Assembly (NCBI RefSeq): GCF_009765985.1
Contig: NZ_LMUM01000016.1
Location: forward strand, 1-64,000
DNA: 64,000 nucleotides
Reading direction: 5' to 3'
Source: Acidobacterium sp. S8
GTDB lineage: Bacteria; Acidobacteriota; Terriglobia; Terriglobales; Acidobacteriaceae
The position numbers and the translations under genes were made by a program. Position 1 is the first letter of the stretch; every line of letters begins with the position of its first letter. The notes under the pieces are model-generated. The model was not told the DNA's origin and did not search any database. It saw only the letters and a program-made list of their open reading frames with translations. Positions 1 through 64,000 of this stretch are shown piece after piece.

Positions 1-830
1 TCGAATGCAGAACCATGAAAAGCGTTGCTGCCGGATTTAGTCTGAGCCGTGACAAGTCCAGCGACGGCCTTGCCGAATTCGGCGTCATAATTCTGCGATG
101 TGACCTTCATCTCAGAGACCGAATCCAGGTTCGGATTAATGACGGCTACACCGTTGATAGGTTCCTGATTGTCCGTACCATCCAGCTCATATCCTGTGGC
201 GAAAGGCAGTTGGCCGTTCACTTCGATCGACTGGCTCCGCTGCGGATTGCCACTGCCTTCGCCTGGCCCCCAGCCGATATACGTTGTGCCGGGCGTCAGC
301 AACTCAAAAGCGGTAAAGTTGCGGTTCAGATTAGGCAGGTTTTCTACAGCCCGCGTGTTCAGAATCGTGCTCACTTCGGCGCGATCTGTCTCCAGGAGAC
401 CGGGTGATGCACTCACGGTTACGGTGTTGGAGACTGAACCGACTGAAAGCTGCAGGTCCACCTTTGGGGCTGTATCTGCATAGACGACCACATTATCTGC
501 TGAGCTTTTATTGAACCCGGTTACTTCCACCTCTACACGATAGGTATCGGGAATAAGGTGCTGAACCGTATACGAGCCACTTTCATTCGTCTGAACACTG
601 ACTTTTGTCCCTTTGCTTATATCGGTGACGGTAACGGTCGCCCCCGGGACAAGAGCGCCCGTATTATCTGTGATTATTCCAAAAATTGAGCCGTAGACTG
701 CCTGCGCACCTAATGGTAGGACACTAGCAAATGAACAAAGCATCAACACCAGCGCGAGCAGGTAGCTGCTCACACGGTCTCTCCTGATAAATGGGCGATT
801 GCGCCTCTTTAATGTATTTCCCCATTGCAT
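1..830 (-). CDS. TonB-dependent receptor, Oar-like, N-terminal part (cut by window edge)
   Basis: Outer-membrane receptor of the acidobacterial Oar-like family, which imports large ligands such as glycan fragments with TonB energy. About 276 residues are present. The ATG at 830-828 follows a strong AGGAGG ribosome site. The N-terminus has a signal peptide (hydrophobic YLLALVLMLCSFASVLPLGA), then a carboxypeptidase-regulatory-like domain (GIITDNTGALVPGATVTV, later TYRVEVEVTGFNK) and the start of the plug (ETDRAEVSTILNTRAVENLP, YELDGTDNQEPINGV, SGSNAFHGSAF). The beta-barrel lies beyond base 1. It is divergent from the membrane-anchored regulator at 1103, a common acidobacterial pairing. The ligand cannot be told from the sequence. 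Confidence 0.93.
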   Translation of the reverse strand, partial: MQWGNTLKRRNRPFIRRDRVSSYLLALVLMLCSFASVLPLGAQAVYGSIFGIITDNTGALVPGATVTVTDISKGTKVSVQTNESGSYTVQHLIPDTYRVEVEVTGFNKSSADNVVVYADTAPKVDLQLSVGSVSNTVTVSASPGLLETDRAEVSTILNTRAVENLPNLNRNFTAFELLTPGTTYIGWGPGEGSGNPQRSQSIEVNGQLPFATGYELDGTDNQEPINGVAVINPNLDSVSEMKVTSQNYDAEFGKAVAGLVTAQTKSGSNAFHGSAF

Positions 831-1102
831 ACTGCCTCCTAAAAACTACAACCTATATTCGGATTTCGAATCCCCATTGCCTCATTGCATTTGCGCTTGC
901 TAATGAGGAGCAGTCCACCTGATCGCTGGAGCTGGTATCTGCAACCCAGTGATCGGCGGCTTCTTATGAACAGCTACCCTCCACAGATCATGTACTTCTT
1001 ACACAACCCAAGAAGTATCCCCAGTCGCATAGACGGATGACAATCTTTTTACGGTGATTTGACCCGTCAATTCCCGTGTGAAACAATTCCAGACAGGAAA
1101 CG

Positions 1103-2338
1103 GTGGCGGTGCATAAGGCTTTTAAAATCAGCGATAAAGGCTTAGAAGATGAGCGATGGGCTCTAATCGAGCGAATTGCTGCCAGCCGGCACCTGAAGTC
1201 CTCTGCACGTCTCTGTGAATTCCTTTTTTACACGGCGGATTGCGCCCTTCGAGACGCTCCTGAAGAGGCTACCGAGCAGCAGATCGGTATCAAAATCTTC
1301 CATCGCCATCCTGGCTACAATTCCAGCGAGGACAGTATCGTTCGGACGCACGCTCGCTTGCTGCGTCAAAAGCTCGCCGCGTACTTCGCCGAGGAGGGGG
1401 TAGGCGAAGAGATTATTGTTGAGATCCCGAAGGGGCACTATCTTCCGGTCTTTCACGCGAAATCAGAGCCAGTTTCAGCTGAATTGCTGTCGGTTCAGGA
1501 AAAATCCTTACCCGTTCTAGTGCCTCCAGCGCCTAGTAAAACACTTCGCGGGTGGACATTTTTCTTGCTGATATTCGCCTCTCTACTCGCAGCTGGTGCG
1601 CTCCTGCTCTGGCGGCCCTGGGCGCGTCCAAGCATTTCGCAATCGCCTGTGGAGAAATTCTGGCGCCCCTTCTTCTCTGAAGATCCCCCACTCGTGATCT
1701 TTAGCAACGCTCTCTTTATAGGGGATTCGACGAATGGCCTGCGCTACGCTCCGCCGCAGGAGCGGCAGAACGCGGCGACGACAGACGATTATGTGGACAC
1801 CTACACCGGGATCGGCGAGCTGGCGTCGGTATATGCGCTAACAACCCTGTTCGACGCGCATGGCTCCCATTTCATTCTCAAGCGCAGCCAGCTGATGACT
1901 TGGGACGAAGCTAAGACAAAGAATTTGATCTTTATCGGGTCTGTCGCCGAAAATCCCTCCCTACGGGTCCTGGAGTCGACGACAGACTTTACGATGATGG
2001 CGCAGCCGGGAATTGCAGGTTTGGTCAATCATCATCCCAAACCCGGCGAGCCCCCAATATACTCAAGGCCCGAACGGCCTCTCACGAAAGATTATGCGAT
2101 CCTCGCGCTACTCCCTGGAGTGCAACCTGGGAAACGCATGCTAATCTTCAGCGGATTGACCACCTTTGGAACACAAGCCGCTGTCGATTATGTTTGCCGT
2201 CCGGATAGCACGGCAGAACTGCTGCGACAAATTACCGGACCTAAAGGCGAAATTCGGCCATTCGAGGCGGTGCTCGAAACAACCATTGGTGGTGGTGTTC
2301 CCTTGCAGACACGTCTGGTAACAATCCGTGTCCATTGA
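1103..2338 (+). CDS. Membrane-anchored winged-helix regulator
   Basis: One-component regulator: a cytoplasmic winged-helix DNA-binding domain at residues about 15-120 (SSARLCEFLFYTADCAL; SIVRTHARLLRQKLAAYF; EIPKGHYLPVF), one membrane helix near residues 148-170 (WTFFLLIFASLLAAGALLLW), then an extracytoplasmic domain of about 230 residues with no motif I recognise. The start is GTG at 1103 behind AGGAAA; GTG at 1109 is an alternative. This architecture is frequent in Acidobacteriota beside TonB receptors. It is divergent from the receptor at 830 across a 272-base gap, so it probably senses an extracytoplasmic cue and controls that receptor (inference). Confidence 0.85.
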   Translation: MAVHKAFKISDKGLEDERWALIERIAASRHLKSSARLCEFLFYTADCALRDAPEEATEQQIGIKIFHRHPGYNSSEDSIVRTHARLLRQKLAAYFAEEGVGEEIIVEIPKGHYLPVFHAKSEPVSAELLSVQEKSLPVLVPPAPSKTLRGWTFFLLIFASLLAAGALLLWRPWARPSISQSPVEKFWRPFFSEDPPLVIFSNALFIGDSTNGLRYAPPQERQNAATTDDYVDTYTGIGELASVYALTTLFDAHGSHFILKRSQLMTWDEAKTKNLIFIGSVAENPSLRVLESTTDFTMMAQPGIAGLVNHHPKPGEPPIYSRPERPLTKDYAILALLPGVQPGKRMLIFSGLTTFGTQAAVDYVCRPDSTAELLRQITGPKGEIRPFEAVLETTIGGGVPLQTRLVTIRVH

Positions 2339-2352
2339 TTTACCCCAAAAAC

Positions 2353-3381
2353 TCATTCGATGGGCTGTAGCTTAAGCTGATTTTCGACGTGGATCTTTGA
2401 GGCCATCTCCATCTCTTGTTTCGCTTCATCCTCCTGACCGACTTTTCGATAGGCCTGAGCAAGCAGCGTGTGGGTGATAAAGTTTGCTGGGTCCATTTTC
2501 TCCGCATGCTTCAGGTACATAATGGAGCTCACCGGATCCTGCCTGCGCAGCAGCACCTTACCCATTTGGATAAACGACCCTGTGCTGGACGTATCGAGCG
2601 AGATGGCTTTTGTCAGCGCTTCTTGCGCGTCCTGAAGTCTGTCCGTCCGCGTGTAAACGTCTCCCAACCGGTCGTAGACGGGCGCATAACCAGGATTCAA
2701 CAGACGCTCCTTTTCAAACTCCTGCAATGCGTGATCCACATCCGACTTGAAAAGATAGACCTCACCAAGCAGGAAGTGCGCCAATGGAAGATTCGGTGCG
2801 AGCTGAAGAGCTTTTTGTGCTTGTATCGCCGCGAACTCTTCGAGGTTCGCCCGCTGGAGCATAGAGCCCAATAACAGATAGGCGGCGCCGGAGTCTGGGT
2901 TCACTTTGAATCCAGTCGCAAATGCTCGGCGTGCGTCATCGTAACGCTGTGCGTTCATGTAGCAAAGGCCAAGCACATAATTGGCGTCAGCATTTGAATT
3001 GGGAGTCCATTCACGCACCCGTTCGAGATAAGGAATCGCGTCGGCTGGGCGGCCGAGACGATAAAGTGTGAGACCCTGCATCTGCACTGACTCAGCATCG
3101 GACGAATCTTCCTGGATGGCGGCAGCGAATGCGCGCTGAGCTTCTAACAGCTTGCCGGTCCGATAGTATGCGATTCCCAGCTCGTGCTGCAGTCCCTTGA
3201 CTGGTGGATGGATAGCAGCCAGCTTCTGAAGCAGTGCGATAGCTTCCGCCTGTTGACCTTGTTCCAGATCCTTGTGCGCCAATGCAAGAGACTGTTGAGT
3301 AGTATCGGCGGGTGAGGAGGATTGGCCACTGGCTGAGGGGACTACGACGAGCAAAAAGGCAAAAAGCGGTACGATACGCAT
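2353..3381 (-). CDS. Secreted tetratricopeptide-repeat protein
   Basis: Exported TPR protein of 342 residues. A signal peptide (RIVPLFAFLLVVVPSASG) is followed by about eight 34-residue TPR units from residue 30 to the end; A/Y/L positions recur in units such as YYRTGKLLEAQRAFAAAIQE, YMNAQRYDDARRAFATGFKV and YTRTDRLQDAQEALTKAISL. TPR arrays bind proteins and no catalytic motif is seen. The start codon overlaps the 5' region of the divergent ASPIC/UnbV gene at 3425, so both share a promoter zone of under 50 bases. TPR plus FG-GAP/ASPIC pairs recur in Acidobacteriota; their function is unknown. Confidence 0.85.
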   Translation of the reverse strand: MRIVPLFAFLLVVVPSASGQSSSPADTTQQSLALAHKDLEQGQQAEAIALLQKLAAIHPPVKGLQHELGIAYYRTGKLLEAQRAFAAAIQEDSSDAESVQMQGLTLYRLGRPADAIPYLERVREWTPNSNADANYVLGLCYMNAQRYDDARRAFATGFKVNPDSGAAYLLLGSMLQRANLEEFAAIQAQKALQLAPNLPLAHFLLGEVYLFKSDVDHALQEFEKERLLNPGYAPVYDRLGDVYTRTDRLQDAQEALTKAISLDTSSTGSFIQMGKVLLRRQDPVSSIMYLKHAEKMDPANFITHTLLAQAYRKVGQEDEAKQEMEMASKIHVENQLKLQPIE

Positions 3382-3424
3382 GACACTTGTAGCATACTGC
3401 GAGATCAGAAATGATAAGTGCTTG

Positions 3425-5224
3425 ATGCGCTGCCCATCCCAGATCAGAATCCGGATCGCAAGTCATTTCGCCGCTACGGCAATTTTATACGTTCTTCTCA
3501 TTGTCTCTGTAACAACATCCATCGGACAGACACAGCGAAGCAGGCTCGTGAGGGCGCCGGTTCATCCATATGCCGCGAGCGATAGTCACCCCGGACCGGC
3601 TTGGTTCGCAAATGTCGCTCCGGAAGCCGGGCTGACCATGCAGAACGTGAACGGAGATGCAGCTTCCAAAAAGTACATCATCGAAACGACAGGCAGCGGC
3701 GTTGCCATTCTCGACTATGACCGCGACGGCTGGCCTGACATTCTCCTGCTCAATGGCCGCACTCTCGACGGAGAACCGTCTCCGGTGGTGCACCCTACCA
3801 ATCATCTCTATCGTAACAATCACGATGGCACTTTTAAAGATGTGACCGCAGAGTCAGGATTGACTGCATCTGGATGGGCGCAGGGTGTCTGCGTCGGAGA
3901 CTATGACAACGACGGTTACAACGATCTTTACATTACCTACTATGGCAAAAACCGGCTTTACCATAACGAGCGGAATGGAGCCTTCAAAGAGGTAGCAGGT
4001 CCAACTGGTGTATCTGGCAATGGCGAAGCCTGGGGAACCGGCTGTGCCTTCGTAGATTACGATCGGGATGGCAAGCTTGATCTGATGGTGGCGAACTACG
4101 TTCAACTGGATCTCAAGTCGCTGCCAAAGCCCGGCGAAGGTCTTACCTGTATATGGAAAGGAACGCCGGTGATGTGTGGACCACGCGGTCTTCCTTTCAC
4201 AACGAACATTCTCTATCACAATCTGGACGGCAAGAAGTTTGAAGATGTGAGTCGAGCCAGCGGCATTACCAAAACCAATGGACACTACTGTTTTAGCGTC
4301 TCCACACTTGACTACAATCGCGATGGCTGGCCCGATATCTATGTGGCATGCGACAGCACACCCAGTATTCTCTACCGCAACAATAAGGACGGCACCTTTA
4401 CCGATGTAGCCCCTGATGCCGGTGTAGGCTATGACGAAGACGGCCGTGAGCAGGCAGGTATGGGAACGGCCATAGGAGATTACGACGGTGATGGTTGGCC
4501 AGATGTCTTCAAGACCAATTTCTCGGACGACACCTCGTCGCTCTATCACAACAACGGGGATGGGACATTTACGGCAGCTATCGCAGACGCAGGACTTGGC
4601 CTCAATACGCAGTATCTCGGCTGGGGCACCATGTTTTTGGATGTGGACAACAGCGGCCTTCTTGACATTATTATTGCCAATGGCCATGTTTATCCCCAAG
4701 TAGATTACGCGCACTTAGGCTCGTCGTATCGAGAGCCTCGCCTCCTCTATCAAAATCTGGGAAACGGGAAGTTCAAAGACATTAGCAAGAACGCAGGCCC
4801 TGGTTGCACGGAGCTCGCGCCCAGTCGTGGGCTGGCAGTAGCTGATCTCTGGAACGACGGTCGTCTTTCCGCGGTGATTAACAACATCGATGAAAAACCA
4901 ATGCTGCTGGTTAACCTCGTGTCCAATAGTAACCACTGGCTAGGCGTCTTTACGCAAGGTACGCGCTCCAATCGTGACGGAATTGGAACACAGGTTACCG
5001 TGGTTGCGGGCGGGCGAAAATGGCTCCAGGAAGTACGTAGTGGGTCGAGCTATATTTCCAGCAGCGATCTTCGCCTGCACTTCGGATTGGGACCGATCAC
5101 AACGATCGATCATATTGAGGTGCTGTGGCCCAGTGGGATGACTGAACACTTCACCGTCAATGGCGTTGACCGGTTCGTCACCCTTGTCGAAGGTGCTGGC
5201 TCACAGAAACCAGCCGATCAGTAA
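3425..5224 (+). CDS. Secreted FG-GAP/VCBS-repeat protein with C-terminal ASPIC/UnbV domain (CRTAC1-like)
   Basis: About 599 residues from the ATG at 3425. That start is preferred over the upstream one at 3380 because it begins directly on a signal peptide (FAATAILYVLLIVSVTTSIG). The body is a seven-bladed FG-GAP/VCBS propeller with repeated calcium-binding loops (DYDRDGWPDILLLNG, DYDNDGYNDLYITYYG, DYDRDGKLDLMVANY, DYNRDGWPDIYVACD, DYDGDGWPDVFKTNF, DVDNSGLLDIIIANG) about 55-100 residues apart. The C-terminal ASPIC/UnbV module shows GIGTQVTVVAGGRKWLQEV and LHFGLGPITTIDHIEVLWPS. It is probably an exported adhesion or binding protein. It is divergent from the TPR gene. Confidence 0.9.
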   Translation: MRCPSQIRIRIASHFAATAILYVLLIVSVTTSIGQTQRSRLVRAPVHPYAASDSHPGPAWFANVAPEAGLTMQNVNGDAASKKYIIETTGSGVAILDYDRDGWPDILLLNGRTLDGEPSPVVHPTNHLYRNNHDGTFKDVTAESGLTASGWAQGVCVGDYDNDGYNDLYITYYGKNRLYHNERNGAFKEVAGPTGVSGNGEAWGTGCAFVDYDRDGKLDLMVANYVQLDLKSLPKPGEGLTCIWKGTPVMCGPRGLPFTTNILYHNLDGKKFEDVSRASGITKTNGHYCFSVSTLDYNRDGWPDIYVACDSTPSILYRNNKDGTFTDVAPDAGVGYDEDGREQAGMGTAIGDYDGDGWPDVFKTNFSDDTSSLYHNNGDGTFTAAIADAGLGLNTQYLGWGTMFLDVDNSGLLDIIIANGHVYPQVDYAHLGSSYREPRLLYQNLGNGKFKDISKNAGPGCTELAPSRGLAVADLWNDGRLSAVINNIDEKPMLLVNLVSNSNHWLGVFTQGTRSNRDGIGTQVTVVAGGRKWLQEVRSGSSYISSSDLRLHFGLGPITTIDHIEVLWPSGMTEHFTVNGVDRFVTLVEGAGSQKPADQ

Positions 5225-5863
5225 CATGCTATCGACTTTTCTGCAGAGAGAGAACTTGACTCCGAGGCGAGCCTTGAGGTCTAACGCATAATTCCGGTTC
5301 AGAATGGCAACGAAGCGCCAACGCACTCAGCTTCGGGATGGGCCTGTGATCGCGACTCTGCTCTGGGCGGATGACCACCGCCCAAAATCTTCGCCGAGCC
5401 TCCCCTCCTTAAGGAGCGATTGTATCGAGAGGATAAAACGGAATGCGAGGACTAAAAATGAGCAGCCAGCTTCCCGACTGTCCTCATGGAATGCGTCACC
5501 GGACTCAACCTATTGGCGGATGATCGGTAAACCTCACGTTTGAGACGGCTAAGGCTGGATCTGCGGCAGTCTGAGGGGCCGTATGAGTGCAATTCCATTC
5601 CCTCGCACCTGAGTCCCCGATGAGCGGAATCCGCGAAAAATGACCCAAGATTCGGCTACTTTCTCATTGCCCACCGGTCGGATCGGCTATGCCTCTGGCA
5701 AGTTGCCGAAAGGCCGGCTTCTCGAAAAATGGGTGCCATATCCGAAATTGCATTCTTAATTTGCCATTGGTCGTATGAAGGGATCCTACCAAGGACCTAG
5801 GTAGTTCTATTCGCTGTGAGGAATTGCGCCTCGCTGCGTCTGGGCGCTAGCATCGACATCTAT
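5225..5863. other. Intergenic region, about 640 bases
   Basis: No convincing gene. A 79-codon open frame at 5304-5543 has no ribosome site and low-complexity basic composition. The right end carries a possible operator (5786-5804). I see no terminator hairpin behind the FG-GAP gene. Confidence 0.5.
5786..5804. promoter_or_regulatory. Inverted repeat, possible operator of the dehydrogenase pair
   Basis: CTACCAAGGACCTAGGTAG: the arms CTACC and GGTAG are exactly complementary across nine bases, and the inner ACCTAGGT is itself palindromic. It lies 60 bases before the ATG at 5864. A role in regulating the two following dehydrogenase genes is inference. Confidence 0.35.
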
Positions 5864-6751
5864 ATGGATCTGAGTGCGAAAGTTTCTATTTTAGGACTGG
5901 GTATCATGGGCGCGGCGATGGCCCGTAGCGCTGCTCGCGGTGGTTTGGATACCACGGCATGGGATCGGTCGCCCGGCCGCGCCTCCGGTCTTGCTTCCGG
6001 CAATCTCCGGATTGCACCCTTGGTTCGCGATGCGGTTCAGGATGCGGATGTCGTCGTCACAATGGTGTCGAACGCCGATGCGGTGCTGAGCATCATGACG
6101 GAGCGAGAGGGCCTTGCGGCCATGAAGCCAGGCGCGGTTTGGATACAGATGTCGACAATTGGGGTCGAGGGGACGGAACGCGCCTGGCGCCTGGCCGGCA
6201 CACGACCCGAGATCGGGTTTCTGGATGCGCCGGTTTCGGGCAGCAAAGCTGCGGCCGAACAAGGGAAACTGGTCATTCTTGCGTCAGGCGACCAAGGTCG
6301 CGCGGGCGCGACAGCACAGCCATTCTTCGATGCGATCGCTGCGCAGACACATTGGCTCGGCGATGTGGGACAGGGAACCCGCATGAAACTCCTGTTCAAC
6401 GCATGGATAGCCGTCCTCATGGAGGGAGTCGCGGAAGTGTCTATACTTGGCGATGCACTCGGGATCGATCTGGGTCGTTTCACGTCACTGGTCTCAGGTG
6501 GTCCCCTGGTTCCGGCATGGGCCGTGGCTAAATTGCAGAAGATAAAAGAAGGGCGCACCGCGGAAACGGAATTTCCGCTTCGTTGGGCGCACAAGGATGT
6601 TCAGCTAGCACTCGCAGCAGCAGGAGAAGAGCGTGCCCGGCTCCCGATTCTCAGCAAGATCGACGCTATCTGGGCAGAAGCCGAGCCCGGCTTCGGAGCA
6701 GACGATCTTAGCGCTATCTACCTGGCACTTAGTAATGGAGTTAAACGATGA
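5864..6751 (+). CDS. NAD(P)-dependent beta-hydroxyacid dehydrogenase-like / imine-reductase-type oxidoreductase
   Basis: Member of the 3-hydroxyisobutyrate/6-phosphogluconate dehydrogenase superfamily, about 295 residues. The Rossmann nucleotide loop is at the N-terminus (VSILGLGIMGAAMARSAARG), followed by the family block GAVWIQMSTIGVEGTERAWR and the substrate-loop motif DAPVSGSKAAAEQGKL. The conserved lysine region reads GQGTRMKLLFNAWIAVLMEG, so the general-acid Lys appears present. An upstream GTG at 5816 would add 16 residues; ATG 5864 is chosen because it starts on the Rossmann strand. Its stop overlaps the next start (ATGA at 6748-6751), so the two are translationally coupled. Substrate unknown. 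Confidence 0.85.
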   Translation: MDLSAKVSILGLGIMGAAMARSAARGGLDTTAWDRSPGRASGLASGNLRIAPLVRDAVQDADVVVTMVSNADAVLSIMTEREGLAAMKPGAVWIQMSTIGVEGTERAWRLAGTRPEIGFLDAPVSGSKAAAEQGKLVILASGDQGRAGATAQPFFDAIAAQTHWLGDVGQGTRMKLLFNAWIAVLMEGVAEVSILGDALGIDLGRFTSLVSGGPLVPAWAVAKLQKIKEGRTAETEFPLRWAHKDVQLALAAAGEERARLPILSKIDAIWAEAEPGFGADDLSAIYLALSNGVKR

Positions 6752-7707
6752 CTATCTCATCAACCCTTCCGAAGGTTATGAAAGCTGCGGTTGTGGATGC
6801 GGCGGGGCCCCCCGAAGCCATTCACATCAAAGATGTGCCCGTACCCGCACTACCGGCTAACCACGTCCTTATCGCGCTCGAGTTTGTGGGTGTGGGCATA
6901 TGGGACGCTCAGCAGCGCGCAGGATCCTGGGGATCGGTCAAACCAGGAACAATCATGGGTGCAGACGGGAGCGGAACCATTGCTGCCGTTGGCAGCCATG
7001 TGACAAAGTTCCACGTCGGCGATCGCGTTTACTCTTACAGCTACGGCTACGGCAGCGGCGGATTCTACGCGCAATATGTCAGCGTTCCGGCTGACAGGGT
7101 AGCTGCCGTTCCCGCACATCTGGAGATGAAGATCGCAGGGGGAATGCCGTGCATTGCATTGACAGCTCAATCCGGCCTGGAAACCCTGAAAGCGACTCGC
7201 GCTCAAACCTTATTAGTATTCGGCGCGAGTGGCGGCGTCGGTTCCTGCGCGGTTTGGCTTGGCAGCGAGAAAGGGGCAACGGTCGTGGGCACAGCGCGAC
7301 CCGACGCACAAGAGTATGTTCGGTCGCTGGGAGCTGCGCACACCGTCGATCCAAATTCCGCGGAACGCGAGGGCGTAATCAAGCGCGCGGCCAAGGACGG
7401 GTTCGACGCTGCCCTGGTCACGGCCAATAGTGACGCGTTAGCTTATTTCTTTTCGCATCTGAAGCCTAAAGCGCCGATTGCCTTTCCGAATGGCGTTGAG
7501 CCCAAACCACACCTCAGCGGCCATCCGGTTTCAGCATTCGATGGTGCGATGTCGCATGAAGCGTTCGAAAGGCTGAACGCAGCAATCAGTACAAAGACCC
7601 TACCGCTGCGGGTCCAGGTCTTTTCATTCAAAGATGTGGCCGCAGCTCATCGCAGGATCGAAGAAGGGCACGTCGTCGGAAAGATTGTCCTGCACATCAA
7701 TTTATAG
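6748..7707 (+). CDS. Zinc-type alcohol dehydrogenase / quinone oxidoreductase family protein
   Basis: MDR-superfamily NADP-dependent reductase of 319 residues. GroES-like N-terminus (KAAVVDAAGPPEAIHIKDVP; GADGSGTIAAVGSHVTKFHV GDRVY) and Rossmann domain with TLLVFGASGGVGSCAVWLG near residue 155. The catalytic-zinc Cys and the structural four-Cys lobe are missing, so it is the zinc-free quinone-oxidoreductase type, which reduces quinones or enones. The start overlaps the upstream dehydrogenase stop by four bases. Its last six bases overlap the convergent zinc-finger gene, so there is no room for a terminator between them. Confidence 0.88.
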   Translation: MTISSTLPKVMKAAVVDAAGPPEAIHIKDVPVPALPANHVLIALEFVGVGIWDAQQRAGSWGSVKPGTIMGADGSGTIAAVGSHVTKFHVGDRVYSYSYGYGSGGFYAQYVSVPADRVAAVPAHLEMKIAGGMPCIALTAQSGLETLKATRAQTLLVFGASGGVGSCAVWLGSEKGATVVGTARPDAQEYVRSLGAAHTVDPNSAEREGVIKRAAKDGFDAALVTANSDALAYFFSHLKPKAPIAFPNGVEPKPHLSGHPVSAFDGAMSHEAFERLNAAISTKTLPLRVQVFSFKDVAAAHRRIEEGHVVGKIVLHINL

Positions 7708-8007
7708 ACTTGTCCGCGCGCGGTGCCGCGGGGTCCATAAGTCCACATTATCCAGTATGACCTCGTCAATGTAGCACCAGCCCCAATCCTCACCGGGCTC
7801 GAAGGAACGCATGATGGGATGGCTGGTGCGATGGAAATGTTTGGTGGCGTGTTTGCCGGGGGACTGGTCGCAACAGCCGACATGGCCGCACTCCAGGCAT
7901 AAGCGAAGGTGAACCCAGTACCCTCCCGTCTTTAAGCACTCTTCACAGCCTTCGGGAGTACGAGGGGACACTGGTCGAATCTGGTTTAAATGAGAGCAGG
8001 CTGACAT
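7702..8007 (-). CDS. UBP-type zinc-finger protein
   Basis: Protein of 101 residues made almost entirely of a ZnF_UBP domain. It shows the cysteine/histidine ladder C4/H6, C21-x2-C24, C37-x2-C40, C45-C46, then H53, H57, H60 and H63 (LCLECGHVGCCDQSPGKHAT; HFHRTSHPIMRSFEPGEDW). In eukaryotes this fold binds the ubiquitin C-terminus; bacterial stand-alone copies have no settled role but are often next to thioredoxin-reductase-like flavoproteins, as here, where the flavoprotein gene ends 13 bases upstream. A redox or partner-docking role for that enzyme is inference. Confidence 0.87.
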   Translation of the reverse strand: MSACSHLNQIRPVSPRTPEGCEECLKTGGYWVHLRLCLECGHVGCCDQSPGKHATKHFHRTSHPIMRSFEPGEDWGWCYIDEVILDNVDLWTPRHRARTSL

Positions 8008-8020
8008 GGTTTTCTTCCTT

Positions 8021-9289
8021 TCAGTGGCCGGCTAAATAACGGTGGACAAACGTAACAGCCATTGCGCCTTCGCCGACAGCCGAGGCGCATCGTTTGACAG
8101 ACCCATGGCGAACATCGCCGGCGGCAAACATTCCGGGAAAGCTGGTTTCCAAAAAGTAGGGTTCGCGGTCGAGCGACCATGTGCTGCCGAAACTACTGTC
8201 CCGACGCAAATCCGGACCGGTAACGAGATAACATTGTTCGTCACGCACCAAGCCGGCTTCTGCGGCCCAGTTCGTATTGGGAAGACCGCCGAGACATAGA
8301 AAAAGCCAGCACGCGTTGATCGTTTCCTGCCGCCCGGTCAAATTATCGATGAGGGTAATGGCTTCCAAGTGGTCGTCGCCATGCAGCTCAACGACTTCAG
8401 TATGCGGTCTCACCTCGATCTTAGGCGAGCTCAATATACGATCGATCAAATACTGCGAGAGCGTTTCCTTCAGGCCGTCTCCACGAATCAGGATGTAGAC
8501 CCTTCGGGCATAGCGGGAAAAGTGTATGGCCGCTTGTCCAGCGGAGTTGCCGCCACCAACCACAAAGACCTCCTGGCTGCTGCACAGCTCCGCCTCGCTG
8601 GTACCGGCGCCATAGAAGACACCCGCGCCGCGCAGCCGTTCTTCGTTCCAGAGGTTGAGGCGGCGGTACTCAACCCCCGAGGCGCAGATCGCGGCGTGCA
8701 TCACAAAGCTAGTGCCATCCGCCAGGTGGCCGATCGAATTTCCGGGCACGAGCTCGGCACGCACACCCTCATGCAGCAGAAGAATTTCTGCTCCAAAGCG
8801 ATTGGCCTGATCGCGGGCACGTTTCGCGAGGTCAGAGCCGCTAATGCCCTCAGGAAATCCCAGGTAATTCTCAATTCTCGAGCTGGTACCCGCCTGTCCT
8901 CCTACGGCGTAGCGCTCGATCAGAAGGGTTTTGAGGCCCTCGGATGCGCCATAGACTGCAGCACTAAGCCCGGCAGGGCCGCCGCCCAGGATGGCCAGAT
9001 CGTACTCTGCGCTGGATGGCTTTTGGAACCATCCTAACTTCTCCGCGATCTGGCGAATGGTAGGACTCTCCAGCCTCGCGCCGTCGGGAAAGAGGCAAAC
9101 CGGCAGGCGCTGATCGTGGAGATTGTTGACCTGGGCCAACTCCCGCGCCTGCTGATCAGAGGTCAGCTCGATCCATTCGAAAGGAACATTGCTGCGGTAT
9201 AGAAAATCACGCAGGCTGTAACTGGCGGACGAACCGTGGATGCCTAGAAGCTGTAACCGAAACGGATGTTGAAGAGTGGACGCACTCAT
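8021..9289 (-). CDS. Thioredoxin-reductase-like FAD-dependent oxidoreductase without the redox CxxC
   Basis: Flavoprotein of 422 residues. Residues 1-95 form a thioredoxin/glutaredoxin-like lead domain (LRDFLYRSNVPFEWIEL; LPVCLFPDGARLESPTIRQI). The FAD Rossmann fold follows (YDLAILGGGPAGLSAAVYGA, with VGGQAGTSSRIENYLGFPEG typical of TrxR), then the NAD(P) fold (EVFVVGGGNSAGQAAIHFSR) and the C-terminal FAD motif (FPGMFAAGDVRHGSVKRCAS). Where TrxR has CATCDG, this protein reads FYGAGTSEAELC, so the disulfide pair is absent. The electron acceptor is therefore not thioredoxin by the usual route. It probably forms an operon with the zinc-finger gene (13-base gap). Confidence 0.88.
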   Translation of the reverse strand: MSASTLQHPFRLQLLGIHGSSASYSLRDFLYRSNVPFEWIELTSDQQARELAQVNNLHDQRLPVCLFPDGARLESPTIRQIAEKLGWFQKPSSAEYDLAILGGGPAGLSAAVYGASEGLKTLLIERYAVGGQAGTSSRIENYLGFPEGISGSDLAKRARDQANRFGAEILLLHEGVRAELVPGNSIGHLADGTSFVMHAAICASGVEYRRLNLWNEERLRGAGVFYGAGTSEAELCSSQEVFVVGGGNSAGQAAIHFSRYARRVYILIRGDGLKETLSQYLIDRILSSPKIEVRPHTEVVELHGDDHLEAITLIDNLTGRQETINACWLFLCLGGLPNTNWAAEAGLVRDEQCYLVTGPDLRRDSSFGSTWSLDREPYFLETSFPGMFAAGDVRHGSVKRCASAVGEGAMAVTFVHRYLAGH

Positions 9290-9307
9290 TTTATTTGCCT
9301 CACAGGT

Positions 9308-10153
9308 CTACAACATCGGAAGCCTAGCAGGACGCGGACCCAGGGGAAAGGCCTTGTCGATGCGGGCGATGTCTGCTGTAGACAAGTGGAAATCTCCGGC
9401 ACCCGCATTCTCCGCGGCGTGCTCGGGAGTTGAAGCTTTGGGAATGGTAAAGAGTCCGGGGCGGTGCACGAGGAACTGGAGCGCAACCTGGCGCGGGGTG
9501 GCATGCTGCAGTTCGGCTATTTCGCGCAACACCCGCCCGCCCTGCGAGTGTGGCGCCGGGAATGCTCCATGGCCCAGTGGGCTGTATCCCACCACAGCCA
9601 CTTTGTATTGCTGACACCAGGGAATGACAGCATGTTCAATGGCCCGCTCCTGAAGGTGATAAAGGACTTGGTTACAGGCGGGCAGATCTTCGCCGACGAT
9701 GCTCCGGATTTCCTCCAGATCGTCGACGTCGAAATTGCTCACACCCCAGGAGAGTATTTTCCCTTCGTCACGCAACTGCTCGAAGGCGGCAACCGTTTCT
9801 TCCAGCGGATGGCGCCCACGCCAGTGCAGCAGGTAGCAATCCAAGTGGTTGGTCTTGAGGCGAAGCAGAGATTGCTCACACGCCCTGATGGTTGTGTGCC
9901 GCCCGGCGTTCTGAGGAAGAACTTTTGACACCAGAAACACTTCGTCGCGCCGCCCGGCAACTGCCTGGCCAACCAGCCTTTCGGCAGCTCCCGAGCCGTA
10001 CATCTCAGCGGTATCAATGTGCTTCATGCCCCTATCGAGGCCAAGGCGCAAAGCGGAGATGACTGACGCAGGGTCTTCAATTTCTTCGTACCAGGTGCCT
10101 TGGCCGATCACAGCGACCTGACGATGAGTGGACCCGAAGTAACGCTGTTCCAT
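9308..10153 (-). CDS. Aldo/keto reductase
   Basis: NADPH-dependent carbonyl reductase, about 281 residues from ATG 10153, which has GGAG eight bases upstream; the longer frame to 10204 adds a non-homologous 17 residues. The catalytic tetrad is visible: Asp and Tyr in HIDTAEMYGSGAAERL, Lys in FLVSKVLPQN, His in LDCYLLHWRG. The cofactor region is near GYSPLGHGAFPAP and FTIPKASTPEHAAENAGAGD. A TIM barrel of normal family length. It is on the same strand as the formaldehyde dehydrogenase upstream and the flavoprotein downstream, fitting an aldehyde-detoxification block. Confidence 0.92.
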   Translation of the reverse strand: MEQRYFGSTHRQVAVIGQGTWYEEIEDPASVISALRLGLDRGMKHIDTAEMYGSGAAERLVGQAVAGRRDEVFLVSKVLPQNAGRHTTIRACEQSLLRLKTNHLDCYLLHWRGRHPLEETVAAFEQLRDEGKILSWGVSNFDVDDLEEIRSIVGEDLPACNQVLYHLQERAIEHAVIPWCQQYKVAVVGYSPLGHGAFPAPHSQGGRVLREIAELQHATPRQVALQFLVHRPGLFTIPKASTPEHAAENAGAGDFHLSTADIARIDKAFPLGPRPARLPML

Positions 10154-10216
10154 TGCTGCACTCCAAAAGAGGGTGGGGGCGGCGTTCAACCCCCACTCTA
10201 CCAAGGCAAATCAAGA

Positions 10217-11356
10217 CTAGGCCGCTGGTTTTAAGATAACTTTCGTCCACCCATTGTCGCGCGCGTCGAAATGTTGGTAGGCCATGGGTGCTTGCTCCAG
10301 AGGCAAACGATGCGAAATGATCCAGGACGGTTTTGCCCGTCCGGCGTGAATCAGATTGCGCAGGTGCCGGTTGTAGTGCTTGATGTTGGCTTGCCCGGTG
10401 CCGATCGACTGTCCTTTGAACCAGAAGAGCCCCATGTCAAAAGCGATCTCACCTTGCTTGGCGAGCTGGTCGGCACCGCCAGGATCCTTGGGCAGGAAAA
10501 TGCCGACGACACCGATTCCGCCGGTGAAGCGTACCGAGCCTACAAGATTATTCATAGTGAGATTGGGTATTTCGCGGCCGTGTGGCTCGTGACATTGATA
10601 GCCCACGCATTCACAACCTCTGTCGGCGCCCTCTCCGCGGGTTTGCGCTAACACCTGTTCCACGGGGGAAGCTTTTGAGTCGTCGATGGGAATACAACCG
10701 ATCTTTTCTGCCAGGGCAAGCCTGTCGGGATGGCGATCGACGACCATGACCTTACTGGCGCCCTGGATCATCGCAGACAAGGCGGCCATCAAACCAACCG
10801 GGCCGGCACCATAAATCACAATGGAATCGCCGGGTTGGAGACCTGCAAGGCGGGTGCAGTGCCAACCGGTGGGAAATATATCGGACAGAAATGCATAATC
10901 GTCCTGCTTTTCCCGGGCGTCCTCAGGAAGGCGCAAGCAGTTGAAGTCGCCGTAGGGGACGCGGAGGTATTCCGCTTGTCCGCCTGGAAAAGGCCCCATG
11001 CCGGCAAAGCCATAAGCAGCCCCGGCCATTCCTGGATAAACAGTGAGGCAAAATGCGGTAAGACCTGCTTCACAGTTTTTGCAGAAGCCACAACCGATGT
11101 TAAATGGCAGGCTGACCTGATCACCTTTTTTGATGCGGCTGATTCCAGGACCTACCTCGACGACTTCACCGGTGTTCTCGTGACCGAAAACGCCTCCCGG
11201 TTTGAAATCGGTCCGGCCCTCGTACATATGCAGGTCAGAGCCGCAAATGTTGGTGGTGGTGATCTTGACGACCACATCGTTGGGCTGCTCAATTCTGGCG
11301 TCAGGAACATTTTTCACGCTGACGTCGCGGGGTCCGTTGTAAACGACTGCTTTCAT
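10217..11356 (-). CDS. fdhA: Glutathione-independent formaldehyde dehydrogenase-like zinc alcohol dehydrogenase
   Basis: Zinc-dependent MDR dehydrogenase of about 379 residues, closest by eye to the dismutating, NAD-linked formaldehyde dehydrogenase class. Catalytic zinc ligands are in TNICGSDLHMYEG (Cys) and GGVFGHENTGEVVEVG (His-Glu); the structural-zinc lobe is IGCGFCKNCEAGLTAFC. The NAD Rossmann loop is SIVIYGAGPVGLMAALSAMI. The family signature CECVGYQCHEPHG is present. ATG 11356 follows GAGAGGACC; the frame to 11455 is an unsupported extension. Expected role: oxidation of formaldehyde or other small aldehydes in the cytoplasm. Confidence 0.9.
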   Translation of the reverse strand: MKAVVYNGPRDVSVKNVPDARIEQPNDVVVKITTTNICGSDLHMYEGRTDFKPGGVFGHENTGEVVEVGPGISRIKKGDQVSLPFNIGCGFCKNCEAGLTAFCLTVYPGMAGAAYGFAGMGPFPGGQAEYLRVPYGDFNCLRLPEDAREKQDDYAFLSDIFPTGWHCTRLAGLQPGDSIVIYGAGPVGLMAALSAMIQGASKVMVVDRHPDRLALAEKIGCIPIDDSKASPVEQVLAQTRGEGADRGCECVGYQCHEPHGREIPNLTMNNLVGSVRFTGGIGVVGIFLPKDPGGADQLAKQGEIAFDMGLFWFKGQSIGTGQANIKHYNRHLRNLIHAGRAKPSWIISHRLPLEQAPMAYQHFDARDNGWTKVILKPAA

Positions 11357-11571
11357 GGTCCTCTCCTCTGATACATGTCTGTTGCTTGAAGTGTCATGCA
11401 AGCTGCTGGTTCCTGATGCGGGGGCCGGCAGTGCCCGGAAGCCATGAGATAACAACCGAACCCGTGACGATGGCGGGAGCTCACCTGACTGTGTTCGTGC
11501 GCCTGTGCCTCTGTGGCTAATTTCAATCCACTCAAAGGGCGCCTGAGCTCCAACTCCGGATTATTCGAGTG

Positions 11572-13089
11572 CTAACGCCATCTCTCATCCACGTGCGGCT
11601 TCGGCTCCTCACCGCGCTCTTGCGCGAGCGTGAGGTAATCGATGTAGCCTATCGCGCCCCCGCCGTAATAAGTGGCGGGATCATCTGCATTGAGATGGGC
11701 GTGCTGGCGAAACCTGTTCGGCAGATCCGGATTGGCCAGAAACTTGCGCCCAAATCCAATCAGGTCCGCTCGACCTTCCTTAAGCCAGCTCTCTGCTGTG
11801 TCGTGGTTGAAGCCGCCTGTGATGATCAAGGGGCCGCGGAATTTCTTGCGCATCAGATCCAGCATCCGGATAGCACGGGGATCAGGCTCCATTTTTTTTT
11901 CAAATTCAGCAATCGCCGGATTGACGAGGTGCAGGTAGGCTAGCCGGTACTCACTGAGCTTTTTCGCAACGCAGCCGAAGGTTTTTTCGGGGTCCTGGTC
12001 GCATATGTCGTTGAACGTACCCAGCGGAGAAAGCCGTACCCCGACGCGATCAGCGCCCCAGACTCCGATGATCGCCTCCACCACCTCAAGGAGAAGCCTC
12101 GCGCGGTTTTCGACGGATCCGCCGTACGCATCGGCACGCTGGTTGGTGCCGGAGTTGAGAAACTGGTCAAGAAGATAGCCGTTTGCTGCGTGAATCTCGA
12201 TGCCGTCGACGCCGGCCTCCAGCGCATTCTTGGCTCCACGCACATATTGCTTCACGATGTAAGGAATTTCCTCCGTCTCCAACGCACGCGGAGTTACGAA
12301 GGGGACCAGCTCTCCCTCGCCGCTTTCATTTTCGATAAACGCCATTCCCTTGGGTTTAATGGCGGAGGGCGCCACGGGCAGCATGCCGTCAGGCTGCAGC
12401 GACGGGTGAGAGATGCGTCCAACATGCCACAGCTGCATGAAGATCGAGCCGCCGCCCTTGTGCACCGCTTCGGCGACGAGCCGCCAGCCTTCCACCTGAT
12501 CAAGGCTGTGGATGCCTGGTGTCCACGCATAGCCTTGTCCCTGCTGAGAGACCTGGGTCGCTTCCGAAACGATGAGAGCGGCTGAGCTGCGCTGAGCGTA
12601 GTAGAGGGCATTCATTGGAGAAGGCACATTCCCGGGTTGGCGAGCGCGCGACCGAGTGAGCGGCGCCATGAGCATGCGGTGCGGAAGTTTGTAGCGACCA
12701 AGTTGGAAGGGCTGGAATAGAGTTTCCGTAACGGCTTGCTGCTGCTCCATGCTGTTCTCAAGCACCGCTGTTGGTGCCGATGGGGCACCGTTCTTGGTCG
12801 AGCTCGATTCCACGACATCCGCGACGTCCGCACTGCGTGATTGCGTAATCGCCTCAGTTGCTGCCACTAATAGTGCGGTGGTGGCGCCGCGCGAAAGATA
12901 GAGATGATGCCGGAATTCGCTTAGAAGAGTATCGAAGGCACACAGGGAGGATGACCCTATTCGCGTCTCAAACGCGGTGGTAATTTCCGTTGTCGCTTTG
13001 GCAGTCCGCGACCCGTGCAGGAATGTTGCGGCTTTGTCATCTACTTCGCGATTTGTTCCACGGCGGGCGGCGAGGCCTATGTTCGCCAT
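11572..13089 (-). CDS. Old Yellow Enzyme-type alkene reductase with unusual 113-residue N-terminal extension
   Basis: FMN-dependent ene-reductase (NemA-like), which reduces activated alkenes and nitro-compounds. The OYE barrel runs from about residue 120 (LFQPFQLGRYKLPHRMLMAP) to the end, with the catalytic His/Asn pair in EIHAANGYLLDQFLNSGTNQ, the NQRADAYGGSVENRARLL signature, and the FMN phosphate site near LIGFGRKFLANPDL. The classical start would be ATG 12750, but it lacks a ribosome site. ATG 13089 has AAGGAGATAACAA directly upstream, so the open frame probably is translated from there. The extra N-terminus is Ala/Thr/Ser-rich and resembles nothing I know. Confidence 0.85.
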   Translation of the reverse strand: MANIGLAARRGTNREVDDKAATFLHGSRTAKATTEITTAFETRIGSSSLCAFDTLLSEFRHHLYLSRGATTALLVAATEAITQSRSADVADVVESSSTKNGAPSAPTAVLENSMEQQQAVTETLFQPFQLGRYKLPHRMLMAPLTRSRARQPGNVPSPMNALYYAQRSSAALIVSEATQVSQQGQGYAWTPGIHSLDQVEGWRLVAEAVHKGGGSIFMQLWHVGRISHPSLQPDGMLPVAPSAIKPKGMAFIENESGEGELVPFVTPRALETEEIPYIVKQYVRGAKNALEAGVDGIEIHAANGYLLDQFLNSGTNQRADAYGGSVENRARLLLEVVEAIIGVWGADRVGVRLSPLGTFNDICDQDPEKTFGCVAKKLSEYRLAYLHLVNPAIAEFEKKMEPDPRAIRMLDLMRKKFRGPLIITGGFNHDTAESWLKEGRADLIGFGRKFLANPDLPNRFRQHAHLNADDPATYYGGGAIGYIDYLTLAQERGEEPKPHVDERWR

Positions 13090-13220
13090 TTGTTATCTCC
13101 TTCACGATTTTTCCTGGCACCATTCGCTTAAAGCATGTTTCATACAGGGGTCTGCGGCCTGGGCACTGCTTGAAGCTGCCTTGGTTGCGATTCTGGCTCG
13201 TGACCGTGCACGCACGAGGT

Positions 13221-13484
13221 TTACGAAACACGATGCAACGTGATCTCTTGCAATGTTTGTTCTTGCAGCACATAGCCCTCGGTCCGATGGCTGAGACGCG
13301 CGTCTGTGCGCTCGTCCTTCCGCTTCTCTTTACGGAGGGACATCGTTTCGAGGGAGTACGGCAACTGCTTCCCACAATCCAAACACACTTCGCAGGTGCG
13401 GCCGGAACGGGTGAAGGGGCGGCTCAGGTTGCGGTGCCGACAGCCCAAGATGCAATCGAACGCTCGCCACAGGATGCGGGTCAC
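13221..13484 (-). CDS. Small cysteine-rich (zinc-ribbon-like) protein
   Basis: Basic protein of 87 residues starting at GTG 13484, with GGAG seven bases upstream. It holds C11 and C15 (FDCILGCRHRNLSRPFT) and a C-x2-C-x2-C cluster in the motif TCEVCLDCGKQLPYSLETM, the spacing of a one-zinc ribbon. I have seen the CLDCGK-x-PY-x-L pattern in many small acidobacterial proteins, but no function is assigned. It lies upstream of the OYE gene on the same strand, with a 131-base gap. The charged C-terminus (RKEKRKDERTDARL) is probably disordered. Confidence 0.6.
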   Translation of the reverse strand: MTRILWRAFDCILGCRHRNLSRPFTRSGRTCEVCLDCGKQLPYSLETMSLRKEKRKDERTDARLSHRTEGYVLQEQTLQEITLHRVS

Positions 13485-13974
13485 GGCGCTTCTCCAGGTG
13501 ATTCTTCTTTACTCTTTCAGGCCCTTCATGAGCAATTTCTACTTTGAGAATGCTAGCGCTCACACATCGGCAAAAACAATTCTTCGTGAGGAGGAAGAAA
13601 GGTTAAGCAAGGAGTCTCAAGCTTCACTCGGACGTGGGCAGCATTCGGCCATACGACCATTTCCGTATACGCGAGAATGACCTGCGTATAGATTGGCTAC
13701 TCCGCTCTGTCCCGCGAAACCTGCACCGCAGGAACCAGTCCCCCACCGCCCGTTCTACTACCAAAGTCCTACTTAGTCATTCGCTACTGGATAGAACTGT
13801 GTCTAAGCACGCATACTCACTCAAAAATCGTGCTAGAGACGAATTGTTTCAAGCACACAAGGTGGCTAACATCACCGAGCAGTGACTCAACTAGCGGGTC
13901 TTTGGTTGTGATTGTGTTGTAGAGCTGGATGCCAACTCAAGCTGAGTCAATTGTGAGGGCAAAGAAGGATCGTT
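13485..13974. other. Intergenic region before the stress island
   Basis: About 490 bases. An 83-codon plus-strand frame at 13634-13885 lacks a ribosome site and protein-like composition. The region must hold the promoter of the YfdX gene; I could not pick a convincing -35/-10 pair. The ribosome site AAGGA lies just before ATG 13975. Confidence 0.4.
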
Positions 13975-14946
13975 ATGAGACAACCAATCTATATCTACGG
14001 GCGTTGGATTGCGATCTTCATCGCATCCTGTCTGGTGTTGATTGCGGGCTGCAGCTCCAGTAATACAGCTGCCAACGCCCCGCAAGCAAAACCGCAGACT
14101 CAGGCACAATCCCAACCGAACTTCGAGCAGCAGCGACAGGCTGCCGAAAAGCAGGCTAGCCCCGAAGTTGAGAAAGAGCGGCAAAGCGCCAAAGACCAGA
14201 CAGACCAGTCACTCGATCAGGATGCGGTAGCTGCGATTGATCAAACGAGGTCTGCGATCGATGCAATCGCGGCGAATAAGAAGAGTGATGCGCTTGCTGC
14301 TATCGAGGCGGCCACGGGGAAGATCAATATTCTGCTGGCTCGCAACGCGGCTGCAGCACTGATTCCGGTGGCGTCCGAAGTCGATGTCATCGATACTGCG
14401 CCGCTCGACGAGAAAGCTATCCAGACGCTGGACCACGGCGTTTCCGATGCGGTAAAAGCCAAGGATTACCCCACCGCACGGCTCATTCTCTATTCGCTGA
14501 TGAGCGAGATTCGTGTCCGCATCTACAATCTACCTCTCGCCACCTATCCCACGGCTCTCAAGGACGCGGCTCGCCTTCTAGATCAGGGGCAGAATGACCA
14601 GGCAAGCCAGACTCTTCTGACTGCGCTCAACACTCTGACTGTAATTGAAAAAGTTACACCGATCCCTGTTGTGCTTGCGCGGGCAGCGATTATGGCAGCA
14701 GAAGACCAGAAACAGAAGGACAAGAATGTGGCGCAAACGCTACTGGCGACAGCCAGGAACCAGCTTCAGCGCGCCCAAGACCTTGGCTATGTGGCGGGTG
14801 CTCCTGAATATGCCGCCTTGAATACCAACATTGCGCAACTCGAGAAGGAATTAAAAGGCAATGGAGATACCAGCTCACTTTTTTCCACGCTGAAAGACGA
14901 GTTGTCCTCGCTCTTCAACCGGCAGTCAGCTCCGGAGCGGCGCTAA
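13975..14946 (+). CDS. YfdX-family lipoprotein
   Basis: Envelope lipoprotein of 323 residues. A type II signal peptide ends in the lipobox LIAGC (Cys23). A Gln/Ala-rich linker (residues 25-75) leads to a largely helical YfdX domain (SAIDAIAANKKSDALAAIEA; NILLARNAAAALIPVASEVD; RLILYSLMSEIRVRIYNLPL). YfdX proteins in enterobacteria are linked to acid and multidrug stress; the biochemical role is unclear. It is the first gene of a same-strand set that includes HdeD, which strengthens an acid/envelope-stress reading. ATG is preceded by AAGGA. The C-terminal third (ATARNQLQRAQDLGYVAG) is also a helical repeat. Confidence 0.82.
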   Translation: MRQPIYIYGRWIAIFIASCLVLIAGCSSSNTAANAPQAKPQTQAQSQPNFEQQRQAAEKQASPEVEKERQSAKDQTDQSLDQDAVAAIDQTRSAIDAIAANKKSDALAAIEAATGKINILLARNAAAALIPVASEVDVIDTAPLDEKAIQTLDHGVSDAVKAKDYPTARLILYSLMSEIRVRIYNLPLATYPTALKDAARLLDQGQNDQASQTLLTALNTLTVIEKVTPIPVVLARAAIMAAEDQKQKDKNVAQTLLATARNQLQRAQDLGYVAGAPEYAALNTNIAQLEKELKGNGDTSSLFSTLKDELSSLFNRQSAPERR

Positions 14947-14994
14947 AATGCCAGGCCCGATTTTTGCAGTCGAACACGCGGAAAGGAGATAAAT

Positions 14995-15552
14995 ATGTCA
15001 ATTTCACCCAAGGTAGTTCGCAGCCTGTTGGCGATCGCTATATTCGCTTCCACAGCGCTTTTGCCACCCGTCCTCAGATCGGTTACCCGGAAGCCGCCCA
15101 ATGCTGAGGTCGCAGCCCAACTTGATACCGCGAAGGACGAGGCCTTTGAACTCGCACGCGATGCGGATGATATGACCTCTCTCCTCCGCAATGACGTAAG
15201 CTGGCAATCGCATGCCGAGATGCTGAATCGGATTAAGGACCACGTAAACAACATGGGAAAGATTCTGGAAAAGCTGCAGAGCGAGCGCGATGAGGCTTCA
15301 CCCTGGCAACAGCAGGCGATTGATCGCATGGTCCCCTTGCTCAAAGAGATAGCTAACAATACGACTGCGGCTATCGAGCAATTGAACAAAAGCCAGCTTC
15401 GCCCCGTCTCGGGTGACTACAAGGACTATCTTCTACAAAATGCGGAGACAGCCCACCAATTGGCGGACATAATTTCCTCCTACGAAAAGTATGACCGCAC
15501 GCGGACCAAGCTCGAGGAACTCCAGGACAAGATTGAGCCGCCCACGAACTAA
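14995..15552 (+). CDS. Exported helical protein, paralogue A
   Basis: Protein of 185 residues with an N-terminal signal or anchor (VVRSLLAIAIFASTALLPPV) and a predicted all-helical body. It is clearly homologous to the protein at 16889-17452: DEAFELARDADD, WQSHAEMLNRIKDHV, QQAIDRMVPLLKEIANNTTA and DYLLQNAETAHQLADIISSY align without gaps of note. His and Met in HAEML recur in both copies. The length suggests a periplasmic four-helix bundle. I do not know a named family or function. It lies 48 bases after YfdX; ATG 14995 follows AAAGGAG. Confidence 0.75.
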   Translation: MSISPKVVRSLLAIAIFASTALLPPVLRSVTRKPPNAEVAAQLDTAKDEAFELARDADDMTSLLRNDVSWQSHAEMLNRIKDHVNNMGKILEKLQSERDEASPWQQQAIDRMVPLLKEIANNTTAAIEQLNKSQLRPVSGDYKDYLLQNAETAHQLADIISSYEKYDRTRTKLEELQDKIEPPTN

Positions 15553-15706
15553 AACGTCGCAGCCATATTGAATTTGCAATCAACTGCAGATGATCTCGCT
15601 TCGATGTCTCGCGATTCCGCGATTGGATCTTAGCGTGCCGAAACGGCAGAAAGATCATGAGTGAAAACAAGTTGGATCGATACAACCCAGACCAGGAGGT
15701 CTCACC

Positions 15707-16240
15707 ATGAAGCTTCATCAGAGGATGTCATTGACAGTGGCTCTTGCCGTTGTCTTCTTTTCGATTCCAGCGTTGGCGCAGAAAGTGGAGACCGACTATG
15801 ACCACTCCGTCAACTTTACCCAATATCACACATACTCCTGGGGACGTGTCCATGCCACGGATCCTCTATTTGAGTCTCGTATCCGTGATGCAGTAGACCG
15901 TGACCTTCAAGCGAAAGGGTGGCAGCAGGTGCCATCCGGCGGAGACGTTACGATAACGGCCGTGTTGGTGAAAAAAGATAAGGCCGAATACACCACTTTT
16001 TATGACGGCTTAGGAGGAGGTTGGAGATGGCATGGCTGGGGAACTGGAATGGCGACGACGACCGTCGAAAGCATTCCGGTCGGAACCCTGGTCGTCGATA
16101 TCTATGACACTAGCTCACAACATCTCGTGTGGCGCGGCCTGGCACACGACCAGCTTTCTGATAAGCCGGAAAAAGACACCAAGAAGCTCGAAAAGGCAGT
16201 GGATAAGATGTTCGAAAAATTGCCACCTCGATCCTCGTAG
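15707..16240 (+). CDS. DUF4136-domain exported protein
   Basis: Protein of 177 residues with a cleavable signal peptide (MSLTVALAVVFFSIPALAQ). The DUF4136 domain starts with the usual KVETDYDHSVNFTQYHTYSW, and the end has the typical TLVVDIYDTSSQHLVWRGLA motif. DUF4136 proteins are periplasmic or lipoprotein-type and of unknown function. They are frequent in Bacteroidetes and Acidobacteriota. The ribosome site GGAGGTCTCACC precedes the ATG. Part of the stress island; 154 bases separate it from paralogue A, so it may have its own promoter. Confidence 0.85.
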   Translation: MKLHQRMSLTVALAVVFFSIPALAQKVETDYDHSVNFTQYHTYSWGRVHATDPLFESRIRDAVDRDLQAKGWQQVPSGGDVTITAVLVKKDKAEYTTFYDGLGGGWRWHGWGTGMATTTVESIPVGTLVVDIYDTSSQHLVWRGLAHDQLSDKPEKDTKKLEKAVDKMFEKLPPRSS

Positions 16241-16338
16241 TCACTGTATCCGAAGTGGGCGCCGTCAGAATATCTCAAGCTGATGGCGCACCTCCGGAAA
16301 ACATGTGCCGCCATTCACAAGGCACAAAGGAGGAAGTC

Positions 16339-16872
16339 TTGAATGCAGTAGCTACCAATACAAGCTCAAAAGGGTGGTCCATCTTTTTGGGAGCCCTGCT
16401 TCTTCTGGCTGGACTATTGGCTATCGGCGTGCCGTTCTTTGCCGGTATTGCAGCCAGCATCTTCTTTGGATGGCTGGTCCTGTTCGCTGGTGTTGCACAT
16501 CTGGTTTACGCGTGGTCAGAGCGCGGAGCCGGTGCCATTATCTGGCAGATTCTTATCGGGCTCGTATATGTGATCGCCGGTCTCTACATGCTGATTTTGC
16601 CTGTTGCCGGAGCAATTGCGCTCACGCTTGTGCTTGCTTTCTATATCGCGGCTGAGGGAGTCTTCGAGCTCGTCATTTTCTCTCTCCTTCGCCGGCTGCG
16701 AGGAGCGGGTTGGTTCCTCGTAGATGGTCTGGTCTCGTTACTGCTCGCCGGCATCATCCTCTTCCATTGGCCATCGAGTTCACTATGGGCCGTGGGCACG
16801 TTGGTCGGGATCAGTTTGCTATTTAGCGGCATCGCAAGACTAACGTTGCGAATGGGTCAGCGATCGCTGTGA
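16339..16872 (+). CDS. hdeD: HdeD-family membrane protein (DUF308)
   Basis: Polytopic inner-membrane protein of about 177 residues with six membrane helices arranged as three DUF308 pairs (FLGALLLLAGLLAIGVPFFA; ILIGLVYVIAGLYMLILPVA; LVDGLVSLLLAGIILFHWPS; LVGISLLFSGIARLTL). HdeD in E. coli supports high-density acid resistance. I choose the TTG at 16339 because AAGGAGGAAGTC sits directly before it. The longer frame from GTG 16255 starts inside the spacer after the DUF4136 gene and adds a polar, non-membrane stretch. It ends 16 bases before the next ribosome-site/ATG unit, so it is co-transcribed with paralogue B. Confidence 0.88.
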   Translation: MNAVATNTSSKGWSIFLGALLLLAGLLAIGVPFFAGIAASIFFGWLVLFAGVAHLVYAWSERGAGAIIWQILIGLVYVIAGLYMLILPVAGAIALTLVLAFYIAAEGVFELVIFSLLRRLRGAGWFLVDGLVSLLLAGIILFHWPSSSLWAVGTLVGISLLFSGIARLTLRMGQRSL

Positions 16873-16888
16873 AAGGAGGAAGTTCACG

Positions 16889-17452
16889 ATGAGAACCGTC
16901 CACACACATAACATCCTTTTCGCCATAGGAATTCTAATGGTTCTCGTCCTACTCCAATTGCCGCTGGCAGGATATGTCACGAGGCCGGAGAGTCAGCAGT
17001 TGACGCAGCTTCTCTCCGATGCAAGCGACGAAGCCCTTGAATTGGCCGACGATGCTAATGAGACCAAGGTGCTTATTTTAAATGATGAAAATTGGGTGAC
17101 GCATGCGCTGATGCTGGCCAAGGTCAAGGGACACGTGGACAATTTGGCTCTTATCATCGAGAAATTGAATAAAGCCCAGAAGTCGGGTTCTGAATTGCAG
17201 GAACAGGCGGTAAAACAAATGCTGCCTCTGGTGAAGGAATTATCAGCCAACACAACAGCTGCAATCAACTATCTGAACCAGAACAAGACCCGCCCTACCT
17301 CCGAGACATATACACAATATCTGCAGAAGAATGCAGATACGGCCCGCCAACTCTCTTCCATCATCTCTTCCTTGCTCGAATACCAAAAGAGCATGGCGGA
17401 AATTGAAAAGCTAAGAGATAAGCTCGGTGTTTCCGGAGCGCCAACGCCATGA
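16889..17452 (+). CDS. Exported helical protein, paralogue B
   Basis: Protein of 187 residues, homologous over its length to the one at 14995. Signal or anchor ILFAIGILMVLVLLQLPLAG, then helices with the same landmarks: DEALELADDANE, WVTHALMLAKVKGHV, EQAVKQMLPLVKELSANTTA and QYLQKNADTARQLSSIISSL. Strong ribosome site AAGGAGGAAG. The two copies bracket DUF4136 and HdeD, suggesting duplication with insertion between them, or selective retention of a pair. No known function. Confidence 0.75.
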   Translation: MRTVHTHNILFAIGILMVLVLLQLPLAGYVTRPESQQLTQLLSDASDEALELADDANETKVLILNDENWVTHALMLAKVKGHVDNLALIIEKLNKAQKSGSELQEQAVKQMLPLVKELSANTTAAINYLNQNKTRPTSETYTQYLQKNADTARQLSSIISSLLEYQKSMAEIEKLRDKLGVSGAPTP

Positions 17453-17581
17453 ATCAAAACAGCGGTCACTCCCGGGCGGTGCTTTTCTCCGCACGTCCTC
17501 GATTAATCGATGAAACACAAGGGATGGACGCCGCCGCATGATCTATTCTTACCGGTTCAAAATTTGATGAAGGGAGACACA

Positions 17582-18565
17582 ATGAACGACGCTCAGGTAC
17601 GAGTATGGATTCGTATGCCCCGACAAGCCGACGGCAGGTTTCTTATCAAAAGCGGACGCAAAGACAGTTTGCCCAATGCTCAAAGAGAACGTTCAGACGA
17701 AACAAGCAGATCTGACGCAATGCTCCTGAACGCATTCGATCACTTTCTCGGATGGATCGGTAAGATGCTTTTCACATGCGCGTTGCTGCCGGCTTGTCTG
17801 GCACTGATGCTTGTGTCTCTCCCTGTAATCTCGTCGGCGCAGCCGGTGGCATTGACTCCGCCACAATTGGACCAATTGGTATCGCGGATTGCACTCTACC
17901 CGGACCCGTTGCTCGCTCAGGTGCTCACTGCGTCGACATATTGGACCGAGATTCCCGAAGCTGCAACGTGGGCTGATCAACACAGTTATCTCAAAGGCGA
18001 CGCGTTGGCTCAGGCCATTCAGGCCGACCATTTGCAGTGGGATCCGAGCATTCTCGGCCTGCTGCCATTTCCATCAGTTCTGGACATGATGGCGCGCGAT
18101 CCAGGATGGACCGAGCAGCTCGGCAACGCGGTTCTGACGCAGGATGCCGATGTCATGGATGCTGTGCAACGGATGCGCCAGCGGGCGAGAGGCTATGGAT
18201 ATCTGGCAACCAACGGGTACGTCAACGTCGTTTCGGACGGAGGATATATCCAGATCCTGCCTGTCGAGCCGAACGTGCTTTACGTACCCTCATACGATCC
18301 GCTCGTCGTCTTCGCCCCGCCGCGGCCGGGTTTCGCCCTTGCAGGTGCTATTCGCTTCGGTCCTGGAATCACCATTGGCGCAGCATTCGGGGGATGGGGA
18401 TGGTGGCTCGGTTCGGGATTCATCTGGCCTTCCCACACGATTCTCATCGATCGCCGTCCATGGACTCGAGTGTGGGTTAACCGAGTCGGATACGTTCATC
18501 CTTATGTACGCCCATGGGTACGCCCTGTTGGACCGCGGGTGGAAGTTCATCGGCTGAGAAGGTAA
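17582..18565 (+). CDS. DUF3300-domain protein
   Basis: About 327 residues from ATG 17582, which has AAGGGAG upstream. The first 60 residues are polar, followed by a hydrophobic signal-like segment (LPACLALMLVSLPVISSAQP) that is probably the real export signal; a start at ATG 17720 (MLLNAFDHFL) is therefore possible. The DUF3300 domain reads LDQLVSRIALYPDPLLAQVL, QWDPSILGLLPFPSVLDMMA and VLYVPSYDPLVVFAPP. The usual tail is a Trp/Arg/Pro-rich WGWWLGSGFIWPSH and RPWVRPVGPR. DUF3300 proteins are exported, of unknown function, and often lie next to stress genes. Confidence 0.85.
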   Translation: MNDAQVRVWIRMPRQADGRFLIKSGRKDSLPNAQRERSDETSRSDAMLLNAFDHFLGWIGKMLFTCALLPACLALMLVSLPVISSAQPVALTPPQLDQLVSRIALYPDPLLAQVLTASTYWTEIPEAATWADQHSYLKGDALAQAIQADHLQWDPSILGLLPFPSVLDMMARDPGWTEQLGNAVLTQDADVMDAVQRMRQRARGYGYLATNGYVNVVSDGGYIQILPVEPNVLYVPSYDPLVVFAPPRPGFALAGAIRFGPGITIGAAFGGWGWWLGSGFIWPSHTILIDRRPWTRVWVNRVGYVHPYVRPWVRPVGPRVEVHRLRR

Positions 18566-18678
18566 CAGCGGACGCCCAGCATTCGGATGATGCGAAACCA
18601 TTGCGCAGGAAGTCTGGGTAATGGCCGCGAGCGCATATTGTTCTCCTGAACTCTGGGCCACAATGAAAAGGAGACACC

Positions 18679-18906
18679 ATGGAAGGCATGCAAGAGCTGA
18701 TACGGATTCGAGTGCCGCTGCAAGTCGGCAGCGAACTTCGCATCAAGAATAGCGGCGAGATCAGTCTAGGAACCCCGGAGCTGGAGCGCACAAAAACCGC
18801 GACGGCAGTTGATGCAGTTCTCTTGTACCACTTCGATCAGCGGTCAGGCGAGCACGTCATATGTTTGCTTGATCCGGTGGCGGACCACAAACACTATCGC
18901 GCTTGA
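18679..18906 (+). CDS. Small conserved-looking protein, unknown
   Basis: 75 residues with a well-placed ribosome site (AAAAGGAGACACC before the ATG), matching the other genes of the island. The sequence is mixed, globular and without a signal peptide (ELIRIRVPLQVGSELRIKNS; VDAVLLYHFDQRSGEHVICL). I do not recognise a family. It stands 113 bases after DUF3300 and closes the stress island. Confidence 0.55.
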   Translation: MEGMQELIRIRVPLQVGSELRIKNSGEISLGTPELERTKTATAVDAVLLYHFDQRSGEHVICLLDPVADHKHYRA

Positions 18907-19339
18907 TCGGTATCGCATCCGAGAAGATTTCCGTCTCGAAGGGAAAGCTTTACCCGTTTGATCAGCACTTTCGACGGTGTCAATCATGGGAGACCATCTC
19001 GAGACATAGCCTTGTTTCATGTAAACGAGTATCATGATCTCGATCGATCGCTGGTTACATGGGACCAAGCACTAGGTTCCGCTGAAGCCAAGGGGGCTGA
19101 AGCGATGACCTGTAAGAGCTCGTTTCGCATTCCCTCTCCATCTGGAATGTTAAGCAGATGGAGGCGGCATACGCACACTCTGCAATCTTTTCTGGCTCTT
19201 TTGGATGTCTACGTCACACTATTCCGAGGACGAGGTTGAACCACGACGGGTGATCTTTTATCAATCGGCGGTTTCTATCGCGATTAGTCTGTAGCAGTGT
19301 CCTTGGTCGCGGAGCAAGTAAAATGCCGCGAGGTGCACG
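18907..19339. other. Intergenic region before the sensor kinase
   Basis: 433 bases with short open frames only (for example 18958-19239), none with a ribosome site or recognisable protein. No terminator hairpin stands out. The promoter of the kinase operon should lie here. Confidence 0.4.
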
Positions 19340-21364
19340 ATGCCAGTCCTAAAGGCGTTTTTCTCGTCTGGCCCATTCATGCCTCATGGGTACTGCTATA
19401 TGTGGGACCCAGGCCTGGTGTGGTTGCATGTTATCTCAGACTCTCTGATTGCGTTGTCTTACCTTTCCATTCCATTCACACTCGGGTACTTTGTTCGCAA
19501 GCGTAGAGATCTTCCATTTCACTGGATGTTTGTCTGCTTTGGCATTTTCATCCTTGCCTGCGGTGCAACACACGCAATGGAGGTGTGGACTCTGTGGCAT
19601 GCGGACTACTGGGTGTCCGCATCGATCAAGGCCATCACTGCCATGGCTTCCGTACCTACTGCCATCTTACTTTTGAAGCTGGTTCCTCACGCCGTCGCAT
19701 TGCCGAGTCCCGCGGCACTACGGCTTGAAATCGCTAAACGGAGCCGTGCAGAAAAAGAGCTGAGTTTGGCAAAGGCGGAACTGCAACGACGGGTCGAGAA
19801 AAGGACAGCGGAGCTCAGGAAAGTCAATGAAGACCTGCTCCTCGAGATCGATCAACGCAGGCGCATAGAGCAAACGCTTAGGAACAGCGAAGGGCAGCTC
19901 CGGCTAGCGCAGGAAGCCTCAGGATTGGGTGTGTGGGACTGGAATCCCCGCATGGACATTGCTGTATGGTCCGATCAGCACTTTCAAATTTTTGGTCTTA
20001 AGCCAAGCGGACAGACGTTCGACGAAATAAGCTTTATTTCGCTGATTTATCCCGAGGATCGCGCGGCCGTGAAACTGGCTATTCGCGAAGCACTTCGACC
20101 GGGCGGAGAATTTGATGTCGAGTATCGGATTCAGAGACAGGATGGTCAACTTCGCTGGGTGCTGAGCCAAGGGCTGACCCATTGCGACAGCGCAGGCGAA
20201 CCTTTCCGGATGATCGGTGTGACTCTAGATGTTACTGAGCGCAGGCAGGCTGCCGAAGAACTGCGTCGAAGCGAAGAGCGATTTCGCCTTTTAGTGGAAG
20301 GTACCGCAGACTACGCTATTTTCATGCTGGACCCGGCAGGATTCGTTACCAGCTGGAATAGCGGAGCGGAGCGTATCAAAGGATACCAGGCGCAGGAGAT
20401 TATCGGACAACACTTCTCCTGTTTTTATTGTGACGAAGATTTGCGTAAGGGCAGGCCAGCGAAGGCCCTGCGAGAAGCAGCCACGGCAGGCAGGTTCGAA
20501 GAAGACGGGTGTTGGCTCCGTAAAGATGGATCGCGCTTCCAGGCAAATGCGATTCTCACCGCATTGCACGACCAGAACGAAGAGTTGATTGGTTTCGCCA
20601 AGATTACGCGGGATCTGACGGAAAGCCGACGGGCGGATCAGGCTGTTCAGGAAGCTCAGGCAGAACTGGCGTGGGTCATCAGAATGTCTACTATGAGCGA
20701 GTTGACCGCTTCGATTGCGCATGAAATTAACCAACCGCTTACTGCAATCGTCAACAATGCCAACGCGAGCAGGCGGATTCTGGCTAACGCCGCACCGGAT
20801 CTCGGGGAGGTGCAACAGGCGGTGACCGATATTGCGGAAGCAGGAACACGGGCAGCAGAAATCATTTCACGCATCCGCGAATTGCTCAAGAAAAGTGTTC
20901 CGGAGAAGACGCCGTTGGATATGAATCAGTTGATTCATGAGGTGGTGGCCTTTATCCCGGGCATACTGGAAAAGCAACATATTTCCATGGAGATGGAATT
21001 GTGGGCTGCACTTCCACCAGTAATGGGCGACAGAGTGCAGATGCAGCAGGTTCTGCTGAACCTGATCATGAACGGTATCGAAGCAATGACCACAATTTTA
21101 GACCGCCCGCGAGTTCTGGTGATCCGCTCCGACGCGCGCGAATCCGGCCTGGAGGTCGCCGTGCAGGATTCCGGCACCGGGCTTGATCCCCGGCATATCG
21201 ACCAATTATTCCATACATTCTTTACAACGAAAATAAACGGAATGGGCATGGGTTTGTCCATCAGCCGCTCGATCATTGAGGCGCACAGCGGCCGGTTGTG
21301 GGCCAGCAATGATCCCACAACCCACGGGGCGACTTTTCGCTTTTCCTTGCCGGCTATGGCATAG
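19340..21364 (+). CDS. Sensor histidine kinase with plant ethylene-receptor-like membrane domain
   Basis: 674 residues. Residues 15-117 form three membrane helices closely resembling the ethylene-binding domain of plant ETR1: LHVISDSLIALSYLSIPFTL matches helix 1 including Asp34, and IFILACGATHAMEVWTLWH matches helix 2 with Cys74 and His78, the Cys/His pair that holds copper in ETR1. A coiled coil (about 130-182) follows, then PAS (185-300, GVWDWNPRMDIAVWSDQHFQ), a second PAS/PAC (310-428), a HisKA dimerisation helix with His461 (SIAHEINQPLTAIVNN) and an HATPase domain (N box LIMNGIEAM, G boxes DSGTGLDP and GMGMGLSISRS). GAGGTG lies before ATG 19340. The response regulator starts nine bases later. 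Confidence 0.92.
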   Translation: MPVLKAFFSSGPFMPHGYCYMWDPGLVWLHVISDSLIALSYLSIPFTLGYFVRKRRDLPFHWMFVCFGIFILACGATHAMEVWTLWHADYWVSASIKAITAMASVPTAILLLKLVPHAVALPSPAALRLEIAKRSRAEKELSLAKAELQRRVEKRTAELRKVNEDLLLEIDQRRRIEQTLRNSEGQLRLAQEASGLGVWDWNPRMDIAVWSDQHFQIFGLKPSGQTFDEISFISLIYPEDRAAVKLAIREALRPGGEFDVEYRIQRQDGQLRWVLSQGLTHCDSAGEPFRMIGVTLDVTERRQAAEELRRSEERFRLLVEGTADYAIFMLDPAGFVTSWNSGAERIKGYQAQEIIGQHFSCFYCDEDLRKGRPAKALREAATAGRFEEDGCWLRKDGSRFQANAILTALHDQNEELIGFAKITRDLTESRRADQAVQEAQAELAWVIRMSTMSELTASIAHEINQPLTAIVNNANASRRILANAAPDLGEVQQAVTDIAEAGTRAAEIISRIRELLKKSVPEKTPLDMNQLIHEVVAFIPGILEKQHISMEMELWAALPPVMGDRVQMQQVLLNLIMNGIEAMTTILDRPRVLVIRSDARESGLEVAVQDSGTGLDPRHIDQLFHTFFTTKINGMGMGLSISRSIIEAHSGRLWASNDPTTHGATFRFSLPAMA

Positions 21365-21373
21365 GCGTATGCG

Positions 21374-21994
21374 ATGAACGAAACGCCTCCAACTGTGTTT
21401 GTCGTGGACGACGAGCCTTCGGTTTGTGTTTCTCTTAAGAGACTGCTACGCTCGGTTGGCATTGAGGCCCAGACTTTCTCATCAGCACAGGAATTTCTGC
21501 GCTGCGTGCGTCCCAATGCTCCGGGGTGCCTGGTCCTTGACGTTCGCCTTCCCGGACTAAGCGGACTGGATCTTCAGAAGGAGCTTGCTGCTGAGAAGAT
21601 AGCTCTTCCAATTGTTTTTATCACTGGCCATGGTGACATTCCGATGTCCGTTCGAGCCATGAAGGCCGGCGCGATTGAGTTCCTCATCAAGCCCTTCCGC
21701 GAACAGGATCTGCTGGAAGCAATCCAGCGCGGGATCGAACAAAGCCACATCCTGAGACGACGCAGCGCTGAAATGCGCATATTGCAACAGCGCTATGCAT
21801 TGCTGACACCCCGTGAGCGAGAGGTCTTCCCTTGCGTGACGAGCGGTTTGTTGAATAAGCAGATAGCCGCGCAGCTAGGAGCAAGCGAGAAGACCATCAA
21901 GGTTCATCGCGGTCAGGTTATGCAGAAGATGAAAGCGGTATCATTGGCTGATCTGATCCACATGGCCGAGAAGCTTGGCCTCCACGCCAATTGA
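21374..21994 (+). CDS. FixJ/NarL-type response regulator
   Basis: 206 residues: an N-terminal receiver (FVVDDEPSVCVSLKRLL; phospho-acceptor Asp in CLVLDVRLPGLSG; Thr/Lys in VFITGHGDIPMSVR and EFLIKPF) and a C-terminal LuxR-type helix-turn-helix (LTPREREVFPCVTSGLLNKQ; LGASEKTIKVHRGQVMQKM). All receiver switch residues are present. It follows the ethylene-receptor-like kinase by nine bases and is its likely cognate partner. The subfamily matches FixJ/TodT regulators, whose partner kinases have the same HisKA sequence style. Confidence 0.92.
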   Translation: MNETPPTVFVVDDEPSVCVSLKRLLRSVGIEAQTFSSAQEFLRCVRPNAPGCLVLDVRLPGLSGLDLQKELAAEKIALPIVFITGHGDIPMSVRAMKAGAIEFLIKPFREQDLLEAIQRGIEQSHILRRRSAEMRILQQRYALLTPREREVFPCVTSGLLNKQIAAQLGASEKTIKVHRGQVMQKMKAVSLADLIHMAEKLGLHAN

Positions 21995-22185
21995 TCCCAG
22001 TCTTATGGGACCAAGATCCAATAGACAAGCCGCACTACCAGCGCTACGCTCCATTCATAGAAGCAAGTGAGGCGAATGAGTTTACGACCCGCGGGTACGC
22101 AAGACAATCGGCGGGCCTCTTCTCGATCGATCACTGGGATCCGGATTTATTAGCCAACACGAGTTCAGGCTCAAGGAGGGGAGCC

Positions 22186-22572
22186 ATGGCTGAGACTACA
22201 CACATAGCGATCGTGGATGACGACCTATGGATGCGCAGGTCCCTTGAAAGGCTCCTCAAGTCCGCTGGATTACGGGCTGAAAGTTTCGCTTCGGCAGAGG
22301 ACTACGTTGTCGCCGGCAGTCACGAAGGGATTGGCTGCATCATTCTGGACATAGGACTGCCTGGCATGAGCGGATTTGAGCTGCAACGCCGCCTGGCAGC
22401 AGAACACAACGGATTACCGGTAGTATTTGTTTCGGCGCGCGACGAACCAGAGGTACGACACGAGGCTGCACAGGCAGGAGCGGTTGCTTTCCTTGGCAAG
22501 CCGTTCGAAGATAATGCACTGCTAAACGCTGTTCACATAGCCCTCAAGTTAGCGAAAAGACGAACACAGTGA
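22186..22572 (+). CDS. Single-domain response regulator (receiver only)
   Basis: 128 residues with only a receiver: AIVDDDLWMRRSLERLLKSA, phospho-acceptor Asp in CIILDIGLPGMSGFELQ, Ser in VVFVSARDEPEVRHE and Lys in VAFLGKPFEDNALL. The open frame continues up to 21991, but ATG 22186 has AAGGAGGGGAGCC just before it and begins at the domain edge. There is no output domain, so it may act as a phosphate sink or shuttle in the kinase cluster, or bind a protein target. It is close to FixJ-type receivers and likely derived from the gene before it. Confidence 0.88.
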   Translation: MAETTHIAIVDDDLWMRRSLERLLKSAGLRAESFASAEDYVVAGSHEGIGCIILDIGLPGMSGFELQRRLAAEHNGLPVVFVSARDEPEVRHEAAQAGAVAFLGKPFEDNALLNAVHIALKLAKRRTQ

Positions 22573-22772
22573 CGTCTTCGTGCTTTGTATCTGCATTCGC
22601 GCAGGTGCAGTGAGTTCGAGTTTTCCAATGAAGTCTGCCACTTTGCGATGTGTCCTAAGGACCACCGCCAAAAGGCAAAATCGGCAAAACGCTGGAGGAT
22701 TCACGTGTCGACTACAAATAAAATCATTGCTGATCATGGGGAAGTCTCGGAACTCCCCGCAAACCATATACG

Positions 22773-23396
22773 GTGTTGATCGCAGATGAGCATCCGATCG
22801 TACGCGAGGGATTGGCAACGCTGATCAACCGCACGTTTGACATGCAGGTCGTCGCTGAGGCGTCCAATGGTCAGGAAGCAGTGGAGAAATATGCTGCACA
22901 GTCTCCTAACATTGCTCTCCTTGAATTGAGATTGCCGATCATGAATGGCGTGGAGACAGTCATGTCCATTTGCGCGAAAGAGCCGGCTGCGCGTCTCATC
23001 GTTTTTACGACATGTCAGGGTGAGGAAGATATCTATCGAGCGCTGAAGGCGGGCGCTTATGGATATCTTTTCAAGAATACATCGCTCAATGAGCTCGTCG
23101 AATGTATTCGCGCCGTGGCGCAAGGCAAGAGGTGGATTCCTCCCGCAGTCGCGGCCCAGCTAGGAAAGAGAGTCGCCGACCGCGGGCTGACGTTTAGGGA
23201 AACGGAAGTTCTCCGAGCGGTTACCAACGGCAAAAGCAACAAGGAGATCGGCGCGCTGCTGGATATAAGTGAAGCGACGGTGAAGGTACACATGACGCAT
23301 ATTCTGGAGAAGCTCAATGTGACCGGACGCACGGAAGCGATCAATGTAGCGTTCAGACGGGGCCTCGTGCATATGGATCCAGTTGCGGCCGCGTGA
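22773..23396 (+). CDS. NarL-type response regulator with Glu at the phospho-acceptor site; 5' end frameshifted
   Basis: Receiver plus LuxR helix-turn-helix (FRETEVLRAVTNGKSNKEIG; DISEATVKVHMTHILEKLNV). The phospho-acceptor position reads IALLELRLPIMNG, with Glu instead of Asp, while the acidic pocket (LIADEHPIV) and Lys (GYLFKN) remain. Glu can mimic phosphorylation, so it may be constitutively active (inference). The continuous frame has only GTG 22773, inside the first beta strand. A better start is GTG 22705 behind GGAGGATTCAC (MSTTNKIIADHGEVSELPA): adding one A to the AAA run at 22761-22763 would join it to KPYTVLIADEHP. Either a real frameshift or a read error. Confidence 0.82.
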   Translation: MLIADEHPIVREGLATLINRTFDMQVVAEASNGQEAVEKYAAQSPNIALLELRLPIMNGVETVMSICAKEPAARLIVFTTCQGEEDIYRALKAGAYGYLFKNTSLNELVECIRAVAQGKRWIPPAVAAQLGKRVADRGLTFRETEVLRAVTNGKSNKEIGALLDISEATVKVHMTHILEKLNVTGRTEAINVAFRRGLVHMDPVAAA

Positions 23397-23666
23397 TGAG
23401 CTAGATGTTTAGTCCCGGCATTTGATGGTGCATTCCAGTCCAGAGATGGAAGTAGGCACTATGAGCGAGGTCCACACGAAGGCGCCCCTACGACAGAGGC
23501 GGTCCGTCGAGCGCTACGATAGAGTCAAGAGAGCCTAAGAACGCTGGTTTGCCGCCGTGGAATCAACCTGAGACGGTGGCGGATCCAGCACGGTTGGGAG
23601 GCCAATCTCTCAGCACGGAAACAATCAAGCATCTGGGAACAACAGGTTCTCCCCGGATATTGTGAT

Positions 23667-23981
23667 GTGGCGGCGATTGGTTGCAGATACGAAGCCGCAG
23701 GCTTCGTATTTGCATCGAAAAACAAAACCCCACTCGCGAAGGAAAATGTCTGGCGTCGAAACATTCTTCCCAGATTGTCAAAGATTCGATTGGAATGGGC
23801 CAATTTCCAAGTGATGCGGCGCACGCATGCCAGCATCATGAAGGAATTGGGGGTCGATCCCAAATGGGTAGCTGACCAGCTAGGACACAGCTTGGATGTA
23901 AGCCAGAACGTGTACACACAGGTCTCGGTAAAACAAAGACTTGAGGCAGTACAGCAGCTGGAAACAGCCTTAGTCATGTAA
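23667..23981 (+). pseudogene. Tyrosine recombinase (phage-type integrase), C-terminal remnant
   Basis: About 104 residues of the catalytic C-terminus of a site-specific integrase: FVFASKNKTPLAKENVWRRN, then the Arg of the RRTHASIMKELGVDPKWVAD block, the His of QLGHSLDVSQN and the nucleophile Tyr of VYTQVSVKQRLEAV. The N-terminal about 250-300 residues are missing; the DNA at 23400-23660 is closed by stops in all useful frames. It lies directly upstream of the 3' end of tRNA-Gly, the classic site for such integrases, so it marks the edge of a decayed integrative element. Confidence 0.8.
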
Positions 23982-24048
23982 TTGGTGTTCAAATGGTGTT
24001 CAAAACGATTTCAGGATTCGGTGGAATGTTGCAAGCTCTTGATTCAAA

Positions 24049-24123
24049 TGGAGCGGGAGACCGGGATCGAACCGGCGACATTCAGCTTGGGAAGCTGACG
24101 TTCTGCCACTGAACTACTCCCGC
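24049..24123 (-). tRNA. tRNA-Gly, anticodon CCC
   Basis: On the minus strand the 75 bases fold as a full cloverleaf: acceptor GCGGGAG pairing with CTCCCGC, D-arm GTTC-AGTGGCA-GAAC, anticodon stem TCAGC/GCTGA with loop TTCCCAA (anticodon CCC), T-arm GCCGG-TTCGATC-CCGGT, discriminator T, and an encoded CCA tail at 24051-24049. The 3' end faces the integrase remnant, so it is probably an attachment site. Confidence 0.95.
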
Positions 24124-24601
24124 CCTACATAATCAATAATTCGCGGCTTCATCGCCTCATTGCTATCAAATCTCATTATCAAATTTGAGCAACGAGCCTG
24201 TAGCGGGGGCTTCGGGCCAAGGAAAATTAACTCCTGGCGCCGAATCCGATATTGCAAAGCGTACCCAGAGTATCGCTCAAACGCCGCATAAGAATCAAAT
24301 GCTAATCACGCACAATGACAAGTGGACATTCGTGTTGGTCTACTTCGACAAAGATTCTAAAAGATACTAAAGGAAGGATCAGATAGTGTTCGGCCCTGGG
24401 GGCAACCAGTTGTTGAAATCAAGAACGCCTATATTTTTTTCTTCCCCGAGAAATCCTCTCCTGAGTTTGCGGCGCGCAGGTTTTTGCTCTTCCCTTTGTT
24501 GACGATCCCAACCCGATGAATTCAACGAGACGACGGCACCTATGCGATAAATGCACCGCGTGGCCACTCCCGATACCATAGGTTGAAAGGTGAAGAAGCC
24601 G
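24124..24601. other. Intergenic region between tRNA-Gly and the HugZ-like gene
   Basis: A short frame at 24185-24370 from a TTG (ends LITHNDKWTFVLVYFDKDSKRY without its full length quoted here as a motif) could be the tail of a decayed gene, but it lacks a ribosome site. No other gene seen. The stretch is likely part of the decayed integrated element. Confidence 0.35.
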
Positions 24602-25395
24602 ATGTCCTCGAATGAAACCGCTGCCCCCGGCAGCACGCATCCAGCGGGCCAGCATCGCCGCAACTCCCTGAACCAGGTCACGCTGAGCGTATCCGCACCC
24701 TGATCTCGCTGGCGCCGGTCGGGACCCTGTCGACGCTCTCCTGCAAGCATCCTGGATTTCCCTTTGGATCTCTCATGCCCTTTGCGCTCGACCTGGCGGG
24801 CCGTCCGCTCTTTCTGATCAGCAATATGGCCATGCATACGCAGAATCTGAAGTCCGATCCGCGATGCAGCCTCTTCATCGGACCGGCGAATTCCGATGGA
24901 GATCCACTTGGAACTGCACGCGCGACGTTGGTCGGAGTTGCTGAATCTGTGTCAGCAAGCGATTCAGCTTCCATTCGAGAGATTTACCTTGCTCGTCATG
25001 GGAATAGCCGTTACTGGGTCGACTTCGCTGACTTCAGTTTCTTCCGGCTCCAGCCTGTCGATCTTTACTATGTGGGTGGTTTTGGCGTGATGGGGTGGGT
25101 CGGAGCCAGAGACTACGAAGATGCCGCCCCTGATCCACTGGCTCAGGCCGCAGCCGGAATCCTTACGCACATGAACGCTGACCATGTTGATTCGATGATC
25201 CTCCTGGCACGTTTTCATGCTGGGCTCGAAGCGACAGAAGCGACCATGACTTCGGTCGATCGACTGGGTTTCACTCTTCGATTGAAGACGCATGAGGGAA
25301 TGAAAGCCGTTCGCATCAACTTTCCCCAAGAGATAGATACCCCTATGAAGACTCGGACAGCGCTGGTTGAGATGGTCCGTAAGGCCCGGCAATAA
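24602..25395 (+). pseudogene. HugZ-like heme/pyridoxamine-phosphate-oxidase-fold protein, frameshifted near its 5' end
   Basis: Split-barrel flavin-reductase/PNPOx-fold protein of the HugZ (heme utilisation) family, with a C-terminal DUF2470-like part (ILTHMNADHVDSMILLARFH). The open frame with ATG 24775 starts in mid-domain; in the same frame, conserved sequence continues upstream without a start (RIRTLISLAPVGTLSTLSCK, HPGFPFGSLMPFALDLAGRP). The likely true start is ATG 24602 (MSSNETAAPGSTHPA) with AAGGTGAAG upstream, one frame off. Adding one G to the GGG run at 24646-24648 yields a continuous protein of about 264 residues. Function if intact: binding or degradation of heme or a flavin. Either a pseudogene or a sequence error. 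Confidence 0.75.
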
Positions 25396-26238
25396 CTGCA
25401 ATAGGTTTCCGTCTGGATGCATCGCAGGAGCTTGGGAGAGAGTAGGTCACCACAATTCCACGCGCTCCAATGTGGAGGCCTTCGCCGATAATCGGTACAT
25501 ACCTTCTCCTTCTCCGCCACAAAATCACATCTCCGTTGTTTTGTGAGAACCATATGCCAAGTGCGCTTCCTCAATCTTTTCTGCCATACGCCCGTTACAG
25601 GGAACCGGTGAACGCGCGCATCATAGTCCACGTCTTCTGTTAACAGCCTTGACTCCCGCACCGCGGAGTTCGGTGTTTTTGCAAATAGAAATATCTGCGC
25701 AATCAGCACAGCGAACACTGAAAATATTCGCATAGAGCCTCATACAGGCGAGACTTGAGAGACGCTGTAGTGCGTCTGCCTACATAATCCATGCAATCGA
25801 CAATTACTCATTTAGCCTTAGTTCAAACAGAAAATCTCGGATTACCTGAAAGTACTTGTCCTTTCATCTCTGGGTGTTCCAAACTGCCCCAGCGGCCACG
25901 AGCCCACGGCACGTCCAACCAGACTCAGGGCGATCCGAACTTCTGATCGAGAGACGAGATCGCGGAAGACCTCATCCTCTGCGCCTTCTTCCGTCAAGCT
26001 GCTGATAGCCTTGCCGTCCAGAGGTGGACGACGAGTCCATAGCAAGACGCTATTTTCATTTCGATCCGGATGCCACACCTTCTGGAAAGAGGTCGCGGTG
26101 TTCGCGCAAAGGAAGCAGCACGCTTGCTGAAATGTCGCCGGAAAATGTAAGCCTTGCGCAAAGTGCGGCGGCCATCTCAAGAAAGGCCCTGCGGCTGAAC
26201 AATGTCACATTGTCTCAGGAATATCTAGATGGATTGCT
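25396..26238. other. Large gap, about 840 bases, no secure gene
   Basis: A minus-strand frame from 25733 begins like a signal peptide (RIFSVFAVLIAQIFLFAKTP) but has no ribosome site, runs into the HugZ-like gene, and its downstream composition is Arg/Cys-rich like non-coding frames. A plus-strand frame at 26024-26278 overlaps the end of the next gene. The region may hold decayed genes next to the tRNA-linked remnant. Confidence 0.4.
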
Positions 26239-27081
26239 TCACGCGATGAGCGAATCAGGACGAGATGTGACGATTTGACCGGAGACGCCGGTTTCTCTTC
26301 GCTCCGCCCGACGACTCCTGACGACAAACTCAGCGAATATCCAACACGTTCCGATCGCCGTCAGGTTGTAGACTGCACCACCCCATGCAATCTGGCTGTG
26401 CGGCTGAATAAACACTGGTGGTATTTCTACAGCCGCCTCAAACACCAACAGCATCAGGGCAAGAAGCCTGGCAGCGAATACATCTTGAATGCCGCAAACA
26501 ATGGCAGTCCCAGCCAGCAGGAAAGCGATGCCGGTCAGCACTATCCAAAAGGATGCAAACGGCACCCAATGCGGGACGAAGCGTGCGTAAGCATGAAGAT
26601 TGATGAGGTGCCCTAGACCGAAGGTAATCGGAGGCAGCCCTAACATCCAACGACCGGCAATCACTGCTCTCCTTCGCCATTCCGAATCGAGTGACTGGGT
26701 CGCGGAGTAGACGATGGCTGCCGGGGCGACTAAGAGAATCTGTGCAGCGACACCGCCCAGGACGAAAACTACGACACCAATTCGAAGACCAAACGCATGA
26801 GTCGCAGTGTAGAACCGGGGCAGCCAGAACAGGGCAAAGATAAGGTAGATCATGGCTGATCCCACTGCTCCCGCCCGTGCGGTACGTCGCCATAAGATTC
26901 CCATGCCAGCCGCAACCAGCCAGATACCGGCGAGATATGCAAATACGCGTACGCCAGGAATATGCTGGCCGAAGGATTGTATCGGTTGATGGGAGGCCTC
27001 GAATTCCCCCCAAACAATATTCAGGATCCCGGTAACGACTGTTGCCAAGCCATAGAACCACATGCCTACTCTCATCCGCAT
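26239..27081 (-). CDS. DoxX-like polytopic membrane protein
   Basis: About 280 residues with eight predicted membrane helices (for example VFAYLAGIWLVAAGMGILWR, GVVVFVLGGVAAQILLVAPA, FWIVLTGIAFLLAGTAIVCG). No catalytic motif; the repeated GI-x2-GL and inner glycine pattern recalls DoxX/DUF-type membrane proteins. ATG 27081 is chosen because AAAGGAGATT lies directly upstream; the longer frame to 27135 has none. Its 5' end faces the MocR regulator at 27226 across 144 bases, so it is a likely target of that regulator. The name is by general resemblance only. Confidence 0.6.
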   Translation of the reverse strand: MRMRVGMWFYGLATVVTGILNIVWGEFEASHQPIQSFGQHIPGVRVFAYLAGIWLVAAGMGILWRRTARAGAVGSAMIYLIFALFWLPRFYTATHAFGLRIGVVVFVLGGVAAQILLVAPAAIVYSATQSLDSEWRRRAVIAGRWMLGLPPITFGLGHLINLHAYARFVPHWVPFASFWIVLTGIAFLLAGTAIVCGIQDVFAARLLALMLLVFEAAVEIPPVFIQPHSQIAWGGAVYNLTAIGTCWIFAEFVVRSRRAERRETGVSGQIVTSRPDSLIA

Positions 27082-27225
27082 AATCTCCTTTGCACGGCCC
27101 AACCTCAGCCTTGGCAGAAAGCTGAGAACAGCCACGCTCTGACGTCAGAACTCACAGTATGGAGCGGCATTGGTACATTGAATAGAGCCATTTTGCGCTA
27201 ATATCGTTAGACCAAGAAAAATCAC

Positions 27226-28683
27226 GTGTCGAAAACCGTCAGCTCGTTCGAACTCACTCTCAATAGCCGTCCGCAGCACCAGACTTTAACAACGTGGTTG
27301 TATGGAGAACTGCGACTTGCCATTCTTGTAGGTCGGCTTGGGCCTGGCACGAGACTACCGGCCTCCCGAGACTTCGCCAGCCAGTACGGCCTCTCACGTG
27401 GAACAGTTGTCAGCGTTCTCGAACGTCTGCAAGCTGAGGGATACGTATCCAGTCGTGTTGGATTAGGTACGTGGGTAAATCACATAGCCGCACCTCCGCC
27501 AACCCAGCGGATGACATCGACTCCTCCGGCTTACATTCGTCGTGTCATTTCGGCATACGTCCAGCCAAAGCCATTCGTCGACTTAGCTTTTCCAGAGGGC
27601 GTCCGCCCGTTTAGGATCGGGAATCCAGCCACCAACGAATTCCCATCCGAGATCTGGGGACGTATAGCGGCAAACCGGGCACGAAACTTCAGGTCATGGC
27701 TGAAGACAGAAGCTGATCGGCGTGGCTATCGGCCATTACGCGACGCGATTGCCGAGTATTTGCGCACGTCTCGCGGCGTGCGATGCAGTTCGGAACAGAT
27801 CATGATCGTTTCTGGGATACAACAAGCGCTGGACCTGTTGGCACGCTTTCTTCTGAAACCGCGGGACCCGATATGGATGGAGGATCCTGGATATTTCGGA
27901 GCCAGCATCGCGTTCGGCAATGTGGGGGCAAGAATCATCGGTGTGCCGGTAGACGAAGAAGGCCTGTCTGTCTCTGCCGGAATGAAAATTTGTCCGCGTG
28001 CCAAGGGCGTCTATCTGACGCCCGCTCACCAGTTTCCGCTGGGTGTCACAATGTCCCTGGAACGACGGATGGCCGTTCTTAGCTGGGCTTCACGTTCTGG
28101 CGCCTTTGTGATTGAGGATGATTACGACAGTGAGTACCGCTTCGAGGGACAGCCGGTGCCCGCCTTGCAAAGCCTTGATAATCATTCAAATGTGATCTTC
28201 ATCGGATCATTCAGCAAGACACTGTTTCCATCCTTACGCTTGGGTTACGTAGTGCTGCCTCCGTCATTAGCTGATTATTTCCTGGCCTTCCGTTATCAAA
28301 CAGATTTTCGGAATTCGACCTTCGACCAGGCAGTCCTCTGCGACTTCATCGTGGATGGACATTTGGCACGCCATCTGCGACGCATGCGTAATCTGTATGC
28401 CGGCCGCCTCGCGGCATTGATCGAAGGGAGCAAGCAACATCTAAGTGGCTTGCTTGAACTTTCCGAAGTCAGGGCCGGGCTCTACACTATCGGGTTTCTC
28501 AAAAACGGGATGACTTCACGGCAAGCGGAGAAGCTGGCGGCGGCCCAGGGAATTGAAGTTCTCGCCCTTGACCGATTTACCTTGAGACGTCCTGACCCGA
28601 AGGGACTGCTTCTGGGCTTTGCTGGCTACGATAAGCCTGCGATTTGGGAAGGCTTGATTCGACTCGCCAAGGCATTGAGTTAA
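27226..28683 (+). CDS. MocR/PdxR-type regulator (GntR winged helix fused to aminotransferase domain)
   Basis: 485 residues. Residues about 20-90: GntR winged helix (LYGELRLAILVGRLGPGTRL; ASQYGLSRGTVVSVLERLQA). Residues about 130-485: fold-type I aminotransferase domain that binds PLP or a PLP adduct, with the lysine in FIGSFSKTLFPSLRLGY, the DDYDSEYRFEG motif (PLP-ring Asp and Tyr) and the C-terminal Arg in LLLGFAGYDKP context. Starts at GTG 27226. MocR regulators usually control a divergent gene, here the DoxX-like membrane protein, often in response to PLP or amino compounds. Confidence 0.93.
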   Translation: MSKTVSSFELTLNSRPQHQTLTTWLYGELRLAILVGRLGPGTRLPASRDFASQYGLSRGTVVSVLERLQAEGYVSSRVGLGTWVNHIAAPPPTQRMTSTPPAYIRRVISAYVQPKPFVDLAFPEGVRPFRIGNPATNEFPSEIWGRIAANRARNFRSWLKTEADRRGYRPLRDAIAEYLRTSRGVRCSSEQIMIVSGIQQALDLLARFLLKPRDPIWMEDPGYFGASIAFGNVGARIIGVPVDEEGLSVSAGMKICPRAKGVYLTPAHQFPLGVTMSLERRMAVLSWASRSGAFVIEDDYDSEYRFEGQPVPALQSLDNHSNVIFIGSFSKTLFPSLRLGYVVLPPSLADYFLAFRYQTDFRNSTFDQAVLCDFIVDGHLARHLRRMRNLYAGRLAALIEGSKQHLSGLLELSEVRAGLYTIGFLKNGMTSRQAEKLAAAQGIEVLALDRFTLRRPDPKGLLLGFAGYDKPAIWEGLIRLAKALS

Positions 28684-28947
28684 CCAGAGCCTCGTGGCCC
28701 ATCGATTCTGAGCAGAGAGTGCCATCGCCTGCTGGTGAAACCAGCCGAATTTTACTAGATGGTAATTTTCAGCGCTTTGCCCGTTTGCAAAATCGCCCGA
28801 TATACCCTCGGTCCGGCTCGGTAGAAAAGTTAGGTATCTGCTTAAAAAGCGCCCTTCATCATTTCATTTTGCTGTGGAGAAGCAGGCAAATCACTAAATT
28901 CACCAATACATTTTCTCCGGCTGCTAGAATCAGCGCGTTAGAAAAAC

Positions 28948-29622
28948 GTGAAGTATTACATATACATTTCGGACGCCCAGGTAGATGTGCTTTTTTCACA
29001 GCTGCGGGGAGCTCTCAAGAAGAGGGTGACGGTCGGGTCCAAGATCGATACGAATCTCTTTGGCGCGTGGGAATCCGCTGAGACCAAAACTGAAGAGAGC
29101 CGTATAGCGCGACTCGAAACCGTACTCGAATACATTCGCGGATCTGGGGAGGTAGGCACGGTAGATGAGCCAAATGAATATTTTGAAGGCTCATTAGAGA
29201 TGAAATGGAGTGACTGTATTCTTGATCGATCCTTTCTGGCATATTTTGGGGCGGAGACAAAGCAAACGATCCTCGGTTTAGGTGGTCCCGTCCGTAACCT
29301 GATAGGAAATACGACGGGGGCCGCGTTCCCTATGAGCGTCTCGACGCCAGCTGTGCTTCATTTCTTGTCGGTCTACCTTGATACGCAGAAGAATGATTTG
29401 GCCCACACCTCGGTTATGGATGCACCAGAAGAGTTGAGATATTCGACGCGGCATGCTTTGCGGTCCATCTATGGTCCGAATCAGCAGCTTGAGTTCTTTG
29501 CTAGACGGCTGGCCTACTGGCCTGCCAAGACAAAACCGCCAGGTGAATCCGATTTCCCCAATGTCCTCGTTGGAACACCGCTTTACGTGGCTATGGCAAC
29601 CGATAGAACCAGCTTTTTCTAA
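28948..29622 (+). CDS. Hypothetical protein, resembles DUF7019 family
   Basis: 224 residues from GTG 28948, cytoplasmic, no signal peptide or membrane segment. The N-terminus MKYYIYISDAQVDVLFSQL resembles a family I recall as DUF7019, where KYYIYISD-x-KVDML is conserved. A later segment (SVMDAPEELRYSTRHALRSI; FARRLAYWPAKTKPPG) is also of that type. Members occur singly in diverse bacteria with no assigned function. No operon partner here: 264 bases separate it from MocR and 380 from the next gene. Confidence 0.65.
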   Translation: MKYYIYISDAQVDVLFSQLRGALKKRVTVGSKIDTNLFGAWESAETKTEESRIARLETVLEYIRGSGEVGTVDEPNEYFEGSLEMKWSDCILDRSFLAYFGAETKQTILGLGGPVRNLIGNTTGAAFPMSVSTPAVLHFLSVYLDTQKNDLAHTSVMDAPEELRYSTRHALRSIYGPNQQLEFFARRLAYWPAKTKPPGESDFPNVLVGTPLYVAMATDRTSFF

Positions 29623-30002
29623 TCACCGCAAATACTGATGGAGGTCGCCGCCTACGATCTCGTGAGACTTTTCAGCCAGTGGGTTCCACCAGCCGTGGCT
29701 GGTGAAAACTCGATACTCATGAGAGCGGCATGATTTTTTTGGGATGGAAAATGGTCAGCCGTTCCCGGCGAATCGCTTATAGAGCCTTCTGACGCGGCGT
29801 TATTTTGGACGTTGTCTCACATCTGAGTTTTCAATACCCACAGGTCGCCCGTTCAATAAGCGATGTTCTCATCCGCAATCTTGGCAGTGTGAATGAACCA
29901 AGGATTTTCCTCTCCCCGAGTTAATTTCCCCATCGGCGCCGGAAACCGCTACTATGTTCCAAAGTTTTCGAGGCGGTCGTGAGACGCGACGGGGAAGACA
30001 AG
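29623..30002. other. Intergenic region with strong inverted repeat
   Basis: 380 bases without a gene. It contains the near-perfect palindrome at 29687-29704. No clear promoter for the HEAT-repeat gene could be picked. Confidence 0.4.
29687..29704. repeat. Inverted repeat CACCAGCC-GT-GGCTGGTG
   Basis: Eight-base arms are exactly complementary around two central bases, followed by AAAA. It can form a hairpin with a stem of six or seven pairs. It lies 65 bases after the DUF7019-like stop. It could be a terminator without a U-tract, or a REP-like element. I see no second copy in the window. Confidence 0.4.
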
Positions 30003-30869
30003 ATGAGATTATTGATTTGCGCAATCTGCCTGGTTGTTTTGTCCACAGTTGCAGCGCCTTCAACCGCGCAGGATTCTGCCCAAGCCCAAGAGCAGACTGC
30101 CTGGACGGTATTGAACACTGGCCTTAAGGACAACAGCACTGACGTGCGCGCAATAGCGGCCCACGTACTTGGCGAGCTCAACGGCAATGCAAAGGCCAAA
30201 GATGCCGCAATTTCTGCCTTGAAGAACGACAAGCAGGCCGTGGTGCGAGCCGCTGCGGCTCAATCACTTGGAGAGATGGGAGCGAAAGACGCAATTGCGG
30301 ACTTACACGCGACCTTTCAGGACACGGACCCGTTGGTTATCATCGCCGCCGCACACTCGCTCATCGAGCTGGGTGACAACTCGGGATACAACGTGTATTA
30401 CGCAGTCCTTACCGGAGGGCAGAAGACCGGCCAAAGCCTGACCGAGCAGCAGAAGAAAATGCTCAAAGATCCAAAGAAGATGGCGGCTCTCGGCGTACAG
30501 GCGGGCATCGGGTTTATACCATTCGGCGGCCTTGCCATGGGCGGATATAAATTGCTCACCCGCGACGATACCTCACCGGTGCTGGCTGCGGCAGCTCTGA
30601 TGCTGGCCAAAGACCCTGATCCAAAGAGCGGAAAAGCGCTGGCCGAGGCATCGGCCAACAAGGACAAATGGCTCGTCCGCGCCGCCGCATTCGATGCAAT
30701 TGCCAGGCGCGGAGATCCGGCATTGCTGGACGCGGCTGAGGCCGGCCTCCAGGACGACAAGGACCAGGTAAAGATTTCAGCTGCTGCAGCGGTAATTCGC
30801 CTGCACGACATTCAGATGCAGCCGAAGCCCGAACCCCAAAAACCCGCTTCCAAAAAGCCGAAGAAATAG
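30003..30869 (+). CDS. Exported HEAT-repeat protein
   Basis: About 288 residues from ATG 30003 (the frame from 29979 adds eight residues before the signal peptide). Signal peptide LLICAICLVVLSTVAAPSTA. HEAT-type repeats before and after a middle insert: VRAIAAHVLGELNGNAKAKD, VVRAAAAQSLGEMGAKDAIA, LVIIAAAHSLIELGD, LVRAAAFDAIARRGDPALLD, VKISAAAAVIRLHD. The insert (about residues 145-185) has a glycine-rich GIGFIPFGGLAMGGYKLL that could touch membrane. The C-terminus is a Lys/Pro tail. Probably a periplasmic scaffold protein; no operon partners. Confidence 0.8.
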   Translation: MRLLICAICLVVLSTVAAPSTAQDSAQAQEQTAWTVLNTGLKDNSTDVRAIAAHVLGELNGNAKAKDAAISALKNDKQAVVRAAAAQSLGEMGAKDAIADLHATFQDTDPLVIIAAAHSLIELGDNSGYNVYYAVLTGGQKTGQSLTEQQKKMLKDPKKMAALGVQAGIGFIPFGGLAMGGYKLLTRDDTSPVLAAAALMLAKDPDPKSGKALAEASANKDKWLVRAAAFDAIARRGDPALLDAAEAGLQDDKDQVKISAAAAVIRLHDIQMQPKPEPQKPASKKPKK

Positions 30870-31168
30870 CCCCAATCTCGTTTTTGCCGGAGACTTCTCC
30901 ACGGGAATTGTGGCTTGGGATCGTCTATATGTAGACACATTTCGGAGAAGAAACAGGCGCCGCGCAATGATATGCGTGTGAACTCATGTGGGCGCAGGCG
31001 ATGATTCATCCCTTGACTCGGCGCTTCTCCCGAGCGCCCGATGGCCTGAAGGGTTCTGTGGACAGCGCGGGGTACCCGTCAACCACATTCAAGGAGAGGT
31101 GTACACTCGCTGCATTACCCAAGCGCGGCAAGTTCAGGTAATTAATTGCTCACATAGGGGGTTCGACG

Positions 31169-31474
31169 ATGCAGGTTTCTGATGACCACCTTCGGGGAAG
31201 AACAGTAATTGCGGCTGACGGGCAAGCGATCGGCGAAGTTGCTGCTCTGTTTATTGACACCTCCACGTGGATTATCGCCGCGCTCCAGATCAAATTGAAT
31301 AAGTCGGCCGCTGAGCAGATCGGTGCTGCCCGGGGCCTGCTCCGCGCTGCTACGCTCGAGTTACCTGTACGACTGGTCCAGTCAGTAGCGGACGCTGTCC
31401 TCCTGTCCGTTCCGACGCTAGAACTGCGGCAGACTTTTCCGGACACCGACGACCAGCACGAGGAAAAGTCTTAA
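31169..31474 (+). CDS. PRC-barrel domain protein
   Basis: 101 residues; a PRC-barrel core is seen in LRGRTVIAADGQAIGEVAAL followed by FIDTSTWIIAALQIKLNKSA. PRC barrels are small beta-barrels that bind RNA-processing or photosynthetic proteins; stand-alone forms in soil bacteria are of unknown function and often stress-induced. AGGGGG lies before the ATG. It is single, 299 bases after the HEAT-repeat gene. Confidence 0.78.
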   Translation: MQVSDDHLRGRTVIAADGQAIGEVAALFIDTSTWIIAALQIKLNKSAAEQIGAARGLLRAATLELPVRLVQSVADAVLLSVPTLELRQTFPDTDDQHEEKS

Positions 31475-31895
31475 CTCCTGAAGTGGTCCGCAGCCTTCCC
31501 TGAGAGTTGTTGATCGGAGATCCTAAGCTGGCCCCCGGGAGCACGCAGTCGCCCCTCCTGATTCCGCTCGTAGACTTCTCTTTGCGATCTCTTGTGTCTA
31601 GAGTTGCAAGCCTGCCATAGCCGGAAGGCGTCCGATCCAGAACATGAACAATAGTTATAATATGGCATCCGCGCGGCCACTTTTGTTTGGAATGCGTAAG
31701 ACATATCGATGGAAAGTAGGCTGTCGCCCCGTTGTTGCCTAAATGATCGCAGGATCGGGTTAGCGGTCACAACGGATACTGCTAACTCAGACAAAGATAA
31801 GCGTGTCATAACGCTAGAGTTGTGATTGGTCGCAAACGATTCAAATATCTCGCGAGCAGCGGGAATCGATGAGACAGGTTCTAGTGGAGGAAACG
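31475..31895. other. Intergenic region before the TetR regulator
   Basis: 421 bases without a convincing gene. It carries the exact inverted pair GTTAGC (31759-31764) and GCTAAC (31781-31786), and the palindrome at 31806-31825, both candidates for regulator binding. Confidence 0.4.
31806..31825. promoter_or_regulatory. Palindrome upstream of tetR-type gene
   Basis: TCATAACGCTAGAGTTGTGA: seven-base arms TCAnAAC/GTTnTGA complementary except one position, six-base centre. It is 70 bases before ATG 31896. A candidate self-control site, but unlike the three shared operators further on. Confidence 0.35.
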
Positions 31896-32639
31896 ATGTT
31901 TGATGTTGAGGGCAGAACGCTCATAAAGCGGATACCGCAACAGGAGCGCAGTCAAGCCCGCTTCGAAACAGTGTTGAAAGCCGCTCTTCATCTTTTCGCG
32001 GCGCGCGGATATGAAAGTACCTCCATGCGAGAAATCGCGCGCGAAGCAGGGATGCCGATCGCCACTGTCTACCAATATTTCCCGATGAAACTGGCTATCG
32101 TGCGCGAGATGTGGACCCGCTATACCTCAACGATTACGGAGACTCTCACAAAGGAGATTCACAAATTTCTGGACAACAGCACGGATGATTCGAGCCACCT
32201 GAATCACGTCATTATTGACAAGATGGCTGACCTCCAAGCGTCCAATCCCGCGTTCATCGAGATATGGAGCTGCGTAACTGCATCGATGGAGCTGCGCGCA
32301 CTCAACGTGGAAGACACTCTTCATAATGCACGTAGCATTGCGGATGCTCTGCGGCTGAGGCACCCTGAATGCGATGCGAGCGCCCTCTTCGATCGCGCCT
32401 TGATCGCGATCGAAGCTGCCAGCGCTACCACCAGGCTTGCTCTTACTCTTCCAGAGCCGCACCGTGCTCGTGTCCTTCGTTCGCTGACGACCGCACTCTC
32501 GGTGCTTCTCGACCCGAAGACTCTGGAGGCCAGCAAAGTTTTGTCACCAGAGAAGAAAAGACCTCGCGGAGACGGCGGCCGCAACGCCCGCACGAATGGG
32601 AAGGCTCGCCCTGCAAAGAAACGGGCAAAGCACTTGTGA
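31896..32639 (+). CDS. TetR/AcrR-family transcriptional regulator
   Basis: About 247 residues from ATG 31896, which has GTGGAGGAAACG upstream; the frame from 31869 adds nine residues. The N-terminal TetR DNA-binding domain is clear (ARFETVLKAALHLFAARGYE; STSMREIAREAGMPIATVYQ; YFPMKLAIVREMW). The all-helical C-terminal ligand domain is unassigned. The C-terminus is a Lys/Arg-rich disordered tail (KKRPRGDGGRN; KARPAKKRAK), uncommon for the family. It is convergent with the MFS gene (18-base gap). I infer that it is the repressor acting at the 19-base near-palindromes at 33888, 34015 and 38776. Confidence 0.9.
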   Translation: MFDVEGRTLIKRIPQQERSQARFETVLKAALHLFAARGYESTSMREIAREAGMPIATVYQYFPMKLAIVREMWTRYTSTITETLTKEIHKFLDNSTDDSSHLNHVIIDKMADLQASNPAFIEIWSCVTASMELRALNVEDTLHNARSIADALRLRHPECDASALFDRALIAIEAASATTRLALTLPEPHRARVLRSLTTALSVLLDPKTLEASKVLSPEKKRPRGDGGRNARTNGKARPAKKRAKHL

Positions 32640-32657
32640 CCTCCATAGCTTGCAAGG

Positions 32658-33845
32658 TTATGTCAAAGAAGCCGGCACCCGCGGACGTTCTGCCTCGTGC
32701 AGACTGACCGCATAATAAAGCCCGAGAGCCACCAGGTTAAACGCGAGGACTACGATGCCTACAGACGGCGCACCAAATACATCGTTCAAATTCGCCGACA
32801 AACCGGGTCCCAGCCCATTGCCGAGTGTTACCAGGCTTGTCCCAGCGGCAACTACGCGTCCAGTCCGATCAAGGCTGGCGGCCAAACCCAGTTGGCAGAT
32901 AACCGAGGACAGGTTCGTGATCGATTGCAAAACATTGGCCGCGACAAATATCCAGTGGACCGTAATCACACTGATAAGAAGAATTGAGATGGCATTCAAC
33001 GCGATCAAAACGAACAATGAATAGAACCTTCCCAGCCGACCACTTATCCAGGCGGATGCCACAGCGCCGAGTAGCAGCAGGAGAGTGGCGACGGAGAGCA
33101 GAATCCCAATCGCGTGGCTACTAAAGCCGGCGCGCGCGCCGAAGGTTTCCTCCAAACTCCAGAATGCGCCCTGCCCTAGCTGTGTGAGAAAGATCGCTGC
33201 GACCACGAACACAGCGGTTGAATTAAATGACGACTTTAATTGTTGCTGACCAGAGTCCGGTCTGCTGGATACTGACGGCAGGCGCCTCAATAGGTAGGTG
33301 CCGCTCATGGCGACCAGCAAAAGGCAGAGATATGGACCGCGGTATCCAAGCCTGTCAACCATATAAGGCAACACCGCAAGCCAGATTGCAGCGTTCACGA
33401 TCGAAGCAATCGTCACAATGGCAATCAGCTTTTCCCGCTCAACTCCTCGCGACAAGACACTCGTTGCTTCGGCTCCCACAATACCTGCGCCTATTCCGGC
33501 AGCGAGGCGTGTTGCAAAAAGCATTGGCACCGCAGGAGAGACAAGCGTAACCGCTGTGCCCGCAATCGCGAGAGCGCCACCGAACAATGCCCGGTGTCTG
33601 CCGCCCCAGCGTCTGAAGGAATGGCCGTGGAAGAATGCGGTCAAATATATGGTTGTGAACGCCGAAACGGCCAACTCCATGCTTAATAACAATCCAGAGG
33701 CCCTGTCGGACAAGCCTGCCTTAGCCTGGAGAGTACTCATCAAGGCGGGCATGAGGAAAAGACTTGTCGTGGCAATCAGCTGCGACCCGATCGCAGGCAG
33801 CACGATCATTCGGTCCCGCCTACTTGGCAAGATGTTTCTCAACAT
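32658..33845 (-). CDS. MFS transporter
   Basis: About 395 residues, 12 membrane helices (for example VLPAIGSQLIATTSLFLMPA, FLTQLGQGAFWSLEETFGAR, SFNSTAVFVVAAIFL). The conserved cytoplasmic loop after helix 2 is FHGHSFRRWGGRHRALFGG. ATG 33845 is preferred over TTG 33857. The substrate cannot be read from the sequence; position next to a sugar kinase/aldolase operon with a shared operator suggests uptake of the operon's sugar or a related polyol, though drug-type export is possible with a TetR neighbour. Confidence 0.88.
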   Translation of the reverse strand: MLRNILPSRRDRMIVLPAIGSQLIATTSLFLMPALMSTLQAKAGLSDRASGLLLSMELAVSAFTTIYLTAFFHGHSFRRWGGRHRALFGGALAIAGTAVTLVSPAVPMLFATRLAAGIGAGIVGAEATSVLSRGVEREKLIAIVTIASIVNAAIWLAVLPYMVDRLGYRGPYLCLLLVAMSGTYLLRRLPSVSSRPDSGQQQLKSSFNSTAVFVVAAIFLTQLGQGAFWSLEETFGARAGFSSHAIGILLSVATLLLLLGAVASAWISGRLGRFYSLFVLIALNAISILLISVITVHWIFVAANVLQSITNLSSVICQLGLAASLDRTGRVVAAGTSLVTLGNGLGPGLSANLNDVFGAPSVGIVVLAFNLVALGLYYAVSLHEAERPRVPASLT

Positions 33846-33887
33846 GACTCCATGCAAGGTTTTGTAAGGCGGGATAACGCACCTATA

Positions 33888-33906
33888 ACATGACTAGTGA
33901 TCATGT
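33888..33906. promoter_or_regulatory. Operator 1 (MFS transporter promoter)
   Basis: ACATGACTAGTGATCATGT: arms ACATGA/TCATGT around a seven-base centre. It agrees with operator 2 at 16 of 19 positions. On the minus strand it is followed at once by the -10-like TATAGG, 43 bases before the MFS start. Confidence 0.65.
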
Positions 33907-34007
33907 ATTAGAAGATGGCGGATGAGACGCTGTCAATCGAAACGATTCAAAGCTTTCCTCCCTTTAACTAGTTCGCCGGAAGGGTGCGTGTCAATAGGGA
34001 TCGAGCA

Positions 34008-34036
34008 TTGACAAACATGACTATTGCTCATATTCT
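34008..34036 (+). promoter_or_regulatory. Sigma-70 promoter with operator 2 (kinase operon)
   Basis: TTGACA (34008-34013), 17-base spacer, TATTCT (34031-34036). The operator ACATGACTATTGCTCATAT fills the spacer and the start of the -10 (34015-34033), the layout of steric repression. The distance to the GTG at 34149 is 112 bases. Confidence 0.7.
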
Positions 34037-34148
34037 TGCTTGAGAAGCCGAGGATTCGCAAAGCTTGCAGGATTGGGTTCAGAATTGGGTGGACCAGCGG
34101 TCTTATCAAACAGACCCACGCCGAAGTCTACGTGCGCCAGGAGAGGCC

Positions 34149-35750
34149 GTGGCGACAAAACGCCATAAACGATTTGTACTTGCGGTTGACCTGGGGACGT
34201 CTGCGTGCAAATGCGCATTGGTGTCGCTCGAAGGGGCTGTCCATAAATGGAGTTCTCGCTCCATCCCCCTGCATATTGTCGATGGAATTGGGGCGGAGCA
34301 GGCGCCCGAAGACTGGTGGAACGCCTTTGTCAGCGCAGCTCGCGAGCTGATTGCCACACTGCCTGAGGTCCAGGGAGAAATTGCAGCTATTTGCTGTTCC
34401 TGTCAGGGCGAATGTACGGTTCCGGTTGATAAGAACGGCCTGCCGCTCCATCGTGCCATGTTGTGGTTTGACATGCGCGGACGTGACGCGATCCGCCGAA
34501 GAGCCGCGGGCCGGATCTTCTCGGTGGCCGGCTATGATCCGATCAAGCTGTTTCGCTGGATCAGGCGCTCAGGCGGTGCGCCGTCGCTCTCAGGGAAAGA
34601 TTCACTGGGGCATATGGCCTTCATCCAGAACTCCTGGCCAGAGATTTATGGCCGGACGCATAAATTTCTAAATGCGCTCGACTATATGAACTTGCGACTT
34701 ACAGGCAGGTTCGTTGCTACCGCGGATTCCATTCTGACTTCCTGGGTCACTGACAATCGCAATGTCGACCGTATCCGCTACGACCGGAAGCTGGTCGCAC
34801 AGTCGGGCATTGCGATGGATAAGCTTCCGGATATTGTCTCTTGCACGGAAGTGCTCGGCCCATTGTGCGATGCGGCTGCAAGGGAACTGGGGCTGCCGCA
34901 AAATACGCCCGTGGTAGCTGGCGCAGTGGATAATTCTGCTGCTGCGATTGGATCCGGCGCGGTTCGCGACGGAGAAGCGCACCTTTATATCGGTACGTCT
35001 TCATGGATTGGCATGCACGTTCCTTTCAAGAAGACAGACCCGTTTGCGCAGATCGCATCTGTACCGTGCGCGGTCAAGGGTCGGTACCTGGCGGTTGCTC
35101 TCCAGTCATCGGCTGGTTCTAACTTGTCTTTCCTCTGCGACAAGATACTTTTCCATGAAGACGGGCTCGGCGTTGAACGGCCAGAGAATGCTTATTCCGC
35201 GATAGACCGAATGGCCGCGAGTGCGCCAGCGGGCGCCCGCGGCTTGCTTTATGCTCCCTGGCTTTGTGGAGAACGCAGCCCGGTTGATGACCCTACCTTG
35301 CGAGCAGGTCTCTTGAACATGTCACTTCAGCACTCGCGCGAAGACGTAGTCCGGGCATTCCTTGAGGGTGTTGCCTTCAACACGCGTTGGATGGCGGTTC
35401 CATTAAATCGCTTTCTAGGGAAGGCGCTCGATCAAATCACGATGGTTGGCGGGGGAGCGACTTCCGACGTCTGGTGCCAGATCTTCGCCGATGTCTTAGG
35501 CATTCCGGTTCGACAGCCAGAAGCTCCTATTCAGGCAAACGCTATCGGCGCAGCACTGATTGCCGGCGTGGGAATCGGAGCCCTTTCCTACGACGACATA
35601 CCGGGCCTGATTCGCATCCGCCGCACCTACTTGCCCGACGCGGAAAGGCAAGCCCTGTACAAGGAAAGCTTCGAGACTTTCAAATTTGCCTACCGGCGCC
35701 TGGCGCCCTTTTATCGCCGATTGAATTCAGAGAAGAGAGCCCATCCATGA
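34149..35750 (+). CDS. FGGY-family carbohydrate kinase
   Basis: ATP-dependent sugar kinase of about 533 residues, xylulokinase-like. Phosphate-1 loop FVLAVDLGTSACKCALVS; substrate region AMLWFDMRGRDAIRR (catalytic-base Asp region); second domain with VAGAVDNSAAAIGSGAV, HLYIGTSSWIG and ATP-binding MVGGGATSDVWCQIFADVLG. GTG 34149 follows CAGGAGAGGCC; the open frame from TTG 34065 starts inside the leader. The stop overlaps the aldolase start (ATGA, 35747-35750), so they are coupled. A kinase-aldolase pair is typical of catabolism of a deoxysugar, pentulose or tetrulose; the exact sugar is not evident. Confidence 0.93.
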   Translation: MATKRHKRFVLAVDLGTSACKCALVSLEGAVHKWSSRSIPLHIVDGIGAEQAPEDWWNAFVSAARELIATLPEVQGEIAAICCSCQGECTVPVDKNGLPLHRAMLWFDMRGRDAIRRRAAGRIFSVAGYDPIKLFRWIRRSGGAPSLSGKDSLGHMAFIQNSWPEIYGRTHKFLNALDYMNLRLTGRFVATADSILTSWVTDNRNVDRIRYDRKLVAQSGIAMDKLPDIVSCTEVLGPLCDAAARELGLPQNTPVVAGAVDNSAAAIGSGAVRDGEAHLYIGTSSWIGMHVPFKKTDPFAQIASVPCAVKGRYLAVALQSSAGSNLSFLCDKILFHEDGLGVERPENAYSAIDRMAASAPAGARGLLYAPWLCGERSPVDDPTLRAGLLNMSLQHSREDVVRAFLEGVAFNTRWMAVPLNRFLGKALDQITMVGGGATSDVWCQIFADVLGIPVRQPEAPIQANAIGAALIAGVGIGALSYDDIPGLIRIRRTYLPDAERQALYKESFETFKFAYRRLAPFYRRLNSEKRAHP

Positions 35751-36406
35751 CTTTCGAACAAGCGCGCCACGAGGTTGTTTCGACCTGTCTGTTGTTGGCA
35801 GACAAAGGATACCTGGCTGGGACAGGCGGGAACGTTGCCTGCCGAATCGATGACGCCCATTTCGCCATTACTCCCTCGGCCACGGATTATTACGCAATGC
35901 TTCCGGAAGACATTTGCGTGCTCCGTTTAGACAATCTGCGTCAGGTTGCAGGAGCTCGTCGGCCCTCTGTCGAACTTAGACTGCATGCCAATATCCTGCG
36001 CGCGCGGCACGATTGCGACGCCAGCATTCACACGCATCAGCCGATTGCCAGCGCCTATACCTTGCTGGGTCGTGATCTCAGAATTGAAGAACCGCATCGC
36101 CGGACCCTTCTTGGGCCGAAGGCTGTGCTTGTCGGCTATGCGCCTTCTGGTACGAGTTGGCTGGCTTCGAAACTCGGCAAGACACTTCGGCCCGAGATCC
36201 ATGCCTATCTCATGCGCAACCATGGCGTTGTATGCTGCGGCGCGACGCTCGGCGAGGTTGTAGCTAGAGTGGAAGCGCTGGAGGCGGAGTGTACGAATTT
36301 CTTTCGCGACGTAATCAACAGCCGAATGAGCCGGAGTCTCGAGCCAAATTTGTCCGCAGTCCTCAGACAGTTGGACGGCGCCGCGGAAACAGAGTTCGCG
36401 CAATGA
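35747..36406 (+). CDS. Class II (zinc) aldolase/adducin family protein
   Basis: 219 residues, of the fuculose-phosphate/ribulose-phosphate type, which performs retro-aldol cleavage to dihydroxyacetone phosphate or a related product plus an aldehyde. Phosphate loop GYLAGTGGNVACRIDD, the two zinc histidines in ASIHTHQPIASAYTLL, the third in AYLMRNHGVVCCGATLGEV, and the usual ARHDCDASIH. Stops and starts overlap on both sides (ATGA with the kinase and the aminotransferase). It probably cleaves the phosphorylated product of the kinase; aldehydes could then be handled by the ALDH at 44488. Confidence 0.9.
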   Translation: MTFEQARHEVVSTCLLLADKGYLAGTGGNVACRIDDAHFAITPSATDYYAMLPEDICVLRLDNLRQVAGARRPSVELRLHANILRARHDCDASIHTHQPIASAYTLLGRDLRIEEPHRRTLLGPKAVLVGYAPSGTSWLASKLGKTLRPEIHAYLMRNHGVVCCGATLGEVVARVEALEAECTNFFRDVINSRMSRSLEPNLSAVLRQLDGAAETEFAQ

Positions 36407-37887
36407 ATCTCACTGCCGACCCGATGACATTCGCCAACAGTAGCGCTGCGTCCTCTTCTTATGGCATTTCGGAATGGCCAGATACCAACGCCTTATACGA
36501 GCGTCTTGCGGCACTGTTGCGTCAGCCGATTCGCCCGATTCGCCGGGAAAATATGGAGGGTGTCCTCAGGTATTTCTCGGAACGATGCACTCTTTCGCAG
36601 CGGCTCTCCGAGAACGCATCGCGAGTTATTCCAGGCGGTATTCAACATAACCTTGCGTTCAACTATCCGTTTCCGCTGGCTGTGTCCGAAGCAAACGGAG
36701 CATATCTCACCGACGTAGATGGTAACCGCTATATTGATTTCCTGAAGGCAGGGGGACCGACCCTACTTGGTTCGAATGACGCAAGAGTCCGGCAGCAGGT
36801 CCAGGAGTTGCTGGAATCCTGCGGCCCGGTAACCGGCCTCCTGCACGAATATGAAATCAAGCTGGCCGAACTGGTATGTCAGGCGCTGCCGTCGATTGAG
36901 ATGTTCAGGATGCTGGGCTCGGGAACGGAAGCTGTGATGGCGGCGCTTCGTCTGGCCCGTGCGTACACAGGACGGAAGCGGGTGATCAAGATCGGGGGCG
37001 CGTATCACGGCTGGAGCGATCAGATGGTCTATGGCATGCGGATTCCAGGTACTGGCCGTCGCGAGGCCATGGGCATACCGCGATCATCCACGGCTTACAT
37101 CCAGGAGCGATTTCCGAATGATCTGGATCGACTGCGTCGAACGCTGCAACTGAATCGGCTTCGCGGGGGGACTGCGGCCATCATCGTAGAGCCGTTGGGT
37201 CCGGAGAGCGGTACCCGACCTGTCACGCGCGACTTCAATTATCAGCTGCAGGGTCTCTGCCGGGAATTCGGCGCGCTGCTGATCTTCGATGAGGTTGTCA
37301 CTGGATTTCGGGTTGGCATGGGAGGCGCACAAGGCTATTTCGGAGTGAATCCGGACATTACCGTATTAGGTAAATGCCTGACCGGCGGTTATCCGATGGC
37401 GGGCGGCATCGGTGGCAGGCGCGATGTGATGATGCTGCTGGCCGGCGGTATCGGAACGGCGTCGAAGCGCGCCTTTGTGGGAGGGACGCTTTCGGCTAAT
37501 CCTCTCTCGTGCGCTGCGGGTTATTTTGCCATTCAAGAAATGCAGCGGACCAACGCTGCAGTGAATGCCGGGCGTGCAGGTGATCGGTTGCGACGAGGGC
37601 TTGAGGAAATCATCACGCGTCTGGAGCTGCCGTATGTTGCCTACAACATGGGTTCGATTGTTCATCTCCAGACCTCGGGCGTGATGCTGATGAGCATGCG
37701 CAATCCACTTAAGGTAATGAAAGAGGCAGGGCCACGCAGACACATGATGGAAGAGATGGGAGCGGCGTTCAGCGCGCATGGGATCGTGACTTTGGCGGGT
37801 AGTCGCATCTATACCGGGCTGGCTGACACGGACGCGGTCATCGACGATGCGCTGAACCGCTTCGAAGATGTGCTGAAACTCGTTTAG
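36403..37887 (+). CDS. Class III aminotransferase, glutamate-1-semialdehyde-aminomutase-like
   Basis: About 494 residues from ATG 36403, overlapping the aldolase stop by four bases; the longer frame from 36289 is a shadow of the aldolase gene. PLP enzyme: aldehyde-type SGTEAVMAALRLARAYTGRK phosphate site, AYHGWSDQMVYG, IVEPLGPESG, LIFDEVVTGFRVGMGGAQG (Asp), the PLP Lys in VLGKCLTGGYPMAGGIGG, then GGTLSANPLSCAAG. An N-terminal part of about 75 residues precedes the usual SQRLSENASRVIPGGIQHN. Its place inside a kinase/aldolase operon makes heme synthesis unlikely; it probably transaminates a sugar- or aldehyde-derived compound. Confidence 0.92.
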   Translation: MNLTADPMTFANSSAASSSYGISEWPDTNALYERLAALLRQPIRPIRRENMEGVLRYFSERCTLSQRLSENASRVIPGGIQHNLAFNYPFPLAVSEANGAYLTDVDGNRYIDFLKAGGPTLLGSNDARVRQQVQELLESCGPVTGLLHEYEIKLAELVCQALPSIEMFRMLGSGTEAVMAALRLARAYTGRKRVIKIGGAYHGWSDQMVYGMRIPGTGRREAMGIPRSSTAYIQERFPNDLDRLRRTLQLNRLRGGTAAIIVEPLGPESGTRPVTRDFNYQLQGLCREFGALLIFDEVVTGFRVGMGGAQGYFGVNPDITVLGKCLTGGYPMAGGIGGRRDVMMLLAGGIGTASKRAFVGGTLSANPLSCAAGYFAIQEMQRTNAAVNAGRAGDRLRRGLEEIITRLELPYVAYNMGSIVHLQTSGVMLMSMRNPLKVMKEAGPRRHMMEEMGAAFSAHGIVTLAGSRIYTGLADTDAVIDDALNRFEDVLKLV

Positions 37888-37898
37888 GGGTAATCGCA

Positions 37899-38558
37899 AT
37901 GCAGACACAACTCGAAGAGCAATTGGTGGAGGGCTGCCGCCGTCTTGCCCGCAAAGAATTCCTGAATAATTCGGCAGACAGCTTCTCCCTGCGAATACCC
38001 GGACAGGCACAGATGATGCTGATATCCGGTAGCGAGGACTGGCGTCAGGCGGAGCCCGCCGATATTCGTGTTATTCACTTTTCCGCGAAAGACGACTTGA
38101 GCATGCTCCACGCATGGATCTATCAGGAACGCAGCGATGTGGGCGCAATTGCGATCACATGTCCGAAATGGGTGCGACTGCTTGCCAATTCTGGTAGCCC
38201 TCTGCCGCCGATCTTCGATGAGCAGGTGAGACATATCGGTTCATCCGGCTTCCTGAAGAGCGATGAACCCATGCGCGAAGAATGTGTCAGGCAAATGTTC
38301 CGGCGCGGAGGCAATGCCGTGCTCTTCGGCGAGCGCCTGCTGTGCCTGGGTATGACTTGCGATCGCGTACTCTTCAATACAGAGCTTTACGAAAAATGTG
38401 CGCAGGCATATGTGATAGCGCGAGTATGTAAAGGACGAATCAGCCATATTCCGTTCTGGGTGCGCATGATTGCGAATCGACGCTTATTAAAGGACGAGGC
38501 TACTGCAGCGGCAAGTTATCGTGATGGCCGCGTTCCTCAAGAAATAACTGCATACTGA
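37899..38558 (+). CDS. Aldolase/adducin-like protein lacking the metal ligands (pseudo-enzyme)
   Basis: 219 residues, the same length as the aldolase two genes earlier and recognisably the same fold (NNSADSFSLRIPGQAQMMLI; DVGAIAITCPKWVRLLANSG; NAVLFGERLLCLGMTCDRVL; ELYEKCAQAYVIARV). The histidine pair HTH is replaced by TCP and the third His region (normally GHG) reads FGE, so catalytic zinc cannot be held in the usual way. It starts 11 bases after the aminotransferase. Possible roles: regulatory subunit in a mixed tetramer with the active aldolase, ligand-binding protein, or a different reaction. Confidence 0.78.
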   Translation: MQTQLEEQLVEGCRRLARKEFLNNSADSFSLRIPGQAQMMLISGSEDWRQAEPADIRVIHFSAKDDLSMLHAWIYQERSDVGAIAITCPKWVRLLANSGSPLPPIFDEQVRHIGSSGFLKSDEPMREECVRQMFRRGGNAVLFGERLLCLGMTCDRVLFNTELYEKCAQAYVIARVCKGRISHIPFWVRMIANRRLLKDEATAAASYRDGRVPQEITAY

Positions 38559-38765
38559 GTGCGGACTGCGATAAGGCGGCACTCCGTTACATAAGATAAT
38601 CGACGCTCATATGTAATTATCCTCTGGAGTGGGCCTTCAAAATGAGTGCCTGCTTCTTATCAACGCAAGATAAGTTACTTTTTGGTATTACTACTGCCTA
38701 GGTGCCGCGTGGTTCAAACCCCAAGATCATTTGCCGACCCCAAAAAAATTATTCAAACTTTAATT

Positions 38766-38797
38766 TTGACTTGTAATACGAGCAATGCTCATATACC
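38766..38797 (+). promoter_or_regulatory. Promoter region with operator 3 (TonB receptor)
   Basis: TTGACT at 38766-38771 and a -10-like CATATA at 38790-38795 surround the near-perfect palindrome ATACGAGCAATGCTCATAT (38776-38794; arms differ at one position). It agrees with operator 2 at 14 of 19 positions, with the last nine identical. It lies 29 bases before the TonB receptor start. Confidence 0.65.
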
Positions 38798-38822
38798 TTA
38801 AACAAGTTTAAGGGGTGAGCTT

Positions 38823-41800
38823 TTGCAGTACCGGTTTTGGCGTTTCCTTCCACTGATTCTGTTCTTGGCTACGATTGAAGTGACCGCGCAATCGGTCCAG
38901 TCCACAATTCTTGGCACGGTCAAAGATCAAGGCGGCGCGCTCGTCGTTGCTGCGCAAGTCGTCATCATCGATGCGGACACGGGACGTTCGGCAAACTATG
39001 CCAGCGACAACAGCGGCGATTTTCAGGCGCCAGATCTGTCTCCGGGCAGATATGAGGTACGGGTATCCAAGGCTGGCTTCCAGAGCAAATTAATCTCTGA
39101 CTTAACGCTGGCAGCGCGACAGCAGTTGCGCGTCGACGTAACTCTGGCTGTTGGAGCAGCGCAGCAGGAAGTCACGGTAGATGCAGGTACCGTCGGAGCC
39201 ATCGAGACGGAAACCCCCTCGATTGCATCTACGCTGAACACGCAGAGTGTCATGAGTCTGCCATCGAACTATCGCGCCAGCGGAAGCACCAGCCCGCTTA
39301 ATATGGTTCAGGCACTTCCCGGTGTGCAATCCGATAATGGCCTCAATTTTTCGGTGCAGGGAGGACAGCCATTCCAGACGGAAACCTCTGTTGATGGCAT
39401 TTCTACGCAGAACGTGACGAGCAACACGCCACTCTCGGACGCATTTCCGTCGACCGAGTCCATCGCGGAGATGCGAGTTGACGGCGTTAGCAATAATGCC
39501 GAGTTCGGGCAGGCGGGCGAGATCACCACTGTGACCAAGGGCGGAACCAATCAGCTGCATGGGTCACTTTTCTGGTATCACCAGAACCGTGCATTTGATG
39601 CAGTCGCGTATGGCACGCCTGTCGATCCTGCGACGGGAAAAGTCGAGAGGCCGGAGAAGATCGGCAATGACTTTGGTGCGAGTGCTGGTGGTCCTCTGGA
39701 TATCCCGAACCTGTACAGCGGGCACGACAAGACTTTCTTTTTCGGAGACTATGAGGGATTTCATTTTCCCAAGCAGTCGACGATCCAGGATCTGGTCCCG
39801 ACGCAGTCTATGCTGGCAGGAGATTTCAGCCAGGAGATTCCGTTTGATCCATCCAATCCATCAACGTGGCTCTTCAATCCTTCGAACGGCGGGATTTATC
39901 AAAACAACGTCGTAACGCCGGTCAATGCTTCGGCTCAGCCGTTCCTGAGTCTCTTTCCCGCACCGAATGTCAGCAACTATCAGACGGTTACTGAAGCGGA
40001 AGCCGGCTTGGGTTATAACTACGCCGCGAATCGGGACAGCAGTTACCAATCGAACCAATTCGACGCTCGCATCGACCACCGGTTTAGCCAGAAACTTCAG
40101 GGCTTTGCGAGATACACATTTAAGAACATCACGAGTCTGGCTCCGCAGGACCTGAACATACCCTCGGTTACTGATTTCGACGACTATCGGATTCTGGCCA
40201 GCTCTCTTGTCTATAGCTTTACGCCGAACCTGCTTAACGAGTTTCGCTTCGGATTTACCGACGAGAGAAACGGGATGCGGAACCAACTCAATGGTGGGCC
40301 ATACACGGCGGCGGCTGGATTTCAGCCGGTTGGTCCGAACTATCCGGTGAATGGCATGGCGGCCATCTATTTCCCCAACCTCACGATGGTGAAGGCCGGC
40401 AATCTGAATAATACGTCGCAAAGTCATCTGTTCCAATATGCGGACAATCTAACCTGGACCAAGGGAACACATACGACAAAATATGGGTTTGATATCCGTA
40501 CGATGCAGTCGATCACTACGCTCGGGAGTTACGGGCTCAATAATGTCTCGGTGTTTGCTTTTACCGGCCAAGTTACCGGTGCGTTGCTTGCGAATAGCGG
40601 TGCAGCGCAGTTTGCGGACTATCTCTCCGGAGCCCCTGTAGAGACGCAGTATTACACGCTGATTCCCGAGAACGATGGCAGATCGATCTACTACGGCGGC
40701 TTCGCGCAGGACCAGTGGAATGTCAGGCCGAATCTGACGGTGTCCTATGGTTTGCGCTATGAGTACCATCCGGCGTATCACGACGCAAATGGAGCGATCG
40801 GAAACTTTGATCCCGGTACTCCCGGCACCGGCTCGATCATCTATCCTGCCGGCCACCAGAATCTTCTCGACCCGTCTTTTCTTGCCACTTTCGACGGTTG
40901 CGGATACGGCCCGTCGAGCACTCCCTATGCGCAATGCACGCCTGTGCTCTCCAACAGCGAGGCTCATCTGCCGAGCAGTTTGCGCCATTCGCAAAAAGAT
41001 CGTCTCCTTCCGCGCTTTGGACTTGCATGGCGTCCCTTCAATGATGACAAAACCGCGGTACGCGCCGGCTTCGGCGTTTACAACACAACATTGCTGGGCA
41101 GCATCTTCTTTGCGATGACCGACTCGTTGCAGGCTGCGACGCTCAGCTTTCAAAATTCGATGACGCCGAATGGTCTGGCGTACATGTGGCCGCAGACAAG
41201 CCCGGGCACTGGATTGAGTACTCCGGTTTACGGCTCTTCAAGTTTCAACACGGCCGACAAAATCGACTGGAAAGACCCCTATTCCATGCAGTGGAACGTG
41301 TCCATCGACCGCCAATTTCAGGGCAATATTGGTACGCGCATTTCCTACATTGCGATGAAGACGGACGATCTGGTATGGACTCCAGACTTGAATGCCATGT
41401 CCTATTCGAGTACCACCCCGACCCTGCAGCGTCCGCTTACGGATCGTCCCTTTCCGAATTGGGGCGCTATAAACTCCCATCTTCCCGGTGCGCAGGCAAA
41501 CTACGAATCGCTGCAAACGGAGGCGAACCACCGAACCCGGAGCGGCTTTACTTTCGATTCAGCCTACACATGGGCCAAGAATCTAGCAGATAACGTGGGT
41601 ACGGGCGCTTCAGGCTTCCAGTCGGAAAATGGCGGCAATTCCAGTCAGTCAACGTATCTGTACAATCGCAAAATCGACTACGGCGATGTAAATGGAACAC
41701 GCCGTCACCGCTGGATCAACACTGGCGTATATGAGCTCCCCGTCGGCCGCGGTCGCAAGTTCGCCGCAGACGCGAACCGTTTTGAGGATGCGATGGTTGG

Positions 41801-42338
41801 CGGATGGCAATTGAGCAGCATCTTTCTCTGGCAGACGGGGCCTTACCTCACCCCCTACATTCCCGGGAGTGACGCCGATCCTTCGGGTACAGGGTCAGGC
41901 ATTCTGTACGGAAGCGATCAACGTCCTGACATTGTAGGCAAGGTTCGTCCTGCTCATCAGAACAGGAATCAGTGGGTCAATCCTCAGGCTTTCGCTTGCC
42001 CAAGCAACAGTGGCTATACCGCCAGCTCTTATGCCGGTAATGCCTGTGGTGTCGGCGTGACCTCGAATCCCATCGGGCGTTTCGGCAATGCAAGTATCGG
42101 AGATATCGAGGGACCGGGAACGGCGAATTGGTCTGCTGGCGCAAATAAAAGAATTGCGATTACTGAGAGGGTCCAATTGCGCTCGGAAGTCACGTTCACG
42201 AATGTGTTGAACCACACGAATCTGAGCGATCCTCTACTCGACATCACGAATCCAAATTTCGGCAAGATCACTTCAGCGCGCGGGTCGGACTTTGGCGGCA
42301 ACCGCACTGGCCAGATCTCAATGCGGCTTGAATTTTAA
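38823..42338 (+). CDS. TonB-dependent receptor, Oar-like
   Basis: 1171 residues, TTG start behind AGGGGTGAGCT. Signal peptide (PLILFLATIEVTAQ), carboxypeptidase-regulatory-like domain at about 25-110 (ILGTVKDQGGALVVAAQVVI; SPGRYEVRVSKAGFQ), plug (TLNTQSVMSLPSNYRASGST; TSVDGISTQNVTSN; GEITTVTKGGTNQLHGSLFW), then an approximately 900-residue beta-barrel ending in the aromatic ISMRLEF. The shared operator links it to the kinase operon, so the ligand is probably a polymer or glycoside containing that operon's sugar. The GH35 gene follows by 22 bases, suggesting co-transcription. Confidence 0.95.
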   Translation: MQYRFWRFLPLILFLATIEVTAQSVQSTILGTVKDQGGALVVAAQVVIIDADTGRSANYASDNSGDFQAPDLSPGRYEVRVSKAGFQSKLISDLTLAARQQLRVDVTLAVGAAQQEVTVDAGTVGAIETETPSIASTLNTQSVMSLPSNYRASGSTSPLNMVQALPGVQSDNGLNFSVQGGQPFQTETSVDGISTQNVTSNTPLSDAFPSTESIAEMRVDGVSNNAEFGQAGEITTVTKGGTNQLHGSLFWYHQNRAFDAVAYGTPVDPATGKVERPEKIGNDFGASAGGPLDIPNLYSGHDKTFFFGDYEGFHFPKQSTIQDLVPTQSMLAGDFSQEIPFDPSNPSTWLFNPSNGGIYQNNVVTPVNASAQPFLSLFPAPNVSNYQTVTEAEAGLGYNYAANRDSSYQSNQFDARIDHRFSQKLQGFARYTFKNITSLAPQDLNIPSVTDFDDYRILASSLVYSFTPNLLNEFRFGFTDERNGMRNQLNGGPYTAAAGFQPVGPNYPVNGMAAIYFPNLTMVKAGNLNNTSQSHLFQYADNLTWTKGTHTTKYGFDIRTMQSITTLGSYGLNNVSVFAFTGQVTGALLANSGAAQFADYLSGAPVETQYYTLIPENDGRSIYYGGFAQDQWNVRPNLTVSYGLRYEYHPAYHDANGAIGNFDPGTPGTGSIIYPAGHQNLLDPSFLATFDGCGYGPSSTPYAQCTPVLSNSEAHLPSSLRHSQKDRLLPRFGLAWRPFNDDKTAVRAGFGVYNTTLLGSIFFAMTDSLQAATLSFQNSMTPNGLAYMWPQTSPGTGLSTPVYGSSSFNTADKIDWKDPYSMQWNVSIDRQFQGNIGTRISYIAMKTDDLVWTPDLNAMSYSSTTPTLQRPLTDRPFPNWGAINSHLPGAQANYESLQTEANHRTRSGFTFDSAYTWAKNLADNVGTGASGFQSENGGNSSQSTYLYNRKIDYGDVNGTRRHRWINTGVYELPVGRGRKFAADANRFEDAMVGGWQLSSIFLWQTGPYLTPYIPGSDADPSGTGSGILYGSDQRPDIVGKVRPAHQNRNQWVNPQAFACPSNSGYTASSYAGNACGVGVTSNPIGRFGNASIGDIEGPGTANWSAGANKRIAITERVQLRSEVTFTNVLNHTNLSDPLLDITNPNFGKITSARGSDFGGNRTGQISMRLEF

Positions 42339-42360
42339 CTGGCATTTTTGAAGGATTACT

Positions 42361-44013
42361 ATGCTCACTCGCCCTCGTCTACAGAACTTACAGCTGCTTC
42401 CAGGAAAAATGGTTCGCCTCGCTTGTGGCGTGCTGACCCTCATCGCCTTGCCTCTTGCGAGCTATGCGCAGTCTACTTCGAAGCCAATTCCCAGCATTGA
42501 GAAGCAGGGGGAACACTTCCGGCTTCTCGTGGACGGCAGTCCTTATCTGATGCTCGGGGGGCAGCTTCACAACTCCGACACTTCAAATGCCGACGATCTC
42601 AACAAGGCACTCGATGTCCTTGCGGGCTGGCATGCCAATACGGCCGAGGTCCCCATCTATTGGGAAGCGATCGAGCCGAAACAAGGGCAGTTCGACTTTA
42701 GCTCCGTTGATCTTGCTATCCAGGCGGCGCGTAAGCGCGAGCTGCACCTTGTTTTCTTATGGTTCGGCACCTGGAAGAACGGCGAAAGCCACTACGTGCC
42801 CGAATGGGTGAAGCGCGATAAGCAGAAGTTCACCCGAGTACAGGGGTCACGAGGCGAGGAGACGGAGATCATTTCTCCGCTTTGCCGTGCTGCCATGGAA
42901 GCTGACACGCATGCATTCTCAGCTCTCATGCAACACATAAAGAGCGTCGACGAGGCACAGCGCACCGTCCTGATGATGCAGGTAGAAAACGAGCCTGGAC
43001 TCTTTGGAACCGATCGCGACTACTCCGAAGCCTCTAACCATCTTTTCGATGGACCGGTGCCAAAGGAGTTGCTCAGCTTCCTCGAGAGCCATCGCCAGCA
43101 ACTTTCAGCGGCCATGGCTGCTGTATGGAATCAATCGCCAAAGTCGGGTAGCTGGAAACAGGTCTTCGGAGAACTCGCGCCGGAAGCATTCAGCGGATGG
43201 CTTGTGTCGAATTACGTCAATACCGTCGCAACTGCCGGTAAGCATGAGTACCCGCTGCCCATGTACGTGAATGTCTGGCTGATCGAAGGCGTCGAGCGCC
43301 CCGGCAGATGGCCGAGCGGTGGCGCAACGGTGAATGTGCTCGACATTTGGAAAGCAGCAGCGCCCGGCATTGACATTCTCGCGCCGGACATCTACTACCC
43401 CAAGTTCTACGATGTTGCAGCGCAATACACTCGTCCTGACAATCCGCTCCTCGTGCCGGAGACGAACTTCAATCCATACTTTGTTGCCTTTGCCTACACC
43501 ACTTTTGGTCATTTCAATGGAATCGGATTCAGCCCCTTTGGGATTGACGACGTGCAGAAGGGAGGAGCCCCAGCAGCAATTGGCTCGCTATTTGAGGATG
43601 CGTACGGCGTCCTCCGCCCCATGCTCCCGCTTATCGCCCGTTACCAATACACCGGCAAGCTCCACCCCATCCTGCAGGGACTGGCAAATGGCGAGGACTG
43701 GAAAGAGTCCATCCGCGTTGGGGATCGGCTGGCTGCGAATATCGATTTCACCGCTACGTTCGATCCCGCGAAAGGCAGGGCCTGCGGCATGATCATCGAA
43801 CTCGCGCCAGACGACTTCGTCGTGATGGGCACGGGTTTCGATGTCACATTCCGCGAAATGGAAGGGCCGCTGCGCGACGCCCAGCTCATCTCCATTGAAG
43901 AGGGCACATTTCAAGGCGACCATTGGATGCCGTCCCGCCGCCTCAACGGCGACGAAAGACACGTGTCGTTGCCTGACAAGTCCACAATATTGCGAGTACG
44001 AGTTGCGCGATAG
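42361..44013 (+). CDS. GH35-type beta-galactosidase-like protein (DUF5597 type)
   Basis: 550 residues with a signal peptide (CGVLTLIALPLASYAQ). TIM barrel beginning FRLLVDGSPYLMLGGQLHNS, NTAEVPIYWEAIEPKQGQFD; acid/base Glu211 in VLMMQVENEPGLFG and nucleophile Glu367 in PLLVPETNFNPYF are at the usual positions for GH35. The C-terminal third is a beta-domain of the DUF5597 kind (DDFVVMGTGFDVTFREMEGP). Secreted or periplasmic exo-beta-galactosidase role is expected; substrate could be galactoside, arabinoside or glucosaminide chains. It follows the TonB receptor by 22 bases. Confidence 0.88.
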   Translation: MLTRPRLQNLQLLPGKMVRLACGVLTLIALPLASYAQSTSKPIPSIEKQGEHFRLLVDGSPYLMLGGQLHNSDTSNADDLNKALDVLAGWHANTAEVPIYWEAIEPKQGQFDFSSVDLAIQAARKRELHLVFLWFGTWKNGESHYVPEWVKRDKQKFTRVQGSRGEETEIISPLCRAAMEADTHAFSALMQHIKSVDEAQRTVLMMQVENEPGLFGTDRDYSEASNHLFDGPVPKELLSFLESHRQQLSAAMAAVWNQSPKSGSWKQVFGELAPEAFSGWLVSNYVNTVATAGKHEYPLPMYVNVWLIEGVERPGRWPSGGATVNVLDIWKAAAPGIDILAPDIYYPKFYDVAAQYTRPDNPLLVPETNFNPYFVAFAYTTFGHFNGIGFSPFGIDDVQKGGAPAAIGSLFEDAYGVLRPMLPLIARYQYTGKLHPILQGLANGEDWKESIRVGDRLAANIDFTATFDPAKGRACGMIIELAPDDFVVMGTGFDVTFREMEGPLRDAQLISIEEGTFQGDHWMPSRRLNGDERHVSLPDKSTILRVRVAR

Positions 44014-44059
44014 CGCAGCGTGGAATTCTTGAATCTAAATAGAAGTGGGCCCGGTTATT

Positions 44060-44473
44060 GTGAACAAGGTGCGAGTGTTGGTCGCTGACGATCATGAAGG
44101 AATTCTGACAAGGGTACGAAAGGTACTGGATCGAGAATTTGACATAGTTGGTGTTGTCAACAACGGACGGGATGCCCTTGCGGAGATGCGGCGTCTCGAT
44201 CCTGAGGTACTGGTAATCGACATCTCTATGCCTATTCTTGACGGATTGCGTGCAGTATCCCTGTTGGGCGACAATCGTCGAGCCAAAGTGGTGTTCTTGA
44301 CGCTTTATAACGACCGCGCTTTCGTTGCAGCCGCATTCTCCGCCGGTGCGTCTGCCTACGTCCTTAAGTCGGACCTTGCGGCGGACCTCGCTCCTGCTAT
44401 ACGCGCTGCGCTGCAGGGGCACAGATACGTTTCACGGTCTATAGCGTCAATGAATAGCAGCGAGGCGCCATAG
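44060..44473 (+). CDS. Receiver-only response regulator
   Basis: About 137 residues with only a NarL-type receiver: VRVLVADDHEGILTRVRKVL, phospho-acceptor Asp in VLVIDISMPILDGLRAV, Thr in VVFLTLYNDRAFVAAA and Lys in AYVLKSDLAADL. There is no helix-turn-helix, though the relatives with this receiver type usually have one. GTG 44060 begins at the domain (GTG 44045 is also possible). It sits between the GH35 and ALDH genes with gaps of 46 and 14 bases, unusual for a sugar locus. Confidence 0.83.
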   Translation: MNKVRVLVADDHEGILTRVRKVLDREFDIVGVVNNGRDALAEMRRLDPEVLVIDISMPILDGLRAVSLLGDNRRAKVVFLTLYNDRAFVAAAFSAGASAYVLKSDLAADLAPAIRAALQGHRYVSRSIASMNSSEAP

Positions 44474-44487
44474 TCAAAGGAAATTCC

Positions 44488-45987
44488 GTGGGAAACCAGG
44501 AGAATACCGTTCCCATTCAGCCGGCGCTTCGAGAGGTCTTCGACCATCAGCAACGTGCGTTTCGCCAATATGGTCCTCTTGGATACGCGAAGCGGATGGA
44601 AGCTCTGGATACGCTACTGCAGACCGTTTTCAAGTACGAAGACATTCTGCTAGAGGCAGTGAACATAGACTTCGGTCAGCGCTCAGCCTCAGAGACTCGG
44701 ATCCTCGAAATTTTTCCCGTGGTGGATGAAATCCGGTTTGTGAAGCGCAATCTCCATCGCTGGATGCAGATGCGCACCGTCTCGGTCAACTGGCAGTTCC
44801 TGCCCAGTCGCGGAAAGATCGTTTATCAACCTCTCGGTGTCGTAGGCGTCATCGGGGCATGGAACTATCCAGTTCTACTAACCCTGTCTCCGCTCGTGAA
44901 CGCGCTCGCTGCCGGCAATCATGTCATGATCAAGCCGTCTGAACTGGCGCCGTCGACCGCCACCGCCATACAGCAGATGGTTAGCGAAGCCTTTCCTGAG
45001 GAGTACGTCTCAGTCATCACAGGAGACAAGAACGTAGCTCAGATCTTCGCTACGTTGCCCTTCGATCACATCCTCTACACCGGCTCAGACCGCGTCGGTA
45101 GGCTCGTTATGAAAGCGGCAGCGGAAAATCTTACGCCTGTCACACTCGAATTGGGCGGGAAGTCGCCTGCTCTGGTGCATGAGTCGTACTCCACAGCAAT
45201 TGCCGCTGATCGAATATGCTCGGCAAAATTCTGGAATGCCGGACAGACTTGCGTGGCTCCTGACTACGCACTTGTGTCTTCCAGCAAAGTGGACGAATTT
45301 GTTCGCGACTGCCAGAAGGTAATCTCCAGGCGGTTTCCGCGCCCCAGCTGTAACGGCGACTACACCCACATGATTAGCCCAGCTGCCTGGCGTCGCATGC
45401 GGGACCTGGTGGATGATGCCGAATGTGCGGGTGCGCAGATCGTCCGGCCTGGTTCGGCGAATGAGACCTTCACAGCTGAGAATCGCGTCTATCCTCCCAC
45501 GCTGGTTCTTGGAGCCGAAGGCTCGATGCGGGTGATGCAAGAGGAGATCTTCGGGCCAATTCTTCCCATCGTGACCTATTCGTCATTTGACGAAGCGATC
45601 GCATTTATCAACACTCGCCCCCGCCCTCTTGCGCTCTACTATTTCGACCGTGACAGTCCCCGAATCAAGAAAGTTTTGGAGCAAACAGTATCAGGTGGCG
45701 TGACGATCAATGACTGCATTTTCCACCTGCCCCAGCACACGCTTCCTTTTGGAGGAGTCGGTCCGAGTGGCATGGGCGCATATCACGGCTTCGACGGGTT
45801 TGCGACATTTTCAAAAAAGAAGGGTGTTTTGCTCCAAAACACCCTCGTCGGATCAATCCTCTCGCGAGCATTTAAGCCGCCGTATACCTCGCGGTCGGAT
45901 CGGATGATTGCATTCCTGCTCAAACGGAACAAACTACGTTCCACCCCAAGGTTCACATTGGCGAGGAAGAAACAAGGGCATTCATAA
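44488..45987 (+). CDS. Aldehyde dehydrogenase (coniferyl-aldehyde / class 3 type)
   Basis: 499 residues, NAD(P)-dependent aldehyde oxidation. Motifs: VGVIGAWNYPVLLTLSPLVN, GNHVMIKPSELAPSTA (cofactor Lys), TLELGGKSPALVHE (general-base Glu), FWNAGQTCVAPDYALV (nucleophile Cys) and MQEEIFGPILPIVTY. Without the extra N-terminal extension of class 1/2 enzymes, and with a hydrophobic Arg-rich C-terminus. GTG start with CAAAGGAAATTCC upstream. It lies 14 bases after the receiver gene; it may oxidise the aldehyde from the retro-aldol step. Confidence 0.93.
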   Translation: MGNQENTVPIQPALREVFDHQQRAFRQYGPLGYAKRMEALDTLLQTVFKYEDILLEAVNIDFGQRSASETRILEIFPVVDEIRFVKRNLHRWMQMRTVSVNWQFLPSRGKIVYQPLGVVGVIGAWNYPVLLTLSPLVNALAAGNHVMIKPSELAPSTATAIQQMVSEAFPEEYVSVITGDKNVAQIFATLPFDHILYTGSDRVGRLVMKAAAENLTPVTLELGGKSPALVHESYSTAIAADRICSAKFWNAGQTCVAPDYALVSSSKVDEFVRDCQKVISRRFPRPSCNGDYTHMISPAAWRRMRDLVDDAECAGAQIVRPGSANETFTAENRVYPPTLVLGAEGSMRVMQEEIFGPILPIVTYSSFDEAIAFINTRPRPLALYYFDRDSPRIKKVLEQTVSGGVTINDCIFHLPQHTLPFGGVGPSGMGAYHGFDGFATFSKKKGVLLQNTLVGSILSRAFKPPYTSRSDRMIAFLLKRNKLRSTPRFTLARKKQGHS

Positions 45988-46197
45988 CACTCATGCAATT
46001 TGCGCACTCCCGCTCATATATCAGCTTGTTGGAAGTAGTGATTTCAAACTCGGTTATACAGAAGATGTGGGAGTGGTAATCTTTCGATAAACTACAGCCC
46101 TTGATCGAATACAGAGAGGAACGTCCTTCCTTCTTTTCAGACTACGGCGCAGTCTCACTCTAAGCAGAATGCCGGAGGAAGATGTTCTTGGTAGACG

Positions 46198-47686
46198 ATG
46201 GTAAATATGGATCGACGCACTTTTCTGCAGAGCGCCGCAGCCGCGGCGCTTACCGTAACGGCAGCTCAGCCGGCAACGGCGTTTGCGACAACGACACAGA
46301 AGATGATCGGTATTCAGGTGGGAGCTGTCTCCTTTGCCGATGAGGGAACGGAGAAAGTGTTGGATGAGCTTCAGCAGGATGCTTTGATCAATACGCTTTT
46401 TCTGGCGACCTTCACCTACGGGCGCGGCATCGTCGGTCGACAGCTATCCGGTCAACCGCTGCCCGACCACGGCAAACAAGAATACGACACGAGCACATTC
46501 TACGGTGGAAATTACGCCACGATTCATCCGCAGTTCTACAGGAACACCACCTTCAAGGGCACCCGCGCACCCGATCTTGGCGATTACGATGTGCTCGAAG
46601 CGATCCTGCCGTCCACCAGAAAACGCGGCATCAAAACCATATGCTGGTTTGAAGATGCGTTCCGCGAGGATATTCCAGGCATCGACCAACTACAGGAGAA
46701 GGATTTATTGGGCAAGCCGGCAACAACGCTTTGCTTTAACAATCCGAATTACCGAAACTTTCTCCTGGGCATCGTGGAAGATTGGGCCCGCTCCTATGAC
46801 ATCGACGGTATTATGTGGTGCTCGGAGCGCCAGGGTGCATTTTCCGAGGCACTCGGTGCGAGCCAGGAAGGGGGAGCGTCGAACCCCCGCCAGGTGTGCT
46901 GCTTTTGCAATTACTGTAAGGCAAAGGCGAGACAACGCGGCATCAGTCCTGAGCGTGCTGAAGAAGCGTTTCTCGAATTGGCGAAGTTCGTGGATTCAGG
47001 CCGTAAAGGGCAACGACCAGTCGACGGTTACTATGTCGAGCTTTGGGCTTATGTTGCGCTACCCCGAACTTCTCGCATGGGAAATGCTTTGGACGGACAG
47101 TCTTCGCGAGACCTATGCGGCCATCTATAAGCACGTCAAGGATGTGAATCCATCTCTGGGTGTGGGATGGCATATTTGTTCAACCAATTCTTTTAATCCG
47201 ATTTATCGCGCGGAGCAGGATCTGGCTGCGATAGCGCCAGTATCCGACTTTTTGAAGATCGTGATGTATCACAACTGCGCTGGCGAACGAATGGCGGGTT
47301 ACATTGACAGTGTGCATCAGACACTTTACGGGGACGTGCCAAAGCAGCAACTGCTGGAATTCCATTACCGCGTGTTGGGTTACCAGGAAAAGAGTCTGGC
47401 TGAGATCCCATTCGCCGGTCTGTCGGCGGATTACGTATATCGTGAGACCAAACGTTCACGCGCGGGGCTTAAGGGAGCCAAGACCCAGTTGTGGCCAGGC
47501 ATTGACATCGACATTCCAACAGAACCCGGTCATAGCAAGTGCACGCCTGACGGCACCAGGGATGCGGTTGTTGCGGCTTTCCGCGGCGGGGCCGACGGGG
47601 TCATTCTCTCAAGGAAGTATTCCGAGATGAAATTAGCCAATCTAAGGGGCGCTCGCCTGGCGTTGCATGATCTGGGTCTGGCCTGA
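46198..47686 (+). pseudogene. Tat-exported TIM-barrel glycosidase-like protein, split by a frameshift
   Basis: A twin-arginine signal (MDRRTFLQSAAAAALTVTAA) opens a protein whose frame ends wrongly at 47130. The other frame carries the second half (MLRYPELLAWEMLWTDSLRE, LGVGWHICSTNSFNPIYRAE, WPGIDIDIPTEPGHSKCTPD) to 47686. The halves join at about 47045: removal of one base from the TTTGGG run (47042-47047) gives YYVELW-LMLRYPELL. The intact protein would be about 495 residues with a TIM-barrel (GIKTICWFEDAF, SYDIDGIMWCSERQG) and a cysteine group (CCFCNYC). It resembles hypothetical glycoside hydrolase-like proteins of GH10/42 style; no catalytic pair is certain. Confidence 0.78.
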
Positions 47687-47715
47687 AAGATGACTTGAGA
47701 AAAAATTCATAACTG

Positions 47716-49103
47716 CTATGGTTTCAATTCCACCGAGCCCATGTCGTACCACCCGCCCGTCTGTCGCCCTCGAATTGCCAACGCGATGGCAGGCTTACTA
47801 GTCCTTGGGTCTAGCAGGGCCACAAGAAAACGATAGGTACCAGCCGGCAAATCGGGGGATATTCGAAGTGATTGGTCTACAACTGCGTCTCCGGGGAGCC
47901 ACTTTGTGACATCTGCGGGAACTTGCAGGACAATCTTGTCGTTGTCAGACTCTAATTCCACGGCCAGCCGATATTCCTTATAGATAGGAGCAACTCCGGC
48001 GTTCAGCCACCACATGTGAATCGGCATCTCCGTACCGACTGTGACCTTAGCCGGATATTCGAGACGCCGAAGAATAAACCGGTATCCCATGTGTCTCTCA
48101 AAGTCTTCAAACCGGTCTTTCCATTCGGAGGGGAGCGGAGACGATTTCACATTGAGGGAGCTGATGTGCCAGCGCAGCGCCTGGTCCAGGATATAGGTCA
48201 CGTCAAATCCATCTCTCTTCCAACTCGATGGTGTGCCACAGGTTCTAGTGATACTGGAGCATGCTGCCAAACATCCTGAATGCCGGCTCGAACCACCTGT
48301 TGTGGATATACATCCAGCATCTCCGGAGACGGTGCACGCATGTCCCCGAGGCAATCCAACCGCCAGCCGGTGCCGTGCTGCGTTCCGTAGGCCAGCGCTT
48401 CGGGCTCATCAAAGTTCATCAACAATGTTGTCTTGTGAAAGCTCTTGAGCCAGATATCGATGAGCGGTCGTTGGGCAGAGAAGTCGGGCATATAGTTACT
48501 CCAGCCCTCTCCCCAATAGCCAACAGAAGATATATCGACGCTGTCGAGGGTAGCGTTGCCATCGTATCGGCGTCCGGCTTCGGCGACTAACTCGCCCCAG
48601 AATTTGAGATACAACGGATCGCTAAAGTCCGTTTGCCAGATATCTCCGTCCTTATCAGTCGACTTATTGGCCCGCCGTGCCCCTGAGTTACGGTACCAGT
48701 CGGGAAGGGGATCACGGTCCGAGTACGGCATCAACCGAATGGCCAACGTCTGATGGTGTTCTCGCGCTTCCTCAAGAGCTAAGTCGATAATGTCCCAGCG
48801 GAATTTGCCATGTTCCGGTTCGAGGGTACTCCAGTACCATCGCAGGTAGGCAATCGACGTATCCGGGAAGTTGGGCTTGCTGGACGTGTCGGGCAGCTTC
48901 GTAACAGGACCGCGTTCTGACCAGACGAAAGGACCGTTTAGCTCGTGGCCGTTGAACCGCTGAAATGTCGTAATGCCCATCCCGGGATTGACAAGCACAT
49001 CGTTGATTTCAACCGGGCGGACAATGACGGTGTCATTTTGAGCGTATCCCTGAATCGTTACAGCGAAGAGGAGCAAGGCGCACAAACCAATATGTTGGTT
49101 CAT
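47716..49103 (-). pseudogene. DUF4832-type exported protein, split by a frameshift
   Basis: Signal peptide (IGLCALLLFAVTIQGYAQ) and TIM-barrel half with DVLVNPGMGITTFQRFNG and IAYLRWYWSTLEPEHGKFRW, both typical of DUF4832 proteins, in one frame down to about 48245. The other frame continues TCGTPSSWKRDGFDVTYILD, QALRWHISSLNVKS and the C-terminal beta-domain MPIHMWWLNAGVAPIYKEYR. Adding one A on the coding strand (TT run at 48243-48244 on the plus strand) restores LETCGTPSSW. The intact length would be about 462 residues. It is convergent with the Tat gene, which is split in the same manner. Likely periplasmic glycan-related. Confidence 0.8.
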
Positions 49104-49194
49104 AAGAACTCGTTTTAGGGATGTGACGGAGGACAGCCATATTCTTCGTGGTTGCCCGTAGAAGTGTGAAGGCGTAATTCAGAGAAAACGCTCG

Positions 49195-50430
49195 TTAAGT
49201 AACCGAGATGTTGAGCAATCGAGCAGCATTCTGGTTATAAATCTTACGCAAAATCGAATCGGGCAGATCTACTCCGGATATTCGCCAGCGCCCCTGAGGA
49301 GGTATCGGCGCTGGAGCGTAATCGAAGTATTCATCATCTGTTTCCAGGAAGCGAAAGTAGATTTCGTACAGGCTGTCATTGAAAACCTGCTGTGGGAATT
49401 TTTCTCCTTGTGGAGTCGCATCCGTCCCAAAGAGGATGCGGTCCTGGTACTTGTCGAAGAACTTACGCGTGGCCCGCGGCTGCCGCCCGAGCTCATTGAG
49501 ACGAGCCGCGATGTCCACGTTCATGTTTGGGTAGCGATCGAGGTTTTCCGCAACGTTCGCCAGGTCCTCCGCGAGGTTTCCGACGTGCAACGCAACGAAG
49601 TTAGTCCTGGGATGCCGTGCAAAGACTCGATTTCGTGCTTGCAGTAGTTCGTCATTCGATGGGAACCTGGGCCCCGCGAAGGACCAATCAGGATGATTGC
49701 TGAGTTCCTCATAACGCTCATTGAATCGGTCTGTAGGCCTGAAGAATGCCAGCGGATCGGACACATGGATCGCAACCGGCATCTGCAGGCCGACACATGT
49801 CTCCCACATCGGATCAAAGCGAGGGTCATCCACCTTGACCAGGTTGCCTGTGGTGGTTTGCTCACTCAAATACAGGCCGAGTGTCTTCAAAATCTTCAGG
49901 CCACAAGCACCTGCTTGATGCGCGCTAAGAATGGCATCCGCCTGCAACTGAGCGTAATTCGGCTCTTGAAAGAGGTTATAGGATGGTTCGGTGAAGGTAT
50001 AAAAGCGTGTCGGGAAGCTCTTGTCGTATTGAGAGACTGCGCCTTGCAGCCCGGCGCCGAAACCGCCGGTGAGGTTGGTTAAAGCAAGAATATTCTTGCG
50101 TTCCATTACGGCGAGCATCTCTTTCGGCGGACCGGCGATAACCCGTTCCGCTCCGAGGGCGACACCATTGACTGTGTGAGCGGAATGGGTAAGATGCGTG
50201 TGGAAATCGATGACAGGGTATCTGGCTCTCGCCACGTGCGTTTCCTGCAGGCGGAGCATGCTTGCCGGTTCGTAGTTCGCTAACGCAAGGGGCTCATTCT
50301 CGCCCTCCTTTTGCGCCTTATCTACCCGCGAATCGCCGGCAAATTCACTGCCCCACAGCCTTCCCAAACCTCCAGACAAGATGCTCATGCCGGTGGCGGA
50401 CAATACCTTTCGACGGCTGATCCAGGTCAT
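49195..50430 (-). CDS. Tat-exported amidohydrolase
   Basis: About 411 residues. ATG 50430 is chosen because AAAGGA is eight bases upstream and it begins on the Tat signal (SRRKVLSATGMSILSGG); ATG 50439 and the long frame to 50727 are less likely. Amidohydrolase_2 barrel: metal motif PVIDFHTHLTHSAHTV, ACGLKILKTLGLYLSE (Lys), VAIHVSDPLAFF (His), NFVALHVGNLAEDL (His) and the metal Asp in RILFGTDATPQGEKF. Relatives include lactonases and decarboxylases of aromatic or sugar-acid compounds. Probably periplasmic. Confidence 0.88.
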   Translation of the reverse strand: MTWISRRKVLSATGMSILSGGLGRLWGSEFAGDSRVDKAQKEGENEPLALANYEPASMLRLQETHVARARYPVIDFHTHLTHSAHTVNGVALGAERVIAGPPKEMLAVMERKNILALTNLTGGFGAGLQGAVSQYDKSFPTRFYTFTEPSYNLFQEPNYAQLQADAILSAHQAGACGLKILKTLGLYLSEQTTTGNLVKVDDPRFDPMWETCVGLQMPVAIHVSDPLAFFRPTDRFNERYEELSNHPDWSFAGPRFPSNDELLQARNRVFARHPRTNFVALHVGNLAEDLANVAENLDRYPNMNVDIAARLNELGRQPRATRKFFDKYQDRILFGTDATPQGEKFPQQVFNDSLYEIYFRFLETDDEYFDYAPAPIPPQGRWRISGVDLPDSILRKIYNQNAARLLNISVT

Positions 50431-51156
50431 TCCATTCATCCTTTCTCTACCTCGCTGGGGTTGCATGTGGGACGCGTTCCCACCAATCGCCTCTGCGATA
50501 TCCACCAGGAAATCCCTTGAGAGGGAAAGCGTGTGCTCGCGATCGCAACAGTTATTCACTTGGACAAACAATTGCCTCTGTCTCAGGAAGCAGGAATAAG
50601 AAACTCGCTTGAGCATTCGTCCCAGAAGGTTTCGATTGGTTCCAATTATGGGATCGTGCGTAATATATGACAATGAACCGAAGGATGCAAACGGAAAGTG
50701 GGGACAATTCTCACTGCGGTGGAGCAAGCCAAAGCGGATGTGGGGGTTACAAATGCTTTCACAGCGTGCGCCGAAATTGGCCTGGGCTCTGTAGGAAGAG
50801 AGGCATTCCTCTGATCGTGTTCGTGTGCCTTCGAATGGATAGCTCTCGATAACAACAAACTCCGACTCTCATCGAACAGATGAGTGCTACGCAAGGATCA
50901 GGTTGCAACCCTAAGAGCGCAGCGCAGCCCGCGTTGATGCAGCTCATTCAGATCGTTCCGGATCGTGACTGCCGAGAAGATTCTCGGGCAATGCGCTTAC
51001 ATAACGACCGCTGTCGATATTCGTTTTTCGCTTTTGCGCCAAGAACGATGGGTTGGGGAACCTTTTTTCTTGACATGCAAATTAAAAGCAACTAAATACG
51101 ACACTACGTAACAAAAGAGAACGTGAATCGGAAATCTCAGTCCGGGGCGCATTACT
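50431..51156. other. Large gap between amidohydrolase and TonB receptor
   Basis: About 720 bases. Near 50699-50819 one plus-strand frame reads like protein (GTILTAVEQAKADVGVTN; CAEIGLGSVGREAF) but has no start or known family, so it may be a gene remnant. A strong promoter sits at 51070-51098. Other frames are not convincing. Confidence 0.45.
51070..51098 (+). promoter_or_regulatory. Sigma-70 promoter of the second TonB receptor
   Basis: TTGACA (51070-51075), 17-base spacer, TAAATA (51093-51098), 58 bases before ATG 51157. It lacks the shared 19-base operator, so this receptor is controlled separately. Confidence 0.6.
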
Positions 51157-54100
51157 ATGAGATCTTTCATTTGGTTCCGAATTATTATCCTCATCATTCT
51201 GTGTATTTGCTGCTTCCCGCTCTGCTCCAACGCGCAGTCGAACGAACAGGGGCAAGTGCGCGGCACCGTGTCTGATTCCTCAGGGGCAGTTATTCCCCAT
51301 GCTGCCGTTACTTTGACGGATACCGGTACCAACGTCTCGCAAAGGACGGTGTCCAATGATCACGGGCTCTATGTCTTTACTGCGCTGCCCGCGTCCAATT
51401 ACCGCATGCTGATCGAAGCACCAGGCTTCGGGCCGGTGGAGAAGCCAGGAATCGTTCTCGCCGTCAATCAACAAACAACGTTGAACATTACCTTGGTGCC
51501 CGCCGCCGCGAACACAAGCGTGACCGTAGAATCGGTGCCGGTTCTCCTTGATGCTGACAACGCCACACTGGGAACAGACATCGGCGAAAAGTATCTGACC
51601 CAGGTACCGCTTGCAAACCGCGATCCCTTCGGACTCGCCTTCCTCGCCGCCGGCGTCACTGAAAGCGCTGGCTCCGGTATCAACGACTCGTATCCCGCTG
51701 GAACAAATTTCGTTTCTAATGGGCAAAGAAATTCCACTGCCGAAATTCGCCTCGACGGCACGCTCACCACCGCCCCGGAGCAGGGAGAGGGCGGTACGTC
51801 GAATATCTATTACCAGGCTACGGTCGAGGCCTTGCAGGAAGTAAAAGTCCAGAACAACAGCTTTTCCGCGGAGTACGGCAACAACGGCGGCACCGTGATT
51901 GATGAGGTCATGAAGTCTGGGACGAACTCACTACACGGTAGCGCGTACGAGTTCAATCAGAATGCCATCTTTGACGCGCGCGATTATTTCAACAGCGGCC
52001 CGAAACCAGGCCACTCGCAGAATCAGTTTGGCGCTTCGATCGGCGGTCCGATTGTCAAAAACAAAACGTTCTTTTTTGCAGATCTTGAGACCGTCATCTC
52101 CAGCAACCCCGTGAATATCGTTGCCACCGTTCCAACTGCTGCGCAGATCGGCGGTGATTTTTCCCAGGCAATGACCTATGACCAGGATGGTAATCCGGTC
52201 CAGAATCAGATCTTTGATCCGTTCCAGATCGACCCAGCTTCCTACACTCGGCCCGCGTATGCAAACAACGTGATCCCTGGCTCGGAAATCGATCCGGTTG
52301 GACAGGCGATTCTCAAGTTATATCCACAACCCAACACCACTGGCGACGCCGTCTCGGGTGCGAATAACTATAGAAATGTCATTCTATCGACGTCAAAAAC
52401 CGTACAATTCGATATCAAAGTCGACCAGCATTTCAGCGATAAGTCCACTCTCTCAGGCCGCTATAGCAACGTCTTTTCAAATGGTTCGACCCCCACAGTC
52501 TTTGGAGACGGCGAGTTCAACGACGGAACTGCGTATACGGAGCGGGTCTTTAATGATGGAGTGATCTATTCCTATACGCCCACCGCGCATACGCTGTGGA
52601 CCGTCACTGCCGGGTTGGATCGTGTGTCGTCACCCAGTACCTCGAACTATCCAAGCCCCACCTCGGTCGGCTTTCCCAGCTATCTTGAACAGAATGGCAT
52701 TGTGCGCATGCCCTCCATCATCATGCCGGAATCACCCTGGACATCGATCTACGATCAGTGTTGTGTCGACACAAAATTTGCCCACACGTTGGTCAATTAC
52801 TCTTCCGCCTTCTCCTGGACGAAAGGGCAACAGACACTCAAGTTCGGTGGCGAGCAGCGGCTCTTTTATAACAACTTTTTCCAGCCTAATTATCCGAATG
52901 GATACTTCAGCTTTGATCAAGATGTTACAGCGCAGGTCCCCTACGACACGGATAACGGAATACAAGGGAACTCTTTCGCCGGCCTGTTGCTGGGCTACGG
53001 AGATTCAGGAAGTATCAACGTTACGCAATCCGTGGCCGATAAGTCCAAAGAGACCGGCTTCTATTTTCAGGATGACTGGCGTGTCAATCAGAAATTGACT
53101 CTCAACCTGGGGATGCGCTACGAGTGGAGCAGCCCATACACCGAGCGCCACAACAATTCACAGTTCAGCGACTTCACCAGCGGTAGCGGCATTGGCGTTG
53201 CCGGGATCAGCGGCAATCTTCCAGGCACAACCATCTTTGCCACCAGCGACAAGCGAAGCGTACCAGCGGATTGGAACAATGTCGCTCCGCGTCTCGGTTT
53301 TGCCTATCTGGTGAATGACAAGCTCGCTATACGCGGAGGTGCCGGTATCTACTACGGCATGAGTGTCGCGACAAATTACCAATATCCCGGGACCGCCTTT
53401 ACCGCCAGCCCTGCTGTCTTCTTCACCAAGGATGGCTATTTAACTCGGTCGGCCACACTCGAGAATCCTTTCCCCTCTGGCATCGAGCAACCGCAAGGGA
53501 CCAAGTACGGCAAACTCGCTGAGTGGGGACTTTCCAATGGCAATAATCTCGATACTGGCACCGCCAGGAATGCGGAGATCTACCAATGGAACTTAGGTGT
53601 TCAACAGGCGTTCCCGGACAATGTCGTGGTCGGCATCAACTACTCGGCGAATCACAGCACGCACCTTCCCTGGGGCGGCTATAGCAGCACCAACAATCGC
53701 AACTTCATTCCTTCTGCAATCCGGCAGCAATACACGAGTGAAGACTTAAACAACCTTGTGAACAACCCGTTCCAGAGTCTTTTCAGCGGACCAGGCGCCA
53801 TCTTCAACGAACCGGAATCGCGCTATGGCGATCCTCAACTGCCGCTACTCAACCTACTGCGCCCGTATCCGCAATTTGACGGAGTCTTTCAGGGCCTGCC
53901 GCGACTCGTCGCCGCCTCGTGGTACAACGCCTTGCAGGTCGTCTTTCAAAAGCGGGCAGGGCGCTATATCAATCTGGAAGGCAACTACACGTGGTCGAAG
54001 AATACGGACAACTCGTCCACCGGCTTTAATGCGTTTGTCGGCACCTTGAACAACGGAAATCCGCAGGAGTTGGATAATCTCAAGGCCGAATGGTCGGTGA

Positions 54101-54687
54101 GCGCGAATGACGCGACCAATCGCTTTGTACTGGCCGCTGTGCTGCAACTGCCGATAGGCCGCGGATCCCTGATCGGCCCGAACATGAATCGCTTCTTGAA
54201 TACCCTCGTTGGTGGCTGGCAACTTACGACCCTCACCACCTTTCAAACCGGACAACCACTCGACATTACGATGAGCAATGGCCGCATTGCAGACGGCAAC
54301 CAGCGACCGAATGTTACCTGCGGTCCAAGTCAGCCGCTGACCACCGGCATTAGTATTCATAAGGCTGCGGAGTATGGCATGCCTTATATCAACGCAAACT
54401 GTTTCGCCGATCCCGGTGACCAGCAGGCTGGCAGTGCTCCGCGCTATTTCTCTCAGCTCCGCAGTGATGGCATCCACAACACCGATATAAGCGTGGAACG
54501 AATTTACAAGCTTGGCGATCGAGCTGGTCATCTGGAGTTTCACGGAGAATGCCTGAACTGCACTAATACAGAGCGATTCGGGCTCCCAGACTACGGCTAT
54601 GGGGATTCGACCTTCGGCATTATCTCCAGTACCGCGGGCGGGGCGCTGCCCAGGAACATGCAACTTGGCGTCAGGTACGAATTCTAA
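51157..54687 (+). CDS. TonB-dependent receptor, Oar-like
   Basis: 1176 residues. Signal peptide (IIILIILCICCFPLCSNAQ), carboxypeptidase-regulatory-like domain (VRGTVSDSSGAVIPHAAVTL; ASNYRMLIEAPGFGPVEKPG), plug (YLTQVPLANRDPFGLAFLAA; STAEIRLDGTLTT; VIDEVMKSGTNSLHGSAYEF) and barrel with the family's NQFGASIGGPIVKNKTFFFA and terminal GVRYEF. Cysteine pairs near the C-terminus (CLNCTNTERFG) are seen. It has its own promoter, and is followed by a glycosidase-like gene after 39 bases. A second uptake system with a different ligand from the receptor at 38823. Confidence 0.95.
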   Translation: MRSFIWFRIIILIILCICCFPLCSNAQSNEQGQVRGTVSDSSGAVIPHAAVTLTDTGTNVSQRTVSNDHGLYVFTALPASNYRMLIEAPGFGPVEKPGIVLAVNQQTTLNITLVPAAANTSVTVESVPVLLDADNATLGTDIGEKYLTQVPLANRDPFGLAFLAAGVTESAGSGINDSYPAGTNFVSNGQRNSTAEIRLDGTLTTAPEQGEGGTSNIYYQATVEALQEVKVQNNSFSAEYGNNGGTVIDEVMKSGTNSLHGSAYEFNQNAIFDARDYFNSGPKPGHSQNQFGASIGGPIVKNKTFFFADLETVISSNPVNIVATVPTAAQIGGDFSQAMTYDQDGNPVQNQIFDPFQIDPASYTRPAYANNVIPGSEIDPVGQAILKLYPQPNTTGDAVSGANNYRNVILSTSKTVQFDIKVDQHFSDKSTLSGRYSNVFSNGSTPTVFGDGEFNDGTAYTERVFNDGVIYSYTPTAHTLWTVTAGLDRVSSPSTSNYPSPTSVGFPSYLEQNGIVRMPSIIMPESPWTSIYDQCCVDTKFAHTLVNYSSAFSWTKGQQTLKFGGEQRLFYNNFFQPNYPNGYFSFDQDVTAQVPYDTDNGIQGNSFAGLLLGYGDSGSINVTQSVADKSKETGFYFQDDWRVNQKLTLNLGMRYEWSSPYTERHNNSQFSDFTSGSGIGVAGISGNLPGTTIFATSDKRSVPADWNNVAPRLGFAYLVNDKLAIRGGAGIYYGMSVATNYQYPGTAFTASPAVFFTKDGYLTRSATLENPFPSGIEQPQGTKYGKLAEWGLSNGNNLDTGTARNAEIYQWNLGVQQAFPDNVVVGINYSANHSTHLPWGGYSSTNNRNFIPSAIRQQYTSEDLNNLVNNPFQSLFSGPGAIFNEPESRYGDPQLPLLNLLRPYPQFDGVFQGLPRLVAASWYNALQVVFQKRAGRYINLEGNYTWSKNTDNSSTGFNAFVGTLNNGNPQELDNLKAEWSVSANDATNRFVLAAVLQLPIGRGSLIGPNMNRFLNTLVGGWQLTTLTTFQTGQPLDITMSNGRIADGNQRPNVTCGPSQPLTTGISIHKAAEYGMPYINANCFADPGDQQAGSAPRYFSQLRSDGIHNTDISVERIYKLGDRAGHLEFHGECLNCTNTERFGLPDYGYGDSTFGIISSTAGGALPRNMQLGVRYEF

Positions 54688-54726
54688 TCACCCGTTGGTT
54701 CCAGTACCTGCCGGTGTGAAAGGCAT

Positions 54727-56646
54727 GTGATCCAAATGATTCACCGCGCGAGCAGGAAAGCACGGCTCTTTTTACTCCTCTCGGGCGCCGCGCTTTTGTC
54801 GACCCCCAGATCGCTTCCGGCTCAGCAGCCCGACCGAGCCTGGTTGCAGAAGGTGCGCATCGCCGCTTACCCGTTGACCCCCAAAAATGCAGAACAGATT
54901 GTCCAGCAGGCACAGGCCAGCGGCGTCTACGGAATTGAAGTGGATAATGACATCCCTGGCCGATACGAGAGCCTTTGGAATCCCAGCGAAAAGCTAGAGG
55001 CCATCCGTCTTGTCGCCGCTGCGGCCCATCGCGTAAACAATAAGGCGTTCGTCTATATTGCGGGATTCGAATGTATTTCCGCCCATGCGGACAGCCCGCA
55101 TACCCTGGCCAAAGAGCACCCGCAGTGGTTGCAGCGCAAGCTTTCCGGCGAGCCGGCTGTTTTTGATACCAAGGCCGCGTTTTGGATAGCCAAAGGGGAA
55201 GAGGACGTGTGGGTCAGTCCGTATGCAGCGGATTGGCGCAAGATGTACATGGAGCGCATCCGCCAGATCGCAGCTACCGGCATCGATGGCATTTATGTCG
55301 ACATCCCCTACTGGATGACCCACTTCACCGGATGGGAAGATAGCTGGGCGAGCTTCGATGACAATACAGTCGCGGCGTTCCGGGCACAAACTGGTCTCGA
55401 TGCGCGCAAGGACATAAAGCTGGGAGATACTGCTGATCCAGGCTTTCGCAAGTGGGTCGAATTCCGCATTCAGACCATCACCGACTTTCTTGCGGAGATT
55501 CTCAGCAACGCCGTCGCTGTCAACCCGTCGATATCGCTTATCCCTGAGATCTATCCTGGTATCGAAGCGGAGGCACCTCGGGTTGGCGCGGATGTCTACC
55601 AACTTTATCCGCAGGTTGACGCGATTGCCCATGAATACGAATTCGGCGAGAGTGAAGATCACACGGCAGCCTCGCGCACCCCTCTGGATTGGTTTCAATA
55701 TCAGATTGGCATTCGTAGCTTTCGTGCTTTCGCCGGCGACAAGCCGACATGGATCCTCAACTACTCATGGGATGGGGCGGCCCATGTGGCCCCCCGGGAT
55801 GCCATGCTCAATCTGGCCATGTCGGAGTTAATGGCGGGGGCGAATTTTTGGGATGCAAAAGGGCATGTTATGTCCGGCTCGAATGACCTGGCGACGCGCA
55901 TCGAGATCTTCAAATGGGTTGCCGCTCATGAGGATATCTTCGGTGTGCACCGCGAACCTACCGGTGAGGTCGGCGTGTACTTCTCCGACACCACGCGGAA
56001 CTTCTATCCCCGAGACTTTGTCGCTTCGTATCGAGGTGTGCTGCTGCTTTTGCTGCGGAATCACATCCAGTTCAGAATTGTGACCCCGCGAACCGTGAAT
56101 AGCTTTGATCGACAGGTACTCATTCTTCCTGACGTCCGTGTCATGAGCGATGCAGAATCAAACGCCATACACCGATTTTCTGCGCACGGTGGCCGAGTGA
56201 TCATGACTGGCCAGGCTGAAGCAAAGTTGAACGATTTGAGCAACGCAGTTCGGTATCCTGATGCTCCAGAGCGCGCGTACTTAAAAAATGCGGAGACGGA
56301 CTTCAGCAGCCCCGATTCCCCATGGGCGATCGATTTCCTCCGTTCCCTCCATCTCTCCGACAAGGTCGAAGTCACGGCATCACGAAACCTCGTAGCTCAC
56401 GTCGCAACGATCGGCAGGCGTCAGTTCATATTCCTCGCGAACTTCGATGGCCTGAAGGCCGGCGAGGTAGCGACGCCGCGCACACAACACGATATACAGA
56501 TTACGTTGCAAGCGCCCCCGGGTACGCAACTCCACATCCTTCCATTCCTGGGAGTTGAGTCGAGGATCTCCGGAAAGCAACGGGGCGGCCAGATGCGGTT
56601 TACGCTTCCATCCGTCGAACGAGGGGCGATCGCATGGATCAACTGA
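54727..56646 (+). CDS. Exported TIM-barrel glycosidase-like protein
   Basis: 639 residues; signal peptide LFLLLSGAALLSTPRSLPAQ. GTG 54727 or ATG 54736 may be the start. The N-terminal barrel reads KVRIAAYPLTPKNAEQIVQQ, RQIAATGIDGIYVDIPYWMT and INPSISLIPEIYPG-type strands, with Asp and Glu candidates at the strand ends. The middle to C-terminal part resembles a beta-galactosidase trimerisation (glutamine-amidotransferase-like) domain (QVLILPDVRVMSDAESNAIH; FSAHGGRVIMTGQA) and a beta-sandwich end. Overall layout resembles GH42 or hypothetical glycosidases. It follows the TonB receptor by 39 bases. Confidence 0.75.
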   Translation: MIQMIHRASRKARLFLLLSGAALLSTPRSLPAQQPDRAWLQKVRIAAYPLTPKNAEQIVQQAQASGVYGIEVDNDIPGRYESLWNPSEKLEAIRLVAAAAHRVNNKAFVYIAGFECISAHADSPHTLAKEHPQWLQRKLSGEPAVFDTKAAFWIAKGEEDVWVSPYAADWRKMYMERIRQIAATGIDGIYVDIPYWMTHFTGWEDSWASFDDNTVAAFRAQTGLDARKDIKLGDTADPGFRKWVEFRIQTITDFLAEILSNAVAVNPSISLIPEIYPGIEAEAPRVGADVYQLYPQVDAIAHEYEFGESEDHTAASRTPLDWFQYQIGIRSFRAFAGDKPTWILNYSWDGAAHVAPRDAMLNLAMSELMAGANFWDAKGHVMSGSNDLATRIEIFKWVAAHEDIFGVHREPTGEVGVYFSDTTRNFYPRDFVASYRGVLLLLLRNHIQFRIVTPRTVNSFDRQVLILPDVRVMSDAESNAIHRFSAHGGRVIMTGQAEAKLNDLSNAVRYPDAPERAYLKNAETDFSSPDSPWAIDFLRSLHLSDKVEVTASRNLVAHVATIGRRQFIFLANFDGLKAGEVATPRTQHDIQITLQAPPGTQLHILPFLGVESRISGKQRGGQMRFTLPSVERGAIAWIN

Positions 56647-56690
56647 TTAACCTCAAAACTTCACGGCGCCAGGTGTAAATAGACTCCTTC

Positions 56691-58196
56691 CTATTTTGTT
56701 TGGTAGCAGCCGATGTCTATGTTTCCGGATTTGACGCGCGGTGAGCCTTCAAGATCCAGTTCTCCCACCGGCACTTTGTCGGACGTGCCAGCAGCAATCG
56801 CGGGAGAATCTGATCGCAGATGAAAATCCTTGGGAGCATCAACAAAATGCGGATCCAGAAAACGGGAATGACGGTCATTCCCCGTTGACTGAACATAGTT
56901 GTCGAATCCTGTCATAGCGGCGGAAGACGCTCCCCATTTGCTCGCCTTTGATCCGGAGGCGCAGTAATAAAGGTTGTGATCGACAATGACGGGCGGCTGG
57001 CTTTTATTAGTCTGCGATTTGTTCACCGTGAGAAGGCAGCGGGGCCCCGCGTAGACTATGTTGTTGACAAAAATATTGTCCGTCATGTTCCACTGCATCT
57101 GGAATTCACCAGATCCTGTGCCCGACGTATCGTTGTCGTAGAGCGTGTTGTTAACCACGGTGCAATGCTCTGTGTGTCCGCGCTCAGGCGCATAACCTCC
57201 GATGGAAACACCGGCGGTATGGCCGTGATAGATAAGGTTATTTCGTGCAGTGATGTAACTGGTGGCGCGGTCCTTGTGCTCACTGGCCAGTTCGATTCCA
57301 AAATCCACATCATGGATGACATTCTGTTCGATCAGGACTCTGGTGCCACCGTCTACGTAAATACCATCGGAAGATTCATCATTGCCATATGCCGGATTGC
57401 CGCGCGATGTAATGTTGTAAACCAGATTGCCGCTCACCACTCCGTCGCGCGCCTGGTCAACTGCTGGGTCGGGAGCGGTGCGCTCGAAACCGATGACGTC
57501 GATTCCGATGTTGTTGTTGTCGTGGACAACATTGCGCGTAATGCGGAAGTTCGTGACGTTCCCATTCACTACGAGCGATTCGCTTGAACCGGTCTTGAGA
57601 TGATGCACTTCGTTGCCGTCTATGACCAGTTCACTAATAGGGGTCTTGGAGTCGGTACCGTATACAGCAATGCCAAACGCGTTGGCTCCGTGCCCCGGAC
57701 CATCGCGCCCGTCAAACGTCTGCTCAATATGATGGACGTTATTCTTTAGCAGTTCTATATGGGATCCGGCACCCATAACACTGATGCCCAATGGAGTGAG
57801 CTGATGTTCGGCGGTGCGGTAGTTGCGAATTTCAAAGCCTTCAACCCTGACGTAACTCTTGTTGTGAATAGTCAATATCGCGCTTCTGCCATTGGGAGTA
57901 AGACCCTCTGCGTCGAGGACAGCCCTCTCTCCGGGATAGCTTCGAAAAGTAATGTATCCATCCGTGGGGTTGCCTGATGCGCTGATGGTTACGCGCTCTT
58001 CGTAAATTCCACCTCGCACATTGACGGTACTACCCGCGCGCACAGTATCTGCGGCATGTTGAATGGTGCGCCAAGGTGACGTTTGTGTGCCGGGATTCAA
58101 ATCATTCCCGGTATTCGATACGTAGAAGGAGGAGCTGGATTGGCCAAAGGCTCCGGATACGCACACCGATAACATAATAAGGGACAGAAATTTCAC
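56691..58196 (-). CDS. Secreted right-handed beta-helix protein
   Basis: About 501 residues. GTG 58196 with AGAGGACGAGC upstream starts right at the signal peptide (VKFLSLIMLSVCVSGAFGQS). DUF1565-like opening (FYVSNTGNDLNPGTQTSPWR; TIQHAADTVRAGSTVNVRGG) and repeated beta-helix coils (VEGFEIRNYRT, IELLKNNVHHIEQ, ELVIDGNEVHHLKT, NFRITRNVVHDNNNIG, VSGNLVYNITSRG, YITARNNLIYHGHT). This fold is typical of pectate lyases and other polysaccharide-active enzymes. No lyase calcium motif is obvious, so substrate binding or hydrolase activity is open. It lies on the minus strand, after the alpha-galactosidase. Confidence 0.88.
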   Translation of the reverse strand: MKFLSLIMLSVCVSGAFGQSSSSFYVSNTGNDLNPGTQTSPWRTIQHAADTVRAGSTVNVRGGIYEERVTISASGNPTDGYITFRSYPGERAVLDAEGLTPNGRSAILTIHNKSYVRVEGFEIRNYRTAEHQLTPLGISVMGAGSHIELLKNNVHHIEQTFDGRDGPGHGANAFGIAVYGTDSKTPISELVIDGNEVHHLKTGSSESLVVNGNVTNFRITRNVVHDNNNIGIDVIGFERTAPDPAVDQARDGVVSGNLVYNITSRGNPAYGNDESSDGIYVDGGTRVLIEQNVIHDVDFGIELASEHKDRATSYITARNNLIYHGHTAGVSIGGYAPERGHTEHCTVVNNTLYDNDTSGTGSGEFQMQWNMTDNIFVNNIVYAGPRCLLTVNKSQTNKSQPPVIVDHNLYYCASGSKASKWGASSAAMTGFDNYVQSTGNDRHSRFLDPHFVDAPKDFHLRSDSPAIAAGTSDKVPVGELDLEGSPRVKSGNIDIGCYQTK

Positions 58197-58239
58197 GCTC
58201 GTCCTCTCAAGAACACACAACGCCAGTTTGTAAGACTGT

Positions 58240-60441
58240 TCATTGCGGCTGCGCCTCTATAAGCAAATTGCCGGTGAATTCGATCGGCAGATGCGCGTTG
58301 TGTCCTGACACTATCCCCAGGCTTTTTCCTGTAAGGTAGTCCACGACACTGTAGTTCCGGTCTTCGAGGCCGCGCAGTTCGACTGCCCCTTTCCACTGTT
58401 TTGCAAAAAAGGCGTAATACATGGTCCGGTCTTTGCGGATGACATGCGTCTCCGGCAGATCGAAGCCGATGTCATAGAGCTGCCCCAGATATTGTCCTTT
58501 GGACAACATCTTTTCCCGATAGATGCGAAGCCATTTTTCAAATTCCTTCTCGCGCTCAGGAGTCAGATCGGATTTGCCGTGCTTTGTGACTAAAGACGGA
58601 AGAACAAACTGCGTTCCCACGACGCCTCCTACTCCCACAGTGGACGCAAAGTCATTGCCGCCATCGCTGAGTTCGACGTGATCGCCGAAGAATGGAACGT
58701 TGTCTCCCATCAGGGCCTTTAACGTTTTAGCCTTGGAGCGAACCTGAAAGGAACTTTCCGGGTCGGAAGCCACCGACATATTGAAGTGCGGCATGGTGAA
58801 AAAAGAGTACGCCGTGCCGCAGGGGCAGAATTCCACTAGCGCCCCAGGTTTTACAGACTGTGCGGTATCGTAGATTGCGCGAAAGAAATCCGGCAGAGCT
58901 TCGACCGAATCCTCCGGTTGCGCATGATGGTGAGCATGGTTATAGCAGGCCGGAACTCCGTTCATGTCCTGACCATCTAGCTTCAGTCCGTCAAATCCCC
59001 AATCGACCAATATCTTTTTGACCAATGCCTTGTGGTACTCCACGACGCGGTGATCCGCTGGACACAAATAGTAGGAGTTCCACCAGGAAACTTTTCTCCT
59101 GGATCCGTCGCGATTCAACAACTCGTAGTCGGGATGATCCCGCAGCAATTGCGAGCCTGGCACCGCGCTGAGCGGTGACCACCAGAGCTGGGCCTTGAAT
59201 CCTTCCTGGTGAATACGGTCAACCAGGGCCTTCATGTCTGCGTCTCCATGTGGGAATTTCTTGGGATCAAGCGCCCAATCGCCCACATTGTTCTGCCAAC
59301 CGTCGTCAAGAGTGACCCACTTAAATCCCAGTCGCTTCGCCGTCGGAAGTGTGTCGTACACCTGCTTAGGCTGAACGGATCGGCCATATCCCCATGCGCA
59401 CCAAATGGCGCCGAAAGCGGCATCGGGAGCTGTCGCCATTTGGAAACCTTCTTTCGTCATGAAGCGCCGATAGTCGACGAGCGCGCGGAAGTAGTCTCCC
59501 TGGTGGACGGCGACGAAGGTGCGAAAAGTATGAAAACTTTCGCCGGGGCTTAATGAGATGGCTTTGGCGAAACGTACGGCGATTTCAGCGTGTAGAGCAT
59601 CGGGCATCGATACAGGCAAGGAAACGAGCTTCGGCCGCGGCTCGACGTGTCCCACAGCTATTCCAACGTCCCGCCGCCAGACATCGACTATCGGCGTGCC
59701 GCCCCCATAGTCGCTGGCATTCATGCCTTGATAATTTTCCTGTCGAAAATTGGTGTGAAGCGGTACGACCCAGTTGGGACGTTTCTCGTAGGAGCCACTC
59801 TGGTAAGACCAGAAAGCTTGCCCGCCCACACCGGATTGGGCGCTCACCGTGTATGAGTTGTTGGTCCAACTTTTGATCACGAGCTTCGAGGTTCCGGTAT
59901 TGGTGTACTGGACATCAAAGAACGCCATCGCGGGAAAGTCGTTGTATATCGTGACGGAGACCCTCTTTGTGAGGGCGCCTGCCTTTCCCTCCACGGTGAG
60001 CCGCTCGCCTTCACCGAAAGCGTCTTTTGTGTGCTCGTGTGTTTGCGAGGTCAGAAGGAATCCGGTCCAGAGCTTATCGGCGGTTGTCACAGTCTCAGAA
60101 GCCGTGAATGGCCCCAACACGGTTTCCTTCTTATCGAAACAGGCAACCACCCGGCTGCGCAGGTGGTTGTCGAACTCAATGCGGACCTTGCCGCCTTGAA
60201 TTCGAGGATTACCGCCGGGTACATCCGTCGCTGCTGCGAATGAAGAAACTGCAAACACACTGACGAAAACAATCCAAAGCCTGGCTGCCGCCACTGATTT
60301 CAATCTTCGGAACAGGTCATTGTCAGATTGCAAAATCACAATTTTCGGTGAACGCACAGGATTGTCCTTGACTACAGCCAACAATGTAAAGAAAGATGTA
60401 ACGAAATAAAGCGTAAGAGCTTGTAATACAAGGAAAGACAC
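58240..60441 (-). CDS. Alpha-galactosidase, GH36-like
   Basis: 733 residues in the open frame from GTG 60441; a signal peptide (LWIVFVSVFAVSSFAAA) suggests the true start could be GTG 60294. N-terminal beta-sandwich, then a GH36-type TIM barrel: WCAWGYGRSVQPKQVYDTLP, LGFKWVTLDDGWQNNVGDW, GFKAQLWWSPLSAVPG, nucleophile Asp489 in GFDGLKLDGQDMN, acid/base Asp in MSVASDPESSFQ, and a C-terminal beta-domain. Releases alpha-galactosyl units from oligosaccharides or galactomannan. It is divergent from the gene at 60729 and followed by the beta-helix gene with a 44-base gap, so these two are probably one unit. Confidence 0.9.
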   Translation of the reverse strand: MSFLVLQALTLYFVTSFFTLLAVVKDNPVRSPKIVILQSDNDLFRRLKSVAAARLWIVFVSVFAVSSFAAATDVPGGNPRIQGGKVRIEFDNHLRSRVVACFDKKETVLGPFTASETVTTADKLWTGFLLTSQTHEHTKDAFGEGERLTVEGKAGALTKRVSVTIYNDFPAMAFFDVQYTNTGTSKLVIKSWTNNSYTVSAQSGVGGQAFWSYQSGSYEKRPNWVVPLHTNFRQENYQGMNASDYGGGTPIVDVWRRDVGIAVGHVEPRPKLVSLPVSMPDALHAEIAVRFAKAISLSPGESFHTFRTFVAVHQGDYFRALVDYRRFMTKEGFQMATAPDAAFGAIWCAWGYGRSVQPKQVYDTLPTAKRLGFKWVTLDDGWQNNVGDWALDPKKFPHGDADMKALVDRIHQEGFKAQLWWSPLSAVPGSQLLRDHPDYELLNRDGSRRKVSWWNSYYLCPADHRVVEYHKALVKKILVDWGFDGLKLDGQDMNGVPACYNHAHHHAQPEDSVEALPDFFRAIYDTAQSVKPGALVEFCPCGTAYSFFTMPHFNMSVASDPESSFQVRSKAKTLKALMGDNVPFFGDHVELSDGGNDFASTVGVGGVVGTQFVLPSLVTKHGKSDLTPEREKEFEKWLRIYREKMLSKGQYLGQLYDIGFDLPETHVIRKDRTMYYAFFAKQWKGAVELRGLEDRNYSVVDYLTGKSLGIVSGHNAHLPIEFTGNLLIEAQPQ

Positions 60442-60728
60442 GCATAGTCAATGGATTTTGGATCGACAGAGATGGGCAGGTATGCATCTTGTATGCGTGG
60501 ATGTGGATTGTATTCTCGCCATCTTTCGGAACCCGCTGATAACCTTTTAAACAGCTTTTATCAAGAGGTCATTGAAGGATTTAACGCCTGTGCTGGAAAA
60601 CGAAAGTAAAACCCTATAAACAGTAATATTTCGACAGTTTGCTGAAAGATGTAAATTTCCTATTGAAATTGGAGTTCCAGGACATTCGGTCGAATGTATT
60701 CGAACCATAGGTGAGGAAATCACTCCAA

Positions 60729-62306
60729 ATGCAACGTAGAGACTTTCTAAAGAGCACTGTCGCTGCTGCGGTAGCTGCAGAACTTGGAATGGGTAAAGCG
60801 CAGGCCAAAGTGCCCGCTCACAATTGGGGAAAGTTCGACTATGGCTCCGGGCCTCAGGTGACGGATCGGCTCAATCAAGGCCCGTTCCCTCAATATCCAC
60901 CGGATGCGGTTATCCCCACTGACGATGTGGTGATGACTACTACTCCATCGGAAGGCGCCGTGCCGAACTATGGCATGGGACTCGTCACCTATATCACAGC
61001 AGACAGTGGCACCGAGGAAATCAAATCAGACAATATTCCGCAAGCAATTGAGGATTTAGCTCGTTTTCCATTAGGCCAGCAGCTTTACATCCGTCCGACG
61101 TGGAGGGAAGTGCAGCCGAGGCCCGGGCGCCTGGAGTTGCCCGATTATGTGAAGCTGGTTTTTGAAGCGGCGAAGAAAAACAACAAGCGTGTCGGATTGC
61201 GGATTCAGATGTCCGCTCCTGACTACACGCACGAAGCAGCCCTGCCAGATTTTGTTCTCGATAAAGTGCCGAAAGTAAATCTCGTTGTTAGCGATCAAGA
61301 AAGCAGCGCGGACGGGAAAAGGTTTTTGGAGAATCCGCACTCGCGTTATCAACCCCGGTTTGACCATCCTTTTTTCCAGCAGGCATTCAAAGAACTGGTT
61401 GAACAATTGGCAGCGGAATTCAATGGCAACCCGCTCATCGAATTTATCGACACCTTTATGTACGGCTTCTGGGGCGAGGGGCACACGTGGCCATTCGCCA
61501 ACAATCCTTTCCCAAACTACCAGACAGCAGAGCGGACCTGGATGAATATGCTCGAAGTCCAACTCGAGCACTTTTCGAAGACTCCTTTGCTCACCAATAC
61601 GCAACCGGACTTCAGCCGGGTTGGTAATTCAGAACTGCTGGACCGCACGGTCCGCAGCAACAATTGGATTCGAAGTGACACAATCTTTATCGAGAACGAG
61701 CAGATTGAAGCGCTCAGCAATCGGCCGCCCTGGATTGCCGCATTACTCGAGCAAGGGCTTCCCGGGAAACCTCCTGATCCGGGCGCGGCATATGAAGGGA
61801 TATCTCCGGCAGAAAACATGATTGCTCATGTGATCGATGTCGGGGCGAATTACTTTTCGCTCTGGAACTTTCACCAGATCAATGCAAAGAATCTGATGAG
61901 CTACTACCAGGCTTATCCGGCAGCGTTCGACCGAATTAGTCGCCGGATTGGGTATCGGGTGAGGCCGTCTTTTATCTGGAGCTATAGGGACGACAGTTAT
62001 CAAGGGTTGATTATCGGTTTCGCAAATGACGGCATCGCGGGTGTACCAGGTGTATTGAGAGTAACTGTGGAGAGCCAGGACGGAAAGGTACTCAAGAGCG
62101 GTTGTCTGGACGCCGGTTATCCGTTGCCGGGCAAGATTCGGCAGGCACAGTTCGTGCTTCCGAACGTCGTAGATTGGAAAGGATTGAAACTTAGAGCTGA
62201 GATTGAGGTAAAGGGAATGCGCTATCCCGTGCGGTGGGCTTGTCACCAGAAGCTGAACGATGATGGCTCGCTCACACTGCGTCCCAACCTCCGTCGGCAG
62301 GTCTAG
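60729..62306 (+). CDS. Tat-exported DUF4832-like glycosidase-type protein
   Basis: About 525 residues starting at ATG 60729, on a Tat signal (MQRRDFLKSTVAAAVAAEL). TIM-barrel-like body: YIRPTWREVQPRPGRLELPD matches the YLRWYWSTLEPEHGKFRW strand of the DUF4832 protein at 47716; KNNKRVGLRIQMSAPDY, FIDTFMYGFWGEGHTWPFAN (a WGEG acidic motif) and the C-terminal beta-sandwich (GLIIGFANDGIAGVPGVLRV) follow. Unlike its two relatives at 46-49 kb, this gene is intact. Possibly a glycoside hydrolase; the catalytic residues are not proven. It shares the upstream region with the alpha-galactosidase. Confidence 0.72.
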   Translation: MQRRDFLKSTVAAAVAAELGMGKAQAKVPAHNWGKFDYGSGPQVTDRLNQGPFPQYPPDAVIPTDDVVMTTTPSEGAVPNYGMGLVTYITADSGTEEIKSDNIPQAIEDLARFPLGQQLYIRPTWREVQPRPGRLELPDYVKLVFEAAKKNNKRVGLRIQMSAPDYTHEAALPDFVLDKVPKVNLVVSDQESSADGKRFLENPHSRYQPRFDHPFFQQAFKELVEQLAAEFNGNPLIEFIDTFMYGFWGEGHTWPFANNPFPNYQTAERTWMNMLEVQLEHFSKTPLLTNTQPDFSRVGNSELLDRTVRSNNWIRSDTIFIENEQIEALSNRPPWIAALLEQGLPGKPPDPGAAYEGISPAENMIAHVIDVGANYFSLWNFHQINAKNLMSYYQAYPAAFDRISRRIGYRVRPSFIWSYRDDSYQGLIIGFANDGIAGVPGVLRVTVESQDGKVLKSGCLDAGYPLPGKIRQAQFVLPNVVDWKGLKLRAEIEVKGMRYPVRWACHQKLNDDGSLTLRPNLRRQV

Positions 62307-62454
62307 GCTACGATTGCTCTGATCCAAGAGACGCTCGTCTTAGCTACCTTTGCAGTCGCGTGGCGGAGCATGCATTTACGCCGAATCTTGACGCTCACCG
62401 CAAGGTAAACAACGATTCCGAAAAAAGGGATCGCTGGTTTGGGAAAATTCTCAC

Positions 62455-62471
62455 GATTATTGTGAATAATC
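62455..62471. promoter_or_regulatory. Perfect palindrome before the amidohydrolase pair
   Basis: GATTATT-GTG-AATAATC with exact seven-base arms, followed at once by TTGACT (62473-62478), a possible -35. It lies about 117 bases before ATG 62588. A regulator site is likely, but no matching regulator is in the window. Confidence 0.5.
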
Positions 62472-62587
62472 ATTGACTTATGACGAGGCTGTTATCACCG
62501 ATCTGAAATGAATCAGGCAGCAGTTACGAAGCGAGCCTGTCGGACGTACTTCACTGCAGCAAATCTGAAGGACGAAATGAGAAATCA

Positions 62588-63499
62588 ATGAAGCCGTTTC
62601 ACCGATTGGGGGCATTGCTCTTTACATTTTCGGTCGTAATTTCAGCGTTAGCGCAAGCCGGCACTCCAAGGCTGATCGACGTTCATATACATTACAACGG
62701 CGAGCCAGGTGTTTTGGAGAAGCTTCTCGTTAAGTTGAACGCCGTCGATGGAATGGCAATATTGCTGACAACGCCTCAAGGATTGCCTGAGGCAACTAGA
62801 TTTATCCGAGAGCACCCGGATCGTTTCGTCGGGTTTGGAGATGTGAAATTAGACGACGTGAACGTCCTGGATGAGATCGACAGATTTCATCAGGCAGGCT
62901 TTCGTGGCTTAGGCGAAATTACCTCTACACTGAAGAACTACGATGACCGTTCCTACTGGCCTATCTATGATCGTGCCGACAGATACCACATGCTTCTTCT
63001 CTTCCATACAGGTATTGTCAACCGACTACACCCAGAACAGCCAGCTGACATCAGTTTCGACCGAAGTCGCGTGACTCGTCTTGATCTGATCGCGCGGCAC
63101 TGGCCGAAGCTGACGATTATCGGCGCTCATCTTGGAAATCCTGATTATGCCGAAGCAGCCGAAATTGGTAGATGGGATCCAAATCTATATTTTGATGTTT
63201 CGGGAACGACTCTTCTCAAGAAGAAGAACGACTACCGTTTCTTCCAGTCGATTTTCTGGTGGAGCGGTCTCGTCAGTCCTCATACACCGAAGAACGGGGC
63301 GAACGCCTTTGAGAAGCTCGTCTTCGGTTCGGATGTCTTCAATGGAGAACTTGATGAGTTCGATGGTGCGTTGTCGCGTTATCACGCCATGCTGGATGCG
63401 TGTGAGGTTCCGCAGAAGTCACAGGAGGAGATTTTCTCTGGAACGATGTGGAACATTCTTCAACAGCAGGCAAGGGAAATGGCGGCAGATAGGCAGTAA
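62588..63499 (+). CDS. Exported amidohydrolase
   Basis: 303 residues. Signal peptide (LGALLFTFSVVISALAQ), then the Amidohydrolase_2 barrel: metal motif RLIDVHIHYNGEPG, GFRGLGEITSTLKNYDDRSY, second-site HMLLLFHTGIVNRLH (His), LTIIGAHLGNPDYAEA (His) and KLVFGSDVFNGELDEF (metal Asp). Similar to the gene at 49195 and to the cut-off one that follows, so it probably hydrolyses a lactone or a related ring product of catabolism. The next gene starts 104 bases later. Confidence 0.88.
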   Translation: MKPFHRLGALLFTFSVVISALAQAGTPRLIDVHIHYNGEPGVLEKLLVKLNAVDGMAILLTTPQGLPEATRFIREHPDRFVGFGDVKLDDVNVLDEIDRFHQAGFRGLGEITSTLKNYDDRSYWPIYDRADRYHMLLLFHTGIVNRLHPEQPADISFDRSRVTRLDLIARHWPKLTIIGAHLGNPDYAEAAEIGRWDPNLYFDVSGTTLLKKKNDYRFFQSIFWWSGLVSPHTPKNGANAFEKLVFGSDVFNGELDEFDGALSRYHAMLDACEVPQKSQEEIFSGTMWNILQQQAREMAADRQ

Positions 63500-63603
63500 C
63501 AAACGAGACGCTTCAGTGATCATGCTTCATTGGCGGCAGGATTCTGACTCTGCCAGCTGGGGAACAAACCTGCTCTCCTGACCGATTCAAAGCGAGGCAC
63601 GAT

Positions 63604-64000
63604 ATGCGGCGAGTACATCTCGAAGTGAAGTGGCAGTTAGCATGGACATTCTTGCTCGTATATGCCGCAGCGGCGGTATGCGGATGTAAAGCACGGCCTG
63701 CAGCGCCAGCTACATCCTCTTTAGCCACAGAGGCTCCGGTGACCGGGCCGTTTTCCACCCAGGAGCTCCAGCAATTCGCCGCACTCGATCCCATCGATAC
63801 ACATACTCACGTTTATCAGAGCTCACCTGAATTGGTCGCATTGCTTGAGCGGCTGAATCTCCATATTCTCGACATCGTCGTGGCGCGCGATCCCGATCAG
63901 AAGTCGCTGGATGAAGAGCGGCGGCAGGTTTGGGGCTTTGTGAATGTCAGCCACGGATATGCAACTATGTGCACGACATTCGATCCATTTCTTTACCGTG
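63604..64000 (+). CDS. Amidohydrolase lipoprotein, N-terminal part (cut by window edge)
   Basis: 132 residues present from ATG 63604 to the end of the window, no stop. Type II-like signal (WTFLLVYAAAAVCGC, lipid Cys near residue 30), a Pro/Ala/Thr linker, then LQQFAALDPIDTHTHVYQSS with the H-x-H metal motif and VWGFVNVSHGYATMCTTFDP. It is the third amidohydrolase of the region and is in tandem with the gene at 62588, probably acting on the same or the next compound. Confidence 0.85.
   Translation, partial: MRRVHLEVKWQLAWTFLLVYAAAAVCGCKARPAAPATSSLATEAPVTGPFSTQELQQFAALDPIDTHTHVYQSSPELVALLERLNLHILDIVVARDPDQKSLDEERRQVWGFVNVSHGYATMCTTFDPFLYR

Follow-up and report, generated by a model that had tools for sequence, protein, structure and literature searches.

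Saturable binding of 14C-ethylene by a bacterial receptor has been reported for AzoEtr1 of Azospirillum brasilense, using residues 1–130 of the protein in yeast, with little or no binding described for gene-disrupted cells (PMC11819568). AzoEtr1 is a 525 aa protein in which a three-helix domain is followed by one PAS domain and a kinase core; a response regulator, described as a 135-aa receiver without an output domain, is encoded just downstream, and residues D35, C75, H79 and K98 of the receptor have been equated with D25, C65, H69 and K91 of Arabidopsis ETR1 (PMC11819568). Likewise, the kinase SynEtr1 of the bacterium Synechocystis is an ethylene receptor with a response regulator as its signalling target, and is also a light receptor (PMC6682694). 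According to the same 2019 paper, cyanobacterial receptors carry one cysteine near the N-terminus, as against two in plants, and this residue is suggested to form a disulfide. In ETR1, which is described as signalling mainly through CTR1, seven residues are reported as required for ethylene binding (PMC6682694; PMC11819568), and a C4S,C6S variant is reported to lose the disulfide-linked dimer and to show markedly lower ethylene binding on solubilisation. A 2026 review cites EXAFS in support of Cys65 and His69 as the Cu(I) ligands, and describes a salt bridge between the Asp and a conserved Lys, with substitution of the Asp by Asn costing approximately 100-fold in affinity.

Here we analysed a 64,000 nucleotide window of the Acidobacterium sp. 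S8 genome (contig NZ_LMUM01000016.1), in which a first-pass annotation had proposed a histidine kinase with an ETR1-like ethylene-sensing domain. The gene (19340–21364, forward strand, as are all features given below for the window) codes for 674 aa followed by a stop codon, and since the stop-to-stop frame, at 680 aa, is only six codons longer at its start, the N-terminus of the kinase is well fixed. A promoter scan gave one promoter-like site against 3.4 expected. The Pfam model ETR1_N (PF25487) matches residues 26–121 (19415–19702) with an E-value of 9.5e-40 and 135.2 bits against a cut-off of 27, which is far beyond chance. It is followed, in order, by two PAS domains (residues 209–294, 19964–20221, PF08447 (PAS_3); and residues 313–422, 20276–20605, PF00989), a HisKA phospho-acceptor domain (residues 452–516, 20693–20887, PF00512) and a HATPase_c catalytic domain (residues 563–672, 21026–21355, PF02518). 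The last two score 36.8 bits (cut-off 26.9) and 71.4 bits (cut-off 26.4), respectively, and a pseudogene reading was rejected because both are over cut-off.

An AlphaFold2 model of residues 1–140, built from a 7-row alignment, has long helices at residues 24–54, 60–86 and 90–120, with a mean pLDDT of 82 overall and of approximately 53 across residues 11–20, the segment that holds a PHGYC motif. The profile match and these helices together bear out the annotation's proposal of three N-terminal helices of the plant ethylene-receptor type, and we refer to the region as the predicted ethylene-binding domain, with three transmembrane helices. Foldseek searches against the PDB and viral models gave no match at E 0.001 or better, and no solved structure matching an ETR1-type copper-site domain was found in this way in the PDB. 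In a PDB sequence search the best 60 of 75 matches cover only the PAS and kinase parts of the protein, and include the ETR1 catalytic domain 4pl9.

The residues singled out in the annotation, Asp34 together with Cys74 and His78 in ACGATHAMEVW, are present at those positions of the 674-aa translation. When the domain was aligned with that of A. brasilense, along whose row D35, C75, H79 and K98 were placed by hand counting, these four residues paired with D34 (19439–19441), C74 and H78 (the putative copper ligands of the CGATH segment, residues 74–78, 19559–19573) and K97 (19628–19630) of the window protein. By way of AzoEtr1, the Asp, Cys and His can be placed on the ETR1 copper site, and the Cys, His, Asp and Lys of the published copper/ethylene site are all kept. 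Should the seven ETR1 residues be D25, Y32, I35, P36, I62, C65 and H69, all would have counterparts in the window protein, namely D34, Y41, I44, P45, I71, C74 and H78. A 14-domain alignment of the window protein with 13 domains from Acidobacteriota, cyanobacteria and proteobacteria has H16, G17, C19, W22, S33, D34, Y41, P45, R55, F70, I71, C74, G75, H78, W86, Y90, K97 and S104 as invariant positions. The domain match and the residue identities thus support the assignment of the kinase to the ETR1-like, predicted ethylene-sensing type.

Over the domain, identity to AzoEtr1 is approximately 50%, with the same Asp, Cys, His and Lys and the same PHGxC motif, whose His and Cys are, by hand counting, His17 and Cys20 of AzoEtr1, and the two systems share the order of three-helix domain, PAS, kinase core and adjacent response regulator. 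They differ in that the window kinase has two PAS domains, and in that its partner gene encodes a DNA-binding regulator of the FixJ type. SynEtr1, which we liken by description and not by sequence, resembles it as a bacterial receptor kinase of this kind and in its single N-terminal cysteine. Arabidopsis ETR1 has the equivalent Cys65/His69 copper site, Asp25 and Lys91 and a kinase-like C-terminus, but it also has a GAF domain and its own receiver, and two N-terminal cysteines instead of PHGxC. The PAS-kinase body and the FixJ-type regulator recall FixL/FixJ, whereas the sensor in the window is a membrane domain predicted to bind ethylene. Residues 192–672 score 326 bits against the FixL model; membership of FixL was rejected, as the cut-off of this NCBIfam equivalog model is 850.

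The gene for the FixJ-type response regulator (receiver and GerE domains, 206 aa, 21374–21994), identified by profile matches, follows the stop codon of the kinase at a distance of 9 bp. Its score against the NCBIfam FixJ equivalog model is 202 bits, short of the cut-off of 255, and it is therefore FixJ-type, not FixJ. Next come a lone receiver protein (21991–22572, PF00072 at residues 72–181), which by eye probably begins at Met codon 22186, shortly ahead of its receiver domain, and a third regulator, recognised as NarL-type by its profile match (22773–23396). The same four genes stand in the same order in a genome from another genus of the family (G455), where the kinase is 78% identical over 674 aa and the FixJ-type regulator 83% identical. 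This conserved order and the adjacency of the genes support the earlier suggestion of a signal to a FixJ-type regulator, to which phosphate would be transferred. In the NarL-type regulators of both the window and G455 a Glu (ELRLP) is seen by eye; it presumably sits where the phospho-acceptor Asp is expected. Compared by eye with the G455 gene, the window's NarL-type gene (22573–23396) may be frameshifted near its start. In a further genome (G459) a receptor kinase adjoins a FixJ-type gene (58% identical). Of 88 open reading frames with the domain, 23 have a same-strand regulator-like match no more than 600 bp downstream, and three have a FixJ-type partner with more than 200 bits; since the latter is found at so few loci, the partnership of kinase and FixJ-type regulator is local and not general. 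Just past the regulator genes of the window is a phage-type integrase fragment of 104 aa (23667–23981; PF00589 profile positions 93–169 of 172), and downstream of the G455 operon (L163, 1076–2144) are two small membrane proteins that are, by eye, MerC-type-like and cation-efflux-like.

The distribution of the domain was scored at E 0.001 or better in sampled genomes, which are not complete sets. ETR1_N has one match in the source genome (5.4 Mb, 99.99% complete) and none in 14 control genomes. PF25487 matches were found in 78 of 300 genomes of the same family (72 over cut-off), in 18 of 396 sampled phylum-wide (17 over cut-off) and in 5 of 162 from another acidobacterial class. In the alphaproteobacterial class of A. 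brasilense 20 of 289 genomes have a match, and in one order within it 8 of 43. Four genomes are listed for the genus of the source genome: the source genome itself is positive, G516 (59% complete) has a weak match (E 1.1e-5), and G453 and G496 have none. Nineteen plasmid records matched the domain by tblastn, seven of them from Azospirillum, two each from Acaryochloris, Rhodovastum and Novosphingobium, and others from Kovacikia, Eleftheria, Pseudanabaena, Blastomonas, Rhizobium and Deinococcus. A contig scan with the whole protein recovered mostly PAS-kinases: among 80 loci only L039, from Candidatus Sulfotelmatobacter, has the domain by HMM, at 71% identity to that of the window. A literature search of limited reach turned up no paper whose title concerns ethylene receptors of acidobacteria or phages.

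A relative of the domain was also seen on a viral contig (L263, IMGVR_UViG_3300045256_000050, 244,986 bp), where positions 2971–4442 encode a 377-aa kinase with an ETR1_N match of 92.8 bits, the motifs PRRVC and CGLTH, and both the Asp and the Lys. The kinase gene is overlapped by that of a 113-aa receiver, and L262, a contig of 80,475 bp taken from a different IMG dataset, is identical over 6,327 bases. The larger contig has a large terminase, with dCMP deaminase and tail-fibre-like genes within approximately 6 kb, and a blastn search with the terminase region gave a single match, an uncultured phage of 595 kb (64.5% over 14%). When the kinase was compared with 50,697 phage records by tblastn, none of the best 30 of 147 matches started before residue 41. 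Judged on these sequences, a phage-borne ethylene receptor is possible.

The survey contains several natural variants of the site. The G455 domain retains D34, Y41, I44, P45, H78 and K97, but has PYGHY for PHGYC and AGSSTH for ACGATH, so that His16, Cys19 and Cys74 are all changed while kinase and regulators are kept. Since Cys74 is lost from an operon that is otherwise retained, either this kinase works without the known copper site or its domain is decaying. Eleven domains, encoded in frames of 370–450 aa, form a subfamily of Acidobacteriaceae receptors (L189, L192, L195–L199, L201, L202, L204 and L206) in which Asn always replaces Asp34, and Lys97 is replaced by Asn in ten members and by Ser in one (L204), with the ligands and PHxxC retained; L185, an Acidobacteriaceae receptor outside the subfamily, also has Asn at both positions. 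From their sequences, these Asn34 receptors, including L185, are possible low-affinity ethylene receptors. Among 112 domains, 89 have both Asp34 and Lys/Arg97, 18 neither, three the Asp only and two the Lys/Arg only; on the tree there are eight Asp-loss and seven Lys-loss events, four on the same branch, against a null mean of 0.83, with as many in 0.28% of 20,000 draws. At the level of sequence, such joint loss fits the published Asp–Lys link. Seven further ETR1_N-like domains (L200, L208–L211, L222 and L223) have lost one or both copper ligands; the open frames around six of them measure 881 to 1,341 aa, and that of L208 measures 489 aa. These domains may respond to a different signal, or may have decayed.

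The PHGYC motif (residues 15–19, 19382–19396), which lies before helix 1 and contains His16 and Cys19, drew attention by its conservation and linked losses. All 14 of the diverse bacterial domains aligned above share H16, G17 and C19 of PHGxC, and because the ETR1_N model starts after the motif, the Pfam searches did not select for it. We scored Cys19 against intact Cys74 and His78 in a first set of 110 domains, and found both in 91, neither in 15 and the two mixed states in two each. On a tree built without the Cys19 and ligand columns, there were ten losses of Cys19 and 11 of the ligands, nine of them on the same branch, against a null mean of 1.08 and a maximum of 5 in 20,000 draws. This set derives from 112 rows, two of which have no residue at column 19 (L146 and L203), and omits L218 (a near-copy of L140), L263 (equal to L262) and L258, L261 and L251 (fragments or a broken frame). 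The first tree and the combined set below also omit L254 and L259, the N-termini of which could not be safely aligned, the combined set further omits L286 (truncated), and L016, L137 and L139 (broken or partial) were left out of all coupling counts. Five viral-contig rows were found by a pattern with CGxTH and are therefore biased to kept ligands. Events were counted by a loss-only rule on single FastTree trees, the groupings of which shifted between runs.

Sixteen usable new domains served as a check: 12 keep both, L288 has lost the ligand only, L279 and L280 Cys19 only, and L281 both. L279 and L280 are one lineage, and the check set thus offers one co-loss among few losing lineages, which is weaker than the first set. 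Combining the two sets (124 domains) gave 103 with both, 15 with neither and three of each mixed state, with 11 Cys19 losses, 12 ligand losses and nine shared. An inclusive set of all 131 alignable domains, which adds L014, L015, L017, L018, L021, L024 and L025 and excludes none with a residue at column 19, has 103 with both, 16 with neither, seven lacking only Cys19 and five lacking only a ligand; here 13 Cys19 and 14 ligand losses include seven shared, against a null mean of 1.39 and a maximum of 6, so that the observed number occurred in 0 of 20,000 draws. L021 and L259 were scored in this set as Cys19 kept and ligands lost, on doubtful alignment. The coupling of Cys19 with the ligands stands, and is looser in the inclusive set. 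Exceptions are L151, L260 and L288, with Cys19 and no Cys74, and L182, L279 and L280, with ligands and no Cys19; L146, L254, L014 and L017, which keep the ligands and have no aligned Cys19, also speak against it, and several co-loss lineages are degenerate throughout.

As a control for specificity, we asked what share of the losses at each position conserved in at least 80% of domains (22 non-ligand positions in the combined set) coincides with ligand loss. In the combined set the shares are 9/11 for Cys19, 6/9 for Ile71, 4/6 for Ser104, 4/7 for Phe70, 8/15 for His16, 6/12 for Gly75, 4/9 for Tyr41, 2/9 for Asp34, 0/7 for Trp86 and 1/7 for Ala101; in the inclusive set they are 6/10 for Ile71, 7/13 for Cys19, 9/17 for His16 and 4/8 for Ser104. 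Ile71 and Tyr41 correspond to the pocket residues Ile62 and Tyr32 of ETR1. By this ranking Cys19 behaves like binding-pocket residues, near the top but not alone.

Two explanations of the motif can be weighed on these data. Cys19 may form an interchain disulfide like Cys4/Cys6 of the plant receptor, with no copper role, and be lost once the receptor is not needed. Alternatively, PHGxC may be a working part of the copper site in which Cu(I) is accepted or partly held by Cys19, possibly together with His16, giving more ligands than the accepted two. The disulfide is the more likely because of the 2019 proposal for the cyanobacterial cysteine and the behaviour of ETR1 C4S,C6S, and the degenerate state of many co-loss lineages, together with the coupling of Ile71 as strong as that of Cys19 in the inclusive set, also suits it; we lean towards it. 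Against it stand the losses of His16, which coincide with those of the ligands more than at most positions in both sets and which a disulfide does not explain, and the G455 protein, in which His16, Cys19 and Cys74 have all changed despite 78% identity overall. Since Cys19 is coupled with the ligands and with His16, and given the G455 case, a copper-site role, not unique to Cys19, is kept as a tentative and rather doubtful proposal.

For the receptor as a whole, the reading that we favour, with a probability of roughly three in four, is that of a bacterial ethylene-receptor histidine kinase that signals to the FixJ-type regulator. The known ligands are those of a Cu(I) site, and the genome encodes Cu-ATPases, as might be expected if the domain bound Cu(I) but worked as a copper or redox sensor. 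However, those ATPases are encoded on contigs C36 and C10 and the kinase on C15, the nearest tested relatives bind ethylene, and Asp34 and Lys97, equivalents of residues that the published accounts tie to ethylene affinity or output, are kept, which makes a copper or redox sensor unlikely. That the domain is a relic, with the kinase running on PAS input and the ethylene site unused, would suit the G455 operon, which lacks Cys19 and Cys74 and keeps its kinase and regulators, and the patchy occurrence of the gene in its own genus; with all aligned site residues intact in the window protein, we consider this very improbable. Counted against the ethylene receptor itself are the Cys74 loss in G455, the scarcity of FixJ-type partners (3/88), the Glu and possible frameshift of the NarL-type regulator, and the failure to find an ACC deaminase over cut-off in the genome (225 bits, cut-off 392).

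If the ethylene-receptor reading holds, Cu(I) would be held in the membrane by Cys74 and His78 of the three-helix domain and would bind ethylene there. The polar link between Asp34 and Lys97 would pass the binding event to helix 3, and the two PAS domains would transmit the change to the core of the kinase, where it would lead to phosphorylation of the FixJ-type regulator encoded immediately downstream and so to action on its target genes; the lone receiver might be a phosphate sink or a side branch. By analogy, ethylene probably lowers kinase output, as inhibition by ethylene is cited for ETR1 and indirect evidence of it for SynEtr1 (PMC11819568). The two Cu-ATPases, both over cut-off, could supply copper to the receptor; since 13 of the 14 control genomes have one too, they lend this little weight. 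Soil microbes or fungi would be as possible as plants as sources of the ethylene.

The ethylene-receptor type is already known, and the window protein adds a member to it. This places a predicted ethylene receptor with intact binding-site residues in the Acidobacteriaceae, which are common soil bacteria, with a DNA-binding regulator encoded alongside, through which the target genes could be reached directly. Natural variants also come out of the survey, with Cys74 lost from an otherwise kept operon or Asp34 and Lys97 turned to Asn together, and a role for the N-terminal cysteine in the copper site becomes a testable idea.
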